Part shown: piece by piece, positions 1-64,000 of the stretch | Position numbering within the stretch: position 1 is the first letter of the stretch | Layout of the letters: every line of letters starts with the position of its first letter | Assembly: GCF_000687475.1 (NCBI RefSeq) | Contig: NC_057318.1 | Location: 1 to 64,000, forward strand | Direction: 5' to 3' | DNA from: Ustilaginoidea virens | Lineage: Eukaryota > Ascomycota > Sordariomycetes > Hypocreales > Clavicipitaceae | Length of the DNA: 64,000 nt | Notes under the pieces: model-generated | Seen by the model: the letters and a program-made list of their open reading frames with translations, nothing else | Told to the model about the DNA's origin: nothing | Database searches by the model: none | Made by a program: the position numbers and the translations under genes

Positions 1-36
1 CCTAACCCTACCTAACCCTAACCCTAACCCTACCCT
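1..36. repeat. Terminal telomeric repeat tract (CCCTAA)n
   Basis: The first 36 bases are CCCTAA units with a few short variants (CCTA, CCCTA). The C-rich strand reads 5' to 3' into the window, so this is the left end of a chromosome and the G-rich 3' overhang would be on the minus strand. The tract is short, probably because the assembly stops inside the telomere. It joins the Penelope-like element directly. Confidence 0.95.
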
Positions 37-394
37 AACCCGAACACTAACCCTTAACCTAGGATTGCGTGCTCGGGTATTCTTCGGATATCCGTGACCA
101 CAGTTTGGTATAACTGTGGTGGCAGGCGCGTCGCGGCCCTGCTCACGTAAGCCAAGTGCCGCTTTACGGCGGCTGTGGCATTTGCTACGTACCTAAGGTA
201 GGCCGGCAGTAGCCGGGTTGGAGGCCTCCCTCCTGCCTATTTATTGCCGGTCTTCCCCTCACTATACTCTGCCCTGATGAGCCACAACACAGGCGAAACT
301 GAAAGAACTCTTCCTCAGGTCTTCAGTCGGCAACGTGTTTTTTGCTCATTTTTCTGCAAGTCAAAGCTGCCCTTTCCGCTATTCCTAACCCTAC
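37..394 (+). repeat. Upstream terminal direct repeat (pLTR copy 1)
   Basis: This 358-bp segment is repeated at 3756-4113, and I see no difference between the copies. It begins and ends with telomere-like sequence (degenerate around 45-60, CCTAACCCTAC at 384-394). It is rich in hairpins: 97-105 pairs perfectly with 112-120 (9 bp, 6-nt loop), and 158-161 pairs with 167-170. It carries the hammerhead ribozyme at 260-337 and leads directly into the RT gene, so it probably also holds the promoter. Penelope-like elements typically have such pseudo-LTRs, formed by partial tandem copies. Confidence 0.92.
260..337 (+). ncRNA. Hammerhead ribozyme, type I (copy 1)
   Basis: The conserved core is present in order. 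Stem I 5' strand TGCC at 270-273; CTGATGA at 274-280; stem II GCC 281-283 with GGC 292-294 closing an 8-nt loop; GAAA at 295-298; stem III CTGAA 299-303 with TTCAG 322-326; cleavage triplet GTC at 326-328; stem I 3' strand GGCA 329-332. An outer extension CAC 260-262 with GTG 335-337 can close stem I beyond an internal loop. Predicted self-cleavage is after 328. Hammerheads in terminal repeats are known from Penelope-like elements. The fold is by hand, but all invariant bases are present. Confidence 0.88.
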
Positions 395-407
395 TTTTAC
401 TTTGACA

Positions 408-3314
408 ATGGCACCTTCCTCAGTTCGGAGTTTGAACGTTGTTGATGCGTCCTCGTCGCTAGGACCCTCCCTTTCCAACGTGTCGGCCATCGGAGAGTTA
501 ATCAACATCGTTCCCCATTCTTGGCGCTCGTCCATCGGCAACTATCTCACGACAGTTTATCGGGTTGCCACTAAGCTATGCAATGTGCAGAACACCATAG
601 CACAATATGACAAGCACCATGCTGAGGGTTCCTTTCCAGCGTCCATCAAGAATGCTGTGAAGGATCCAAAAATCCAGTTCTCGAAAGAATTCCTTGGGTC
701 TGAAATTGGAAGCCTGGCTAACAACCATCTCCAGTCGGTCATCCACTCTGCGCGAAAGAACCTCCTCGAAGAAGCGCAAAAAAGAAAGAAAGAGGAACTC
801 GCCACCCTTCAGGGTTTGACTCATTTTCATGAGATAAACTGGAAGAAACTCGTTCTCGAGGTCGCTGAAAGGGTTGGAACAACGTTTAATGCGAATCCAA
901 TTGTGGATCAGTCGGGCACACAACTTAGCTGGAAAGGAACTGTGCCCGATGACATTAAACAGGATTGCAAGTTTCTTTGGACCAAAGGATCAACATTGCA
1001 CTTCAAAGCAGTGTCCCTTGCCAGAGCAATTGCAGATCGGTCCCTTGTTGAGAAGATCAAAATTCTGAATCTCAAAAAGGATACCGACACAGCCATGCGC
1101 GATGCAGACGTCGAGTCCTCCACCAGGGACGTTGTACGCGATGAGATGCAGACACAATTACGTCTCCTCAAAAAAGAGCTTCTCCAATCAATGGGTACGT
1201 CTTCAGACAAATGTCGGACAAGCCCAAATACTGATATCGTCATAAGGAAAAGCAAAAAAGCCCGCCTCTCAGAACAACAACAAAAAGAAAGGCGGCACGA
1301 ACCCCTCTCGAGTCAAGAAAGGGCCTGCCAAGAGCAAAGGCAAGAAGAATGCGAAAAATCGTTGACGGTTGCCGCATTTCTTCAAGAGTGTTCGAAGGAT
1401 TTTCGTCCGTGGGACCCGGACACATATCCATCTGTATATAGTCGCTTGACAGATCAGAGCAGAATGACGATTAACTTTGCGTTCGCACGCACTTGGGAGC
1501 TTGATTCATTACGAACAGCTTCCCCAGGCATTTTTAAACATACTTCAGTGACACTCCCAGAAGACATTGAATACATGCTTGCAGTTAATCATAAGTTCAT
1601 TTTTCATCAAGCACCATTACAAAATGACGTAGAGAAGGCTAAAGAAAGCCTCCGCCGCCGAATCCGAAATGCATATTTCTTTCGCGGAAAAGATAGCACG
1701 GAATATATCCCCAAATTCCACGTGCCCAATCCTGCATGGAACCCACCGCGTGCTTCACAAGCAATTGAACAAGGAATGGAGGCGGCAATGAAAGTGATTG
1801 ACACTCAAGTTGCGCAAGCACTCTCGGGCATTGCTCAAAATTCCACTGCCCAACATTTTGGCTCATGGGCAAAAGTTCAAGAGATACTTGCCAAAAACAA
1901 TTGGCTCGTAAAACTCACAGATAAAAATCTGGGACTTGCGGTATTTCCTGCGCATTGGTACGACACACAATGTCTCACAATGTTGGCCGATACTGTTACG
2001 TACAAGCCAGTCTTTGTGGATCCGACACAAGCTATCTATGACACATTGATTGATCAAGTGGCCAGTTGGCGGCTACCTCCGGCTATGGAGAGATACATTC
2101 TGAGAAAGACAAAAACGATCAAGCCACAATTCCATGCGATTCCAAAAGTACACAAGGATCCTTGGACACTACGGCCGATTGTCCCGTCACATTCGTGGGT
2201 CACTACGACCACCTCAGAGGTTATTGATTATTTGTGTCAGCCACTTCTCAAGCAATTCCCTTGGATTGTGAACTCGTCAAAAGAGGTGATCAATCAGATT
2301 GAGAAAGTGCGCACCCTTGGAACAGAACCAATTTGGATATTGACCGGTGATGTGACCGCGTTCTACACAAACATCCCTCCCAAACCTTGCTCCAAAATGC
2401 TGGGCAAAATATGGGAAGTGTTCTGCAAGGAGTCGTCTATTTCGTCGCGCGCCATCAAACAAATGGTCCGCTTTGTAATGGACAACAATTTTCTAGAGTA
2501 CAGAGGGCAAACTTTCCATCAGATGAACGGTTTGGCAATTGGCACGGCTTGCGCCCCAGTTGTGGCCAACCTTTATGCTGCATGGTACGAAAGGAAAGCC
2601 CGGGTATGCCATCAAAATGGAGTTCTAATGTACGTCCGTTACATTGATGACATTCTTTGTCTTTTTCAAGGCACTGCACTCGATGCTAAGGCGCTCTGTG
2701 AGAACCTGAAGATCGGGCCACTCCGCATTAGCTGGTCGCATTCGTTGGAACGAAATGAGTTTCTTGACATTGAAATGTTAAGGATGCCCAACATTAGCCC
2801 GCGTGTGCTCCACACCAGGCTCTTTCGCAAACCAATGAATCGACATCTCTACATTCCCTGGTCGTCGGCTCACCCTTCACATGTGAAGAAAGGCTTTGTC
2901 AAAGCCGAGCTCATACGATTTGCCATTATTTGCTCCACTTACGAGTACTTTGCAGATGCTCGAAAAGAATTTTATGGCAATCTGCGCAGGAGGGGATATC
3001 CTGCACAGACACTGGAAGAATGGTTTAAGCAAGTGACTTATGACAATCGGCAAGCGCTTCTCGTCTTCCGCAAAAAAGATGAAAGCAAAGTGCCTTTAAT
3101 GTTGTCAGGCCATTACAATCCAGTGTGGGACTATGTAGATGTCAAGAAGGTGATCACGGAAGCAAGAAGGTTCTGGGTCAAGGAAGAGCTGCCGAACGCC
3201 CTGCAAGAACCGCTCATCCGGAGCCTTGGTCGTACTAAGAGTCTCTTTGACTTAATGTCGACATGGAATAAGACAGTGTTGCTCTCAATTTCGGACATTG
3301 CGGAAGAAGGTTAG
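408..3314 (+). CDS. Penelope-like reverse transcriptase (no endonuclease domain)
   Basis: A 968-aa uninterrupted protein. I start at the ATG at 408 because the 22 codons before it have no ATG. The N-terminal ~480 residues are an element-specific extension, lysine- and glutamine-rich around residues 270-330 with a basic patch (RKSKKAR). RT motifs follow in order: DKNLGLAV from residue 505; PQFHAIPKVHKDP at 573; TGDVTAFYTNIP with catalytic D648; GLAIGTACAP at 708; and YIDD with catalytic D747 and D748. Then come a FLDIEML motif and a thumb-like region. The C-terminus ends shortly after, with no GIY-YIG or CCHH endonuclease motif. This layout and the telomeric setting match Athena/Coprina-type enzymes, related to telomerase, which copy their RNA onto exposed telomere ends. 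No missing catalytic residue and no internal stop, so probably functional. Confidence 0.93.
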   Translation: MAPSSVRSLNVVDASSSLGPSLSNVSAIGELINIVPHSWRSSIGNYLTTVYRVATKLCNVQNTIAQYDKHHAEGSFPASIKNAVKDPKIQFSKEFLGSEIGSLANNHLQSVIHSARKNLLEEAQKRKKEELATLQGLTHFHEINWKKLVLEVAERVGTTFNANPIVDQSGTQLSWKGTVPDDIKQDCKFLWTKGSTLHFKAVSLARAIADRSLVEKIKILNLKKDTDTAMRDADVESSTRDVVRDEMQTQLRLLKKELLQSMGTSSDKCRTSPNTDIVIRKSKKARLSEQQQKERRHEPLSSQERACQEQRQEECEKSLTVAAFLQECSKDFRPWDPDTYPSVYSRLTDQSRMTINFAFARTWELDSLRTASPGIFKHTSVTLPEDIEYMLAVNHKFIFHQAPLQNDVEKAKESLRRRIRNAYFFRGKDSTEYIPKFHVPNPAWNPPRASQAIEQGMEAAMKVIDTQVAQALSGIAQNSTAQHFGSWAKVQEILAKNNWLVKLTDKNLGLAVFPAHWYDTQCLTMLADTVTYKPVFVDPTQAIYDTLIDQVASWRLPPAMERYILRKTKTIKPQFHAIPKVHKDPWTLRPIVPSHSWVTTTTSEVIDYLCQPLLKQFPWIVNSSKEVINQIEKVRTLGTEPIWILTGDVTAFYTNIPPKPCSKMLGKIWEVFCKESSISSRAIKQMVRFVMDNNFLEYRGQTFHQMNGLAIGTACAPVVANLYAAWYERKARVCHQNGVLMYVRYIDDILCLFQGTALDAKALCENLKIGPLRISWSHSLERNEFLDIEMLRMPNISPRVLHTRLFRKPMNRHLYIPWSSAHPSHVKKGFVKAELIRFAIICSTYEYFADARKEFYGNLRRRGYPAQTLEEWFKQVTYDNRQALLVFRKKDESKVPLMLSGHYNPVWDYVDVKKVITEARRFWVKEELPNALQEPLIRSLGRTKSLFDLMSTWNKTVLLSISDIAEEG

Positions 3315-3755
3315 TAAAGCCGAACGGAAAGGGTGTGTCGGCAAGGTGCCTTTGCTGCAAAGCAAGAGGGCGAGGTTGGCCGATTCGCCGAAACACAAGG
3401 CCACGTCACACCTCGGCGACCTGGGAGACGCCGGTCAAGGTCCGTTCCCTGGTTTTGAACACCGCTTCCAGTCGTGGCTGCATGGGATTTGCGGCATTTT
3501 TCCTCGTACACTTGAGACAGCAAACAGAGTCCGTTTGGACTGGTGCCTTTGGGAAGGTACTCGCCGCAGGTGTGCACGCAAGTGTCGCCTGCGTGGAAGC
3601 TGTGTCCCCACGTTGCATAAGTTCTCAGACAGTGACTTTGAAAATGCGCATTGATTGTCGCAGACCGACTCTAGGTAATGCCCGTCGCAATTGAGTTTTC
3701 GACATTCCACTTGACATAAATCCTTGGGAGGTAAGGGAGTTGTGGTGTCGGTTCA
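3315..3755 (+). other. 3' region of the Penelope-like element
   Basis: This 441-bp stretch lies between the RT stop codon and the second terminal repeat. Short open frames exist on both strands (up to about 119 codons), but they overlap, look like nothing known and have no start context, so I read it as 3' untranslated sequence. Its last bases (3741-3759) join the terminal repeat where copy 1 instead has telomeric repeats. Confidence 0.7.
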
Positions 3756-4113
3756 AACCCGAACACTAACCCTTAACCTAGGATTGCGTGCTCGGGTATT
3801 CTTCGGATATCCGTGACCACAGTTTGGTATAACTGTGGTGGCAGGCGCGTCGCGGCCCTGCTCACGTAAGCCAAGTGCCGCTTTACGGCGGCTGTGGCAT
3901 TTGCTACGTACCTAAGGTAGGCCGGCAGTAGCCGGGTTGGAGGCCTCCCTCCTGCCTATTTATTGCCGGTCTTCCCCTCACTATACTCTGCCCTGATGAG
4001 CCACAACACAGGCGAAACTGAAAGAACTCTTCCTCAGGTCTTCAGTCGGCAACGTGTTTTTTGCTCATTTTTCTGCAAGTCAAAGCTGCCCTTTCCGCTA
4101 TTCCTAACCCTAC
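3756..4113 (+). repeat. Downstream terminal direct repeat (pLTR copy 2)
   Basis: Second copy of the 358-bp repeat at 37-394; every block I compared is identical. It ends in CCTAACCCTAC, which merges into the inner telomeric tract. The RNA 3' end therefore contains sequence that could base-pair with the G-rich telomere overhang. Confidence 0.92.
3979..4056 (+). ncRNA. Hammerhead ribozyme, type I (copy 2)
   Basis: Exact second copy of the ribozyme at 260-337, shifted by 3719 bp: CTGATGA at 3993-3999, GAAA at 4014-4017, predicted cleavage after 4047. Cleavage at both sites would release a 3719-nt unit-length RNA (329-4047) containing the whole RT gene with a 79-nt leader. Confidence 0.88.
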
Positions 4114-4199
4114 CCTAACCCTAACCCTAACCCTAACCCTAACCCTAACCCTAACCCTAACCCTACCCTAACCCTAACCCTAACCCTACTAACCCTAAC
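4114..4199. repeat. Inner telomeric repeat tract
   Basis: About 86 bp of CCCTAA repeats with occasional CCCTA and CTACTAA variants, in the same orientation as the terminal tract. It continues the telomere-like end of the Penelope element and abuts a broken copia element at 4200. It is most simply an older chromosome end that was later capped by the Penelope element. Confidence 0.93.
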
Positions 4200-6250
4200 G
4201 ATAGTTAGACTAATACTATAGAGCCTATCGACCTTAATAATGCTACGAAGATATAGCTACACAACTGTATCGCGTTCCTTATAGATACCTATAAGGAAAA
4301 TACCTACCTGGATGATGATCTCTAGGAATAATTCCGTGAGGATTATAGCGAGTGGAATAAAGCCCTATTCTGCCGTATCAACGCTTAGGTTTTACAGCAA
4401 TTCCGCTTAATATTACGGGAACGCAGCGTATATATTGGAGTATCGGGTTCCCTAACAATACTAACCCTATTTAAATGCCTTTAATAACAATAGAATCCAT
4501 AATGGCCTCAAGAGGAAGTAACCCGATAACTTACTCATAGCATATTCCTATCCCGGCTTAACCCTACCAGGGAAACCTTACTACCCATCGGTAATACCGA
4601 GTAAGAGATATAAAGGCTTCAAAATACGCCCTTACATATACGCATAAGGCCCTTATTATTATTATTACAAGCCCCCACAATAGTTATACGAATACCCTTA
4701 CTAAGGCTCGCATTACGGCTCTTATAAGCCCCGTCAACGCTAAGGAACTTTATCATACTAATGGTACGATCATAGTCATAACAACCTATCGTCCCCCCCT
4801 TTATATCGAAAAAGCCCCTTGACCCTGCCCTTACCGATAAAGAAAGGGGCCGGTCCTAATAACCAAAAGGGAAGACGCCTATTTACAATAGGCCGCTATT
4901 CGAAACAGGGGAAAACTCCCATTATTAATAATATGCAACGGCCGATAATTACAGCCTATAAGACCGACCCGATTAATTATATCAACCTAGGGATTATACC
5001 CCTAGCTAAGGCGGCTATCTTAATGCCCCTCGAGGTTATAATATGCCTAATAGAGGCCGAGTTATAGGCCCCGATGATATGCTTCCTTCAATAGAGGACC
5101 CCAATAATAATACCCTCTAAGCTAATGCCGCCCCTAATACTAGATATTACGAATCGCGGTATTACGGCCTATAGGCCCTAATGCCTCATCCTTATCCAAT
5201 AATACCAAAAATAGGCATGGCACCCGGCCTTTCCCGTTAATATCGCCCTACTCAGGCCGATAAACGGACGGTTTTAAAAGGAGTATCGATAAACCCAGAC
5301 CGACCCAGATTATAGGATAACCTAATAAGAGATCCCGCCAGCCTGCCATAAGGCAACCGATAAGCTATTCCAGAATACCCTCCGGAAGATTATACCCGAA
5401 AAGCCTATGCAGAGGCCGGGTTTAATAATATATCGAAGAAGATATCTGACCTCTTACGCAGCTATTGCATAGAAGATAGATATAGCGGCAAAATGGATGA
5501 CTTTATTATACCAAAAGTTATCTCTTTTAAGAGCAAATGCCGCCTACTAGGATTACCCGATAATATATTAGCTAGAGCCTTCTAAATCATACTCATCGGC
5601 GATACTAAGACCTATTACTTTGATAACATTAAATATATTCGCAATACCCTTACTTTTAACGATATAGTCCGCAAAATCAAGAGCTATTTCGAAAATAAGA
5701 GCATAGAGTAATTCTATTTGCACTATTGGAATAGAATAATGCTCTAATCAACTATTGCGAAACATCCCGATAAGTTAAAGTTAGAATGCCTTAACATCCT
5801 ACTAGAGGAACTTTAACGCCTATATCATAGTCTTTTTCCCCCCTTTATAGCTAATATAGAGCTTTATCGGCAAATACTTAACGCTATAAGGGATACCCCT
5901 AAGTATAGCTAGGCCTTATATCGTTATGCCCCTACATTCGAAGGCCTTACTACTAACCTACGGCGATCCCTTTCTATTTACAAGTCGGTCTATATAAATC
6001 AACAATATCATTTCCTTCAATAGCAATAACATCACGATACTGACGATATTGATGACAATATAGCGCTGTTTATAGACCGTAGATATAGTCAATCTAACGA
6101 TCGGCACTAACGCCCTCAACGCCGATTCAGCCTATAGCAGCAGTATTAACGGCAACAATAAAATCGCGCCTTTCCAGCCAGGCCCCGTCAAAGACGTTGC
6201 TTTATTTATAATAAATTAGGATATTAGTCATCCAACCATACTGATAAAGA
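4200..6250 (+). pseudogene. Copia-1a gag relic with zinc knuckle
   Basis: Degenerate gag coding region with stops in all frames. Its sequence can be followed in Copia-1c (12600-13350), Copia-1d (22700-24600, reverse strand) and Copia-1b. Near 6186-6240 a nucleic-acid-binding zinc knuckle of type CFIxNKLG..SSNH is still readable, with one cysteine lost. An open stretch at 4819-5067 is only a surviving piece of this frame. Confidence 0.7.
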
Positions 6251-6639
6251 GCAATAAGAATCAAAGGCATAATAGCTAAAGAACCGTTCTAATTATACCG
6301 CCCCTAATGATAAGAAATTCCGCATTTTCCTATAGGAATATAAGGGGCCCGCGTAAGGCCTTAAAGATGCCGATTTTGATAATATCGTTAAAGATATTAA
6401 AGTTATAATAGCAGGGGATGCATAATAGGATGCAGAGAATGCTATTACACCACAAATTATAGCTACTTAGTACTTCCTAGCCCCTATGCAAATAGAACTA
6501 TCACCTTCTTTATCTATCGAAATATTGCAAGCCCTATAGGATGAATTATACTGATATGCCTTCTTATAGATTAATCCCTTCCGAATGCCCTTACTACTAT
6601 TAGACTATAATTCTGCCTTTTTAGAAGAAGAATGCTATA

Positions 6640-9600
6640 GTGACTATATATTCCGCGGAATCCTACCGGATACCGGCGCCTCCAGCCTATCTATAGCAGG
6701 CATAGGTTAAGCAAGAGCCCTAATAAGATTAATAAAATCTTTAACGATTGAGTCAATAGATACACAATATACCATTAATTTCGGAGTAGGTTCTGCTATA
6801 TCTTTTAGTATATTAAATATCCTAACGATATTCAGTAATATCCCCTTCTACGTTCTTAATAGTAGCACCCCCTTTCTCTATTCTATTATAGATATAGATA
6901 GGATGGGCGTAAAGCTAAATAATATTGATAACTTACTTATTAAAGGGGATATTAAGGTTCTAATTATTAGGAAATAGAGACATCTATAGTGGACTCTTAA
7001 TGCCATAGATACTGCTGCCTTCTACCTCTTATTATAGGAAATCCGTCAGCTTCATCGTCGATTTGGGCACCCCTCTATCAATAGGCTTACTAAATTGCTT
7101 TAGCAGGCTGGTTATAATGATATTGATCGCAACATTATCGAAAGCATCACCTATATATGTTATTAATGCTAAATGAACGCAAAAGCACCCAGCCGATTTA
7201 AATTCACACTAAAGGATAACTGCTAATTTAACTATAAGATAATTATAGATATCCTTTACATTAATAATCGGCCGGTATTATATATCGTGGATGCTACAAT
7301 AAGCTTTTAGGCAGCTAGGTTCCTTGATCTATAAAGATAGAAGGCCTAAGATATTTAGAATGCCCTTAAGGAATACTAGATTAATACCTATTTTAGCCCG
7401 CCGGATTAGATAGTTTATAATGCCGGACCCAACTTCGCTTCTGCCGAATTCCGTTATAATGCCCGGCTTCTATCTATTAATATAGATAAAATTCCCATAG
7501 AAGCCTATAATAGTATCGGCAAAGTCGAGAGATATTACGCCCCATTACGCAGAGCCTATACCATTATTAATAAAGAAATAGGCGACCTATTAATAAGGGA
7601 ATAGAAACTACAGCTAGCTATTAAAGCCGTTAACGATTCTGCTAAGCCTAACAGCCTAATACCTACGTTACTAATCTTTAGAGCGTATCCCCGACTTATA
7701 GATAATTCACCTCCTAGCTTATTAGTATCATAATGCGCCTTAATATTACGAAAGGCCACTAATAAAGCTAGGAAATGCCTCGCTAAGCGATAAGTTCACG
7801 ATGCCCTCACCTAATAGAATGGCCCGGACATATAGCCTATCTACCGACTACCCCTATAATCCGACGTACGGGTATAAAGAGAAAAGGGTAGATAGCATAA
7901 GCCGTACCGGCTAATCAGCCTCAAAGGTAAGACCTATATTATGCAAATGCCATATGGCCCTATTAAGTTCCGGTTAATAGTCGTTAAGCCTTATAACTAC
8001 GACCTTAATAGCGATCCCGCTGCCAATAATGCCGAAGATATCATTTATGCCAAAGGACCGGCCCGCCCCGGCCGGATGGAAGTCAGGATACCGGCTGCAG
8101 CCGCACCTCTAGCCGCAATAACACCTGCAGCCGTAATATATCCGCCACTAGCCACTGGCTCTAATCAAGCCAGGCCGCTATCACTATTACCAGCAAGGGT
8201 AGTATCCGACGTCATAATCAATAAGGACTAAGAAGAAGCTCTCGTCAACGCTATAGCTTCTAATACCATTATTAACATCTCTTTCCTAACCGCGAAAGAG
8301 CAAGCCAACCTGCAGCTTACTAGTCAATTACATCAAGAAGGGAAGATTATAACCTTAGGAGACCCCTTCGAATAGTCTAACCGTATAAAGGTAAAAGCGT
8401 TATAGGCCCGCGATATATTCCGATTTATTACCTTTAATATCGGTAAACATAAAGCCTAACGTCTCTTTAACTTACATATAATACGAGAGATTAAGGGCAA
8501 AGGCATGGATATACTATATGAGAAGTCACAACTCGTCATACAAGGTCATAGTAATAATAAAAAGCAATTAATATTAACTTAGTCCCCTGCAATCCAACAG
8601 GCTAGTCAACGGTTACTTATATCATTAGCCCCATCACTACAACACTCTTACGGCTTATTCCTCTAGATACGTAATATCATATAGGCTTACGTGCAATCAT
8701 CTACCACCCTCAACAGATCGATTATCGCCAAATTACCCAAGCAAATAGCTCACCAATACCCTAATAATACGATCATAGAAGTAGTAAAGCCACTATACAG
8801 AATAGCTAAGGCAGGCACCTATTAGTGGGCGACATACTTCCGGCACCATCGCGAGAAGTTAGGCATAACTATATCGACCTATAACCCCTATTTACTAATA
8901 TCTACTAACGTTCCTAACTATACTAGCGATACCATATGCTTCAGTATCGTAGGTATGCAGACTAACGATACCCTCGGCCTAAGTGACAATGCCTTCTTCT
9001 AATAGGAAGAATTAGAGCTTACTAAGGCAGGCTTTAACGCCAAGCCCAAGACGAAGCTATCACTAACCGTGCCCCTAATATTCAACAGATGCATACTAAC
9101 GGCTACTTCCGACGGCATAATAACATTATGCCAGAAAGGTCAAAACAAGAAGATCGCGACCATCGACAAGAATACACCCACAGCACAGCATAATTATATC
9201 GAATAACGCACTCGCGGCGCTTACGTGGCTACGGTCTACTAGCCTAAGGCATCTTTTAACCTATCTATCGCGGCACAATATTAGCAACCTGACCCTAACG
9301 ATATCGTAAAATTAAATAAGCGCCTTTAATAGCAGCGTAATAACCAAGATCGTGGCTTACGGTATATCAATCTAGCCCTTACTACAGCCAAGCTCTTTAT
9401 ATTTATTGACGGATCCTTTGCCAATAACAAAGATTTAAGCTCCCAGATTAGATATATTATTATGCTAAGGAATAAAGAAGAGGATAACCCTACAGATAAT
9501 ACCTTCCTACTAACCAGTAATATCGTTACTTATAGCTCTACAAAAAGTAAGCATATAATACGCAGCGCACTCGCTTCGGAGCTATATAGTATAGTACAAA

Positions 9601-9945
9601 GGGTCGATATCGTATATACAATAGGCACGACCCTCAATATAATTACTAGCAGGCTAAAATTGCCGAAGATCCCCACAGTTGTATATACAGATTCGTTTTC
9701 GTTATACAAATGCCTTATCAAGCTAGGTACTACTAAGGAAAAGAGGCTTATAATAGATATCATAGCCCTACGACAGTCATACGAGCGCCGGGAAATCTAT
9801 AAGATTCGCTAAATCAACGGGAATAATAACCTCGCCGATACAATAACTAAGGGAACGCCTAATAAAGCCCTTAAGACCTTCATCGACCAAAATAAGGCTA
9901 TTATACATATAGAAGGGTGGGTAAAGAGGCCGGTCAATATTTAAC
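6640..9945 (+). pseudogene. Copia-1a pol relic (protease, integrase, RT, RNase H)
   Basis: Broken polyprotein whose domains are recognisable in order. Aspartic protease LPDTGASSLS at about 6663-6700. Pre-integrase zinc motif LHRRFGHPS near 7050. Integrase core from about 7220 (DILYINNRPVLYIVDA), with the fungal-copia linker GPIKFRLIVVKPY at 7950-7995. RT region about 8240-9200. RNase H about 9390-9945, including an open block at 9462-9812 and the ending NNLADTITKGTPNKAL. Many sense glutamine codons are TAG/TAA, so it cannot be translated. Confidence 0.8.
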
Positions 9946-10244
9946 TGCGTTTGGAAGGTATTGGTGATATTATAGGTGGCAAGTGTATAGATTTTTCTAT
10001 GTTCAATGTTATATACATTTATTGCTTTTACTACGTTTACTGCTGCCCCTTTTTACCCCTTTATTTCGGCTGCGATATTCAACATACCGGCTGTACAGTA
10101 TGATCCTATACAAGCCGGCCGCGCGGCGCGATAGCGTTATCGGCGGCATAACCTGCCGAGACCGCGCCGCACTTTCTTTTCTATATATGCGCCTTACATC
10201 CTAGCGATTCCGATGTTTGCTTCTATAAAAAGAGAAGCTGCCAG

Positions 10245-10589
10245 TATCGGAATCGCTATCGCAAGGTGCCCAATTAGGCACATTGCGACGGATATACCGC
10301 GCACACCCGATGCGCACGATATGGCCACTTTAGCCCCTTTTGCCCCTTTACCCCTAAGCCCGGTAGGGCACGCAGGCAGCCCGGCCCGACTGCGCCGATA
10401 CACGTGACAACGGCATACGCACAAAAAGGCCACATCGTGTAATTACCCTCTTTTGCTTCCTTTCTTTCCTTTTAGATAGTCATAGTCATAATCAAAGAAG
10501 TAATCATACCTTTGACCGGTGACCTTACGGTACTTGATACCACGCGCGCGACCCTACGTATAACTGGGTACCCCGAGTTTATATCAATA
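10245..10589 (+). repeat. Copia-1a 3' LTR
   Basis: A 345-bp LTR from TATCGGAATC (RIP-altered TG) to ATATCAATA, preceded by a purine-rich tract (AAAAAGAGAAG) at 10228-10238. It matches the other Copia-1 LTRs. It contains GC-rich conserved blocks that create spurious ORFs of about 60-85 codons on both strands. Confidence 0.85.
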
Positions 10590-10657
10590 CTACCACCCAA
10601 CCTTCCGCTATTACGACTAGCGAAGTACCCGCTATTATACCTAGCGAAAATCCTGTA

Positions 10658-11650
10658 GTGGCTACTAGCCCTACTCCTGCCCCTATAGCTGCTGATACAG
10701 AATATCAAAAGCTATTACAATTAGCCGGCATTTGGCATGTACGGCTAGGGCATATAGGTATTCAGCTACTTAAAAAGACCTATGCTAATACCTATCTGGT
10801 CTACCTTCTAAAGAAGAAGATTATTACTAAAACGACTTTTATTACCTTTATCTACCAAAATGAAGGTATAGGCCCCATTTCTAGTGGCCTAGAAGAAGAT
10901 TTTCATAGAGGGCAAAATATAGGTTTAGAGGGGGTATCTGGCAGAGAACCTGCTATTTTACTAGATGACCTTAAAAGCATTTCTGACCCTACTAACCTTA
11001 CTAGCATTACTAACACTAATACTATACCGGATGACCTAGAAAGCATGCCGGACTCTACTAATTTTACTAGCGTTATTAATACTAATACTACCCCGAATGA
11101 TATTACTAATACTAATGTCACCTTGGATTACCTTCCTAAGTCAGAAGGTATTACACTACAGTCCCCGGCTACTGTAAAGGATGACCTTATAGATATCCTT
11201 ACCAGCCTTACTCCTGCCGACCTTACTAGCCCTGCTGGCCTTACTAGCCCTGCTAGCTCTACTGGCCCTACTAATCCTACCAGCCCTACCGACTTATTCC
11301 CTTAGGAAGGTAATATCTTATACCACCTGATATTGGATTCCTGCTATGCAGCTAAGCGTAAGCTAGCTAAAAAGGCCCCTAATAGTACGCCTAATAGCTG
11401 GAAAGATGTGCTACGATGCCCTAAAATAGAAAAAGACCTTTGGATAAAGGCACTATTTAAGGAATTCGAGCAGCTTTTAGATACTAAAGTCTTCCAATTT
11501 ATTCCTAAGTCTAGCGTTTCTATTGATAGGAAAATTATACGCAATAGGCCTATTTTTCGGGTTAAAAAGGATGCTAATAATCAGCCTATAAAATATAAGG
11601 CTAGATTAGTAGTCAAGGGTTTTATACAAGTCGAAGGAAAGGACTTCCAG
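10658..11650 (+). pseudogene. Copia-2a pol, 5' part (pre-integrase, linker, RT start)
   Basis: Readable from the pre-integrase motif GIWHVRLGHIGIQLLKKT (10722-10776) through a repetitive Asp/Thr/Ser/Pro linker (about 10950-11300, SPAGLTSPASSTGPTNPTSP-like) into the start of the RT domain (11333-11650, KARLVVKGFIQVEGKDFQ at the end). The integrase catalytic core between motif and linker is deleted. The RT frame is broken by Copia-1c at 11651 and resumes at 14784. Confidence 0.75.
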
Positions 11651-11991
11651 TGTTGGAATCGCTGTTGCAAGGTGCCCAATTGGGCATATTGCGACGAATG
11701 TGCCGCGCATACCCGATGCGCACGATGTGGCCACTTTGGCCCCTTTTGCCTCTTTACCCCTAAGCCCGGTAGGGCACGCGGGCAGCCCGGCCCGATTGCG
11801 CCGATGCATGTGACAACGGCATACGCACAAAAAGGCCATATCGTGTAATTACCCTCTTTTGCTTCCTTTCTTTCCTTTTAGTTATTCAGTTATTAGTAAA
11901 GTCAATAAATCTTTTACTTGGTGACCTCACGGTACTTGATACCATACGTGCGACCCTACGTATAACTGGGTACCCCGAGTTTATATCAACA
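11651..11991 (+). repeat. Copia-1c 5' LTR
   Basis: TGTTGGAATC to ATATCAACA, 341 bp, canonical TG..CA ends. Matches the 3' LTR at 14443-14783. Confidence 0.88.
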
Positions 11992-12600
11992 CTGATCAGT
12001 AGTGATAAATACTACTCACAGGATAATATCCCGCAAAGACGGTTTTATCACAGATTAGTAAGATTACTCTCGAAGAGACAATTTCTATTGCAAATCGTGC
12101 TAATAAGGAAGGCAGATAACCTATTCTGTTGAATGGTTACGCTACTAACTAATTGGAAGAACGATATAGACCTCTTCTACCTCTGTCTATTACGAAGGAA
12201 GAAAACATACTGATTATTACGATCTTTAAAGATACCCTTAGTATATATAGGAGGCGGCTAACCTATTCCGTTGAATGGTCACCTGCTTACTATAGGAGGC
12301 AAATAACCTATTCCGTTGAACGGTTATCTTGCTAACTAACCCCTTCTTTTCTCTCTTTTACCCCTACCGGTAAAAGCCCTCTTATATTTCTTACAATAAC
12401 CTTGTAAGGTACGAATCTTATACTCCTTATAAGAGGATCGAATCTTATACTCCTTGCAAGAGTGAATATTACACTCCTTACAACACACCCCCCCCCCCTC
12501 TCAAACCCTCCTCTCAACACTATAGCACGATCACGATCATTAATATCACAACCGGCACTGCCCGAAAGGCTATAACGATTTGCCCCCTTACTCGATGACA
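11992..12600 (+). other. Copia-1c leader with tandem repeats
   Basis: Untranslated leader between the 5' LTR and gag. A unit containing AACCTATTCCGTTGAATGGT recurs with variation around 12118-12135, 12260-12280 and 12308-12328. A run of about 14 C occurs near 12487. No obvious tRNA-complementary primer site of the usual TGG type follows the LTR. Confidence 0.55.
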
Positions 12601-13440
12601 ATTAGGCCACTGCGATAGAGCCAGTTACCCCTGATGCCACCACTGTGGCATTATATAACCGCCTAGCCTTCTTAATCTACACCTATAAGAAGGATTATAT
12701 AATTGACGATGACCTATGGGAACTATTTCACGAAGACTGTAGTGAATAGGATGAACAACTATTCAACCGCGTTAATCTACTATTCCTACGCGAATTCCGC
12801 ACATACCTACGGGATCACGGCGTATATATCGGAGTATCAGGCTCCATCACAATACCTACCTTGATGGAATGCCTTCAACAACAACAGAACCCTGAATGGC
12901 CTCAAGAAGAGATCGACCGTCAATTAGGGCGTAAAATATTCCAATCACGACTCAACCCTTATAGGAAAGCATCAGTGCCTATCGGAATATCATTACAAAG
13001 GCCCTCACAAGCCTCAACAATAAGAGACTTCACAATACCAATAGCACGATCACAATCACAACAACCTATTATCCCCCCCTTTATATCGAAAAAGCCTTTT
13101 ACCTCTGCCCCTACCGAAGAAGAAAGGGGCCGGTCCTAATAACCAAAAGGGAAGACGCCTATTTACAATAGGCCGCTATTCGAAATAGGGAAAAGCTCCC
13201 ATCATCAATAATAATATATAACAGCCGATGATTACAGCCTATAAGACCAACCCGATTAAATATATTGCTCTAGGGATTATACCCCTAGCCGGGCTAGCCG
13301 AGGCGGCTATCTTTATGCCCCTCGAGGCTATAGTAGGCCCAATAGAGGTCGGGTTATAGGCCCCGATGATATACTTCCTTCAATAGAGGACCCCGATAAC
13401 GATAATACCCTCCAAGCCAATGCCGCCCGTGATACCAGAT
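12601..13440 (+). pseudogene. Copia-1c gag relic
   Basis: Homologous to the start of gag in Copia-1a (4215 onward) and Copia-1d. It has longer open stretches than its relatives (for example 12861-13139), so it seems less eroded, but stops remain. It leads into the tandem repeat array at 13480-13860. Confidence 0.65.
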
Positions 13441-13479
13441 ATCGGGCCTAAACGCCTCACCCAATAATACCAAAGATAG

Positions 13480-13860
13480 GTGCCCCGGCGGCCTATCCTG
13501 ACAAGATAGGTGCCCCAGCGGCCTGTCCTGACAAGATAGGTGCCCCGGCAGCCTATCATGATAAGATAGATACCCCGGCCCGTCACGACAAGATAGGTGC
13601 CCCGGCGGCCTATCCCGACAGGATAGAAGCCCCGGCCCGTCACGACAAAATAGGTACCCCGGCGGCCTATCCCGACAGGATAGAGGCCCCGGCCCATCAC
13701 GACAAGATAGGTGCCCCGGCGGCCTGCCCTGACAAGATAGATGCCCCGGCCTATCCCGACAGAACAGATGGCCCGGCCCGTTATAACCGTCCTGATAGGA
13801 TAGATATCCCGGCCCATCCCGACAAGATAGAGGCCCCGGCCCGTCCCAATAGGCATATAT
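13480..13860 (+). repeat. 30-bp coding tandem repeat (decapeptide array)
   Basis: About a dozen imperfect copies of a 30-bp unit, some shortened to 24-27 bp. In the gag frame they read as a decapeptide of type PDKIGAPAAY, with variants PDRIEAPARH and shorter forms. The array sits exactly where gag is joined to the RT/RNase H end by the internal deletion, and it is not present in Copia-1a or 1d. The reverse strand is also open (13354-13881), a consequence of the repeat's composition. Confidence 0.8.
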
Positions 13861-14150
13861 CTTTCGACCTATCCATTGCACTACAACAACAAAAGCCTAA
13901 TTTTAAAGATATCGCCAGATGGAATAAGCGCCTTCAATAGCAGGTCGATAACTAGCTTTTTATAGAGCAAGCATATCATATGCAACGCAATCGCTTTCAA
14001 GCTGTAAAGTATAGTACGAAAGGGAATAACAATCTCGCCGATGCAATAACCAAGGGAACGCCCAATAAAGCCCTTAAGACCTTCGTCGACCAAAATAGGG
14101 CTGTTATACGTGTGGAAGGGTAGGCGAAGAGGCCGGTTAATATCTGACTG
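13861..14150 (+). pseudogene. Copia-1c residual RT/RNase H end
   Basis: Short piece of the pol C-terminus: FDLSIALQQQ..DIARWNKRLQ near 13862-13935, then the RNase H tail NNLADAITKGTPNKAL near 14026-14075. About 4 kb of pol present in Copia-1d is deleted between gag and this point. Confidence 0.72.
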
Positions 14151-14442
14151 AATTTGGGTATGATTGGTGATATTATAGGTGGCAAGTGTGTGGATTTCCC
14201 TATGTTCAATGTTGTGCTGTTTTTACTGCGTTTACTGCTGCCCCTTTTTGCCCCTTTATTTTGGCTGCGATATTCAACATACCGGCTGCTATACGGTATG
14301 AGGCTGCACAAGCCGGCCGCGCGGCGCGACAGCGTTATCGGCGGCACAACCTGCCGAGACCGCGCCGCACTTTTCTTTCTATATATGCGCCTTACATCCT
14401 AGCGATTCCGATATTTGCTTCTATAAAAAGAGAAGCTGCCAG

Positions 14443-14783
14443 TATTGGAATCGCTATCGTAAGGTGCCCAATTGGGCATATTACGACGAATGTGCCGCGC
14501 ACACCCAATGCGCACGATGTGGCCACTTTGGCCCCTTTTGCCCCTTTACCCCTGAGCCCGGTAGGGCACGCGGGCAGCCCGGCCCGACTGCGCCAATACA
14601 CGTGACAACGGCACACGCACAAAAAGGCCACATCGTGTAATTACCCTCTTTTGCTTCCTTTCTTTCCTTTTAGTTATTCAGTCATTAGTAAAGTCAATAA
14701 ATCCTTTACTTGGTGACCTCACGGTACTTGATACCACGCGCGCGACCCTACGTATAACTGGGTACCCCGAGTTTATATCAACA
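14443..14783 (+). repeat. Copia-1c 3' LTR
   Basis: 341 bp, from TATTGGAATC (first G changed to A) to ATATCAACA, preceded by the same purine-rich tract as in Copia-1a. Confidence 0.88.
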
Positions 14784-16185
14784 TCCAGCATACCTATACT
14801 TCCACCTCTATCCCACCCACCTAGAGGGTTATACTAGCTTTAGCTGCTAGTAATAACTGGGAGATAGAGCAAATCGACTTTATAGGTGCCTTCCTAAATA
14901 GCGAACTTTCTAAGACTATTTATATGGATATCCCTGACGGCTTTCTTAAATTTACGGAAAGTCTACTAACTGATAGCAAGCTTTAGTCTAATATACAGCG
15001 CCAACGGCTACTAACTTTACTTAAAGAAGCTGGCTTTGACCCTTCTGTAAAGCAAGCTATCTTACTAAAGAAGGCCCTATACGGGCTAAAACAAGCACCC
15101 CGCAAATGGCAACACCGGCTAAAAGACCTGATTTCTAGTGAAGGTTTTTTACCTTTAGCTTCTAATACTGCCGTCTTTTATAATAAGCAAACCAGGACCT
15201 TTATCGTCACTTATATTGACGATTGCCTATTAGTTAGTCCAAATATAATTTATATTAACCAGCTAAAAAGGAAATTTCATAAGGTCTATACTATAGAAGA
15301 CCGCGGTCCGGCTGCCTTCTTCCTAGGCATACAGATTATACGAAATAGGAAGGAAGGTTTATTATGGCTACACCAAGCCCAATTTATAGCAGAGGTCCTA
15401 GCTAAATTTGGCTTACAGGATATTAAACCTCAGCTAATTCCACTACAACCAGGGGTTCTAAATGAATCTAGTGGAAAAGACATTAGCCCTACTAATCAAA
15501 GCCTTTATCAGAGCCTTACTGGCACTATAATGTGGCTTATGATGATGACTAGACCCGACCTAGCATTTCCTATCCAATACCTTTCTCGGTTTATGTCTAA
15601 AGCAACTAATATGCATCTAAATGCTATAAAAGGCAGCTTTAGCTACCTTAAAGGCACTGAGAACCTAGCTATTTGCTTTAGTACTACTAAAAGCAACCAA
15701 CAGCCTATTATAACCGCTTATTCTAATAGCAATTTTGCTGGCTGTAAAGAAACCTCTAAATCTACTGGAGGTTTCCTAACTACTATTAATAGTGGTCCTA
15801 TTAGCTGGCGTTCTAAGCGAGCCTCTTTAGTAGTGCTTTCTACTTTAGAAGCTGAATCTGATGCATTACTTGAGACTATCCGTAAGGTACAGTGGCTTTC
15901 TAACCTTTGTAAGGAGCTAGAAACTAGATATTAATATCTAACGCCCTATACCGCTATTCTGCGATAACCAGGGCTCTATTTCAAATTCTAATAACCCTAA
16001 TCAGCATACTCGCACTAAGCATACGTTATTAAAATTCCGGTATATTAGGGAACAAGCCCAGCTGGGCTTGGTTAAAATTACCTACTTACCTACTAATAGT
16101 ATGCCTGCTAACGGTCTTACCAAGCCACTGCCGGGCCCTAAATTTACCAGGTTCCGCGAGTTACTAGGTCTTAGGGCCTGCTAAC
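14784..16185 (+). pseudogene. Copia-2a pol, 3' part (RT and RNase H)
   Basis: Continuation of the RT frame after Copia-1c. RT motifs include IDFIGAFLN (14876-14902), ALYGLKQAPRKWQHRL (15072-15119) and YIDDCLL (15213-15233). RNase H follows, with an open block at 15530-15934 (ISWRSKRASLVVLSTLEAE) and a degenerate tail NGLTKPLPGPKFTRFRELL ending near 16183. Only a few stops interrupt this part, so it is one of the better-preserved pol pieces, but the gene is inactive. Confidence 0.8.
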
Positions 16186-16306
16186 TTATACCAACTTACT
16201 TTTACTAAGGTTTTTCCTATGTTTTTCCTTAGCACTTTTCACTGCATTTTCTTTCCCTATCCTATACGACGATTAGCTTGCTACTACAGTAGCTAATTAG
16301 AGGGGG

Positions 16307-16953
16307 TGTTAAAATCCTATAGTAGCCTACTAGGCTGCTGGCCTAATGCTCTACTAGCTTACTGACCTTCTGGCCCTTATACCGCCTTTTAGACTTACGG
16401 TAGTCTTACTAATCTTAGGCCTTTGCCTTTTACCTTAAGGATTTTCAGTGGATTATTTACTGTATATCAAGTAAGGTAGGCCTTAAGGTAGGCCTTGTTA
16501 AAAAGGTATGGCATTGCTAAATTAGCGTGGTGGGTCTACTAGCGTGGTGGCTAATCCACTAGTGTGGTGGGTAGTTACTAGCGTGGTGGCTAGTTACTAG
16601 TGCGGTGACTAGTTACTAGTGCGGTGGTTAGGGTGGTTGAAAAGGCCCGATATAGTGGGGCTGCTGACGTATTGTATATGTGGCAAAGCGAGCATTACGG
16701 GGAGCTTTCTTACTGGCTACCTTGGATGCCTAGGCCCACCCCTCCTTTGTGTATATATAGGATAGCTTTTCCCCTTCTTTCTAGACTTTAGAAGGGCAGC
16801 ACAATCGAGTCTGTTAATGTACTATATGCCTCTTAACTTCTTACCTTCCCTGCGTTTTCTGGTTATCTTATATTTGCCTTGCCTTTATACTTGCCCTGCT
16901 TTATAGCACTTGTATAGTCTTAGGACTTAGTGAAAAATCTAGTATTATACTAA
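16307..16953 (+). repeat. Copia-2a 3' LTR (right end approximate)
   Basis: Begins TGTTAAAATCC right after the polypurine tract. Contains a GTGGTGG-rich minisatellite (16524-16640), a TATATA box near 16753 and a CTTAGGACTTAGTG block near 16920-16933. The end is taken from where similarity to the inverted copy (about 17050-17907) stops, so it is uncertain by about 30 bp. Confidence 0.7.
16524..16640 (+). repeat. Minisatellite in Copia-2 LTR
   Basis: About seven imperfect copies of a 15-17 bp unit of type ACTAGCGTGGTGGCT. The same array occurs in reverse complement at about 17690-17815 in the inverted LTR. Confidence 0.75.
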
Positions 16954-17049
16954 GATTAGTTCACAGGTCGCAGACAGTCTCGTGCCATCTAGCTAGCTAG
17001 TAAGGCTCTGCTTTTATAGTGACCTTGAGAATTGCAATAATAAATACTA

Positions 17050-17907
17050 GATTTGTCACTAAGTCCTAAGACTATATATGTTGATATAAACTCGGGGTAC
17101 CTAGTTGTACGTAGGGTCGCGCGCGTGGTATCATATACCGTGGGGTCACCGGTCAAAGGTATGATTACTTCTTTGATTATAACTATGACTAACTAAGAGA
17201 AAAAAAAGGAAGCAAAAGAGTAATTACACGATGTGGCCTTTTTGTGCGTGCCGTAGTCACGTGCATCGGCGCGGTCGGGCCGGGCTGCCTGCGTGCCCTA
17301 CCGGGCTCAGGGGCACAGGGGCAAAGTGGCCACATCGTGCCCAACGGGTGTGCGCGGCACATCCGTCGCAATGTGCCCAATTGGGCACCTTGCGATAGCG
17401 ATTCCGACAATATAAGTGCTATAAAGCGAGGCAAGTGTAAAGGCAAGGCAAATATAAGATAACCAGAATAACGCAGGAAAGATGGGAGTTAAGAGGCATA
17501 TAGTGCATTAACAGGTTCAATTGTGCTATCCTTCTACTATCTAGAAAGAAGGGGGAAAGCTATTCTATATATATATGAAGGAGGGGTGGGCCCAGGCATT
17601 CAGGGTAGTCAGTAAGAGAGCTCCCCGTAATGCTCGTCACTAACCCCGCTATATCCGACTAACCCCGCTATATTCGGCCACCCCAACTACCACGCTAGTG
17701 ACTAATCACTACGCTAGTAACTAGCCATCACGCTAGTGACTAACCATCACGCTAATGGACTAGCTATCACGCTAGTAGGCCGCCACCACGCTAGTAGGCC
17801 ACCACGCTAATTTAGCAATGCCACACCTTTTTTAACAAGGCCTACCTTACTTGGTATACAGTAATAATCCACTGAAAATCCTTAAGGTAAAAGGCAAAGG
17901 CCTAAGG
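17050..17907 (-). repeat. Inverted Copia-2 LTR, main part
   Basis: Reverse complement of the LTR at 16307-16953. It is interrupted twice by Copia-1: a solo LTR (17079-17409) and full-length Copia-1d (17913-25400). The rest of this LTR continues at 25401-25506, ending GATTTTAACA. Together with the forward LTR it makes a large inverted repeat around a spacer of about 100 bp centred near 17000. Confidence 0.75.
17079..17409 (-). repeat. Copia-1 solo LTR
   Basis: A 331-bp LTR, TG..CA ends, with a 5-bp target duplication ATATA at 17074-17078 and 17410-17414. No internal sequence, so it is the product of LTR-LTR recombination. It contains a near-perfect 30-bp palindrome at 17366-17395 and 12-bp inverted repeats at 17227-17238 and 17328-17339. 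Confidence 0.88.
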
Positions 17908-17912
17908 TTGGT

Positions 17913-18243
17913 TGTTGGTGTCACATCAAGGGGTACCCAGTTGTACGTAGGGTTGCGCGCGTGGTATCAAGTACCGTGAGGCCACCGGTCAAAGGTATAA
18001 TTACTTCTTTGATTATAACTATCACTAAGAAGAAAGAAAGGAAGCAAAAGAGTAATTACACAATATGGCCTTTTTATGTGTGTGCCGTTGTCACGTGCAT
18101 CGGCGCAGTCGGGCCGGGCTGCCCGCGTGCCCTACTGGGCTTAGGGGTAAAGGGGCAAAAGTGGCCACATCGTGCGCAGCAGTATGCGCGGCACATCCGT
18201 CGCAAGGTGCCCAATTAGGCACCTTGCGACAGCGATTCTGACA
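17913..18243 (-). repeat. Copia-1d 3' LTR
   Basis: 331 bp; the element is on the reverse strand, so this left LTR is the 3' one. On the reverse strand it is preceded by the purine tract AAAAAGAGAAG. It contains the palindrome in its perfect 30-bp form near 18200-18229. Confidence 0.88.
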
Positions 18244-18529
18244 CTGGCAGCTTCTCTTTTTATAGAAGCAAACATCGGAATCGCTAGGATGTAAGGCGCA
18301 CATATAGAAAAGAAAGTGCGGCACGGTCTCGGCAGATTGTGCCGCCGATAACGCCGTCGCGCCGCGCGGCCGGCCTGTATAGCCTCATCCCGTACAGCCG
18401 GTATGTTGAATATCGTAGCCAAAATAAAGGGGCAGTAATAAACGAGCCAAAATAGATATAACAGCAATAAACGAGCAAAAATAAATGCAGCATTAAACAT
18501 AAGGAAATCCACCCACTTGCCATATATGA

Positions 18530-21500
18530 CATCACCAATACTTTCTAAATGCAGTCAGACATTGATCGACCTCTTTACCCACCCTTTAATACGTATAACA
18601 GCCTTATTGTGGTCGACGAAGGTCTTAAGGGCTTTATTAGGCGTTCCCTTAGTTATTGCATCGGCAAGATTATTATTCCTATTGATCCAACGGATCTCAT
18701 ATATCTCCCGGCGCTTGTATAACTGTCGTAGGGCCATAATATCTATTATAAGCCTCTTTTCCTTAGTAGTGCCTAGCTTAACTAGGCATTCGTACAGCGA
18801 AAACGAATCCATACACACAACTGTGGGGATCTTCGGCAATCCCAGCCTACTGGTAATCATATTAAGGGTCGTGCCTATCGTATATGCGATATCGACCCCT
18901 TGCACCATGCTATACAGCTCCGAAGCGAGTGCGCTACGCGTTACCCGCTTGCTCTTTATAGAGCTGTAAGTAATGATATTACCGGTCAGCTGGAAGGCGT
19001 TATTCGCAGTATCTGCCTTATTCCCTAGTATAATCACGTAACCAATCTGGGAGCTTAAATCTTTATTATTGGCAAAGGATCCGTCAACAAATACAAAGAT
19101 CTTAGCTGTGGTAAGGGCCAAATTGATGTACTATAAGCCACGATCCTGGTTATCGCGCTGCTATTGAAGGCGCTTATTCAACCTCGCGATATCCTTAGGG
19201 TCAGGTTGCTAGTGTTGTACTGCGATAGATAGGTCAAAAGACGCCTCAGGCTAGCAGACCATAGCTATATAAGCACCGCGAGCGCGTTGCTCGATATAAT
19301 TACGCTAGGCCGTAGGCGCATTCTTGTCGATAGTCGCGATCTTCTTACTTTAACCTTTCTGGCGTAATATCATACCGTCAGCATTAGCTATCAGCATACA
19401 CCCGTTGAATATTAGGGGCACGGTTAGTAATAGCTTCGTCTTAGGCTTAGCGTTAAAGCCTGCCTTAATAAGCTCCAATTCCTCCCATTAGAAGAAGGCA
19501 TCGTCATTAAGTCTAAGGGTATCATCAGTCTGCATACCCACAATACCAAAGCATATGGTAGTATCGCGGTCAGGAACGTCAGTATAGTCAGTATTGCTAG
19601 TGCAGTCAGTATCGTTATTACCGGCGGATATCAGCAAACAAGGGTTGTAGGTTGATATAGTCATACCTAATTTCTCGCGATAGTGCTAGAAGTATATCGC
19701 CCACTAGTAAGTGCCTACCTCAGCTATTCCGTATAATAGCTTGACCACTTCTATAATAGTATTATTAGGATATTAGTGGGCTATCTGCTTGGGTAATTTA
19801 GCGATAATCGACCGATTGAGGGTAGTTAATAATTGCATATAGGCCTGCGTAATATCCCGTATCTAAAGGAATAGGCCGTGAGAGCGTTATAATAATAGGG
19901 CTAATGATATAAGTAGCCGTTGACTAGCCTATTAGATTGTAGGGGACTGAGTCAATATCAATTGCTTTTTATTATCACTATAACCTTATATAACGAGTCG
20001 TGATTTCTTATACGGCGTATCTATGCCTTTACCTTTGATTTCCCGTACCATACGTGAGTTGAATAGGCGTTAGGTTCTATATTAACTGATATCAAAGGTA
20101 ACGAATCTAAACATATTATAGGCCTGTAATACTTTAATCTCTATACGGTCCGACTGCTTAAAAGGGTCTCTAGGGGTCGTGATCTTACCTTCCCGGCATA
20201 ATTAGCTAGCAAGCTATAGGTCGGCTTGCTTTTTCGCGGTAAGGAAGGAGATATCGATAATAGTGTCAGAAGCTATAGCGTTAACGAGAGCTTCTTTTTG
20301 GTCCTTATTAATTATAATATCGGATATTACATATGCTGGTGATGGTGATATTGGCCGTAATGCCGGTATCCTAGCTGGGTCAGGGGTTGGCGACGATATC
20401 GCGACTGTAAGTATTATTATAGCTAGAGGTGCGGCTGTAGCCGGTATCCTGACCTCTAGCCTGCCAGGGCAGGCCGGTCCTTCGGTATAGACGATATCTT
20501 TAGGATCGTCCGTATCAGGGTCGTAGTTATATAGTTTAATAACTATTGACCGGAACTTGACCGGGCTATATAGCATCTATATAATATAGGTCTCACCATC
20601 GAGGCTGATTAGCCGGTACGGCCTATACTATCCACCCTTTTCTCTCCATACCTATACATCTGACTATAGGGGTAGTCGGTAGATAGGCTGGGTATTTAGG
20701 CCATTCTATTAGGCGAAAGCATTACGAACCTATCGCTTGGCGAGGCATTTCCTAGCTTTATTAGTAGCCTTTCGTAACATTAAGGCGTATTATAATACTG
20801 ATAGGCTAGGCGGTGAGTCATCTATAAGTTAAGGATACGCTCCAAAGACTAATAATATAGGCACTAGACCGTTAGGTCTAGCGGAATCGTTAACAGCTTT
20901 TATAGCGAATTATAATTTCTATTCCTTTATCATTAGGTCGCCTACTTTATTATCAATAATAGTATAGGCTCGGCGTAATAGGGCATAATATTTTTCGACT
21001 TTGCTAATGCTATTGTGGGCTTCTATAGGAATTTCATCCATATTAATAGATAGAAGCCGGGCATTATAGCGGAATTTAGTAGAGGCGAAATTAAGTCCAG
21101 TATCGTAAACTATCTAATCCGGCGGGCTAAAGTAAGTATCGATCTAGTATTCCTTAAGGGTATTCTAGACGTCTTAGGCCTTCTATCTTTATAGATCGAG
21201 GAACCTAGCTGCCTAGAAGCTTATTGCAGTATCTATAATATATAATACCGGCCGATTATTAATGTAAAGGATATCGACGATAATTTCGTAGTTAAATTAG
21301 CTAGTATCGTCATCCTTAAGGGTGAATTTAAACCGGTTAGGTGCCTTTGCGTTTATCTAGCATTAATAGCACATATAGGTAATACTCTCGATGATATTAC
21401 GGTTAATATCATTATAACTAGCCTGTTAAAGCAATTTAGAGAGCCTATTGATGGAGGGGTGCCCGAATCAACAATATAGCTGACGGATTTCCTATAATGA

Positions 21501-22050
21501 TAGATGGAAGGCTGCAATATCTATAGCATTGAGAGTCCACTATAGATATCCCTATTTCCTGATAATTAGAACCTTAATATCCCCTTTGATAAGCAAGTTA
21601 TCAATATTATCCAGCTTTACGCCTATCCTATCTATATCTGTAATAGAATAGAAAAAGGGGGTGTTACTATTAAGAACGTAGAAGGGGATATTGCCGAATA
21701 TTATTGGAATATTCAATATACTAGAAGATATAGCAGAACCTACTCTAAAATTAACGGTATGCTACTTATCCGTTGACTTAATCGTTAAAGATTTTATCAA
21801 TCTCATTAGGGCTCTTGCTTAACCTATGCCTGCTATAGATAGGCCGGAGGCGCCGGTATCCAGTAGGATTCTGCGGAAGGTATGGTCACTATACTATTCT
21901 TCTTCTAGGAAAGCAGAATTATAGTCCGGTAAAGGCATTCGGAAAGGGTCAATTTATAGGAAGGCATATCGGCACGATTCATTTTATAAGGCTTGCAATA
22001 TCTCGATAAATAAAGAAGGTAGCGGTTCTATTTGCATAGGGGCTAAGAAA
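18530..22050 (-). pseudogene. Copia-1d pol relic
   Basis: Domains in reverse order along the window. RNase H is the best-preserved part, open at 18555-19121 (188 codons, FVDGSFANNKDLSSQIGYVI and NNLADAITKGTPNKAL). RT lies at about 19150-20200. The integrase-RT linker (PVKFRSIVIKLYNYD) is in the open block 20214-20576. The integrase core is at about 20600-21350 and the pre-integrase motif near 21440-21480. The protease DTGAS motif is near 21850-21875. Numerous RIP-type stops make it inactive. Confidence 0.8.
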
Positions 22051-24600
22051 TACTAAGTGGCTATAATTTGCAGTGCGACAGCATCCTCTATATCCCAATA
22101 TATAACCCCTGCCATTATGACTTTAATATCTTCAATAATATCATCAAAATCGGCATCTTTAAGGGCTTAATCGGCGGTCCCTTTATATTCCTATAGGAAA
22201 ATGCGGAATTTCTTATCATTAGGAGCGGTCCGGTTAGAGCGGTTCTTTAGCCATTATGCCTTTAATTCTTATTGCTTTTTATCAGTATAGTTAGATAACT
22301 AATATCCTAATTTATTACAAACGAAGTATCTTCTTTAATAGGGCCTAGCTAGAAAGGCGCGATTCTATTATTACTATTAAGGGGGTCCGTATCGTTAGGG
22401 GCATTAATACCAGTTATAGGATTGACTATATCTATGATCTATAAATAACGCCATATTCTCATCAATATCTTTAATATCTTGATATTGCTAAGGCTATTAT
22501 TGAAGGAAGTAATACTGTTAAGTCATATAGGTAGTCTTGTAGATAGAAAGGGATCGCCGTAGGTTAGCAGCAAGGCCTTCGAATGTAGAAGCATAACAAT
22601 ATATAGCCTGGCTACACTTAGGGGTATCCCTAACAGCGTTAAGTACTTATCGATAAAGCTCTATATCCGCTATAAAGGGGGGAAAGAGACTATAATATAG
22701 GCGTTGAAGTTCCTCTAGTAGGATATTGAGGCATTTAAGCTTTAACTTATTAGGATGTTTCGCGATAGTTAATTGAAGCATTATTCTATTCTAATAGTAC
22801 AAATAGAATTGCTCTATGCTCTCATTCTCGAAATAGCTCTTAACTTTGCGCACTATATCGTCGAAAGTAAGGGTATTACGAATGCGTTCGATATTATCAA
22901 AGTAATATATCTCAGCATCGCCGATTAGCATAATTTAAAAGGCTTTTGTGAGTGTATAATCGGGCAATCCTAGAAGGCGGCACTTACTCTTAAAGGATAC
23001 TACCTTTAGTATAAGGAAGTCATCTATTTTGCCGCTATATCTATCCTCTATATAATAGCTGTGTAAGAGGTTAGATATCTTCTTCGAAATATCGTTAAAC
23101 CCGGCCTCTGTATAGGCTCTTCGGGTATAATCTTCTTAGTGGTGTTATTATTCTAAAGGGTGTTCTAGAACGGCTTATCGGTAGCCTTACGGTAGGCTGG
23201 CGGGATCTCTAGCTAGGTTATCCCATAACCCGGGTCGGTCTGGGTTTACCGGTCCTCCCATTAAGACGGTCCGTTTATCGGCCTAAGTAGGCCGATAGTG
23301 CCGGGAGGGGTCTAGTGCCGTGCCTATCCTTAGCATTATAGGCATTTAAGCCGGTAGTTAAGGCATTTATGCCTATAGGTTATGGCTGCGATATTATAAT
23401 TCGTAATATCTGGTATTAGGAGCAGCTGTTTTATTAATATTAGGGGCTTGCCCGGTGCCGCTAGTAGCGGTATATCGGGGAATATTGATATTGGTGGCTT
23501 AGAGGGTATCGCTAGCAACTTCGAGGGTGTTACCGTCGGCGTTTTCTATTAATTAAAGCATATCATCGGGGCCTATAACCTGACCTCTAGTCCTTATAGG
23601 CATATTATAATTCCAAGGGGCATTGGGATAGCCGCCTCGGCTAGCTCGGCTAGGGGTATAACCCCTAAGGTGTAGTATTTAGTCGGTCGGGCTATAGTCA
23701 TTATCTATTAAATATTGCTATTATCGGGAGCTTTCCCCTATCTTAAATAGCGGCCTATAAATAGGCGCTTTCCCTTTCTATTATAGCGGCCGGCCCCTTT
23801 CTTCTTCAGTAGGAATAGGGGCCTTCTTTGACGTAGATAGAGGGATGAGGGGTTATTATGCCGTTAGTGTTGTAAAGTCCCTAGGGGTCGAAGGGGCTTA
23901 TAAAGGTCTTCGCGAGGGTAATCGCAAGGGTATCCATAAGGGCATCTATAAGGGTATTCGAATAATTATAGCAGGGAGTGAATTCCTCGAGCTTATAATA
24001 GAGGGGGCATTCTGGTTCATTTGCATCTCCCGTTCGGTATAAGCAGTAGGGACTAATTATTCCCTATCTGGATTTAACCGGGATATAAAGGTTTTGCGTG
24101 TAAATTGGAGATCTATTTCCTCTTGAGGCCACTCAGGCATATACTCTTGCTGGAGATAGTGGGTAAGGGTCTTAACTGCTGATAATCCTATGCTTCCAAT
24201 GTATACCCTACGTTCCCATAGGGTTATTCGGAATTCCTATAGAAGCCATTTATTAATACGGTTGAATAGCTCCTCGGTCTATTCCTTACAATCATTACGG
24301 AATTATTCCTATAGATTATCATCCATCTTATCGCCTGTTGTGTAGTTATTAATAAGGTAGGCGATACGATTGTGTAACTGTTCGTCTATAGCATTAGCAG
24401 GGTCAATCTGCCCTTTTAAATTAGCCTAGTCCTCTGTGATAGTATCGGCGTAAGGCCTAAGCCTTTCGGGTAGTAATGCCTCTATCGTAATATTAATAGG
24501 GGTAGGCATGTGTATTAGAGAGAGAGGGAGTATTTAGCGTAGGTATTAGAAGGAAGTAATTAATAGAAGAAAGAAAGAAGTAATTAATAAGAAGAAGGAA
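22050..24600 (-). pseudogene. Copia-1d gag relic
   Basis: Reverse-strand gag, degenerate. The zinc-knuckle region is near 22260-22330. The gag body aligns to Copia-1a 4215-6200 and to the pieces of Copia-1b (26099-26670, 41875-43450). The leader near 24520-24660 is an AG-rich repeat of GAAG/GGAAGAAG type. Confidence 0.65.
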
Positions 24601-25069
24601 GGAAGGAAATAAGGAAGAAGGTCAGGAAGGAAGTAAGGAAGGAAGCAATAATCGGGTAGGATATTATAGGCGTTCCGGTTGCTTATTTAACTATTGAATA
24701 TAATAGTAAATAAGCTCTTTACCGTAGATATTATTACGGTTTAGGGTTACTTGCGTAAGAACCCGCGTTTTGGCCTGCTAATTATATCACGATAGGTCTT
24801 TAGCGCTACATCTAGCACAACTAAAGATATCGTAATATTCAGCTATCGTCACTAGCTGGTACACTATCAGTATGATATTTGGCGATTATTCCTCGTGATA
24901 GACAAGTAGGGAAGGTTAGATACAATCAGTTTATCCCTTAGTTCGTAATATCTATAGCCGTTCCTCTAAATAGGCTAGATCATATTCCTTATTAGCACGA
25001 TTTAATCAAACCATCTCTTCTTATTAGTCCTAGCTAATCTGTAAAGTGAACTTCAACTTCACTAATTAG

Positions 25070-25400
25070 TATTGGTATCACATTAAGGGGTACCCAGTTA
25101 TACGTAAGGTTGCGCGCATGGTATTAAGTACCGTAAGGCCACCGGTCAAAGGTATGATTACTTCTTTAATTATGACTATCACTAAGAAGAAAGAAAGGAA
25201 GCAAAAGAGTAATTACACGATATGGCCTTTTTGTGCGTATGCTGTTGTTACGTGCATCGGCGCAATCGGGCCGGGCTGCCCGCGTGCCCTACCGGGCTCA
25301 GGGGTAAAGGGGCAAAAGTGGCCACATCGTGCGCAGCAGTGTGCGCGGCATATCCGTCGCAATGTGCCCAATTGGGCACCTTGCGACAGCGATTCCGACA
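25070..25400 (-). repeat. Copia-1d 5' LTR
   Basis: 331 bp from TATTGG (RIP-altered) to CCGACA. Same length as the partner LTR and the solo LTR at 17079. Confidence 0.88.
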
Positions 25401-25506
25401 TTGGTAAGACTACCGTAAGTCCAAGAGGCGGTATAAGGGCCAGAAGGTCAGTAAGCCAGTAGGGCATTAGGCTAGCAGTCTAGTAGGCTACTATAGGATT
25501 TTAACA
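25401..25506 (-). repeat. Inverted Copia-2 LTR, remaining part
   Basis: The part of the inverted Copia-2 LTR displaced by insertion of Copia-1d; it ends GGATTTTAACA, the reverse complement of the LTR start at 16307. The first five bases are the TTGGT target duplication. Confidence 0.78.
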
Positions 25507-26098
25507 AGCCCTAACAAGAAAAAATAAAGACTATAAGGAGATTTCTAGCCGGCAGCTAGCAAAAAATTTTTCATAACGTTTTTAGCTATATCGGTTAATC
25601 TCTAGCTAGTAGTATGATAACAATCTTCTATACGCTTCTACTATATTATTTCTAATTGATAACTATACAACTCTTATCAATTATATAGCTATATCCGCTA
25701 TATTTATAGACGAATCCTTTTTATACCCGGCAATTGGCTTATATACGGATTTAAGGATATTATAGTATAGTAATCGGCGATATAATTAGTCCCTAGCGGA
25801 GGATTAATTAATAATAGAAAGCGATTTTTCCGACTCTAAGGCGGAGAAGGGAGGTATATTACGGGCTCGGGCTACGCCCGCGCTATAATATAGCTAGGAC
25901 TCGGACTATGCCTACGACTAGCATAAGGAGTATCGGTATAGGGTCATAAGGGCTCGCTAAGGACTCGGCCCGCACTATATATAGGCATAAATAGGCTACT
26001 TAGAGGCCCCTATTCAGGCCCTCTCTCTTTTCTCCTTAGTCTATTTAATATATTCATTCGACGCCTATTCGCAGTAGCCCTAGGGCCAGTTCTTTATA
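25507..26098 (+). mobile_element. Gypsy-4 remnant: 3' end with LTR
   Basis: About 350 bp of AT-rich internal sequence, a polypurine-type tract (GGCGGAGAAGGGAGG), then a 242-bp LTR at 25857-26098. The LTR shares blocks with the gypsy LTRs further right (GGGCTCGGGCTACGCCCG near its start, CGCCTATTCGCAG near its end). No coding domain is left. It truncates the Copia-1b gag at 26099. Confidence 0.7.
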
Positions 26099-26670
26099 AT
26101 ATCAGCTATAAAGGGGGGAAAAAGACCTTGATATAGGCGTTAAAGTTCTTCTAATAGGATATTAAGGCATTCTAGCATTAACTTATTGAGATATTTTGCG
26201 ATAGTTGATTAGAGTGTTATTCTATTCTAATAGTATAAATAAAATTGCTTTATGCTCATATTTTCAAAATAGCTTTTAACTTTACGGACTATATTGTTAA
26301 AAGTAAGGGTATTACAAATGCATTCAATATTATCAAAATAGTATATCTTAGTATTGCCAATAAGTATGATTTAGAAGGTTCTGGCGAATGTATTATCGGG
26401 TAATCCTAATAGGCGGCACTTACTTTTAAAGGATATAACCTTTGGTATAAAAAAGTCATCTATTTTGCTGCTCCATTTATCTTTTGTACGATAGCTACAT
26501 AAAAGTTCAGATATCTTCTTAGATATATCATCAAACCCGGTTTGGGTATAATCTTCTTAGCTAAATCTTTATTGGGTATGGTCTTTTAGGAGTATTCCAG
26601 AGGGTATTCTAGAACGGCTTATCAGTTGCCTTACGGTAGGCTAGCGGGATATCTTGCTGGGTTATCCTAT
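26099..26670 (-). pseudogene. Copia-1b gag piece (left)
   Basis: Reverse-strand Copia-1 gag, aligning to 22663-23224 of Copia-1d. It is cut on the left by the Gypsy-4 LTR. On the right it is interrupted at 26671 by an unrelated insertion that itself contains Gypsy-1; the same gag resumes at about 41875. Confidence 0.75.
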
Positions 26671-27133
26671 GTCAGAATGAAATTATTTATTATTATTTTA
26701 TTTTATTATTTTTGGATATCCATCGCCGATAATTCTTACGTATCGCCGCATCATCAGATTGAGAAAGGTATTAAGTATTCAGTACTTATATTTATATGGC
26801 GGCTGCTAGTAAAGTTGAGTACCTAAAACTTATACACATTCTTTCACGCGTAAATGTATGATGCATTACAAATTGATCACACCACTTTATTGTCGCAAAT
26901 CTCGATGCACTACAAATGCACATTTTGCCACATATCTATGATATCACAGTATAGTCACGATATTCACGTCAGATTGATTTCACTAGGGATGTTCTATGTT
27001 GGAATATTATGTATTTAAATCCCTAGATATTCCTACCCAAATAATGGGGGGAAAGTATGGATGGATGTATGCATACAAGCAAGTATGCATAATTAATTCA
27101 CATCAGATTGTCCCTACGCCTTAGTCTCGTATC
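26671..27133. mobile_element. Small non-coding insertion in Copia-1b gag (left part)
   Basis: AT-rich sequence lacking the RIP-type texture of its surroundings. With 41779-41874 it forms a unit of about 560 bp that splits Copia-1b gag. The flanks ATCCTAT (left) and ATCCCAT (right, about 41875) look like a 7-bp target duplication with one transition. The outer ends both read GTCA when viewed from each side, but no longer inverted repeat is evident. It has no coding capacity. A MITE-like non-autonomous DNA transposon is the best guess. Confidence 0.4.
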
Positions 27134-27377
27134 TGTCACGGGCTCGGGCTACGCCCGTGCCACAATGTGGCTAGGATACGGGCTGCGCCCGCGTCTAGCC
27201 TAAGAAGGGCAATAGACGGAGTTATAGGACTATACTAAGACTCCGATATATATCATGATCGGGATATAAATAGACTAGATAGAAGGTTCCTACTTAGATC
27301 TTTTTCCTTCCTCTTTAGTCTATTTAATATATATTACTAACGCCTATTCGCAGCCGCCCTAGGGCTAGTCCGTTACA
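27134..27377 (+). repeat. Gypsy-1 left LTR
   Basis: 244 bp, TGTCACGGGC to CCGTTACA. Less RIP-altered than the internal LTR fragments. Confidence 0.88.
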
Positions 27378-30300
27378 TTTAAATAGACTCTCTTAGCCTT
27401 ACTATTATAACCCCGTATTATAGAACCAATAATGCAAGTGTTATACGACATCAAAATAAGCACGCCTAATAAGATAGGGGTAGACAGCATAAGGCAGCAG
27501 CGCCCCCGATATAATATATATACCTAAATATAGCAACTTTCCGAGGGAATATAATAAATTCAATCGCAAATAAACTTTTTATAGGCCTATCTCGTAGAGT
27601 AGGCGAGTAAACCCTAACCGGAATACTAACCGGTCCTAGTAATATAATAGGGCGGACCTATCCTCCCTACTACTCTCGATACGGCTTATACCTAACCTAA
27701 GCGTAAGCCGATCCTAATAGGGGACCCTTTTAACGGCAAAAAGATAATATTTACAGCCTAGCAAACCTTTATGCAATATAAATTTAAGGTCGATAAGGAC
27801 TTTATTAGGGACGAAAAGATATAGTAGATATTTATCTTCTAGAACCTATCTTCTATAGTCTAATCATAAGTCGCAGCCTTTTTCGAGAATAGTAAGGCCT
27901 ATAATTATAATATAATAAAATTCTTTAAATACCTCTAATATCTCTTTAAGGATCTATATCAATAGGATTATATAATTATTAAACTTAAGTACTCTTTATG
28001 CTAAGGCCCTAAAGAACCTTTTGCCACCTTTTTTATCTAGTTTAAGAAAAAGCTAGCGCTTATAGAAGGAATTAGCTAGCCTAAAGAAGTAAAACTTAAA
28101 TACTTTTATTCTGTATTAAATGCCAAAATAGCCGATAAGATTATAAGACTTAAGGTCTCCTATAATAACTACTATTTAGCAGTTGATTACTATCGTTAGA
28201 TTACTATTAACCTTAAGATTAATATAACGATTAGGCGTTACTTTAGTCTTCCTTACGACCGATAAAATAATAACTAAGATGCAAAAGGTAATATATAGAT
28301 AATAGGTATTAACTAGCTTACTTTAAAGAGTAAGTAATATATAGCCGAATAGGTTTTATAAGAGGTCCTTAACGAGTAATAGGAGAAAGATTTATACCTT
28401 CGTTATAGTGCTTCTACCTATTATATATAGAAATACTATTTATAAAGGGCCTGCAGATTAAGAATAGTTAAGGTAGCTATAGTAGACTTTTAGGCCGCTA
28501 AGGATAATAATAGTAATGATACTTAGGGAAAAGAATAGCCTTTAAGCCTAATCTTATAAAAGGGCGCAAAATATATACTAAAAACCTTAATCGATTATAA
28601 AAAGGACCCTATATAAGGGAGATAAAAAAGATTATAGAATATATAGATAAATACCCCTTTTTAGTATCGATATTATATAAATCTTATACCTTTATTAATA
28701 CCTTAATCGACTCGGGTTATAATTACTATAGCGCTATAAGCGAAAAAACGGTATAATGGTTAGGTCTCTAACCTATCTGCCTATTATAATATAAGGAAAT
28801 CGGAACGGCAGTAGAGATTTAAAGCTATTTAAAGGAATATAAAAAAGCGATTTCTTCTATTATGCATATCATTCGTATAGATATTAATATTAATAGCTAG
28901 CCTTCTATAGTTATACTTTATATAATCTTAGGCCTTACCTATAATATTATCTTAGGTCTCCTTTAGATAGAATACCGCAATATAATATTATAAGCAAAAC
29001 GATATTAGATATAGATTAGAGTGGCAGGCAATCTTATTATTTAGGAATTAATAGTATAGCAGTCTAGCCCTACTATAGTTAATATTCTTAGTTTAGTCTT
29101 TTATAGTATACTTTAGCGGGCGAAGCATTCTAAAGACTAATCGACCTTTTTTATTACTATAAGCCTATAAAAGATAATATATATCCTCTATATTATACTT
29201 CTGCCGTATTAGGACTTTATATTATCTTTATAAAAGCTATAGGTATTACCCCTAGAGTTATAAGAATTTAATAACCTATTTAATAAGGAAAAGGCCTTTA
29301 GCCTTCCTCTATATTAGGATATATTAGACTATTATATTTAGCTTAAGAAGGCCTCGGATGGGAGTATATTAGACCTACCTTAGGGCCTATTATATAATAT
29401 ACCGCAGGATTAGCTATTTAAGGTTCGAAGATAGGTAACCGACCTTATAGATAAGGGATAAATGTAGGCAAGCTTTTTATTAGCGGTAGCTTTAGTCCTC
29501 TTAGCTAGGAAGGGGAATAAAGGGTGGCATTTTTATATAGATTACTAAGCCCTAAATAAAGTTATAGCCTAAGATTAATACCCCCTCCTACTAATTAAAG
29601 AGACCCTACGATCTTTATCCTAAGCAAAGTAGTTTACTAAGGTCGATATATATATAGCATTTTATAAAATCTATATTATAGAAGGCGATAAATATCTTAT
29701 TATATTCTATATGCGATTTAGCCTCTTTAAGTAATTTATAACGCTTTTTAGCCTTACTAGAGCCCTTATAATATTCTAACGATATATTAATAGGACTTTA
29801 GGGAATATACTTAGCGATTTTGCAACTATATACCTTAATGATATCCTTATTTATACCTTAGGATCGAGAGAGGACTATATAGGATACATTAAGGATATAC
29901 TCCAATAACTTTAAGATGCTAATTTTAACTTAGACTTAGAGAAGTATAATTTTGCTATAATAGAGGTCTAATATCTAGGTTATATTATATTAGCAGGAAA
30001 AGAGATCTATTTAGACCTTAAAAAAATTAAGGCTATCTAAAACTAAGAAACCCCTATAAAACTAAAGGGGGTCTAGAGCTTCTTTAGCTTTATAAATTTT
30101 TATTGCGATTTTATCCTTTATTTCTCTTAATTTGCTAAACCCCTAATTAAGTTAATAAAGAAGGGGGTTTCCTTTTAATAGTTAGATAAAGAAGAGGAGG
30201 CATTCTAAGCGCTTAAGAATTATTTTATCTTATACTTAATTCTCGCTTAATAGGACCCTAATAAAAAGACGATTTTTAAAGCGGATAACTTTAATACCGC

Positions 30301-32400
30301 TTTTAGTAGCTGCCTTTCTTAAATTAGGGAGGATAAAGTCTTCCACCCTATTGCATACTATTCTATATGCCTAATAGATGCCGAACGGAACTATATAATT
30401 CACGATAAGGAGCTCCTTATTATTATCTCTTATTTTAAGGTATAGTTAGCTAAACTTTAATTAGTGGCCTCCTTATTTATTATCCTTATAGACTATAAGA
30501 ATCTAAAGTATTTTATTCGACCTTATAAGATATTAAAACAATAGGCTAAATAGGCCGAAATACTAATGCTTTTTAATTTCTATCTTTAGTATAGGCTAAA
30601 GTTATAGGCTTAATGCCTAGATGCCCTATCTCGATAGGAATAAAAAGTTAGCGGCATAATACTAAAGATTAGCTAGATCTTAAAACTATTATTGATTTTA
30701 GTATTCTACCTAAACTTGATTATTAAACCGGTTCCTATAGCTATACCTTTGGGATTTAGCTTACCTAATAGCTTGCGTATTTTTGCTGACTTTTACCTCT
30801 AGGTACTTTAGGATTAGGCTATAGCTAAAGATAAAATATATAAAGTATACTAAGAAGTAGTAGCGAAAGGCAAAAAATGCTTTCTAACTAAAGCTTCGAT
30901 AAGGGAATAGATTATAAATTATACCCTAAATGCCTATAGTGCGCTTTTCTATTAGGGGCAGATATAGCTCTTATCTTTTAAACCCCTAACTACTATGGTT
31001 ATATAGTAATACTATAAATTACCTACTATAGGCCATCTAGGGAAGAATACTATATTCTAATTATTATATTAAGACTACTACTTTAATAATATATCTTTAG
31101 CGGTAGCGAGATATATCTAGAATTGCTAATACCGTAAGGCATATAAGAGCCGATAATTACGCCAAGGCCTACTATAGCTATTACCTATCTTAGACCGATT
31201 TTAGTTATAGATTTCTATCGACTTTATAATAAATCTTCCTATATATAATATATCCGACCCGCGATTCCTTATAATTATTACTAATCGCCTATCGAAGTAT
31301 ATCCTATTTAAGGTAATATACTCTATAAAAGTAAAAGACTATATAGAATAGTTCTAATAGTACTAGTGGCGTTTCTATAGGTTCCCTAAAGAAATTATTA
31401 GCGACTAAAGGTCTAATTAAGTAGGATAATTTTAGATTATATTTTATAATTTAATCGAGACTAAATAACTCCTCTCGATTATATATTACCCTTAGATCGA
31501 TAGCGATATAGAACGGATGAACTAAAAGGTTTAGGCTATCTTATATATTATAGTCTCTTTTAACTAATATAATTAGCTAAAACACCTTATAGTATATTAA
31601 CTAGCGTTAAATAACTAGATATTATTAGTAACCGGTTTTAATCCTAATTAGCTCTTTAATAGATTTAATATTCCAATAGTTATATCGCCTCTAGATATAA
31701 TACTAAGTTTAATAACCCTAAAAGGGTAAGCTGCCCTATTTTTAGCTACCCTTTATAAAGGATAAAAAGTAGCCTAGGCTGCTATCGCCTTTATATAATA
31801 ATAATAGTAAAATATAATTAACCGTTTGCGCTATCTAGTGGAATGTTTTTAAATTAGGGATTGGGTATAGCTTACTTTATATAATATTAAGATAAACCGG
31901 CCTTATAAGAAGCTTAATTAAATCTCGGCAAAGTATATAGTTATAGCTATACTATCTCCGCTTAATATCCGACTTAATATTTTATAGGGTATTTACTTAG
32001 TTTTCTATATTAATCTAGTCGAATAAGCGGCTTTTAACCTACTATTAAACTAAAAGATAACCGATATATAATTTAATCCCCTACTTATACTACCTTAGGA
32101 CTCTAATCAGCTATATAAGGAATATAAAGTAGAAGAGATTTTAGCTATAAAGAATACTTAAGGTTGGGGGTAGAATTGCAATATACTTATAAAATAGAAA
32201 AGATATGATTTACCTATATAGGAACCCCTAGAGAACTTCTTAGAGATAGCGGTATAAGAGGTATTTAAGGCTAAATAGGGGGATATTTAGATGTATAATA
32301 GATTTATATAGCCTTAGGATTAGATTTTAAACCTATAACCTTAATATCGTTTAATAATATAAAAAAAAAAAATTAATCTTTTTCTTTTCTAGTAAAATAA
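27378..32400 (+). pseudogene. Gypsy-1 gag-pol relic with chromodomain
   Basis: Degenerate polyprotein of a Ty3/gypsy chromovirus. Gag lies at about 27730-28270. The protease motif TLIDSG is near 28709-28726. In the RT, the YxDD box reads YLNDILIY near 29830. RNase H is at about 30270-30640 (KADNFNTAFSS; RNYIIHDKELL). The integrase has GHLGKNT near 31030 and IDFIINLP near 31210. A C-terminal chromodomain relic (about 32125-32270, QEPLENFLEIAVQEVF) would have directed insertion toward heterochromatin. Stops of the TAG/TAA type are scattered throughout. Confidence 0.8.
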
Positions 32401-32589
32401 TCTAGTAAATTTTAGCGTTTATTTTTTTCGTTCTTAGTAACTCTAGCCTTATTCTTATATTTATTAATTCCTACTCCCCCTATTACCTTCACTCTTATTA
32501 GTATTCCCCTGCCTTCCTATAGGATTCAGTAGGGGGGCATATAGGGGAAGGGGGGAGACTATTATATAATAGGGCAGAAAAGGCGGCAG

Positions 32590-34509
32590 CGGCATTAGCA
32601 GTATAGTAGGCGGATACTAACTAGGAATAGTATAGCTCGCGTACCTATAATAGGGTATAATAGGTCTAGAGGGATATACTTATAACGCTAGGCCGGTAGT
32701 AATAGAACTGGCCTCGGCTGGCGGCGCAATTATTAGTATAAGAGCCTAAAGCGAGGCTATACCGGCATATAGGGAGGACGCTAACTAAAGGGAAGTAGGT
32801 AGAATATAAAGCGTAAGTATAGCAGGGGTGACCTAATGCGTGAAGCTAGTTATCGCTTCCGCTATAATCTATATATCTTATTATTACTCTGTAAGTAATT
32901 ATATAATAGGTGCTATAGAGTTACCGCCAGCCTATCGGGACCTAGTAGTTAAAGCAGAAAGAATAATAGTTATTATAGGCGCAATAGGAGTCGACCTGCC
33001 TATATTAGCAGCTAAGGCATACGTAAAAAGGGCCGTTATAGTATACTCCTACCCTAACGCTATAGCCTATAGTTTATCTTATTAACGATATAGCGTATTA
33101 AACTTAAGGTGAAGACGGGCCTTTCGGCCTAGGATATCTCTTACCTTTAGATAGGCGGCCTCCTTAATACTTTATTTCTTTTACGCTATATAGACGATAC
33201 GCTTCGTTACCTACTGCAGTTAGGGATTTATCGATATTATATACTCACACTAAATATATATCTTATATTTCTAATAGCATCGAATATAAGTTTAAGAGCG
33301 ACCAGACTATATATAGACGATATATTCTCTAGTATCTATAGTATACTGCGTATAGGCAATATAGGTATACTCTACCTCCTTAATATTATTAGTACTTAAT
33401 CCTTTAGAATCCCTTTAGATAAGGAACTCTCTTATAGTATACTTCTTCTATAACTACTAATATAACGATTTAGTAGTAGGTAAGGGCGGCGTTTTCTTAG
33501 TATATAAAGGGGTTTAAGGCGTAATAGCAGATAAGGAGGGAGCTAATATTACTCTAGATAGGGTCTTAAGGGTAATAGCTATTAAAGAAGAAGTTTTTAT
33601 TAGTATTACCCCTATCGATAATAGGACTCTTATATAAGAAGGGGCAGGAGAACGAAAGGGCGATAATAGGGCTCCTATATTAGGCGATAAAGGCTTTATT
33701 AGACTCTCGTTATTATTAGAAATAATAATAAGCTTAAAGCTAGGGGGGGAAATATATAACCATCCTAAAGAAGGTATAAATTATAGCGGCTGCAATAGCA
33801 TTTCTAGCTGGGAACCTTCTCCATGCCTAGCACTTTTAGAGCCTCTGATAGACGCTTAGGATAGACCTAATAGGGTTATAGGAGGGTCCTAGGCAATAGG
33901 CGTATTCCTATCTATTAGTCCTCTAGACGATATAGCGACGTATCTAATATAATAGCAAACGGGGGGGGGGATCTAAATACCTATTAGTATTAGACGATTT
34001 ACTATACGGACCTAATATAAACGATCTAAAAACTTTCGATAGCGTAACTCTATTAGTAGGGACGATTCTCACAATAGTAATAATACCGTAGACTTACTAT
34101 TAGGAATGATAGCCTTAGTGATAGTAGGCATAGGGACAGAGAAAGGGAGAAAGAAATGCAAAAGAGAAGTAGATAAAGGAAGAAGCTTTAGTGCAAATAG
34201 ATTTCCAACTAATGGCTAATAATAAAATTTTTCTGCTTCGCAATAGCTGTAATACGGTTCCTTCCAGCTAATAGCACTATAACCGGCTTCGATAAGATTT
34301 TATTACATCTGCCTAAAGCATACCGACTCTAGCCCCCGCTATATTTATATTGGTTATATATTAGTATATCTATACGCCCGATTATTATCCTATATATCTA
34401 ATTAAGGTTATTTTTAAGGGCTATAAGAAGTTTTAATTGGGGGGCGATATATATAGGGGATAATATCGGATAGTTTATTCTTCCGCCTCTAAGGAGGAGG
34501 AGGGGGATA
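32590..34509 (+). other. Gypsy-1 extra 3' module (copy 1), unknown
   Basis: About 1.9 kb between the chromodomain end and the LTR that the sister elements Gypsy-2 and Gypsy-3 do not have. It is present again at 39952-41529. Only fragments are open, for example 32840-33085 (81 codons). A frame reading LLYGP.INDL.TFDS is shared by both copies near 34000-34060. It may be a degraded third gene or captured sequence; I do not recognise it. Confidence 0.55.
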
Positions 34510-34689
34510 TATTATAGGCTCGGGCTACGCCTATACCATAATATAGCTAGGACTCGGGCTATACCCGCGTCTAGCCTAAGAAGGGCAATAGACAGAGTTA
34601 TAGGACTATACTAAGACTCCGATATATATTATGATCGGGATATAAATAGACTAGATAGAAGGTTCCTATTTAGATCCTTTTCCTTCCTC
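34510..34689 (+). repeat. Gypsy-1 internal LTR fragment (first 180 bp)
   Basis: Follows a purine-rich tract and matches the first 180 bp of the flanking LTRs, then stops abruptly where inverted gag-pol sequence begins. Confidence 0.8.
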
Positions 34690-37600
34690 CGCCGCCTTTT
34701 CTGCCCTACTATACAATGGTCCCCCCCCTTCCCCTATATGCCCCCCCGCTAAATCCTACGGGAGGGCAGGGGAATGCCGATAAGGGTAAGGGTGATAAGA
34801 AGAGCGGGAATTAATAAATATAGGAATAGGGCTAGAGTTACTAAGAACGAAAAAAATAAATGCTAAAACTTATTAGATTGCTTTACTAGAAAAGAAAAGG
34901 ATTAGTTTTTTTTTTTTTTTTTGTATTATTAGACGATATTAAGGTTATAGGTCTGAAATCCGATCCCGAAGCTATATAGGTCTATTATATATCTGAATAT
35001 CCCTCTATTTGGCTTTAAATGCCTTTTATGCCGCTATCTCTAAGAAGTTCTTTAGGGGTTTCTATATAGGTAAGTCGTATCTTTTCTATTTTATAAGTAT
35101 ATTGTGGTTCTGCCCTTAACCTCGAATATTCTTTATAGTTAAAATCTCTTCTACTTTATATTTCTTATATAGCCGATTAGAGTCCTAAGGTAGTACAAGT
35201 AGGGGATTAAGTTATATATCGGTTATCTCTTAGCTTAGTAGTAGGTCGAAAGCCGCTTATTCGACTAAATTAATATAAAAAACTAGGTAAATACCCTATA
35301 GGATATCGAGTCGGATATTAAGTAGAGATAATATAGCTGTAACTATATATTTTGCCGAGACCTAGTCGAGCTTTTTATAAGGCCGGTTTATCTTAATATT
35401 GCGTAAGGTAAGCTATACCTAATCCCTAACTTAAAAATATTCTACCGGATGGCGCGAACGGTTAGTTATATCCTACTACTGCTATTATATAAAGGCGATA
35501 GTAGCCTAGGCTATTTCTTATCCCTTATAGAGGGTGGCTAAAAATAGGGCGGTTTACCCTTTTAGGGTTATTAAACTCGGTATTATATCTAGAGGCAATA
35601 TAACTATTAGAATATTAAATCTATTAAGGAGCCGATTAAGACTAAAACTAATTACTAATAATATCTGGTTATTTAATACTAGTTGATATACTATAAGGTG
35701 TTTTAGCTAGTTATATTAGTCAAAGGAGACTATAATATATAAGATAGCCTAGACCTCTTAGTTTATCTATTTTATGCTGCTATTAGTCTAAGGGTGATAT
35801 ATAGTCGAGAAGAGTTATTCGGTCCCGACTAAATTATAAAGTATAGTCTAAAATTATCCTATTTAGTTAGACCTTTAGTCGCTAATAATTTCTTTAGGGA
35901 ACCTATAGAAATGCCACTAGTACTATTAGAACTATTCTATATAGTCTTCTGCTTTTATAGAGTATATTACCTTAAGCTAGATATACTTCGATAGGCGATT
36001 AGTAATAACTATAAGGAATCGCGGGTCGGATATATTGTATATGGGAAGATCTATTATAAAGTCGATGGAAATCTATAATTAAAATCGGTCTAGGATAGAT
36101 AATAGCTATAGTAGGCCTTGGCGTAATTATCGGCTCTTATATACCCTACGGTATCAGCAATTCTAGATATATCTTACTACCGCTAAAGATATATTATCGA
36201 AGTGGTAGTCTTAATATAATAATTAGAATATAGTATTCTTCCCTAAATGGCCTATAGTAGGTGATTTATAGTATTACTATATAACCGTAGTAGTTAGGGG
36301 TTTAAAAGATAGGAGTTATATCTGCCCCCGATAGAGAAGCGCGCTATAGGCATTTAGGGTGTAATCTATAATTTATTCTTTTATTAAAGCCTCGGTTAGA
36401 AAGCATTTTTCGCCTTTCGCTATTACTTCCTAGCGTGCCCTATATGTTTTATCTTTAGCTATAGCCTAATCTTAGAGTGCCTAAAGGTAAGAGTCGGCGA
36501 AAATGCGTAAGCTATTAGATAAGCTAAATCCTAAAAGTATAACTATAGGAACCAGTTCGGTAGTTAAGTCTAGATAGAATACTAAAATCGATAATGGTTT
36601 TAAGATCTAGCTAATCTTTAGTATTATACTGCTGGCTTTTTATTCCTATTAAGATAAGGCGTTTAAGTATTAAGCCTGCGACCCCGGCCTATACTAAAGA
36701 TAGAAATTAAAAATCGCTAGTATTTCGGCCTATTTAGCCTGCCGTTTTAATATCTTATAGGGTCGAATAAAGTATTTTAGATTCTTATAGTTTATAAGGA
36801 TAATAAATAGGGAGGCTACCGATTAGAGTTTAGCTAATTACGCCTTAAGATAAAAGATAATAGTAAAGAGCTCTTTATCGTGAATTATATAGTTCCGTTT
36901 GGTATCTATTAGGCGTATAAAATAATATATAATAGGGTAGAAGATTTTATCCTCCCTAATTTAAGAGAGGTAGCTACTAAAAGCGGTATTAAAGCTATCT
37001 ACTTTAAGAATTATCTCTTTATTAGGGTCCTATTAAGCGAAAACTAGGTATAAAATAAAGTAATTCTTAAGCGTTTGAAATGCCTCTTCTTCTTTATCTA
37101 ATTATTAGAAGGGAACCCCCTTTTTTATTAATTTAATTAAGGGTTTAGCGAATCGAAAGAAATTAGGGATAAAATCGCAATAAAAATTTATAAAGCTAAA
37201 GAAGCTTTAGACCCCCTTTAGTTTTATAGGGGCTTTTTAGTTCTAAATAGCCTTAATCTTTTTGGGGTTTAGGCAGATCTCTTTTCCTACTATTATAATA
37301 TAACCTAGATATTAGACCTCTATTATAGCAAAATTATGCTTCTCTAAGTCTAGGTTAAAACCGGTATCTTAAAGTCGTTAGAGTATATCCTTAATGCATC
37401 CTATATAGTCCTCCCTCGATCTTAAGGTATAAATAAGGATATTATTAAGGTATATAGTCGCGAAATCGCTAAGTATATTCCCTAAGGCCTTATTAATATA
37501 TTATTAGAATATTATAGGGGCTTTAGTAAGGCTAAAAGGCGTTATAAACCACTTAAAGAGGCCAAATCGTATATAGAATATAGTAAGGTATTCGTCGCCT

Positions 37601-39894
37601 TCTGCAATATAGATTTTATAGAATGCTATATATATATCGACCTTAGTAAACCACTTTGCTTAGGATAAAGATTATAGGGTCTCCTTAATTAGTAAAAGGG
37701 GGTATCGGTCTTAGGCTATAACCTTATTTAGGGCTCGATAATCTATATGAAAATACCACCCTTTATTCCCCTTCCTAATTAGGAGGACTAGAGCTACTAC
37801 CGATAAAAAGCTTGCCTAAATCTATCCTTTATTTATAAGGTTAGTTACCTATCTTAAAACCTTAAATAGCTAGTCCCGCGGTATATTATATAATAGGCCC
37901 TAAGGTAGGTCTAATACACTCCTATTTAAGGCCTTCTTAAGCCGAATATAATAGTCTAATATACCCTAGTATAAAGGAAAGCTAGAGGCCTTTTCTTTAT
38001 TAAATAGGTCGTTAAATTCCTATAACTCTAGGGGTAGTACCTATAGCTTCTATAGAGATAATATAGAATCTTAATATAGCGGAAGCATAATATAGAGGAT
38101 ACGCATTATCTTTTATAGGCTTATAGTAATAAAAGAGGTCGATTGGTCTTTAGAATACTTCGCCTGCCGAAGTATACTATAAAAGACTGAACTAAGAATA
38201 TTAACCGCAGTAGGGCTAGACTACTATACTACTGATTCCTAAATAATAAGATTGCCTACCGCTCTGATTTATATCTAATATCGTTTCGCTTATAATATTA
38301 TATTATAGTATTCTATCTAAAGGAGACTTAAGATAATATTATAGGTAAGGCCTAGGATTATATAAAGTATAACTATAGAAGGCCAGCCATTAATATTAAT
38401 ATCTATGCGAACGATATATATAATAGAGGAAGTCGCTTCCTTATATTCCCCTAAACGGCTTTAAATCTTTATTACTATTCTAATTTTCCTGCGTTATAAT
38501 AGGCGGATAGGTTAGAGACCTAACTATTATACTATTTTTTTACTTATAGTGCTATAGTAATTATAACCCGAGTCGATTAAGGTATTAATAAAGGTATAAG
38601 ATTTATATAATATTAGTACTAAAAAGGGGTGCCTATCTATACGTTCTATAATCTCTTTTATCTCCCTTATATAAAGTCCTTTTTGTAATCGATCGGAGTT
38701 TTTAGTATATACTTTACGCCCTCTCGCGAGATTAAGCTTAAGGGCTATTCTTTTCCCTAAGTATTATTGCTATTATTATCCTTAGCGGCCTAAGAGTCTA
38801 CTATAGCCACCTTAACTATTTCCAGTCTATAGGCCTTTTGCAAATAGCATTTCTATATATAGTAGGTGGAAGCACTATAATAAAAGTATAGATCCTTCTC
38901 CTATTGCTTATTAAAGACCTCTTATAAGACCTATTTAGCTATATGTTGCTTACTCTTTAAAGCAAATTAGTTAATACCTATTATCTGCATATCACCCTCT
39001 ATATCCTGGTTATTATTTTATTAATTGTAAAGAGGATTAGAATAGCGCTTAATTATTATACTAATCTTAAGGTTAATAGCGATCTAACGATAGCAGTTAA
39101 TTGCTAGATAGTAATTATTATAGGAGACCCTAAGTCTTATAATCTTATCGGCTATCCTAGTATTTAATGCAGAATAAAAGTATTTGAGTTTTACTTCTTT
39201 AGGCTAGCTAATTCCTCCTATAAGTATTAGCTTTTCTTTAAACTAGATAAAGAAGGCGGCAAAAGGTTCTTTAGGGCCTTAGCGTAAAAAGTACTTAAGT
39301 TTAGTAATTATACGATCCTATTAATATAGATCCTTAAAGAGATATTAGAGGTATTTAAAGAACTTTATTATATTATAATCATAGGCCTCGCTATTCTTAA
39401 AAAAGGCTGCAACTTATAATTAGACTATAGAAGACAGGTTCTAAAAGATAAATATCTACTGCATCTTTTCATCCCTAATAAAGTCCTTATCGACCTTAAG
39501 TTTATATTGTATAAAAGTTTGCCAGGCTATAAATATTATCTTTTTGCTATTAAAAGGGTCCCCTATCGGGATCGGCTTATACTTAGGTTGGGTATAAGCC
39601 GCATCGAGAGTAGTAGGGGGGATAGGTCCGCCCTATTATATCACTAGGATTGGTTAGTATTCCAATTAGGGTTTACTCGCCTGCTCTGCGAGATAGGCCT
39701 ATAAAGAGTTTATCTGCGATTAAATCTATTGCATTCCCTTAGAAAGTTGCTGTATTTAGGTGTGTGTATTACGTCGGGGGCGCTGCTGCCCTATGCCGTC
39801 TGCCCCTGTTTTATTAGGCATGCTTATTTCGATGTCGTATAATACTTGCATTATTGGTTCTATAATACGGGGTTATAATAGCAAGGCTGAGAGA
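34690..39894 (-). pseudogene. Gypsy-1 inverted gag-pol copy
   Basis: About 5.2 kb, reverse complement of 27385-32600: the integrase end lies at the left and gag at the right. It has diverged from the forward copy mainly by transitions, so RIP acted on both. Together with the forward copy it forms a giant inverted repeat flanking about 2.1 kb. Confidence 0.82.
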
Positions 39895-39951
39895 GTCTAT
39901 TTAATATATATTACTAACGCCTATTCGCAGCCGCCCTAGGGCCAGTCCGGC
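39895..39951 (+). repeat. Gypsy-1 internal LTR fragment (last part)
   Basis: Forward-orientation LTR tail (GCCTATTCGCAGCCGCCC and following) that stops about five bases before the LTR end. The join to the inverted gag lies at a shared GTCTATTTAA, and the join to the 3' module at a shared CCG. Confidence 0.75.
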
Positions 39952-41529
39952 CGCCAGCCTGTCGGGACCCGGTAGTTAAGGCAGAGGGAATAATAGTCGT
40001 TATAGGCGCAGCGGGAGTCGACCCGCCTATATTGGCAGCCGGGGCATACGCAGAAAGGGCCGTTATAGTATGCTCTTATACTATAGCCTATAGTTTATCC
40101 CATTAACGATATAGTATATTAAACTCAAGGCGAAGATAGGCTTTTCGGCCTAGGATATCTCCTACCTTCGGATGGGCGGCCTCCTTAATACTTTATTTCT
40201 TTTGCGCCATATAGACGATACGCTTCGTCACCTGCTACAGTTAGGGATTTATCGATATTATACGCTCGCACTAGATATACATTTTATATTTCTAATAGCA
40301 TTAAATATAAGCCTAGGAGCGACTGGACTGCATATAGACGATATATTCTCTGATATCTATAGTATACTGCGTGTAGGCAATATAGGCATACTCTACCTCC
40401 TCGATATCGTTAGTACTTAATCCCTTAGAATCCCCCTAGATAAGGAACTCTCTTATAGCGCGCTTCTTTTATAACTGCCGATATAACGATCTAGTAGTAG
40501 GCAAGGGCAGCATTTTCCTAGCGCGCGAAAGGGTCTAGGGCGTAATAGCAGACGAGGAGGGAGCTAATATTACTCTAGATGGGATCTTAGGGGTAATAGC
40601 CATTAAAGAAAAAGCTTTTATTAGTATTACCCCTATTAATAATAAGACTTTTGCATAAGAAGGGGCAGGAGAATAAAAAGGCGATAATAGGGCTCCTACA
40701 TTAGGCAATAAGGGCTCTACCGGACTCTCGTTATTATTAGAAATAATAATAAGCTTAGAGCTAGGGGGGGAAATATGCGATTATCCTAAGGAAGGTATAG
40801 ACTATAGCGGCCGTAATAGCATTTTTAGCTAGGAACCTTCTCTACGCCTAGCACTTCTAGAGCCTCCGGCAGATGCTTAGGATAGACCTAATAGGGTTAT
40901 AGGAGGGTCCTAGGCAATAGGTATATTCCTATCCACTAGTCCTTTAGATGATATAGCGACGAATCCGATGTAATAGTAAACGGGGGGGGGACCTAAATAC
41001 CTATTAGTACCAGACGATTTATTATACGGACCCGATATAAACGATCTAAGAACTTTCGATAGTATAACTCCATTAGTAGGGACGATTCTCACGATAGTAG
41101 TAATGCCGTAGACTTACTATTAAGAATAATAGCCTTAGTAATAATAGGCATAGGGACGGAAAGAGGGAGAAAGAAGTGCAAAAGAGAAGTAAATAAAAGA
41201 AAAAGCCTTAGTATAGACAGATTTCCGACCGACAGCTAATAATAAAATTTTTCTACTTCGCGATAGCTGCAATATAATTCCTTCTAGCTAATAGTACTAC
41301 AACCGGCTTCGATAAGATTCTATTACGTCTGCCTAAAGCATACCGACTCTAGCCCCCGCTATATTTACATCGGTTATATATTGGCATATCTACACGCCCG
41401 ATTATTATCCTATATATCTAATTGAGGTTATTTTCGAGGGCTATAAGAAGTTTTAATTAGGGGGCGATATATGCAGGGGATAATATCGGATGGTTTATTC
41501 TTCCGCCTCTGAGGAGGAGGAGGGGGGTA
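39952..41529 (+). other. Gypsy-1 extra 3' module (copy 2)
   Basis: Corresponds to about 32925-34509, so it lacks the first ~330 bp of copy 1. It is less eroded: open at 40172-40420, giving a hydrophobic 82-codon stretch. That stretch could be chance, since a different frame is better shared between the copies downstream. Ends in the purine tract GAGGAGGAGGGGGG before the LTR. Confidence 0.55.
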
Positions 41530-41773
41530 TATTACGGGCTCGGGCTATACCCGTGCCATAATATAGCTAGGACTCAGGCTGCGCCCGCGTCTAGCCTAAG
41601 AAGGGCAATAGACGGAGTTATAGGATTATACTAAGACTCCGATATATATTATAATCGGGATATAAATAGACTAGATAGAAGGTTCCTACTTAGATCCTTT
41701 TCCTTCCTCTTTAGTCTATTTAATATATATTACTAACGCCTATTCGCAGCCGCCCTAGGGCCAGTCCGTTACA
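41530..41773 (+). repeat. Gypsy-1 right LTR
   Basis: 244 bp, TATTACGGGC (RIP-altered) to CCGTTACA, followed by the GTATC target duplication. Confidence 0.87.
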
Positions 41774-41778
41774 GTATC

Positions 41779-41874
41779 TTTTCTATGCCGTTACCTTACT
41801 GCAATTTTACCATTCTACTGCGTTTATTTTTCGCATACTACATTATCTTAGCAGGCGAAAACCCGTTGTTTGAC
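41779..41874. mobile_element. Small non-coding insertion (right part)
   Basis: Remainder of the ~560-bp insertion that starts at 26671, separated from it by Gypsy-1. It ends GTTTGAC just before Copia-1b gag resumes. Confidence 0.4.
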
Positions 41875-43450
41875 ATCCCATAACCCAGGTCGGTCTAGGT
41901 TTATCGGTATTCCTATTAAAACCGTCCGTTTATCGGCTTAGGTAGGTCGATATTGGCGGGAAGGGCCAGGTGCTGTGCCTATTTTTAGCATTATCGAATG
42001 AGGCGTTTAGGCCTATAGGCCGCGATACCGCGATTTATGATATCTGGTATTAATGGCGGCATTAGCTTAAAGGGTATTATCCTTAGGGTCCTCTATTAAA
42101 GGAAGCATATTATCGGGGCGTATGACCCGACCTCTAATAGGCATGCTATAACCTTAAGGGGTATTAAGGTAGCTGCCTTAGTTAGCCCGGCTAAGGGTAT
42201 AATCCCTAGGGCGATATATTTCATCGGGTTGGTCTTATAGGCTATAATTATCGGCTGTTATATATTGTTATTGATGATAGGAGCTTTCCCCTATTTTGAA
42301 TAGCGGTCTATTGTAAATAAGCGTCTTCCCTTTTGGTTATTAGGACCGGCCCCTTTCTTCTTCAGTAGGGGCATAAGGCTTTTTTAATATAAAGGGGGGG
42401 ACGATAGGTTATTGTGATTATAGTCGTGCTATTAGTATTGCGAAGTCCCTTAGCGTTAATAGGGCTTATAATTGCCGTAGCAAGAGCCTTAGCGAGGGTA
42501 TTCGCATAACTGTTGTGGGTGCTCGTGATGATAATAATTATTATGATAGGGGCCTTATGCGTGTGTGTGAAGGCGTATTTTAAAGCATTTATATCTCTTT
42601 CTTAGTATTACCAATAGGTAGTGAGGCTTTCCTAGTAGGGTTAAGCCGGGATAAGAATATATTGCGAGCAAATTGCCGGGTTATTTCCTCATAAGGCTAT
42701 TATGGGTTTTATTGCTGTTGAAGGTATTTAAAGAGGGTTGGTGTTATTAGGAAACCTAATGCTCCAACGTATATGCCGCGTTCCCGTAATATTGAACGGA
42801 AATACTATAGAACCTAATTGTTAATACGGCCGAATAGGGCTTTATTCTACTCGCTATAATCCTTGCGGAATTATTCCTAAAGATTATCATCTAGGTATGT
42901 GTTTTCCTTATAGGTATTTATAAGAAAGGCGATATAGTTGTGTAGCTATACATTCGTGGCATTATTAAGGTCGATAGGCTCTATCGCGTTAAGCTAATTA
43001 TTGTTAAAGAATAAGGCGAATCGTTATATCCTCTTAGGTAGCTCTTATAGTTATTATAATGATAATGATAATAAGGCTATAGTATTAAGAAGAGGGTTTG
43101 AAAGGGGGGGGGATATATTGTAAGGAGTGTAAGATTCACTCTTGCAAGGAGTATAAGATTCGAGAGGGCTTTTACTATAATAGTAAAAGAAAGAAGGGGG
43201 TAGAATAGGAAGAGGTTATAAATCGTTCTTCCTAGATACTAAAGGTATCTTTAAAGATCGTAATATTTAGCGTATCTTATTCTTCCTTATGATAGACGAG
43301 GGGAAGGAGAGGTTATAAATCGTTCTCCCTCTAATTAGTACAGCTGAAATTGCTTGACTGCCTCTTTATAGCTAATATCTTGCTGATCTATAATGCACCG
43401 TCTTTACGGGATATTATCCTATAAGTGGTGATATTACCACCACTAATTAG
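41875..43450 (-). pseudogene. Copia-1b gag piece and leader (right)
   Basis: Continuation of the reverse-strand Copia-1 gag from 26670. It runs through the gag start (about 42600-42900) and the leader (about 43080-43440) to the LTR at 43451. Degenerate, no usable frame. Confidence 0.75.
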
Positions 43451-43529
43451 TATTGATATAAACTCGGGGTACCCAGTTATATATAGGGTTGCGCGCGTGG
43501 TATTATATACCGTAAGATTACTAAGTAAA
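43451..43529 (-). repeat. Copia-1b 5' LTR, left part
   Basis: First 79 bp of a Copia-1 LTR (TATTGATATAAACTCGGGGT and following), interrupted by Gypsy-2. The last five bases are the GTAAA target site. The rest is at 49172-49408. Confidence 0.83.
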
Positions 43530-43781
43530 TGTGAAGGACTGGCCCTAGGGCGACTGCGAATAGGCGTCAAATATATATATTGAATAAACTAAAGAGCAAA
43601 GGAAGGAGCCCGAATAGGAGTCCCTCCGAGGCCTACTTATCCGTATATGGCGCGGGCTAGAGCCCTAGCATTACCCCTATAGGCCCGCGCGTCTGCCTTA
43701 TATAATCCATCCTAGACTAGGCACGGGCGCAGCCCGAGCCCTAGCCAATCTATGACACGGGCATAGCCCGAGTCTGTAATA
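43530..43781 (-). repeat. Gypsy-2 3' LTR
   Basis: 252 bp; left LTR of the reverse-strand element. Nearly identical to 48915-49166, differing by scattered transitions. Confidence 0.9.
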
Positions 43782-43799
43782 TACCCCCCTTCTCTAGGA

Positions 43800-46700
43800 A
43801 AAATTTTATCCGTTTCTATATCGGGGTTACAATAGGGTTCGACCGGGCCTATTATATTTCCGAATATCCCCCTATTTATCCTCAAATGCCTCCCGCGCCG
43901 TAGTATCCTCGAAGTTCTTAAGGGGCTCCTAAAATAGCAAATCGTATCCCTTCTATTTCATTAGAATATTACGCTTTCCACCCCAGCCCTAAGCGTTTTT
44001 CGCGGCCAATATCTCCTCAACCTTAAATTCCTTATGCAGGGTATTAGAGTCCTCTAGTAGGACCAATAGGGGACTAGGCCTAATATCTATAAGGACTTAG
44101 CTTAGCAGCGGGTCGATAGCGGCACATTCTATAAGATCAACATAAAAGACTAGGTAAATACCATTAGGGACATCGAGTTAGATATTAAATAGAAATGGAA
44201 CGGCTATAATAGTATATTTCGCAGATACTTAATCGAGCTTCTTATAGGGCCGGTTAGTTTTAATATTCTATAAGCTTAGCTAAATACGATCCCCGACTTA
44301 GTAACGTTCTGCTAGACGTTAGGAACGGTTCGTTGCATCCTACTGCCGCTATTAAGTAAAAGCGATAGCAGCCTAAGCGAGTTCGCCCCCCTCCTATATT
44401 ATAGCCAGGAAGCGTGCTACTCGCCCCTTAGGGGTAGTTAAACTTAGCGTAATATCGGGGGGAGGTGCCACAATAAGAGAGTCGAAACCATTTAGGAGGC
44501 GGTTTAGACTATATCTAGTAACTAAAGAAGTACGGTTATTTAGAGCGTATTAATAAGTTGCAAGATATTAGGGCCAGTCGTACTAGTCGAATGCTACTTT
44601 AATGCGTAAGATAGCCTATACCTCCTAGTTTATATGCTTTATACTACTATTAGTCTATAGGTGGTATATAGTCGAAAGGAGTTATTTAGTCCCGATAGCC
44701 TTATATATCGTAGTCTAGAATTAGCCTACCTAATCCGAGCCTTTATCGCTAATAATCTAAGTAGGGAATCTATAGTGCTGCTATTAGCAGTCGAGAAACC
44801 GTTCTATATAATCTTCCGCTTATATTAAGTATATTGCCTTAAGCTAAACGTATTTAGATAGGCGGTTGGTAATAACTATTAGGTAATATGGGTCGGAGGC
44901 ATTATAGGCTAGAAGGTTAGTTATAAAGTTAATAGAGATTTAAGACTAAAAACGATCTAGGATTAGTAAGGGCTAGAGTAGGCCTTATCGTAATTAATGG
45001 CTCTTATACGCCCTACAGTATTAGTAATTCTGAATAAACCGAGCTATTTTAGATAATATACTATTAAAGTAGTAGTCCTATTGGAAGAGTTAGAAGGTCG
45101 TATTCTTCCCTAGGTGCCCTATAGTAGGGGAGTTATAGCATTATTGGATTATTATAGTTATTAGCGGTTCGAACGAAAGGAGCTAAGTCCGGCCCTAGTA
45201 GAGTAGCGCTTTATAGGCATTTAGGGTATAATCCGCGATCTACTCTCTAGTTTTTGCCTTTATAGGGAATTATTATTCTCTATTCGCTATAGCCTTCTAC
45301 TAGGCCCGATATAGTTCATCCTCGGCTATAGCCTAGTCCTAAAGCGCCTATAGGTATATATCGGTAAAGACCTAAGAGCTATTAGGTAGGGAGACTCTAA
45401 TCGATAGAGCTGCTATTAGTATATCTTCTATTATACCTAGGTCTATAGTCGGCCGATTTGCTATTAGGTCCGGCTAGACCTCTATTAGGTCTGCCTCTAT
45501 AGTAGAGATAAATAGTAGTTAAAAGACTTAGCTAAACCTTAGTACTATGCCATCTGCCTCTTACTCCTATCGTAAGAGTGCATTAAGGTATTAGGCCTAT
45601 AAGCCGGGCCGGTACTAAAGGTAGAAGTTAAAAAGGGCTAATATCTTAGCCTATCGCGCCTAGTATTCCAATATCTCCTTTAGTCGGGCGAAGTACTTAA
45701 GGTTCTTATAGTCCGTAAGGATTATAAATAGGGTAATAATAAAATAGAATTCAGCCGACTACGCCTTAAGGCATATAATAATAGTAAGTAGCTCTTTATC
45801 GTAGATAGTATAATTCCATTTAGCCTTTGTAAGCCGTGCCGAATAGTATATAACTAGGTAGAGCACTTTATCCTCCCTAATCTAAAAGAGGTAGCTACCG
45901 AGAGCTATACTAGAGCTATCTGCCTTAAGGATTATTTCCTTTTTAGGGTCTTATTAGGCGAGGACTAGGTATAAGATAAAGCACTATTTAAGTGCTTAAA
46001 AAGCCTTTTCTTCCTCTTTAAGCTATTAAAAAGGAATACCCTTTTATATTAATCGAACTAGGGATTTGGCTAAATAAAAGAAATCTAGGATAAAATCGCG
46101 GTAGAAGTTTGTGAAACCTAAAAAGCTTTAGACGCCCTATAATTTCGTAAGGGCTTCTTACTCCTAGATCGCCTTAATCTTCTTAGGGTCTAAGCAGATC
46201 TTTTTCCCTACCATTATAATATAGCCGAAGTAATATACCTCCTTTACTATAAAGTTATATTTATCTAGATCTAGATTTAGACCGGCATTTTATAGGCATC
46301 TAAAGATAACCCTAATATAATCTATATATTCCTTCTATAAGCCGCCGGTATAGACTAAAACATCGTTTAGGTAAGCAATAGTAAAATCCCCTAATAAGTC
46401 CCCTAAGGCCCTATTAATATAATGTTAGAATATTGTAGGGGCCTTAATTAGGCTAAAAGGGGTTATTAACCACTTAAAGAGGCTAAAGTAGGTCCGGAAT
46501 ATAGTTAGGTATTTATCGCCCTTAGCGATATAGATCTTATAGAATATAGTATAGATATCTACTTTTATAAACTACTTTGCCTAAGATAGGGAGTATAATA
46601 TCTCTTTAATTAAGGGAAGGGGATACCAATCCTATGCTATAACCTTATTTAGGGCCCGGTAATCTATATAAAAATACTATCTGCTATTCGCCTTTCTCGC

Positions 46701-48850
46701 GAGTAGGACTAATACTACTACCGATAAGGAGCTCGTATGGATCTATCCTTTATCTATAAGGTTTATTACCTATCTCCAAACCTTAAATAGCTAGTCTTAT
46801 GGTATATTATATAGCGGTCCCTATAGGAGGTTAGGCGACCCCCTATCTAAGGTTAGTTTAAGCTTAATATAGTAATCAAGCGTGCCCTAGTGTAGTAGGA
46901 GGCTAGAGGCCTTTGCCTTATTAAAAAGGTCGGCGAAGTCTTAAAGCTCTAATAGTAAGGTCCGCAGCTAGGCTAGAGGGGAAGCTAAATCCTAATATAG
47001 CGGGAGCGTAATGCAGAGGATATATATAAGCTCCTATAGGCTTATAAGGAAGAAGGAGGTCGAATTATCTTAGGTATATACTATATATTATAGTATGCTG
47101 TAAAAGACCGATCTAAGAATATTAATTGCGGTAGGCCTAGGGGATTAAGTAGTTAATTCTTTTATAAAGAGGCCGCTAGCGGCTCTAATTCTTAATTAGC
47201 GCTATTTCGCCTATAGTTCGATATCGCGGTATTCTATCTAAAGTAACCCTAGGATAATATTACGGGTAAAGCCCGGGATGACGTATAGTATTACAGCTAA
47301 TAGCTATCTATTGATATTGATATCGATATAGATAGTATAGGTAATTAAAGGGGTAGTCTATTGCTCCCCCGATCGACTTTTTATATCTATTATAGTCTTA
47401 AGTTTCCTACGAGATAGTAGATGGATAAGCTAAAGTCCTAACCTTTAGATAGTTCTTTCGCTTATCGCATTATAATAGTTATAATTAAAATTAATTAGGG
47501 TATCGATAAAGGTAAAATTATTATATAATATTGGGACTAAAAAGGGGTGTCTATCTATACGGTCTTTAATATTATTAATCTCCTTTATGTAGTATTCTTA
47601 TTGTAATCTAGCCGGGGGCTAGGTATATTTTTTGAGCCCTTTTGCAAGACTCGGCTTAAGGGCTAGTCTTTTCCCTAAGAATTACTATTATTGCTATCTC
47701 TAAGTTTAGCGATTCGCGAGGCTTCTATAACCTTTAGGTCTATAGAAGCTACGGTTATCTCTAATAGAGGCTGGGCCAGCCTTAGCTTATATTCTGGTAT
47801 TTTATAGCTAGTATCCCTGCATCGGGGATAAAGTAAATTCTAATAGCACTCCTTAAGGACCGCTCTCGAAACCTATACTACCCTTTTAGTAGATAACTTC
47901 TTCTTACCCTTTAATCCTAGCTTATTAACGCCTATTATAGGCATATCACTATTCTTATCCTAAGCGGTTGCCTATAGATCCTAAGCATTATCGTTATAAT
48001 CCCGGGAGGGATCTATATAGTATCTTACGGTAAGGCTTATCTCTAAGTCGATAGCGATTTTATAGTACCATATAACGGCCGTATTATAGTCCTTATAGGA
48101 GACCCTTAGGCTAATAATCTTTTCCAATATATGAGGGTTAAAGGCAGATCGGAGTATTTCTAGCTTTACCGACTCGGGCCAATTAAGTCCCCCTATTAAT
48201 ACTAATTTTTCTTTAAAACGCACGAAGAAGGCGGAGAAAGGTTCTTTCGGTATTTAGTAGAGGGTATACTTAAGCTTTATAATCGCGCGTTCTTCTTAAT
48301 ATAAATCCTCGAAGAGTCGCTATAGGTAAATAAAGAAGGCTATAAGATAGTAATAGAGGGCCGTACTATTCTTAAAGAAGGCTATAACCTAGGATTAGAT
48401 TATAGCCGAGAGGTTTTAGTAGATAAACATCTACTAGGTCTTATCGTTACTAATAAAATCCCAATCGATCTCTAATTTATATTCTATAAAGGTCTTCCAT
48501 GCAGTAAATATAGCCTTTTTGCTATTAAAAGGTTCCCTGATCGGTATCGGCTTATATTTTAGTCGGGTTTCCTTTAGGATTAAAATAGAGTCGGTCTAGG
48601 ATCGGTCTAAGGTCAATATAGGTACTAACGATAATTATTGCTGTATCTAGTCGATAAGAGCCTGTATCCGACGCTTAGTCTGCTCGGCCTGGGCGCGTAT
48701 CTAGCGCTTACTCTCTTAGCTTTAAGATAGCTATTCTTAGAACCTTATATTAAGTACTTCCATAGCATTCGTAATTGACTCTAGTTATATGGCCTATTAG
48801 CGGGCGGGAGCGCGTTGCATATCGTCCGAGCCCATAGTATTCTGTAAGGG
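43800..48850 (-). pseudogene. Gypsy-2 gag-pol relic
   Basis: Reverse-strand gag-pol. The chromodomain relic is at about 43880-44020 (EPLKNFEDTTAREAFED). Integrase, RNase H and RT follow at about 44200-46900. Gag is near 47950-48500 with an open block 47981-48223 (LNWPESVKLEILRSAFNPHI). Many in-frame stops; not translatable. Confidence 0.78.
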
Positions 48851-48914
48851 ATCTATATCTATTATCGGTAGTTATATAAGATATAACAATAAGGATTGAG
48901 AGAGTTTATTCAAT

Positions 48915-49166
48915 TGTGAAGGACTAGCCCTAGGGCGACTGCGAATAGGCGTCAAATATATATATTAAATAAACTAAAGAGTAAAGGAAGGAGCCCGAAT
49001 AGGAGTCCCTCCGAGGCCTACTTATCCGTATGTGGCGCGGGCTAGAGCCCTAGCATTGCCCCCATAGGCCCGCGCGTCTGCCTTATATAATCCATCTTGG
49101 ATTAAGCACGGGCGCAGCCCGAGCCCTAGCCAATCCATGACACGGGCATAGCCCGAGTCCGTAACA
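48915..49166 (-). repeat. Gypsy-2 5' LTR
   Basis: 252 bp, TGTGAAGGAC to CCGTAACA; its partner is 43530-43781 (same length, ends CTGTAATA after one transition). Confidence 0.9.
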
Positions 49167-49171
49167 GTAAA

Positions 49172-49408
49172 GGATTTATTTGCTTTACTAATAACTATCT
49201 AAAAAAGGGGAAAGGAAGTAAAAGAGGGTAATTATACGATATGGCCTTTTTGTGTGTGTGCCATTGTCATATATATCGGCGCAGTCGGGCCGGGCTGCCC
49301 GCGTGCCCTACCGGACTTAGGGGCATAGGGGCAAAAGTGGCCATATCGTGGCGCGGCACATCTGTCGCAATGTGCGCAATTGGGCACCTTGCGACAGCGA
49401 TTCCGACA
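49172..49408 (-). repeat. Copia-1b 5' LTR, right part
   Basis: Remaining 237 bp of the LTR begun at 43451, ending CCGACA. It abuts Copia-3 coding sequence at 49409, so Copia-1b inserted into Copia-3. The short ORFs here are LTR shadows. Confidence 0.83.
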
Positions 49409-50478
49409 GGCATATTATTTCCGTTTATTTGATATAAAATGTAGGGTTTCTTTTTAATTCGGCGGATCAAAAAGATATTTTTTTGCATTTTTTTTTCCTA
49501 AGGTAAATTCTATCTATTTTAGTATTCTAATATAATTTTTTCTTCTTTATTAATAATTCGGAAAGAATATTAATAAATATCCCTAGAATATATAGAATAT
49601 TAGCAAAGGTAATAATTCGCCTATCTTTTAGCACGATATAAATAGTTTTAATATTTTAGACCCTAGTAGTGCCTGATATACCTTAAATATACTGATCGAT
49701 AGCCTTATTGATGTGTAGAAACTACTTTTCGTCGTTAAATATATATGCTATTGCACTAGTATTAACGATAATATAAGCCTATAAAGTAGAAGACTCATTA
49801 GAAAAGGATTTAGCGGAAATGCCCTCTGCGGTAAAGGCCTACTTTTCTTTTTTTTCCCTTTAATTTAGTCGAGTTATTCTTATTATCGTCATTGTTATTA
49901 TATATATTTTGGAAGGCCTTAAATGCAGCTTGCACGTTTTTGCTTTTTTGCTTTATTTTGGCTATTATAGCCTTTTTAGTTTTCTTTTAAATCTTTAAGT
50001 AGAACTTATTAGGCGCTAGAAAAGGAATAAGAGCCTAATAGTTCTTATAATACAGTCCTTTCTTCTTAATATATGGTTGCTTATAGTATTTATAGGGCGT
50101 TGATTTTGATGATGGTTCTTTTAAAGCTAAAGCTAAAGCTATACTAGTAGTATTCCTAGGGGCGGCGGCGGCCTTTAATAAAGGCTTTCTTTTAATAGTA
50201 AATACGGTATACTTCCTTTTAATAATATTCCTTTTCTCTTAAAGTTTTACCTACTACCTTATATCTTTAATAATCTTATGAAAGTTAATATATTGCCCTA
50301 GCTTTTCGGCTTTAGTAATTTCCCGGTTAATATCATCCTAAATGCTAGGATACTTTTAAGAAAGGGCTTTCGCTAATATATTAGTAGGCTTATTCCCTGA
50401 TAGGAGGACTAAGCTACTTTATTTTAGTCGATTATAAATAGTTAATACTTCACTAAGTTATTCTAAAATATTACATTT
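49409..50478 (-). pseudogene. Copia-3 relic: gag zinc knuckle and protease
   Basis: Reverse-strand remains of a third copia family. The protease active-site area is near 49750-49790 (the usual DSGAT reads NTSAI after transitions). The typical NVLYVPG..NLLS block reads ANILYILGIFINILS near 49566-49620. A zinc-knuckle-like segment with lost cysteines lies near 50045-50100. Interrupted on the left by Copia-1b and on the right by Gypsy-3. Confidence 0.65.
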
Positions 50479-50733
50479 TGTGACGAACTGGCCCTAGGGC
50501 GACTGCGAATAGGCGTCAATCGGATGTATTAATAAAACTAAGGAGGAAGGGAGAAGAGCCCGAATCGGGTCCCTTCTACAGTCTATATACATCCGTATGT
50601 GGCGCAAGCTAGAGCCCTAATATTACCCTTATAGGCCCGCGCGTCTACCTTATGTCATCTATTCCGGATTAGGCATAGGCACAGCCCAAGCCTTAGTTAA
50701 TCTATAATACGGGTATAGCCTAAGTCCGTAATA
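50479..50733 (-). repeat. Gypsy-3 3' LTR
   Basis: 255 bp, TGTGACGAAC to CCGTAATA on the plus strand. Confidence 0.88.
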
Positions 50734-50759
50734 TACCCCCCTTCGCCAGGAAAAATTTC

Positions 50760-53700
50760 ATCCGTTCCATATTAGGGTTACTATAGGGTTCGACCGGGTC
50801 TATTATATATCCAAATATCCCCCTATTTAACCTTAAATGCCGCCCGCGCCGTAATATCCTTAAAGTTCTCTAGCGGTTCCTAAGTCGGCGAGTCGTACCC
50901 TTTCTATTTTACCAGTATATTATATTTACCGCTACGACCCTAAGCATTTTTAGTAGCTAATATCTCCTCGACTTTAAATTCCTTATGCAGGGTATTAAAA
51001 TCCTCTAGGAGGACTAATAGGGGACTGGGCCTAATATCTATAAGTATTTAGCTCGGCAGTAGGTTAAAAGCAGCATATTCTATAAGATCAATATAAAAAA
51101 CCGGGTAGATACTATTAGGAATATTAAGTCGGATATTAAGCGGGGATAGGACGGCCACAATAGTATATTTAGTAGATACCTAATCGAGCTTCTTATAAGG
51201 CTGGTTAGTCTTAATATTCCGTAGGCTTAGCTAGATTTAGTCCCTAACTTAGTAGTATTCCGTTAGGCATTAGGAGCGGTTCGTTATATCCTACTACCGC
51301 TACTAAGCAAAGGCAATAGTAGCCTAAGCGAGTTCGCCCCCTTCCTATATTATAGCTAGAAAGTATACTACTCACCCCTTAGGGGTCGTTAAATTTAGCG
51401 TAATATCGGGGGGAGGTATTACGATAGGAGAGTTAAAGCTATTTAGGAGACGGTTAGGACTATATCTAGTAACTAAAGAAGTGTGGTTATTTAAAGCGTA
51501 TTAATAAATCGCGAGATATTAGGGCTAATTGTATTAGTCGAACGCTACTTTAATGCATAAAATAGCCTAGACCTCTTGGTTTATACGCTCTGTACTACTA
51601 TCGGTCTATAGGTGGTATATAATCGAGAGGAGTTATTTAGTCCTAATAGCCTTATATATCGTGGTCTAGAATTAGCCTACCTAGTCTAAGCCTTTATCGC
51701 TAATAATCTAGACGGGAAATCTATAATACCGCCACTAGCAGTCGAGAAACCATTCTATATAATCCTCCGCTCGCATTAAGTATATTGCTTTAAGCTAGAC
51801 GTACTTAAATAGGCGGTCGGTAATAACTATTAGGTAACATAGGTTAAAAGCATCTTAGGCTAAGAGGTTAGTTATAAAGTTAATAGAGATTTAAAACTAA
51901 AAACGATTTAGGATTAGTAAAGGCTAGAGTAGGCCCTATTACAATTAGCGGCTCTTATACGCCCTACGGTATTAGTAATTCCAAATAAACCGAGCTATTT
52001 TAGACGATATACTATCAAAGTAGTAGTCTTATTGTAAGAGTTAGAAGGTCGTATTCTTCCTGGGGTGCCCTATAGTAAGGGAGTTATAGTATTATTAGAT
52101 TACTATAGTTATTAGTAGCTTGAACAAAAGGAGCTAAACCTGGCCCTAATAGAGTAGCGCTCTATAGGCGTTTAGGGTATAATCTATAATCTACTCTTTA
52201 GTCTTTACCTCTATAGGGAATCGTCGTTCTCTATTCGCTATAGCCTTCTACTAGGCCTAATATAATTTATCCTTAGCTATAGCCTAATCCTAAAGCGCCT
52301 ATAGGTATATATCGGTAAAGACCTAAGAGCCGTTAGGTAAAAAGACTCTAGTCGATAAAGCCGCTATCGGCCTATCCTCTATTATACCTAGGGCCGTAAT
52401 CGGCCGATCTCCTATTAGGTTTAGCTAAACCTCTATCAGGTCTGCCTCTATAGCGGAAATAGATAGTAGTTAAAGGATTTAGTTAAACCTTAGTGCTATA
52501 CTATCTGCCTTTTGCTCCTATCGTAAGAGGGTATTAGGGTATTAAGCCTATAAGCCAGGCTAGTACTAAAGGTAGAAGTTAAAAAGGGCTAATATTTCGG
52601 CCTATTACGCCTAATATTCCAATATCTCCTTTAGTTAGGCGAAATACTTAAGGTTTTTATAATCCGTAAGGATTATAAACAGGGCGGTAATAAAATAGAG
52701 CTTAGCTAATTACGCCTTAAGGTACGTAATAACGGCAAATAGCTCCTTATTATAGATAGTATAGTTCCGTTCAGCCTTTATAAGCTATACCGAGTAGTAT
52801 ACGACTAAGTAAAGTATCTTATCTTCCCTAATTTAGGAGACGCAGCTACTAAGAGCCATACTAAAGCTATTTGCCTTAAGGATTATTTCCCTCTTAGGGT
52901 CCTATTAGGCGAAAACCAAGTGTAAGATAAAATACTACTTAAGCGTTTAAAAAGCCTTTTCTTCCTTTTTAAGCTATTAAAAGGGAATACCTTTTTATAT
53001 TAGTTGAATTAGGGGCTCGGCTAGGTAAAAGAAATCTAGGATAAAATCGCAGTAGAAGTTTATAAAACCTAAGAAGTTTTAGATGCCCTATAATTTTATA
53101 GGGGCTTCCTACTTTTAAATCGCTTTAATCTTCTTAGGGTCTAAGCAGATCTCCTTCCCTACCATTACGATATAGCTAAAGTAGTATACCTCCTTTACTG
53201 CAAAGTTATATTTATCTAGATCTAGATTTAGATTGGTATCTTATAGGTATCTAAGGATAACCCTAATGCGGTCTATATATTCCTTCTATAAGCCGCTAGT
53301 ATAGACTAAAATATTATCTAAATAGGCAGTAGCGAAATCCCCTAATAAGTCCCCTAAGGCCCTATTAATATAACGCTAGAATATTATAGGGGCCCCGATC
53401 AGGCTAAAGGGGGTTATTAACTACTTAAAGAGGCTAAAGTAGGTCTAGAATGCAGTTAGGTATTTATCGCCCTTAGCAATATAAATCTTATAAAACGCAG
53501 TGTGGATATCTACCTTTATAAACTACTTTGCCTAAGATAGGGAATATAGTATCTCCTTAATTAAGGGAAGGGGATACTAGTCCTATACTATAACCTTATT
53601 TAGGGCCTAGTAATCTATGTAAAAACGCTATCCGCTATTCGCCTTTTTCGCGAGTAGGACTAATACCACTACTAATAAAGAGCTCGTATAGATCTATCTT

Positions 53701-55800
53701 TTATCTATAAGGTCTATTACCTATTTCCGAACCTTAAGTAGCTAGTCCCGCGGTATATTATATAGCGGTCCCTATAGGAGGTTGGGTAGCCCCCTATCTA
53801 AGGTCGGTTTAAGCTTAATATAGTAATCAAGCGTGCCCTAATGCGGTAAAAGGCTAAAGGCCTTTGCCTTATTGAAGAGGTTAGTGAAATCCTAGAGCTC
53901 TAGTAGTAGGATCTATAGCTAGACTAAAAGGGAAGCTAAATTCTAATATAGCAGAAGTATAATACAGAGGATGCGTATAAGCTCCTATAGGCTTATAAGG
54001 AAGAAAGAGGTCAAATTATCTTAGGTATATACCGCGCGTTATAGTATACCGTGAAAGACCGATCTAAAAATATTAATTGTAATAGGCCTAGAAGATCGAG
54101 TGGTTAATTCCTTTATAAAAAGACCGCCGGCGGCTCTAATTCTCAATTAGTACTACTTTGCCTAAAGTTCGATATTGCGGTACTCTATCTAAAGTAACCC
54201 TAGGATAATATCGCGGGTAAGGCCTAAGATAATATATAATATTACGGCTAACAGCTATCTATCGATATCGATATTAATATAAATAGTATAAGTAATTAAA
54301 GGGGTAGTCTATTGCTCCTCTAATCGACTCTTTATATCTACTATAGTCCTAAGTTTCCTACGAGATAGTAGGCGGATAGGCTAGAGTCTTAACCTTTAGA
54401 TGGTTCTTTCGCTTATCGCACTATAGTAATTATAATTAAAATTAATTAGAGTATCGATAAAGGTAGAATTATTATATAATATCGGGACTAAAAAGGGGTA
54501 TCTATCTATACAGTCCTTAATATTATTAGTCTCCTTTATATAGTATTCCTATCGTGACCTGGCTGGGGGCTAGATGCATTTTTTAAGCCCTTTCGCGAGA
54601 TTTAGCTTAAGGGCTAATCTTTTCCCTAGGGATTATTATTATTACTATCTCTAAGCTCGGTAATTCGCAAGGCTTCTATAGCCTTTAGGTCTATAGAAGC
54701 TACGGTTATCTCTAGTAGAGGCTAAGCTAGCTTTAGCTTATATTCCGGCATTTTATAGCCGGCATCTCCGCATTAGGTATAAAGTAATTTCTAATAGCAC
54801 TCCCTAAGGACCTCTTTTAAAACCTATACTACCCTTTTAGCAGATAACTTCTCCTTACCTTTTGAACCTAACTTATTAATGCCCGTTATAGGCGTATTAC
54901 CATCCTTATCCCAAGCGGTTGCCTATAGATCTTAGGCATTATTATTATAATTCCGGTAAGGGTCCGCATAATATTTTGCGGTAAGGCTTATCTTTAGGTC
55001 GATGGCGATTTCATAATACCGTATAACGGCCGTATTATAGTCCTTACAGGAGACCCTTAGGCCGATAATCTTATCCGATATATAAAGGTTAAGGGCGGAT
55101 TAGAGTATTTCTAGTTTAACCGATTTAGGCTACCTAAGCCCCCCCGCTAATACTAATTTCTCTTTAAAATATATAAAGAAGGTAGAAAAAGGTTCTTTCG
55201 GTGCCTAATAGAGGGTATACTTAAGCTCGCTAATCGCATATTCCTCCTAATATAGGTCCTCAAAAAGTTATTATAGATAGTTAAAGAAAGCTATAAAGCG
55301 GTAATAAAGGGCTGCGCTATTCTCGAAGAATACCACAACTTAGGATTAGACTATAGCCGAGAGGTTCTAATAGATAAACATCTATTAGGTCTTATTGTTA
55401 CTAATAAAGTCCTAATCGATCTCTAACTTATACTCTATAAAGGTCTTCTATACGGTAAATATAGCCTTTTTACTATTAAAGGGTTCCCCGACTGATATCG
55501 GCTTATGCCTAGGTCGGGTTTCCTCTAGGGTTAAAATAGAATCGGTCTAAAACCGGTCAGGGGTTATTACGGGGGCTAGCGATAGTTATTATTATATCTG
55601 GTCGATAAGGGCTAGCATCTAATATTCGGTCTGTTCGGCCTGAGTGTATATCCGATGCTCACTCTCCTAATTTTAAGATAGCTATTCTTAGAACCTTATA
55701 TTAAGGACTTCCATAGCATTAGTAATTGACTCCTATTAAGCGGCCTATTAATAAGCAGAGGCGCATCGGGCATCATCTAAGCCTATAGTATTCTATAAGG
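50760..55800 (-). pseudogene. Gypsy-3 gag-pol relic
   Basis: Same order as in Gypsy-2, reverse strand: chromodomain end at about 50830-50970, integrase to RT at about 51150-53850, protease at about 54400-54500, gag at about 54900-55450. No open frame above 60 codons survives. Confidence 0.75.
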
Positions 55801-55865
55801 GCCCTATATCTATTGTCGGCGGTTGCATATAGTATAATAATAAGGGTTGAGAGAGTTTTATTAAT

Positions 55866-56120
55866 TATAACGAACTAGCCCTAAGGCGACTGCGAATAAG
55901 CATTAATCGGATATATTAATAAAACTAAAGAGGAAGGGAGAAGAGCCCGAATCGGGTCCCTTCCGCAGTCTATATATATCTGTATATAGCGCGGGCTAGA
56001 GCCCTAACGTTGCCCTTATAGGCCCGCGTATCTACCTTATGTTATCCGTTCCGGACTAAGCATGGGCGCAGCCCGAGCCTCAGTCAATCTATGACACGGG
56101 CATAGCCCGAGTCCGTGACA
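55866..56120 (-). repeat. Gypsy-3 5' LTR
   Basis: 255 bp; starts TATAACGAAC (RIP-altered TGTGACGAAC) and ends CCGTGACA. Confidence 0.88.
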
Positions 56121-56125
56121 CATTT

Positions 56126-57000
56126 ATTGAGATTCCGTTCTATAACCTGAACAAAACGCTGTATAATATACTTAGTAATGGCGGTCTTTATCGGCTGCAT
56201 ATATTTAATAAGAATGCGTAATTTATCCCTTATTATCGACCTTATTGCTATTATTTGTTTGAAATTTTAGGCTGAGGGTCGTATTAAACCACTTTATATA
56301 TTTAGAAAGAGCTTGTTCTATCTCGGTATAATTATGCCAATTGTTTTTTGATAAAGTATTAATAAGAATGGCCTATTCGTTAGGGCCTATACCGTCTAGG
56401 ATTTATTTCTATTTAAAATAATTGTTTGGGTCTTTTAGCTGTTGGTTTAGGTGCGAATAGCTTTACGTTAGTACAGATATTACCCTCGATGCCGAGGCTG
56501 CCCTAATATTACTAAAAGGGCCGCTTTCTATTAGTATCTCTTCCGACGATAATACTAGAATAGATCGATATAGTTAGAGCGTAATATTCTTAGGTTTATT
56601 AAAGATTACTGCTTAATTAGGATTAATGAGATCATATACCTTCTTTACCTAAGCCTCGCTCTGAATATAATTATATTAGATATCCTATTCGTATCGGGAT
56701 ATTAGAATGTATATAGGTTTATTGTAATTGACTATATCGGCACCTATCTTTGCTATCTGTAATATTCTGGGCACAAAAGGCTGATAATCTGACTAAATAA
56801 GTTAATTATAAGATAAACTGTAAAAATGAACTATAAAGGATATTATGATCTTCCGAATAGCTTTCTTTTTGTTGTAGAAGGCTATATGAATATAATAATA
56901 ATACAAGGTTTCAATAGATCTAATAGGAATCTACTATTATACCTCAATAGGTATCCGAGAAGAGCGGTAGCTATAGTATAATCTAAGATATTAAACGATA
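56126..57000 (-). pseudogene. Copia-3 relic: upstream gag
   Basis: Continuation of Copia-3 beyond Gypsy-3, AT-rich and degenerate. On the reverse strand it reads toward the zinc-knuckle piece at 50045. No 5' LTR could be found; similarity and AT-rich texture fade near 57000-57100. Confidence 0.5.
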
Positions 57001-57099
57001 TAGTGTTGTGGCACCTAACAAAAGGATGAGAATGAGGTTATTGTGTTATTTTATATAATTGCTACTATATTAGAAAGCAGGGAGAGAAAGCGGTATATT

Positions 57100-59183
57100 G
57101 TAAAGGGTTGACCTGACTTAGCTTAATAATACTCAGGCCACCAGCTATTTATAGTGGGCACGGGGGTAACCCTAAGGGGCTACTGTTCCCTCGGTTATAT
57201 GTGCCACATTCGTAGCCAAATATTCCCGACATATGTGATTCCACCGGTATCCCCGCCGACAGACGGCCTTACTGTATTTGAAAGAGGGAAAGCGGGAAAG
57301 AGCTATGCCCTTCCTGCCTTGCCTTCCGATTTCTTCGCAAATCTCAGGCAAAGCTCCGCTTTCCCTGATGATATTTTTTGATCTCTTGTATTTTAACTAA
57401 TTATAGGCTCTTACATAAACAACTCATGGGGCGGTACTTTTGATCACGGTTTCGTAGTTAAAGTGGATAATTAACAGCACTTGGAATTAACGAAGGTAGG
57501 TGAGATCTATATTACGTACGTGCCAGCGTCAGGAGAGCGCTGTCTATATATCTATGCCAAAGTTGCGAAACACGAGCCGTTAAGACATTGATCTACACAT
57601 AGGCCTTCAGGAGTAGTATCGCTTTGCACCACTAAAGTAAAGCTTGCTGTCAAGGTTGCGCGGAAAAGAGAAATCAGCTAACGAGAAGGTTTATCATGCC
57701 CCAAAAACGCATATAGGTTTGCCATTGAATTTAAACCCGTTCCTGTCGTCAAACTTAAGCAGGTAGCACTTGACAGCTGGCGTCAGTAAGCTCTTTACTA
57801 CCGCCGCGCCCCAAAAAACCGTCCTGTTTCCCAATACCATTACAATCCTACTATTTTGCCACGACTTTGGCCAATTTATCCTCCGATCTTATATCAACCT
57901 AGCGACTCTGTGCCTTTACTTGTTATTCGGCGTACCGCCAGTCCAACTTGAGCCCCCCCGTCCGCCTGCACATCCTACTATCGGTTCAAAGGGTGCACAT
58001 AATAGAGCCGTGTTACACAGCTTTCATATATCGACGCGATGAGGAAGGTGGACGCTAACAAGGGTTTTATCCGCATCCTAACATTTTTGAACGACTTGTT
58101 CTCGTCCTCACAAGGTAGCAGGCGCAGAAAACTTGAAAATAATATTCCCGTGCCAATTCTGCTCGCTGCCGAGAGTAGTGATAAGAAAGAAGCGAAAAAC
58201 ACAAAGGAGAAGTCAGAAAACCTAGGCCTTTAAGACGCCTTGACACCAGTTCAGAGTCGATCGACTCTTCTATCTCTAACCCGCTTTTTTTACGGATGAT
58301 GGTGAAAACGAACTCCTGGCCGTTACTCCGCAACTGCCGCGAAGCAGGTTTGGAGAAGCGGAGATGTCTGATCGTTATGGAAAAAGCTACAGCATAGCCG
58401 CCCGAAGCAAAAGATCAGTCGTTATATTCACTGAATTCCACACTTCAATAGCGAGACTTATTCCCATTTACTGCCTCCCGAGGAGCCTGTTGGTCCTGAG
58501 GCTTCGTAGGAGTCCTAGGAGGGTATGTAGCTCTTAGAACATAGAGTGGTTGCTAATTGCCAGCCGTCCATAGAATGGGTCTTGATGTTGGGGATGTGCA
58601 AGAGTTCCAGTGTGTCGGGACTGCGTAATGTCTGATGAGCCTATGGTGCGCGCTAGGCCACCAAATGAATCGGTTTTCTTCTTTGTCTTTCCGCATAAAT
58701 CCTCGACTATGTGGATACGGAAGAATCCAATGGCTCCCAATAAACGATCATTTCAGGCCTTGTCGCCATTTCCATGTGCCAGCCTTGCCTCATGCAGTTT
58801 TGATGGCATGGAAACTCTGTTGGAATAGCATGCGATATGAATTAGCGGTGATATGCTTCTAAAAATGGATGGATCTTGACCATGAAATTCATGATTGGCT
58901 GAATGAGGGCCCCATAGATCCAAAAACGGCCACATCTTAACCGCTATATTTTGATTGGCTGCAATGCTTGGGGCCGAACACGAGGCCAGCAATTTCTAAG
59001 ACAAATATACCACCAACTAGCTAAAAGAACTTATAGAAATACGAAAGAGACAAGTTTTAGGGTCGTATTATCTGGTTTTATATTACGCTAATAAGTTTTA
59101 TATAATATTCCGTGTCTAGTTTGAGTCTGTTAACATATGATGTTATCGAGCGGGTTATTATAATTCCCGTTGACTCCAAATAC
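57100..59183. other. Transition to unique sequence, no gene seen
   Basis: Base composition becomes balanced and the TA-rich RIP texture ends near 57100, marking the inner edge of the repeat block. Several ORFs of 60-90 codons exist on both strands (for example 57154-57381, 57770-58042, 58067-58333), but they overlap, have no recognisable domain and no joined exon structure I could build. I call no gene here. Confidence 0.6.
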
Positions 59184-60697
59184 TCATGAAACTGCACTTA
59201 TAGCAATCGGATCTGATGACAGGACCGTACCGATTTCTTGAAGGAAATATCGTTTATACCATGGCCAATAGGTCTGTAGGCTCCACGTCTTTAAAAATTC
59301 AAGGAATGCAGATACTTTATGCACGCCGAATGCAGTATTTGTGCGCCCAATTGGTTCATAAAGCCAAAGTTGCTGCTTGGATTAGCCTGATAAGTCAAAC
59401 TCCCCTGCGGAGGCGCCAAAACTTACCGTTCGTGTAGATTCCCTTCCCTCCTCGTTGACAAACTCTGGAGAAGTCGCGACGTATATCCAGTCATGACCTT
59501 GAATCAATATGCCGTGCAAAGCGCCCAGTTCCCTAAGGCCTTTATCGGCGTAATCCTTCCTCGACAGTCCGCAGGCTTGTTTCCCTGGCCATGTTTGGCC
59601 CAGTAGTGAACGCAGCATAACCCAGTGTGCTGATTGCCAAACGCTGATTTGTAGGATTGCACCATCAAAATCATTTCCGGGTCTCTTAGTCTCCAGACTT
59701 ACTGTCGTTGGGCGTACACGCAAAGGACCGTAGGAGGTGTGGCTGATACTCATTTCGGGAAGCGACTTTACAAGGATTTCGATCCTTTGTTTATAGGAGG
59801 GATCGAAACTCGGGTCAACAAAGAAGCAAAAGTCTACTCTTTTCTCCGCTGTACGGGGAGGTAGATAGTCGCGAATGATGGGGGCAGTGGTACTAGAAAC
59901 CACTGTCAGCAACGTAAATGAAGATTGCTTGGAATGTCGAACTAAGCTTACCAGAGTGTGAAATCGACAAGACGGCTGGAGCCAGATCTCCGCAGAACCT
60001 TTTTCAGCAAATATTGATGTACCTCTACATTCCAAACACCCTCGTCATGGTCCATCTTGAAGCATCTCTCAGCATCAGCCAAGATTTCATCAACGTCTTC
60101 CGGCAACAAATGGCTTCCAATATCCCTATCAGTGGCAAAAGCCCTATCATCCAGATCATTCACGTCTAGTAGGGATGTAAATCTGCTCCTGTCTAAGGTT
60201 GATGCAAAGACGTGTTTGCCCCGTTCCAGGCGCTGGATCGTCTTGAGCGCATCGACAATTCGTTGCGGAAGGTTAGGAGTATCGGGGCCGTTTAATTGTT
60301 GTCGCTGGATACCGTGCTCTACTAAGCTTAGGTTCGAGAGTTTGCGGCGCGAGGATGATGCGCGGGATGAAGAAGCTTGAGAGCTGGATCTTAGACTTGC
60401 CGATCTGATGCTGGCAGACGACTTGGTTGGCGAGATTGACGGAGATGGTGCCGGTCTTGGAGAAATCAATAGTGCTCTCGGTGTTTTCTCAGCATCTAGG
60501 TCCTCGATCTTATCGTCGTCATCGGTGCTGGCTGTTTTTCTCTTCTTGGTCCTCTCTGGGGTCAAGTCACTCATTTCATCAGGCTCAGGACTTGGATATG
60601 CCCGCTTGCCCGTAGTTTTGAAGTCTGTGGTATTTAGGGTGTCCTTATTTAGGGCGACTGCATTAATCCAGTCTTGAATAAATGCAGTGTCTCTCAT
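59184..60697 (-). CDS. PD-(D/E)XK nuclease-like domain protein, three exons
   Basis: Exons 60697-59952, 59892-59427 and 59372-59184, giving 466 aa. Intron 1 (59 bp) starts GTAAGC, has branch site CTGAC and ends TAG; intron 2 (54 bp) starts GTAAGT, has branch CTAAT and ends CAG. Both keep the frame. The N-terminal ~120 residues are acidic and serine-rich, low complexity, with a basic KKRK patch that could be a nuclear signal. The C-terminal half has the family's conserved blocks: RVDFCFFVD with D269, SLETKRPG with E316-T-K318 as the (D/E)xK pair, LQISVWQSAHW, GILIQGHDWIYVAT and, in exon 3, LWLYEPIGRTNTAFGV and LQTYWPWYK. The family is common in Fusarium-like and Colletotrichum-like fungi; its biochemical role is unproven. 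It looks intact. Confidence 0.85.
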
Positions 60698-61566
60698 GGC
60701 GAAGTTTGTCGCATCTCGTAGTGGATTGTGCTGTGGATGTTGTGAAGTGAAGTGGATTGAAAATGTTGGCCCCGCAATGATGTGATGCCAAATTACTCTA
60801 GCAACCAAAACCTGCTGACATAATATTCTTTTTCCATCACATCACCAATCACAGTAAGCGCATCGATGCGCCCTGAAGCTGCCTGAAAAAAATAAATTTC
60901 TCTCCTACAACTTATAAATTTTATTATCTCTCTTTTTATCATAGATATGTCCTTTGCTTGTGTCTTTCTCCAGACATTTCTTTTTCTTAGTTCGTTATCG
61001 TTATCGTTACGTCTCGCGGTCACTTATATGGTTGGCTCGGGCTTTCGTGGAAGAATCGCGGCGCGTTTCGTATTAGCTAATGCGATGCGATGGATGGTGG
61101 GTCGTGTTATTTTAATTTTGAGGCAAAATGGAAATGCGGCGCATTTCTAGAGGGGATTTTCGGGGCAAGAGTATGGCAATTCTGATTGGTGCAAAAGTAA
61201 GGACGCGTCGGGTTCTTGGTCAAGGAATCAGCGGGGGGGAAAGAACCTGTTGAACTTGACCCTAGTCTGATATTGCTCCTTTACTCTGTCTTTAACTCCT
61301 TCCTTATTATAACTCTTATCTCATTCATAAGCAGTCTTCCCTTATCCCCTCTCCCCTCCTTAAAATCTCTCTTAGTTCCCCTAATAGTTCTTCTCTCCAA
61401 ATCACCGATTCATTTATTCGTCCACAATCTTATATACCCTTCCTCTTCTGGCAACATCTCGGCACCGCTAGTACCTCCTCCCTCTATATTCTTCTGGGTT
61501 TACAGTGAAAGGCAATTATTTATTCGCATATGCTACCTCATCCTCCTCCGTCTCAATAATATTGAT
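60698..61566. other. Intergenic region with CT-rich stretch
   Basis: Contains the promoter side of the nuclease-like gene (60698 onward). Around 61260-61560 the plus strand is strongly pyrimidine-rich, as in many fungal promoters and 5' leaders, with TATA-like sequence near 61430. The open frame at 61216-61572 has no ATG start and a low-complexity product, so I do not call it. The CT-rich tract may serve a plus-strand transcript starting near 61594. Confidence 0.5.
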
Positions 61567-62014
61567 CTATAAGGTCTGGGGATCACTGTCGCCATGAAGG
61601 ACGAGGTGGTCAAACGTAACACCGTAGGGATCAATCCTACTGCCAATAAGGGGGTAGCAGTTAGCAACCGGATGCAAAATCAAGAGGTGCTATTCCAAAG
61701 TTCACTCACGTCCACGGTCTTAGATCCTCTTGTACCCAGCCCAGGTCCTCTCGCACAACTATATCGCCATCGATCTCAGGACGGATATCATGTCCGTATA
61801 TTGTCTGGAACGCCACTCTAGCAAGCTCTGCGCTAGCTGGCTGCAGAGTTGGCCGGAACATGTTCTGCAACTGCCATTCCACTCCAGGTAGTAGTTTCGT
61901 ACGAGAGCTAAGCGGACCGTCGATCTGAATACGTAGCGGCTGATCTATCGGTGGGGGGTGCCGAGGATAAGCAGGGGAGCGCCTACAAGGTGGGATATAA
62001 AGATTCAGCGCCAT
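61567..62014 (-). CDS. Small two-exon gene, unknown function
   Basis: Exons 62014-61710 and 61639-61567, giving 125 aa. The 70-bp intron is textbook fungal: GTGAGT donor, GCTAAC branch point, GGCAG acceptor, and splicing removes a stop and restores the frame for 23 more codons. I start at the ATG at 62014 because of its good context (CACAATGG); an in-frame ATG at 62089 would add 25 residues. The product is proline-rich at the N-terminus (PPCRRSPAYPRHPPP), with no signal peptide or membrane segment, and ends DHLVLHGDSDPQTL. I recognise no family. A competing plus-strand reading frame (61594-61821, 75 codons) lies behind the CT-rich tract, so the real gene could be on the other strand. Confidence 0.45.
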
Positions 62015-62607
62015 TGTGATTATAAATGCTCTGAGGCATAGAGGATTAAACAAGCGGTAGTATAGCAAAACATGCTTGTCAAGGTGCATAAGGATTTTAA
62101 ACCCAGAGATAGAGTTAATCCCTGGAAAGAAAGAACGGTATAGAGGGGTCAGGATGTGGCGGGGGAGCCCGTTTTATTATTCCGCAAGACGTCCTTCAAA
62201 AAGGTGTTTAGTAGCTATACCTGCTAAAAGATGATATATACCGCTACTAATCTAAGTACCCTCGACTTATACGTATTTCTTCCTCTATAATTGCACAATG
62301 ATTGCAATACATTACGATGCATATCTCGACACATTATATGATCAGATATAAATATCACGCTATTTAATTTAGATAATATAATCACTATAACTATACCACA
62401 TTTTTATCAGATCAATATCACTATAATTATCTTATGCAATTAGAGGATTAAAAACTTTATGCAATTAAGTATTTATAAACTCGTCTATTATAAAATTCTT
62501 TCCTAAATTGTAGAATAAAAGGGGATGAAGTTAAATCTTATGCTTTAGTGATATAATGTACTGTGTAATCTTTCTTTGTCTTTGCCATTTTACTGCCTTA
62601 CTTTTTG
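62015..62607. other. Intergenic, AT-rich, nothing seen
   Basis: No coding potential. Part of it (about 62300-62420) is AT-rich with short repeated words (GCATTAC, TATCAC) loosely recalling the small insertion at 26840-26980, too weak to call a shared element. Confidence 0.45.
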
Positions 62608-62921
62608 TGCTGAGTTGGCCTAGGTCCCAGTTGTACGTAAGGCGCGCGCAGGATGCTTATGCATCGATGTGATCACGGTATCACGTATTAGAGGTATAGT
62701 TCTTCCCTGATTATGACTATTATGACTAACTAAGAAGGAAGAAGAAGACAAGACTGAAGCCGACGATATGGCCTTTATGTGTGCGTGTGCCGCGGTCATA
62801 TGGGCGTGCTGTGGCCATATATACGTGCCGTGGCTACGCATGTATGCTGTGGCCACATATGCTGTATAGTCAGATGCGCTGACTGACTGGCTGACTGACC
62901 GACTGACCGACGATTCCGACA
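62608..62921 (-). repeat. Solo LTR of a Copia-1 relative
   Basis: A 314-bp LTR-like unit with TG..CA ends (TGCTGAG to CCGACA) and a 5-bp target duplication TTTTG at 62603-62607 and 62922-62926. It shares blocks with Copia-1 LTRs (CCCAGTTGTACGTA, GATATGGCCTTT, CGATTCCGACA) but the middle is diverged, with CGTGCCGTGGC-type and GACTGACTG-type short repeats. It lies in otherwise unique sequence. Confidence 0.8.
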
Positions 62922-63419
62922 TTTTGCAATGTTTGCATTACTAGCAGACGAGAACTTTTAACAATAGAGTTAAAGGGAAGTAGTAAATTAAATTATAAGT
63001 CTAATTCTATAGTCGTATCTCTCTTTTTTTTCCCGTTTCGCCTTATATTAGTTCTTTGTCCTAAGTTAATATCGGTATGCTAACGCATATCTTACGATAG
63101 TAAGTCTATTATTCAAGTGATTTATAGATATACTCGTTATATAATAGCCTCCAAGAATAAGACAGCCCTGGGTAAATATAATGAAATTGTTTATATAAAT
63201 AGACTGATAACTTATCTTATTAAGCCTCTCGTTTTATGAGTTCGAGAAAGTTGCCTAGTTTTATTGTGAGCTATGTATGTAAAGGCACTAGATTTGTTTT
63301 TACTCCATAATAGCCTCTTAAAGATATTATGACTGAAGATTCGCTCCTACTTGATTGCAAATCTCCATAGAATATATGACTCTTTCCAATAGCCGGCTCT
63401 TGAATTATAACCATGGATA
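62922..63419. other. Intergenic, downstream of chitin-synthase-like gene
   Basis: About 500 bp of AT-rich sequence with no open frame of note. It probably includes the 3' untranslated region and polyadenylation area of the reverse-strand gene ending at 63420. Confidence 0.5.
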
Positions 63420-64000
63420 TCAAACACCTGTAGCTATCGTGGCCAAGCAAACATGGCCTTTTTCATCATCAGCCAGGACGACCTCTCGGGTCTTTCCCCA
63501 CTTGAAATCGTCGGCGTTGAGCAAAGAGTAGAGCAGTATGGCAATGTTGATAAACGGTGACATAAATAAATGCAGAAAGAATCCCATGAAGTACTGCAAC
63601 CGCTCGAGATTATTCCGAGGCAACCAAAACCCAATACAGAACGAGTAAAGCTAGCATGTTTCAGTTTATTCCTTGGCTAACCCCGTGGATAAAGGCCACT
63701 TACATATCTAACCCACAGTGCGCTCATCAGCCCCAGAAAGACCTTGTCCTGAAACATTTCCGCGCCCTTTCTGACAAACATGGCGATAAGCTGCCCTACA
63801 GCCGACATGATAAATGGCGTAATAGCCCAGGTCATGACGGCAACGATGCTCTGCAGACGCTCGACGAGGATAATGCCCGGCCGGAAGATCATGACGAACT
63901 CGTTGGAGATGCTCCCCAATGCCCACCGTTTCCGCTGCGACAAGAAGACCTTCCACGTCTGAGGCACACTAGTAAAAGCCTTGGAACGCAAGGCCTGGGC
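63420..64000 (-). CDS. Chitin-synthase-like GT2 glycosyltransferase, C-terminal part (runs off window)
   Basis: Two exons visible: 63704 to beyond 64000, and 63650-63420 (stop at 63420-63422), separated by a 53-bp intron with GTAAGT donor and TAG acceptor, phase 0. The visible 175 residues contain the QxxRW product-binding motif (QRKRW, encoded at 63937-63923), typical of processive family 2 polysaccharide synthases. At least three membrane segments follow (around VERLQSIVAVMTWAITPFI, the splice junction VRY-LYSFCIGFWL, and MGFFLHLFMSPFINIAILL). A DDFKWGKTR motif near the C-terminus is characteristic of chitin synthases. It would act in the plasma membrane, polymerising a cell-wall sugar from a nucleotide sugar. 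Class cannot be fixed because the catalytic core is outside the window. No damage seen. Confidence 0.85.

Follow-up and report, generated by a model that had tools for sequence, protein, structure and literature searches.

Coprina comprises endonuclease-deficient Penelope-like elements of basidiomycetes, and the first-pass annotation of the locus studied here took rotifers and basidiomycetes to be the established hosts of such elements at telomeres. This holds for Athena in bdelloid rotifers, but ascomycete parallels, one putative and one unrecognised, are also in print according to the published descriptions (PMC4522978, PMC8381367). For endonuclease-deficient Penelope-like elements, end-priming followed by telomeric addition has been described (PMC3846280), and in a Penelope-like element of Anolis reverse transcription has been shown to initiate internally on the RNA, at a site non-homologous to the primer (PMC11167929).

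As far as these accounts go, the closest printed parallels to the element described below are a putative family of Zymoseptoria tritici and an approximately 4 kb repeat of Pyricularia oryzae, the latter not recognised as such. Subtelomeric family 4 of Z. tritici (Mycosphaerella graminicola) consists of end-restricted reverse transcriptase (RT) elements of 3.4–3.5 kb, called a putative PLE; their 3′ end carries telomeric hexamers and points away from the telomere (PMC4522978). The family numbers 34 copies of full length, which occupy 26 of 41 ends, and 49 truncated ones; the same paper describes the transposable elements of this species as riddled with transitions (PMC4522978). In the foxtail P. 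oryzae strains Arcadia2 and US71, the 4 kb RT repeat is bordered by direct repeats and lies near chromosome ends (PMC8381367). Its RT gene is closest to telomerase RTs in the nucleotide-binding region, its borders are telomere tracts, and it forms tandem arrays with truncated copies; its likeness to an LTR element was thought by the authors to be coincidental (PMC8381367).

Architecture of the element

In the window, the whole 64 kb stretch of DNA that was analysed, a retroelement of about 4 kb is complete at positions 37–4113, with two direct repeats flanking one intact open reading frame (ORF). All features described here lie on the plus strand. The first-pass annotation had reported an intact element at 37–4199. 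The element is present and its ORF is open, but the element proper ends at 4113, the inner telomere tract occupies about 4103–4198, and the pseudo-LTRs, the hammerhead-like motifs and an encoded telomere motif had been overlooked. The direct repeats, or pseudo-LTRs (pLTRs), span 37–394 and 3756–4113; they are 358 bp each and identical. Within the 5′ pLTR, the encoded telomere motif CCTAACCCTAC lies at 384–394 and is followed by the non-telomeric TTTTACTTTGACA and then by the ATG. This partial tandem layout, with pseudo-LTRs around a single ORF, is as in Penelope-like elements.

The ORF (408–3314) encodes 968 amino acids counted from the ATG, and its sole Pfam match is RVT_1 (aa 618–755, positions 2259–2672, E 8.6e-8). 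No other Pfam domain is listed for it up to E 10, a range in which HMMER filters drop most weak matches. The lack of a GIY-YIG endonuclease claimed earlier is borne out on this scale, and the same Pfam results contain neither the integrase, RNase H and protease of LTR retrotransposons, nor Telomerase_RBD, nor any endonuclease match of the restriction-enzyme-like kind that marks MoTeR-type LINEs. The RVT_1 region carries the RT motifs DVTAFYTNIP (2349), NGLAIGTACAPVVANLY (2526) and YVRYIDDIL (2631). DKNLG, YTNIP and YIDD are all present in the ORF, and we take these motifs to be linked to Penelope-like elements. The last located motif, DLMSTWNK, occupies aa 948–955 of 968 and is followed by 13 residues to the end of the ORF. 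Two ORFs tested in the 3′ untranslated region (3315–3755) have no Pfam match.

With the full ORF and the RT core as queries, no relatives were confirmed among viral and prokaryote contigs, and a plasmid search gave one weak match to a group II intron RT (E 7e-3). A PDB sequence search with the whole ORF returned nothing at E≤1, while the RT part gave four matches (E 0.35–0.93), namely two group II intron-like RTs, one RNA-directed DNA polymerase and one capsid protein. An AlphaFold model of the protein, made without an alignment, is unusable (pLDDT 36). On the strength of its structure and of the motifs named above, the element is provisionally best classed as a Penelope-like element that attaches to telomeres and is endonuclease-deficient.

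Copies and telomere tracts at chromosome ends

Searches of the genome found three copies, on 3 of its 14 chromosome ends, every one with its 3′ side inward. A DNA search scored three places, all of them contig starts, and searches with the 3′-end pattern and with the pLTR each gave six matches, all six inside these copies. This survey of the other chromosome ends had been called for in the first-pass annotation, and it agrees with the placement proposed there: all three copies found sit at ends, and the distribution is not a mainly internal one. The C1 and C3 cores are identical across 4,067 bp, and the pLTR cores are identical within each of these two copies as well. Between the C2 and C3 cores there are 33 small indels and no substitutions under three scoring schemes. 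In a MAFFT alignment of the same pair, mismatches adjoin gaps in five columns (C3 positions 942, 943, 1071, 3071 and 3072), one of them C/T, and the other scoring schemes treat all five as indels. Because the copies are identical or differ in the core by indels alone, RIP in them was rejected. The sequence around the element has a RIP-like composition, in keeping with the RIP-bearing host suggested earlier. The mitochondrial ORF that was examined has PDB matches just to 6yw5, a Neurospora structure, and to similar entries. Subtelomeres of this genome share sequence widely.

Telomere repeats were counted in the window as matches to CCCTAACCCTAA with at most one mismatch. All 15 matches fall within 10–44 or 4113–4189, against 1.09 expected by chance, which confirms the CCCTAA repeats previously noted on both sides of the element. 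A target duplication would be indistinguishable here, since both flanks are one and the same tandem repeat. The distal tract (1–37) presents the C-rich strand and forms the present chromosome end in the assembly; telomere repeats lie above each of the three copies, at the element 5′ end. The inner tract (4103–4198) has the encoded motif at 4103–4113 as its distal edge and meets a RIP-type repeat at 4199/4200, a point that a related copy at 6.12 Mb of C2 runs past. Inner tracts under the copies measure 69, 96 and 124 bp, within the 41–156 bp range of 11 element-free ends, and their variant patterns differ from one end to the next. At C2L and C3L the tract stands in place of sequence that continues in related repeat copies. 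Because it cuts off a repeat that those copies continue, we read the inner tract at two of the three ends as a former, healed chromosome end. The host genome has a separate telomerase-type gene (PF12009) elsewhere, as the earlier picture of an element acting beside telomerase presupposed.

Hammerhead-like motifs in the pseudo-LTRs

Each pLTR contains a hammerhead-ribozyme-like motif (264–338, predicted cleavage 328/329; 3983–4057, predicted cleavage 4047/4048), with a stem I of 4 bp plus a distal 4 bp, a stem II of 3 bp and a stem III of 6 bp. The motif was spotted by eye before our scan was designed; the scan found two occurrences in 64 kb, both within the pLTRs, and found the motif in 2 of 3,000 shuffles of 1–4113. 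Rfam HH9 scores motif 1 at 13.3 bits, below its gathering score of 52, and no hammerhead was reported by Rfam over 1–4400 at E≤1. The hammerhead fold lies 4.6 kcal/mol above the MFE, and the region has a z score of −0.10 relative to shuffles, 77 of 200 of which fold at least as well. We regard the motif as a possible self-cutting RNA of hammerhead-like form.

Junctions and a proposed mode of attachment

The RNA-sense 3′ end of the element is directed at the inner telomere tract. The telomere-priming geometry put forward in the first-pass annotation is supported as to orientation but calls for amendment, for the 3′ junction is identical and out of register in all three copies. In each, the encoded CCTAACCCTA motif meets the chromosome repeats out of register. 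Given this break, the junctions do not reflect perfect annealing to the encoded motif, and in-register annealing of the overhang to it, taken alone, was rejected. A start of reverse transcription at a fixed position, or recombination from a single founder, would account for the break being common to all. The possibility that the CCCTA units are read errors only was dropped for the 3′ junction because the three copies are alike. At the 5′ border, C2 has CCCTAACAC and C1 and C3 have CCCGAACAC, one base apart. The junctions are compatible with priming on a chromosome 3′ end.

We favor, with a probability of about 0.68, a Penelope-like retroelement whose RNA and RT behave in a telomerase-like manner at the G-rich overhang, with a fixed start and subsequent capping by telomerase. 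The RNA and RT would work together as a telomerase-like particle where a G-rich 3′ overhang is exposed. Reverse transcription would always begin at one place in the RNA, the encoded CCUAACCCUAC motif, which lies 13 nt ahead of the next unit's ATG. Copying would proceed toward the RNA 5′ end and on over part of a second unit (in a tandem, circular or second RNA), which would generate the pLTR-ORF-pLTR layout. New repeats would then be added to the 3′ end of the cDNA by telomerase. Multimeric RNA may be trimmed to 3,719-nt units by the hammerhead-like motif, and copies may spread further between ends via telomere recombination. A more specific proposal, that this is a currently active ascomycete telomerase-like RNP with an internal telomere-motif start and hammerhead-cut unit-length (possibly circular) RNA that alternates with telomerase, is tentative and on present signs rather doubtful.

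The three ends need not each record a separate attachment. One founder may have attached by reverse transcription, the two other ends then receiving a copy by telomere recombination, either break-induced copying or telomere-attrition-induced replication begun in the inner tract. The C1 and C3 copies, whose cores do not differ over 4,067 bp and whose 3′ and 5′ borders agree, point this way, as do the broken register common to all three junctions and the wide sequence sharing among subtelomeres here; recombination has also been proposed for the P. oryzae repeat (PMC8381367). The C2 5′ border, one base off through independent healing or read error, and the individual variant patterns of the inner tracts weigh on the other side without being decisive, and we consider this history to have somewhat less than an even chance.

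The remaining readings are all unlikely. The P. oryzae repeat was interpreted as a non-mobile product of telomere failure with a captured cellular RT gene and a coincidental LTR likeness (PMC8381367), a reading that the few copies here would suit; it is improbable given that the direct repeats are exact and lie one unit apart, that each holds a hammerhead-like motif and that the RT ORF is open; this layout is the one described for Penelope-like elements (PMC11167929, PMC6155905). An element contig misjoined to telomere tracts is suggested by the C2 end, which seems unpolished with its 33 small indels, but order and orientation are alike at three ends and the junctions are exact. Chimeric assembly is unlikely because one arrangement recurs with different inner flanks, and we give it very little weight. 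MoTeRs bear a restriction-enzyme-like endonuclease, and a telomere-targeted LINE of this type would cut the repeat array for itself. MoTeRs, too, are found within telomere repeats, which also occur at their 3′ ends, and their 5′ ends carry telomere-like CCCGAA units (PMC8381367); the absence of any endonuclease match up to E 10 and the direct repeats at both ends of the present element make such an origin scarcely credible.

Relation to known systems

Like Athena and Coprina, the element has one RT ORF without GIY-YIG, is restricted to chromosome ends and has telomeric repeats at its ends. It differs from them in its ascomycete-like host, its mere three copies free of transitions, the hammerhead-like motif in the pLTRs and the out-of-register junction. 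Compared by description only, Z. tritici family 4 is likewise an end-restricted RT element with telomeric hexamers at the 3′ end, and the present element is set apart by its three copies, in which transitions were not seen. The P. oryzae repeat, again by description only, resembles it in size (about 4 kb), direct repeats, single RT gene and telomere-tract borders, and differs in its tandem arrays and truncated copies. The Anolis Poseidon element PAc, as described, shares the pLTR-ORF-pLTR layout; it has a hammerhead motif, to which the hammerhead-like one here may correspond, and an RNA-internal RT start not far from the pLTR-ORF boundary, such as is proposed here. Unlike the present element, it has a GIY-YIG endonuclease and AT-rich insertion sites, and its RT starts lie within the ORF, by 111–118 bp, whereas the start proposed here precedes the ORF (PMC11167929). 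The likeness to telomerase would lie in an RT acting at a G-rich overhang and in the CCUAACCCUA stretch of the RNA, whereas the element would copy its own whole RNA, has no Telomerase_RBD listed and resides in a host whose telomerase-type gene is separate.

Elements of this kind are known already; the copy described here is intact and recent, with a possible self-cutting RNA. An intact, RIP-free copy in a host genome that shows RIP-like decay and has a telomerase gene would make a compact test system, in which the priming of these RTs on chromosome ends, so far an inference, is testable. It also offers an alternative reading for the Pyricularia repeat whose retroelement likeness was called coincidental in print (PMC8381367). 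If the proposal of an active ascomycete telomerase-like RNP is true, the 4 kb repeat that is amplified in Pyricularia lacking telomerase would be an element of this same kind.

Structure and identity of the element

The window, which forms the left end of the 6.43 Mb contig C3 in an assembly of 37.16 Mb and eight contigs, carries at positions 37-4113 what we judge, with a probability of about 0.85, to be a telomere-attaching Penelope-like element (PLE). A single open reading frame (ORF; 408-3314, 968 amino acids) lies between two identical direct repeats of 358 bp, here called pseudo-LTRs or pLTRs (37-394 and 3756-4113), and a 3′ UTR of 441 bp separates the ORF from the 3′ pLTR. The sole Pfam match of the ORF is RVT_1 (amino acids 618-755, E 8.6e-8). 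No further Pfam match up to E 10 was returned for the ORF or for two 3′-UTR ORFs tested, under HMMER filters that discard most weak matches, and an NCBIfam search yielded four bacterial reverse transcriptase (RT) families, whose best score of 32.8 bits falls below the cut-off of 200. The motifs DKNLG (amino acid 505), DVTAFYTNIP (648), NGLAIGTACAPVVANLY (707) and YVRYIDDIL (742) are ones that we take to be typical of Penelope-like RTs.

CCCTAA repeats are present at all 14 ends of C1 to C7. The host is probably a fungus of the Pezizomycotina. We regard the remaining contig, C8 (98 kb), as mitochondrial; ORFs that we read as homing-endonuclease-like lie within its first 10 kb, and the ORF at 7749-9071 matches one distinct PDB sequence only, a mitochondrial ribosomal protein (6yw5, presumably from Neurospora, and three further entries). 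Each of the 14 chromosome ends fetched shares blocks of more than 150 bp and 68-97% identity with at least one other end, which may reflect either shared repeats or frequent exchange.

Copies in the genome

Searching the whole genome, including the other chromosome ends as the first-pass annotation proposed, placed copies on 3 of 14 ends, each with its 3′ side inward, which bears out its observation that the RNA 3′ end faces the inner telomere tract (the telomere repeats beneath the element). All three places scored in a DNA search are these copies (C1:45-4130, C2:12-4084 and C3:28-4112). A protein search gave eight matches among nine candidates, one at C1, one at C3 and six pieces at C2, with no place beyond them. 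All six matches to a 3′-end pattern (up to 3 mismatches; control, 0) and all six pLTR matches fall within the same copies, repeat counts from these searches being lower bounds. No internal copy was found by DNA, protein, 3′-end pattern or pLTR, and the mainly internal distribution that would have spoken against telomere priming was not seen in these searches.

The C1 and C3 cores are identical along 4,067 bp. Relative to them, the C2 core has no substitutions, 24 one-base deletions, eight one-base insertions and one two-base insertion, on which three scoring schemes agree; MAFFT places five mismatch columns adjoining gaps, one of them C/T, versus none under the other schemes. The 5′ border of the C2 copy differs further at its extreme (CCCTAACAC versus CCCGAACAC). 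These indels look like unpolished read error. Positions 1-4084 of the C2 left end hold 33 small indels without substitutions; this end appears unpolished, so that labelling the copy a pseudogene may be an error.

Repeat-induced point-mutation-type decay (RIP) should leave many transitions in the copies. TpA/ApT is 0.60 in the element; of 16 successive 4-kb segments, the 13 that cover 4001-56000 have values of 1.22-1.59. The DNA-methylase family has matches at two places in the genome. Because the expected transitions are absent and TpA/ApT is low, the copies are young, provided that RIP, whose activity we infer, operates in this host.

Junctions and priming

Each pLTR closes with a telomere-like stretch, CCTAACCCTAC. 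Its copy in the 5′ pLTR immediately precedes TTTTACTTTGACA and then ATG, and the motif therefore belongs to the element and not to the host only. The 3′ border of all three copies reads CCTAACCCTA-CCCTAACCC and lacks one base that the register would require. Simple annealing of a TTAGG overhang to the encoded motif should have preserved the register, yet the 3′ borders break it. Overhang priming by the element's RT, as first proposed, stands as a plausible mechanism, while simple in-register annealing is not matched by the junctions. The observed join would result if the RT always started at the C following the motif and the overhang ended in GGG, and copying beyond one unit (from a tandem, circular or second RNA) would produce the pLTR-ORF-pLTR arrangement; we infer both steps. 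A single founder copied by recombination would also yield the out-of-register join at the second and third copies. We put the odds of the priming mechanism at roughly even.

The 5′ border (37-59, AACCCGAACACTAACCCTTAACC) is itself telomere-like and is likely to be a seed for telomerase, and the 5′ ends of MoTeRs are likewise described as bearing CCCGAA units (PMC8381367). A host telomerase-type gene is marked by two PF12009 pieces above cut-off at C2:3.10 Mb, one interrupted by a TAG taken for an intron, with an adjoining RT-like frame containing LIDDFL.

Former chromosome ends beneath the element

Inner tracts, encoded motif included, measure 124 bp at C1, 69 bp at C2 and 96 bp at C3. Terminal tracts span 41-156 bp (mean 83) at the 11 ends without the element, the count stopping early at the right ends of C1 and C5, where repeats run further; they are 55, 37 and 37 bp at the three element-bearing ends, the C2 count taking in a few element bases. 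At the C2 left end the inner tract ends inside a subtelomeric repeat that the C2 right and C6 left ends continue without telomere repeats, and at the C3 left end it likewise interrupts a repeat continued by a related copy at C2:6.12 Mb. For the C1 left end, comparison with the 14 fetched ends (up to 10 kb each) gave no match that extends to the junction. At C2 and C3 the arrangement is the one expected if telomerase healed a broken end, the element was later added on top and a new cap followed.

The repeat at C3 is a RIP-type dispersed repeat (4200-9169 and 19324-23426), cut by the telomere tract at 4200, whereas the copy at C2:6118000-6126600 runs on; the junction is a healed chromosome break within this repeat. 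That copy of the repeat holds three interstitial TTAGGG units (C2:6122313-6122330), absent from the window copy and some 650 kb away from the end of the chromosome, possibly a telomerase-marked break repair.

A hammerhead-like motif

Fungal PLE ribozymes are said, in a 2014 abstract, to fold as monomers. We scanned both strands of the 64 kb with a pattern composed after the motif had been noticed: CTGANGA, stem II (≥3 bp), GAAA, stem III (≥4 bp), U-H and stem I (≥4 bp). It matched two sites, one per pLTR, with 4, 3 and 6 bp in stems I, II and III and predicted cleavage at 328/329 and 4047/4048. Shuffles of 1-4113 (plus strand) matched in 2 of 3,000. Against a hammerhead stand the Rfam results, the fold energy and the z-score of the region: no Rfam hammerhead matched at E≤1 over 1-4400; 121 bases gave HH9 at 13.3 bits (E 0.77, gathering score 52) beside three similarly weak snoRNA matches; the predicted hammerhead fold has -13.4 versus -18.0 kcal/mol for the minimum; and z against shuffles is -0.10. 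A review describes hammerhead motifs in all available PLE sequences, usually minimal and without helix III, whereas helix III of this candidate has 6 bp (PMC6155905).

Relation to known elements

Endonuclease-deficient PLEs are described as priming on exposed ends and afterwards gaining telomeric repeats (PMC3846280), and a putative family of this sort is reported at 26 of 41 ends in Zymoseptoria tritici (PMC4522978). In Macrophomina phaseolina isolate 11-12, 109 repeats annotated LINE/Penelope are commoner in small contigs (PMC6829926). Reverse transcription of Anolis PAc begins internally, at sites without homology to the primer that coincide with the ends of its genomic copies; these starts lie 111-118 bp within the ORF, whereas copies here end 13 nt ahead of it, so the likeness is one of principle and not of exact place (PMC11167929).

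A 4 kb repeat of foxtail strains of Pyricularia oryzae has direct repeats, is bordered by telomere sequence and encodes an RT most similar to telomerase; the authors deem the LTR likeness coincidental and tie amplification to telomere failure (PMC8381367). Its layout, as described there, matches that of the element, and from that description it may be an unrecognised PLE of the same kind. Among the matches listed in a literature search, no title or abstract mentions a telomeric PLE with a hammerhead in an ascomycete. The present element belongs to a kind already known, and its interest lies in its being intact and young.
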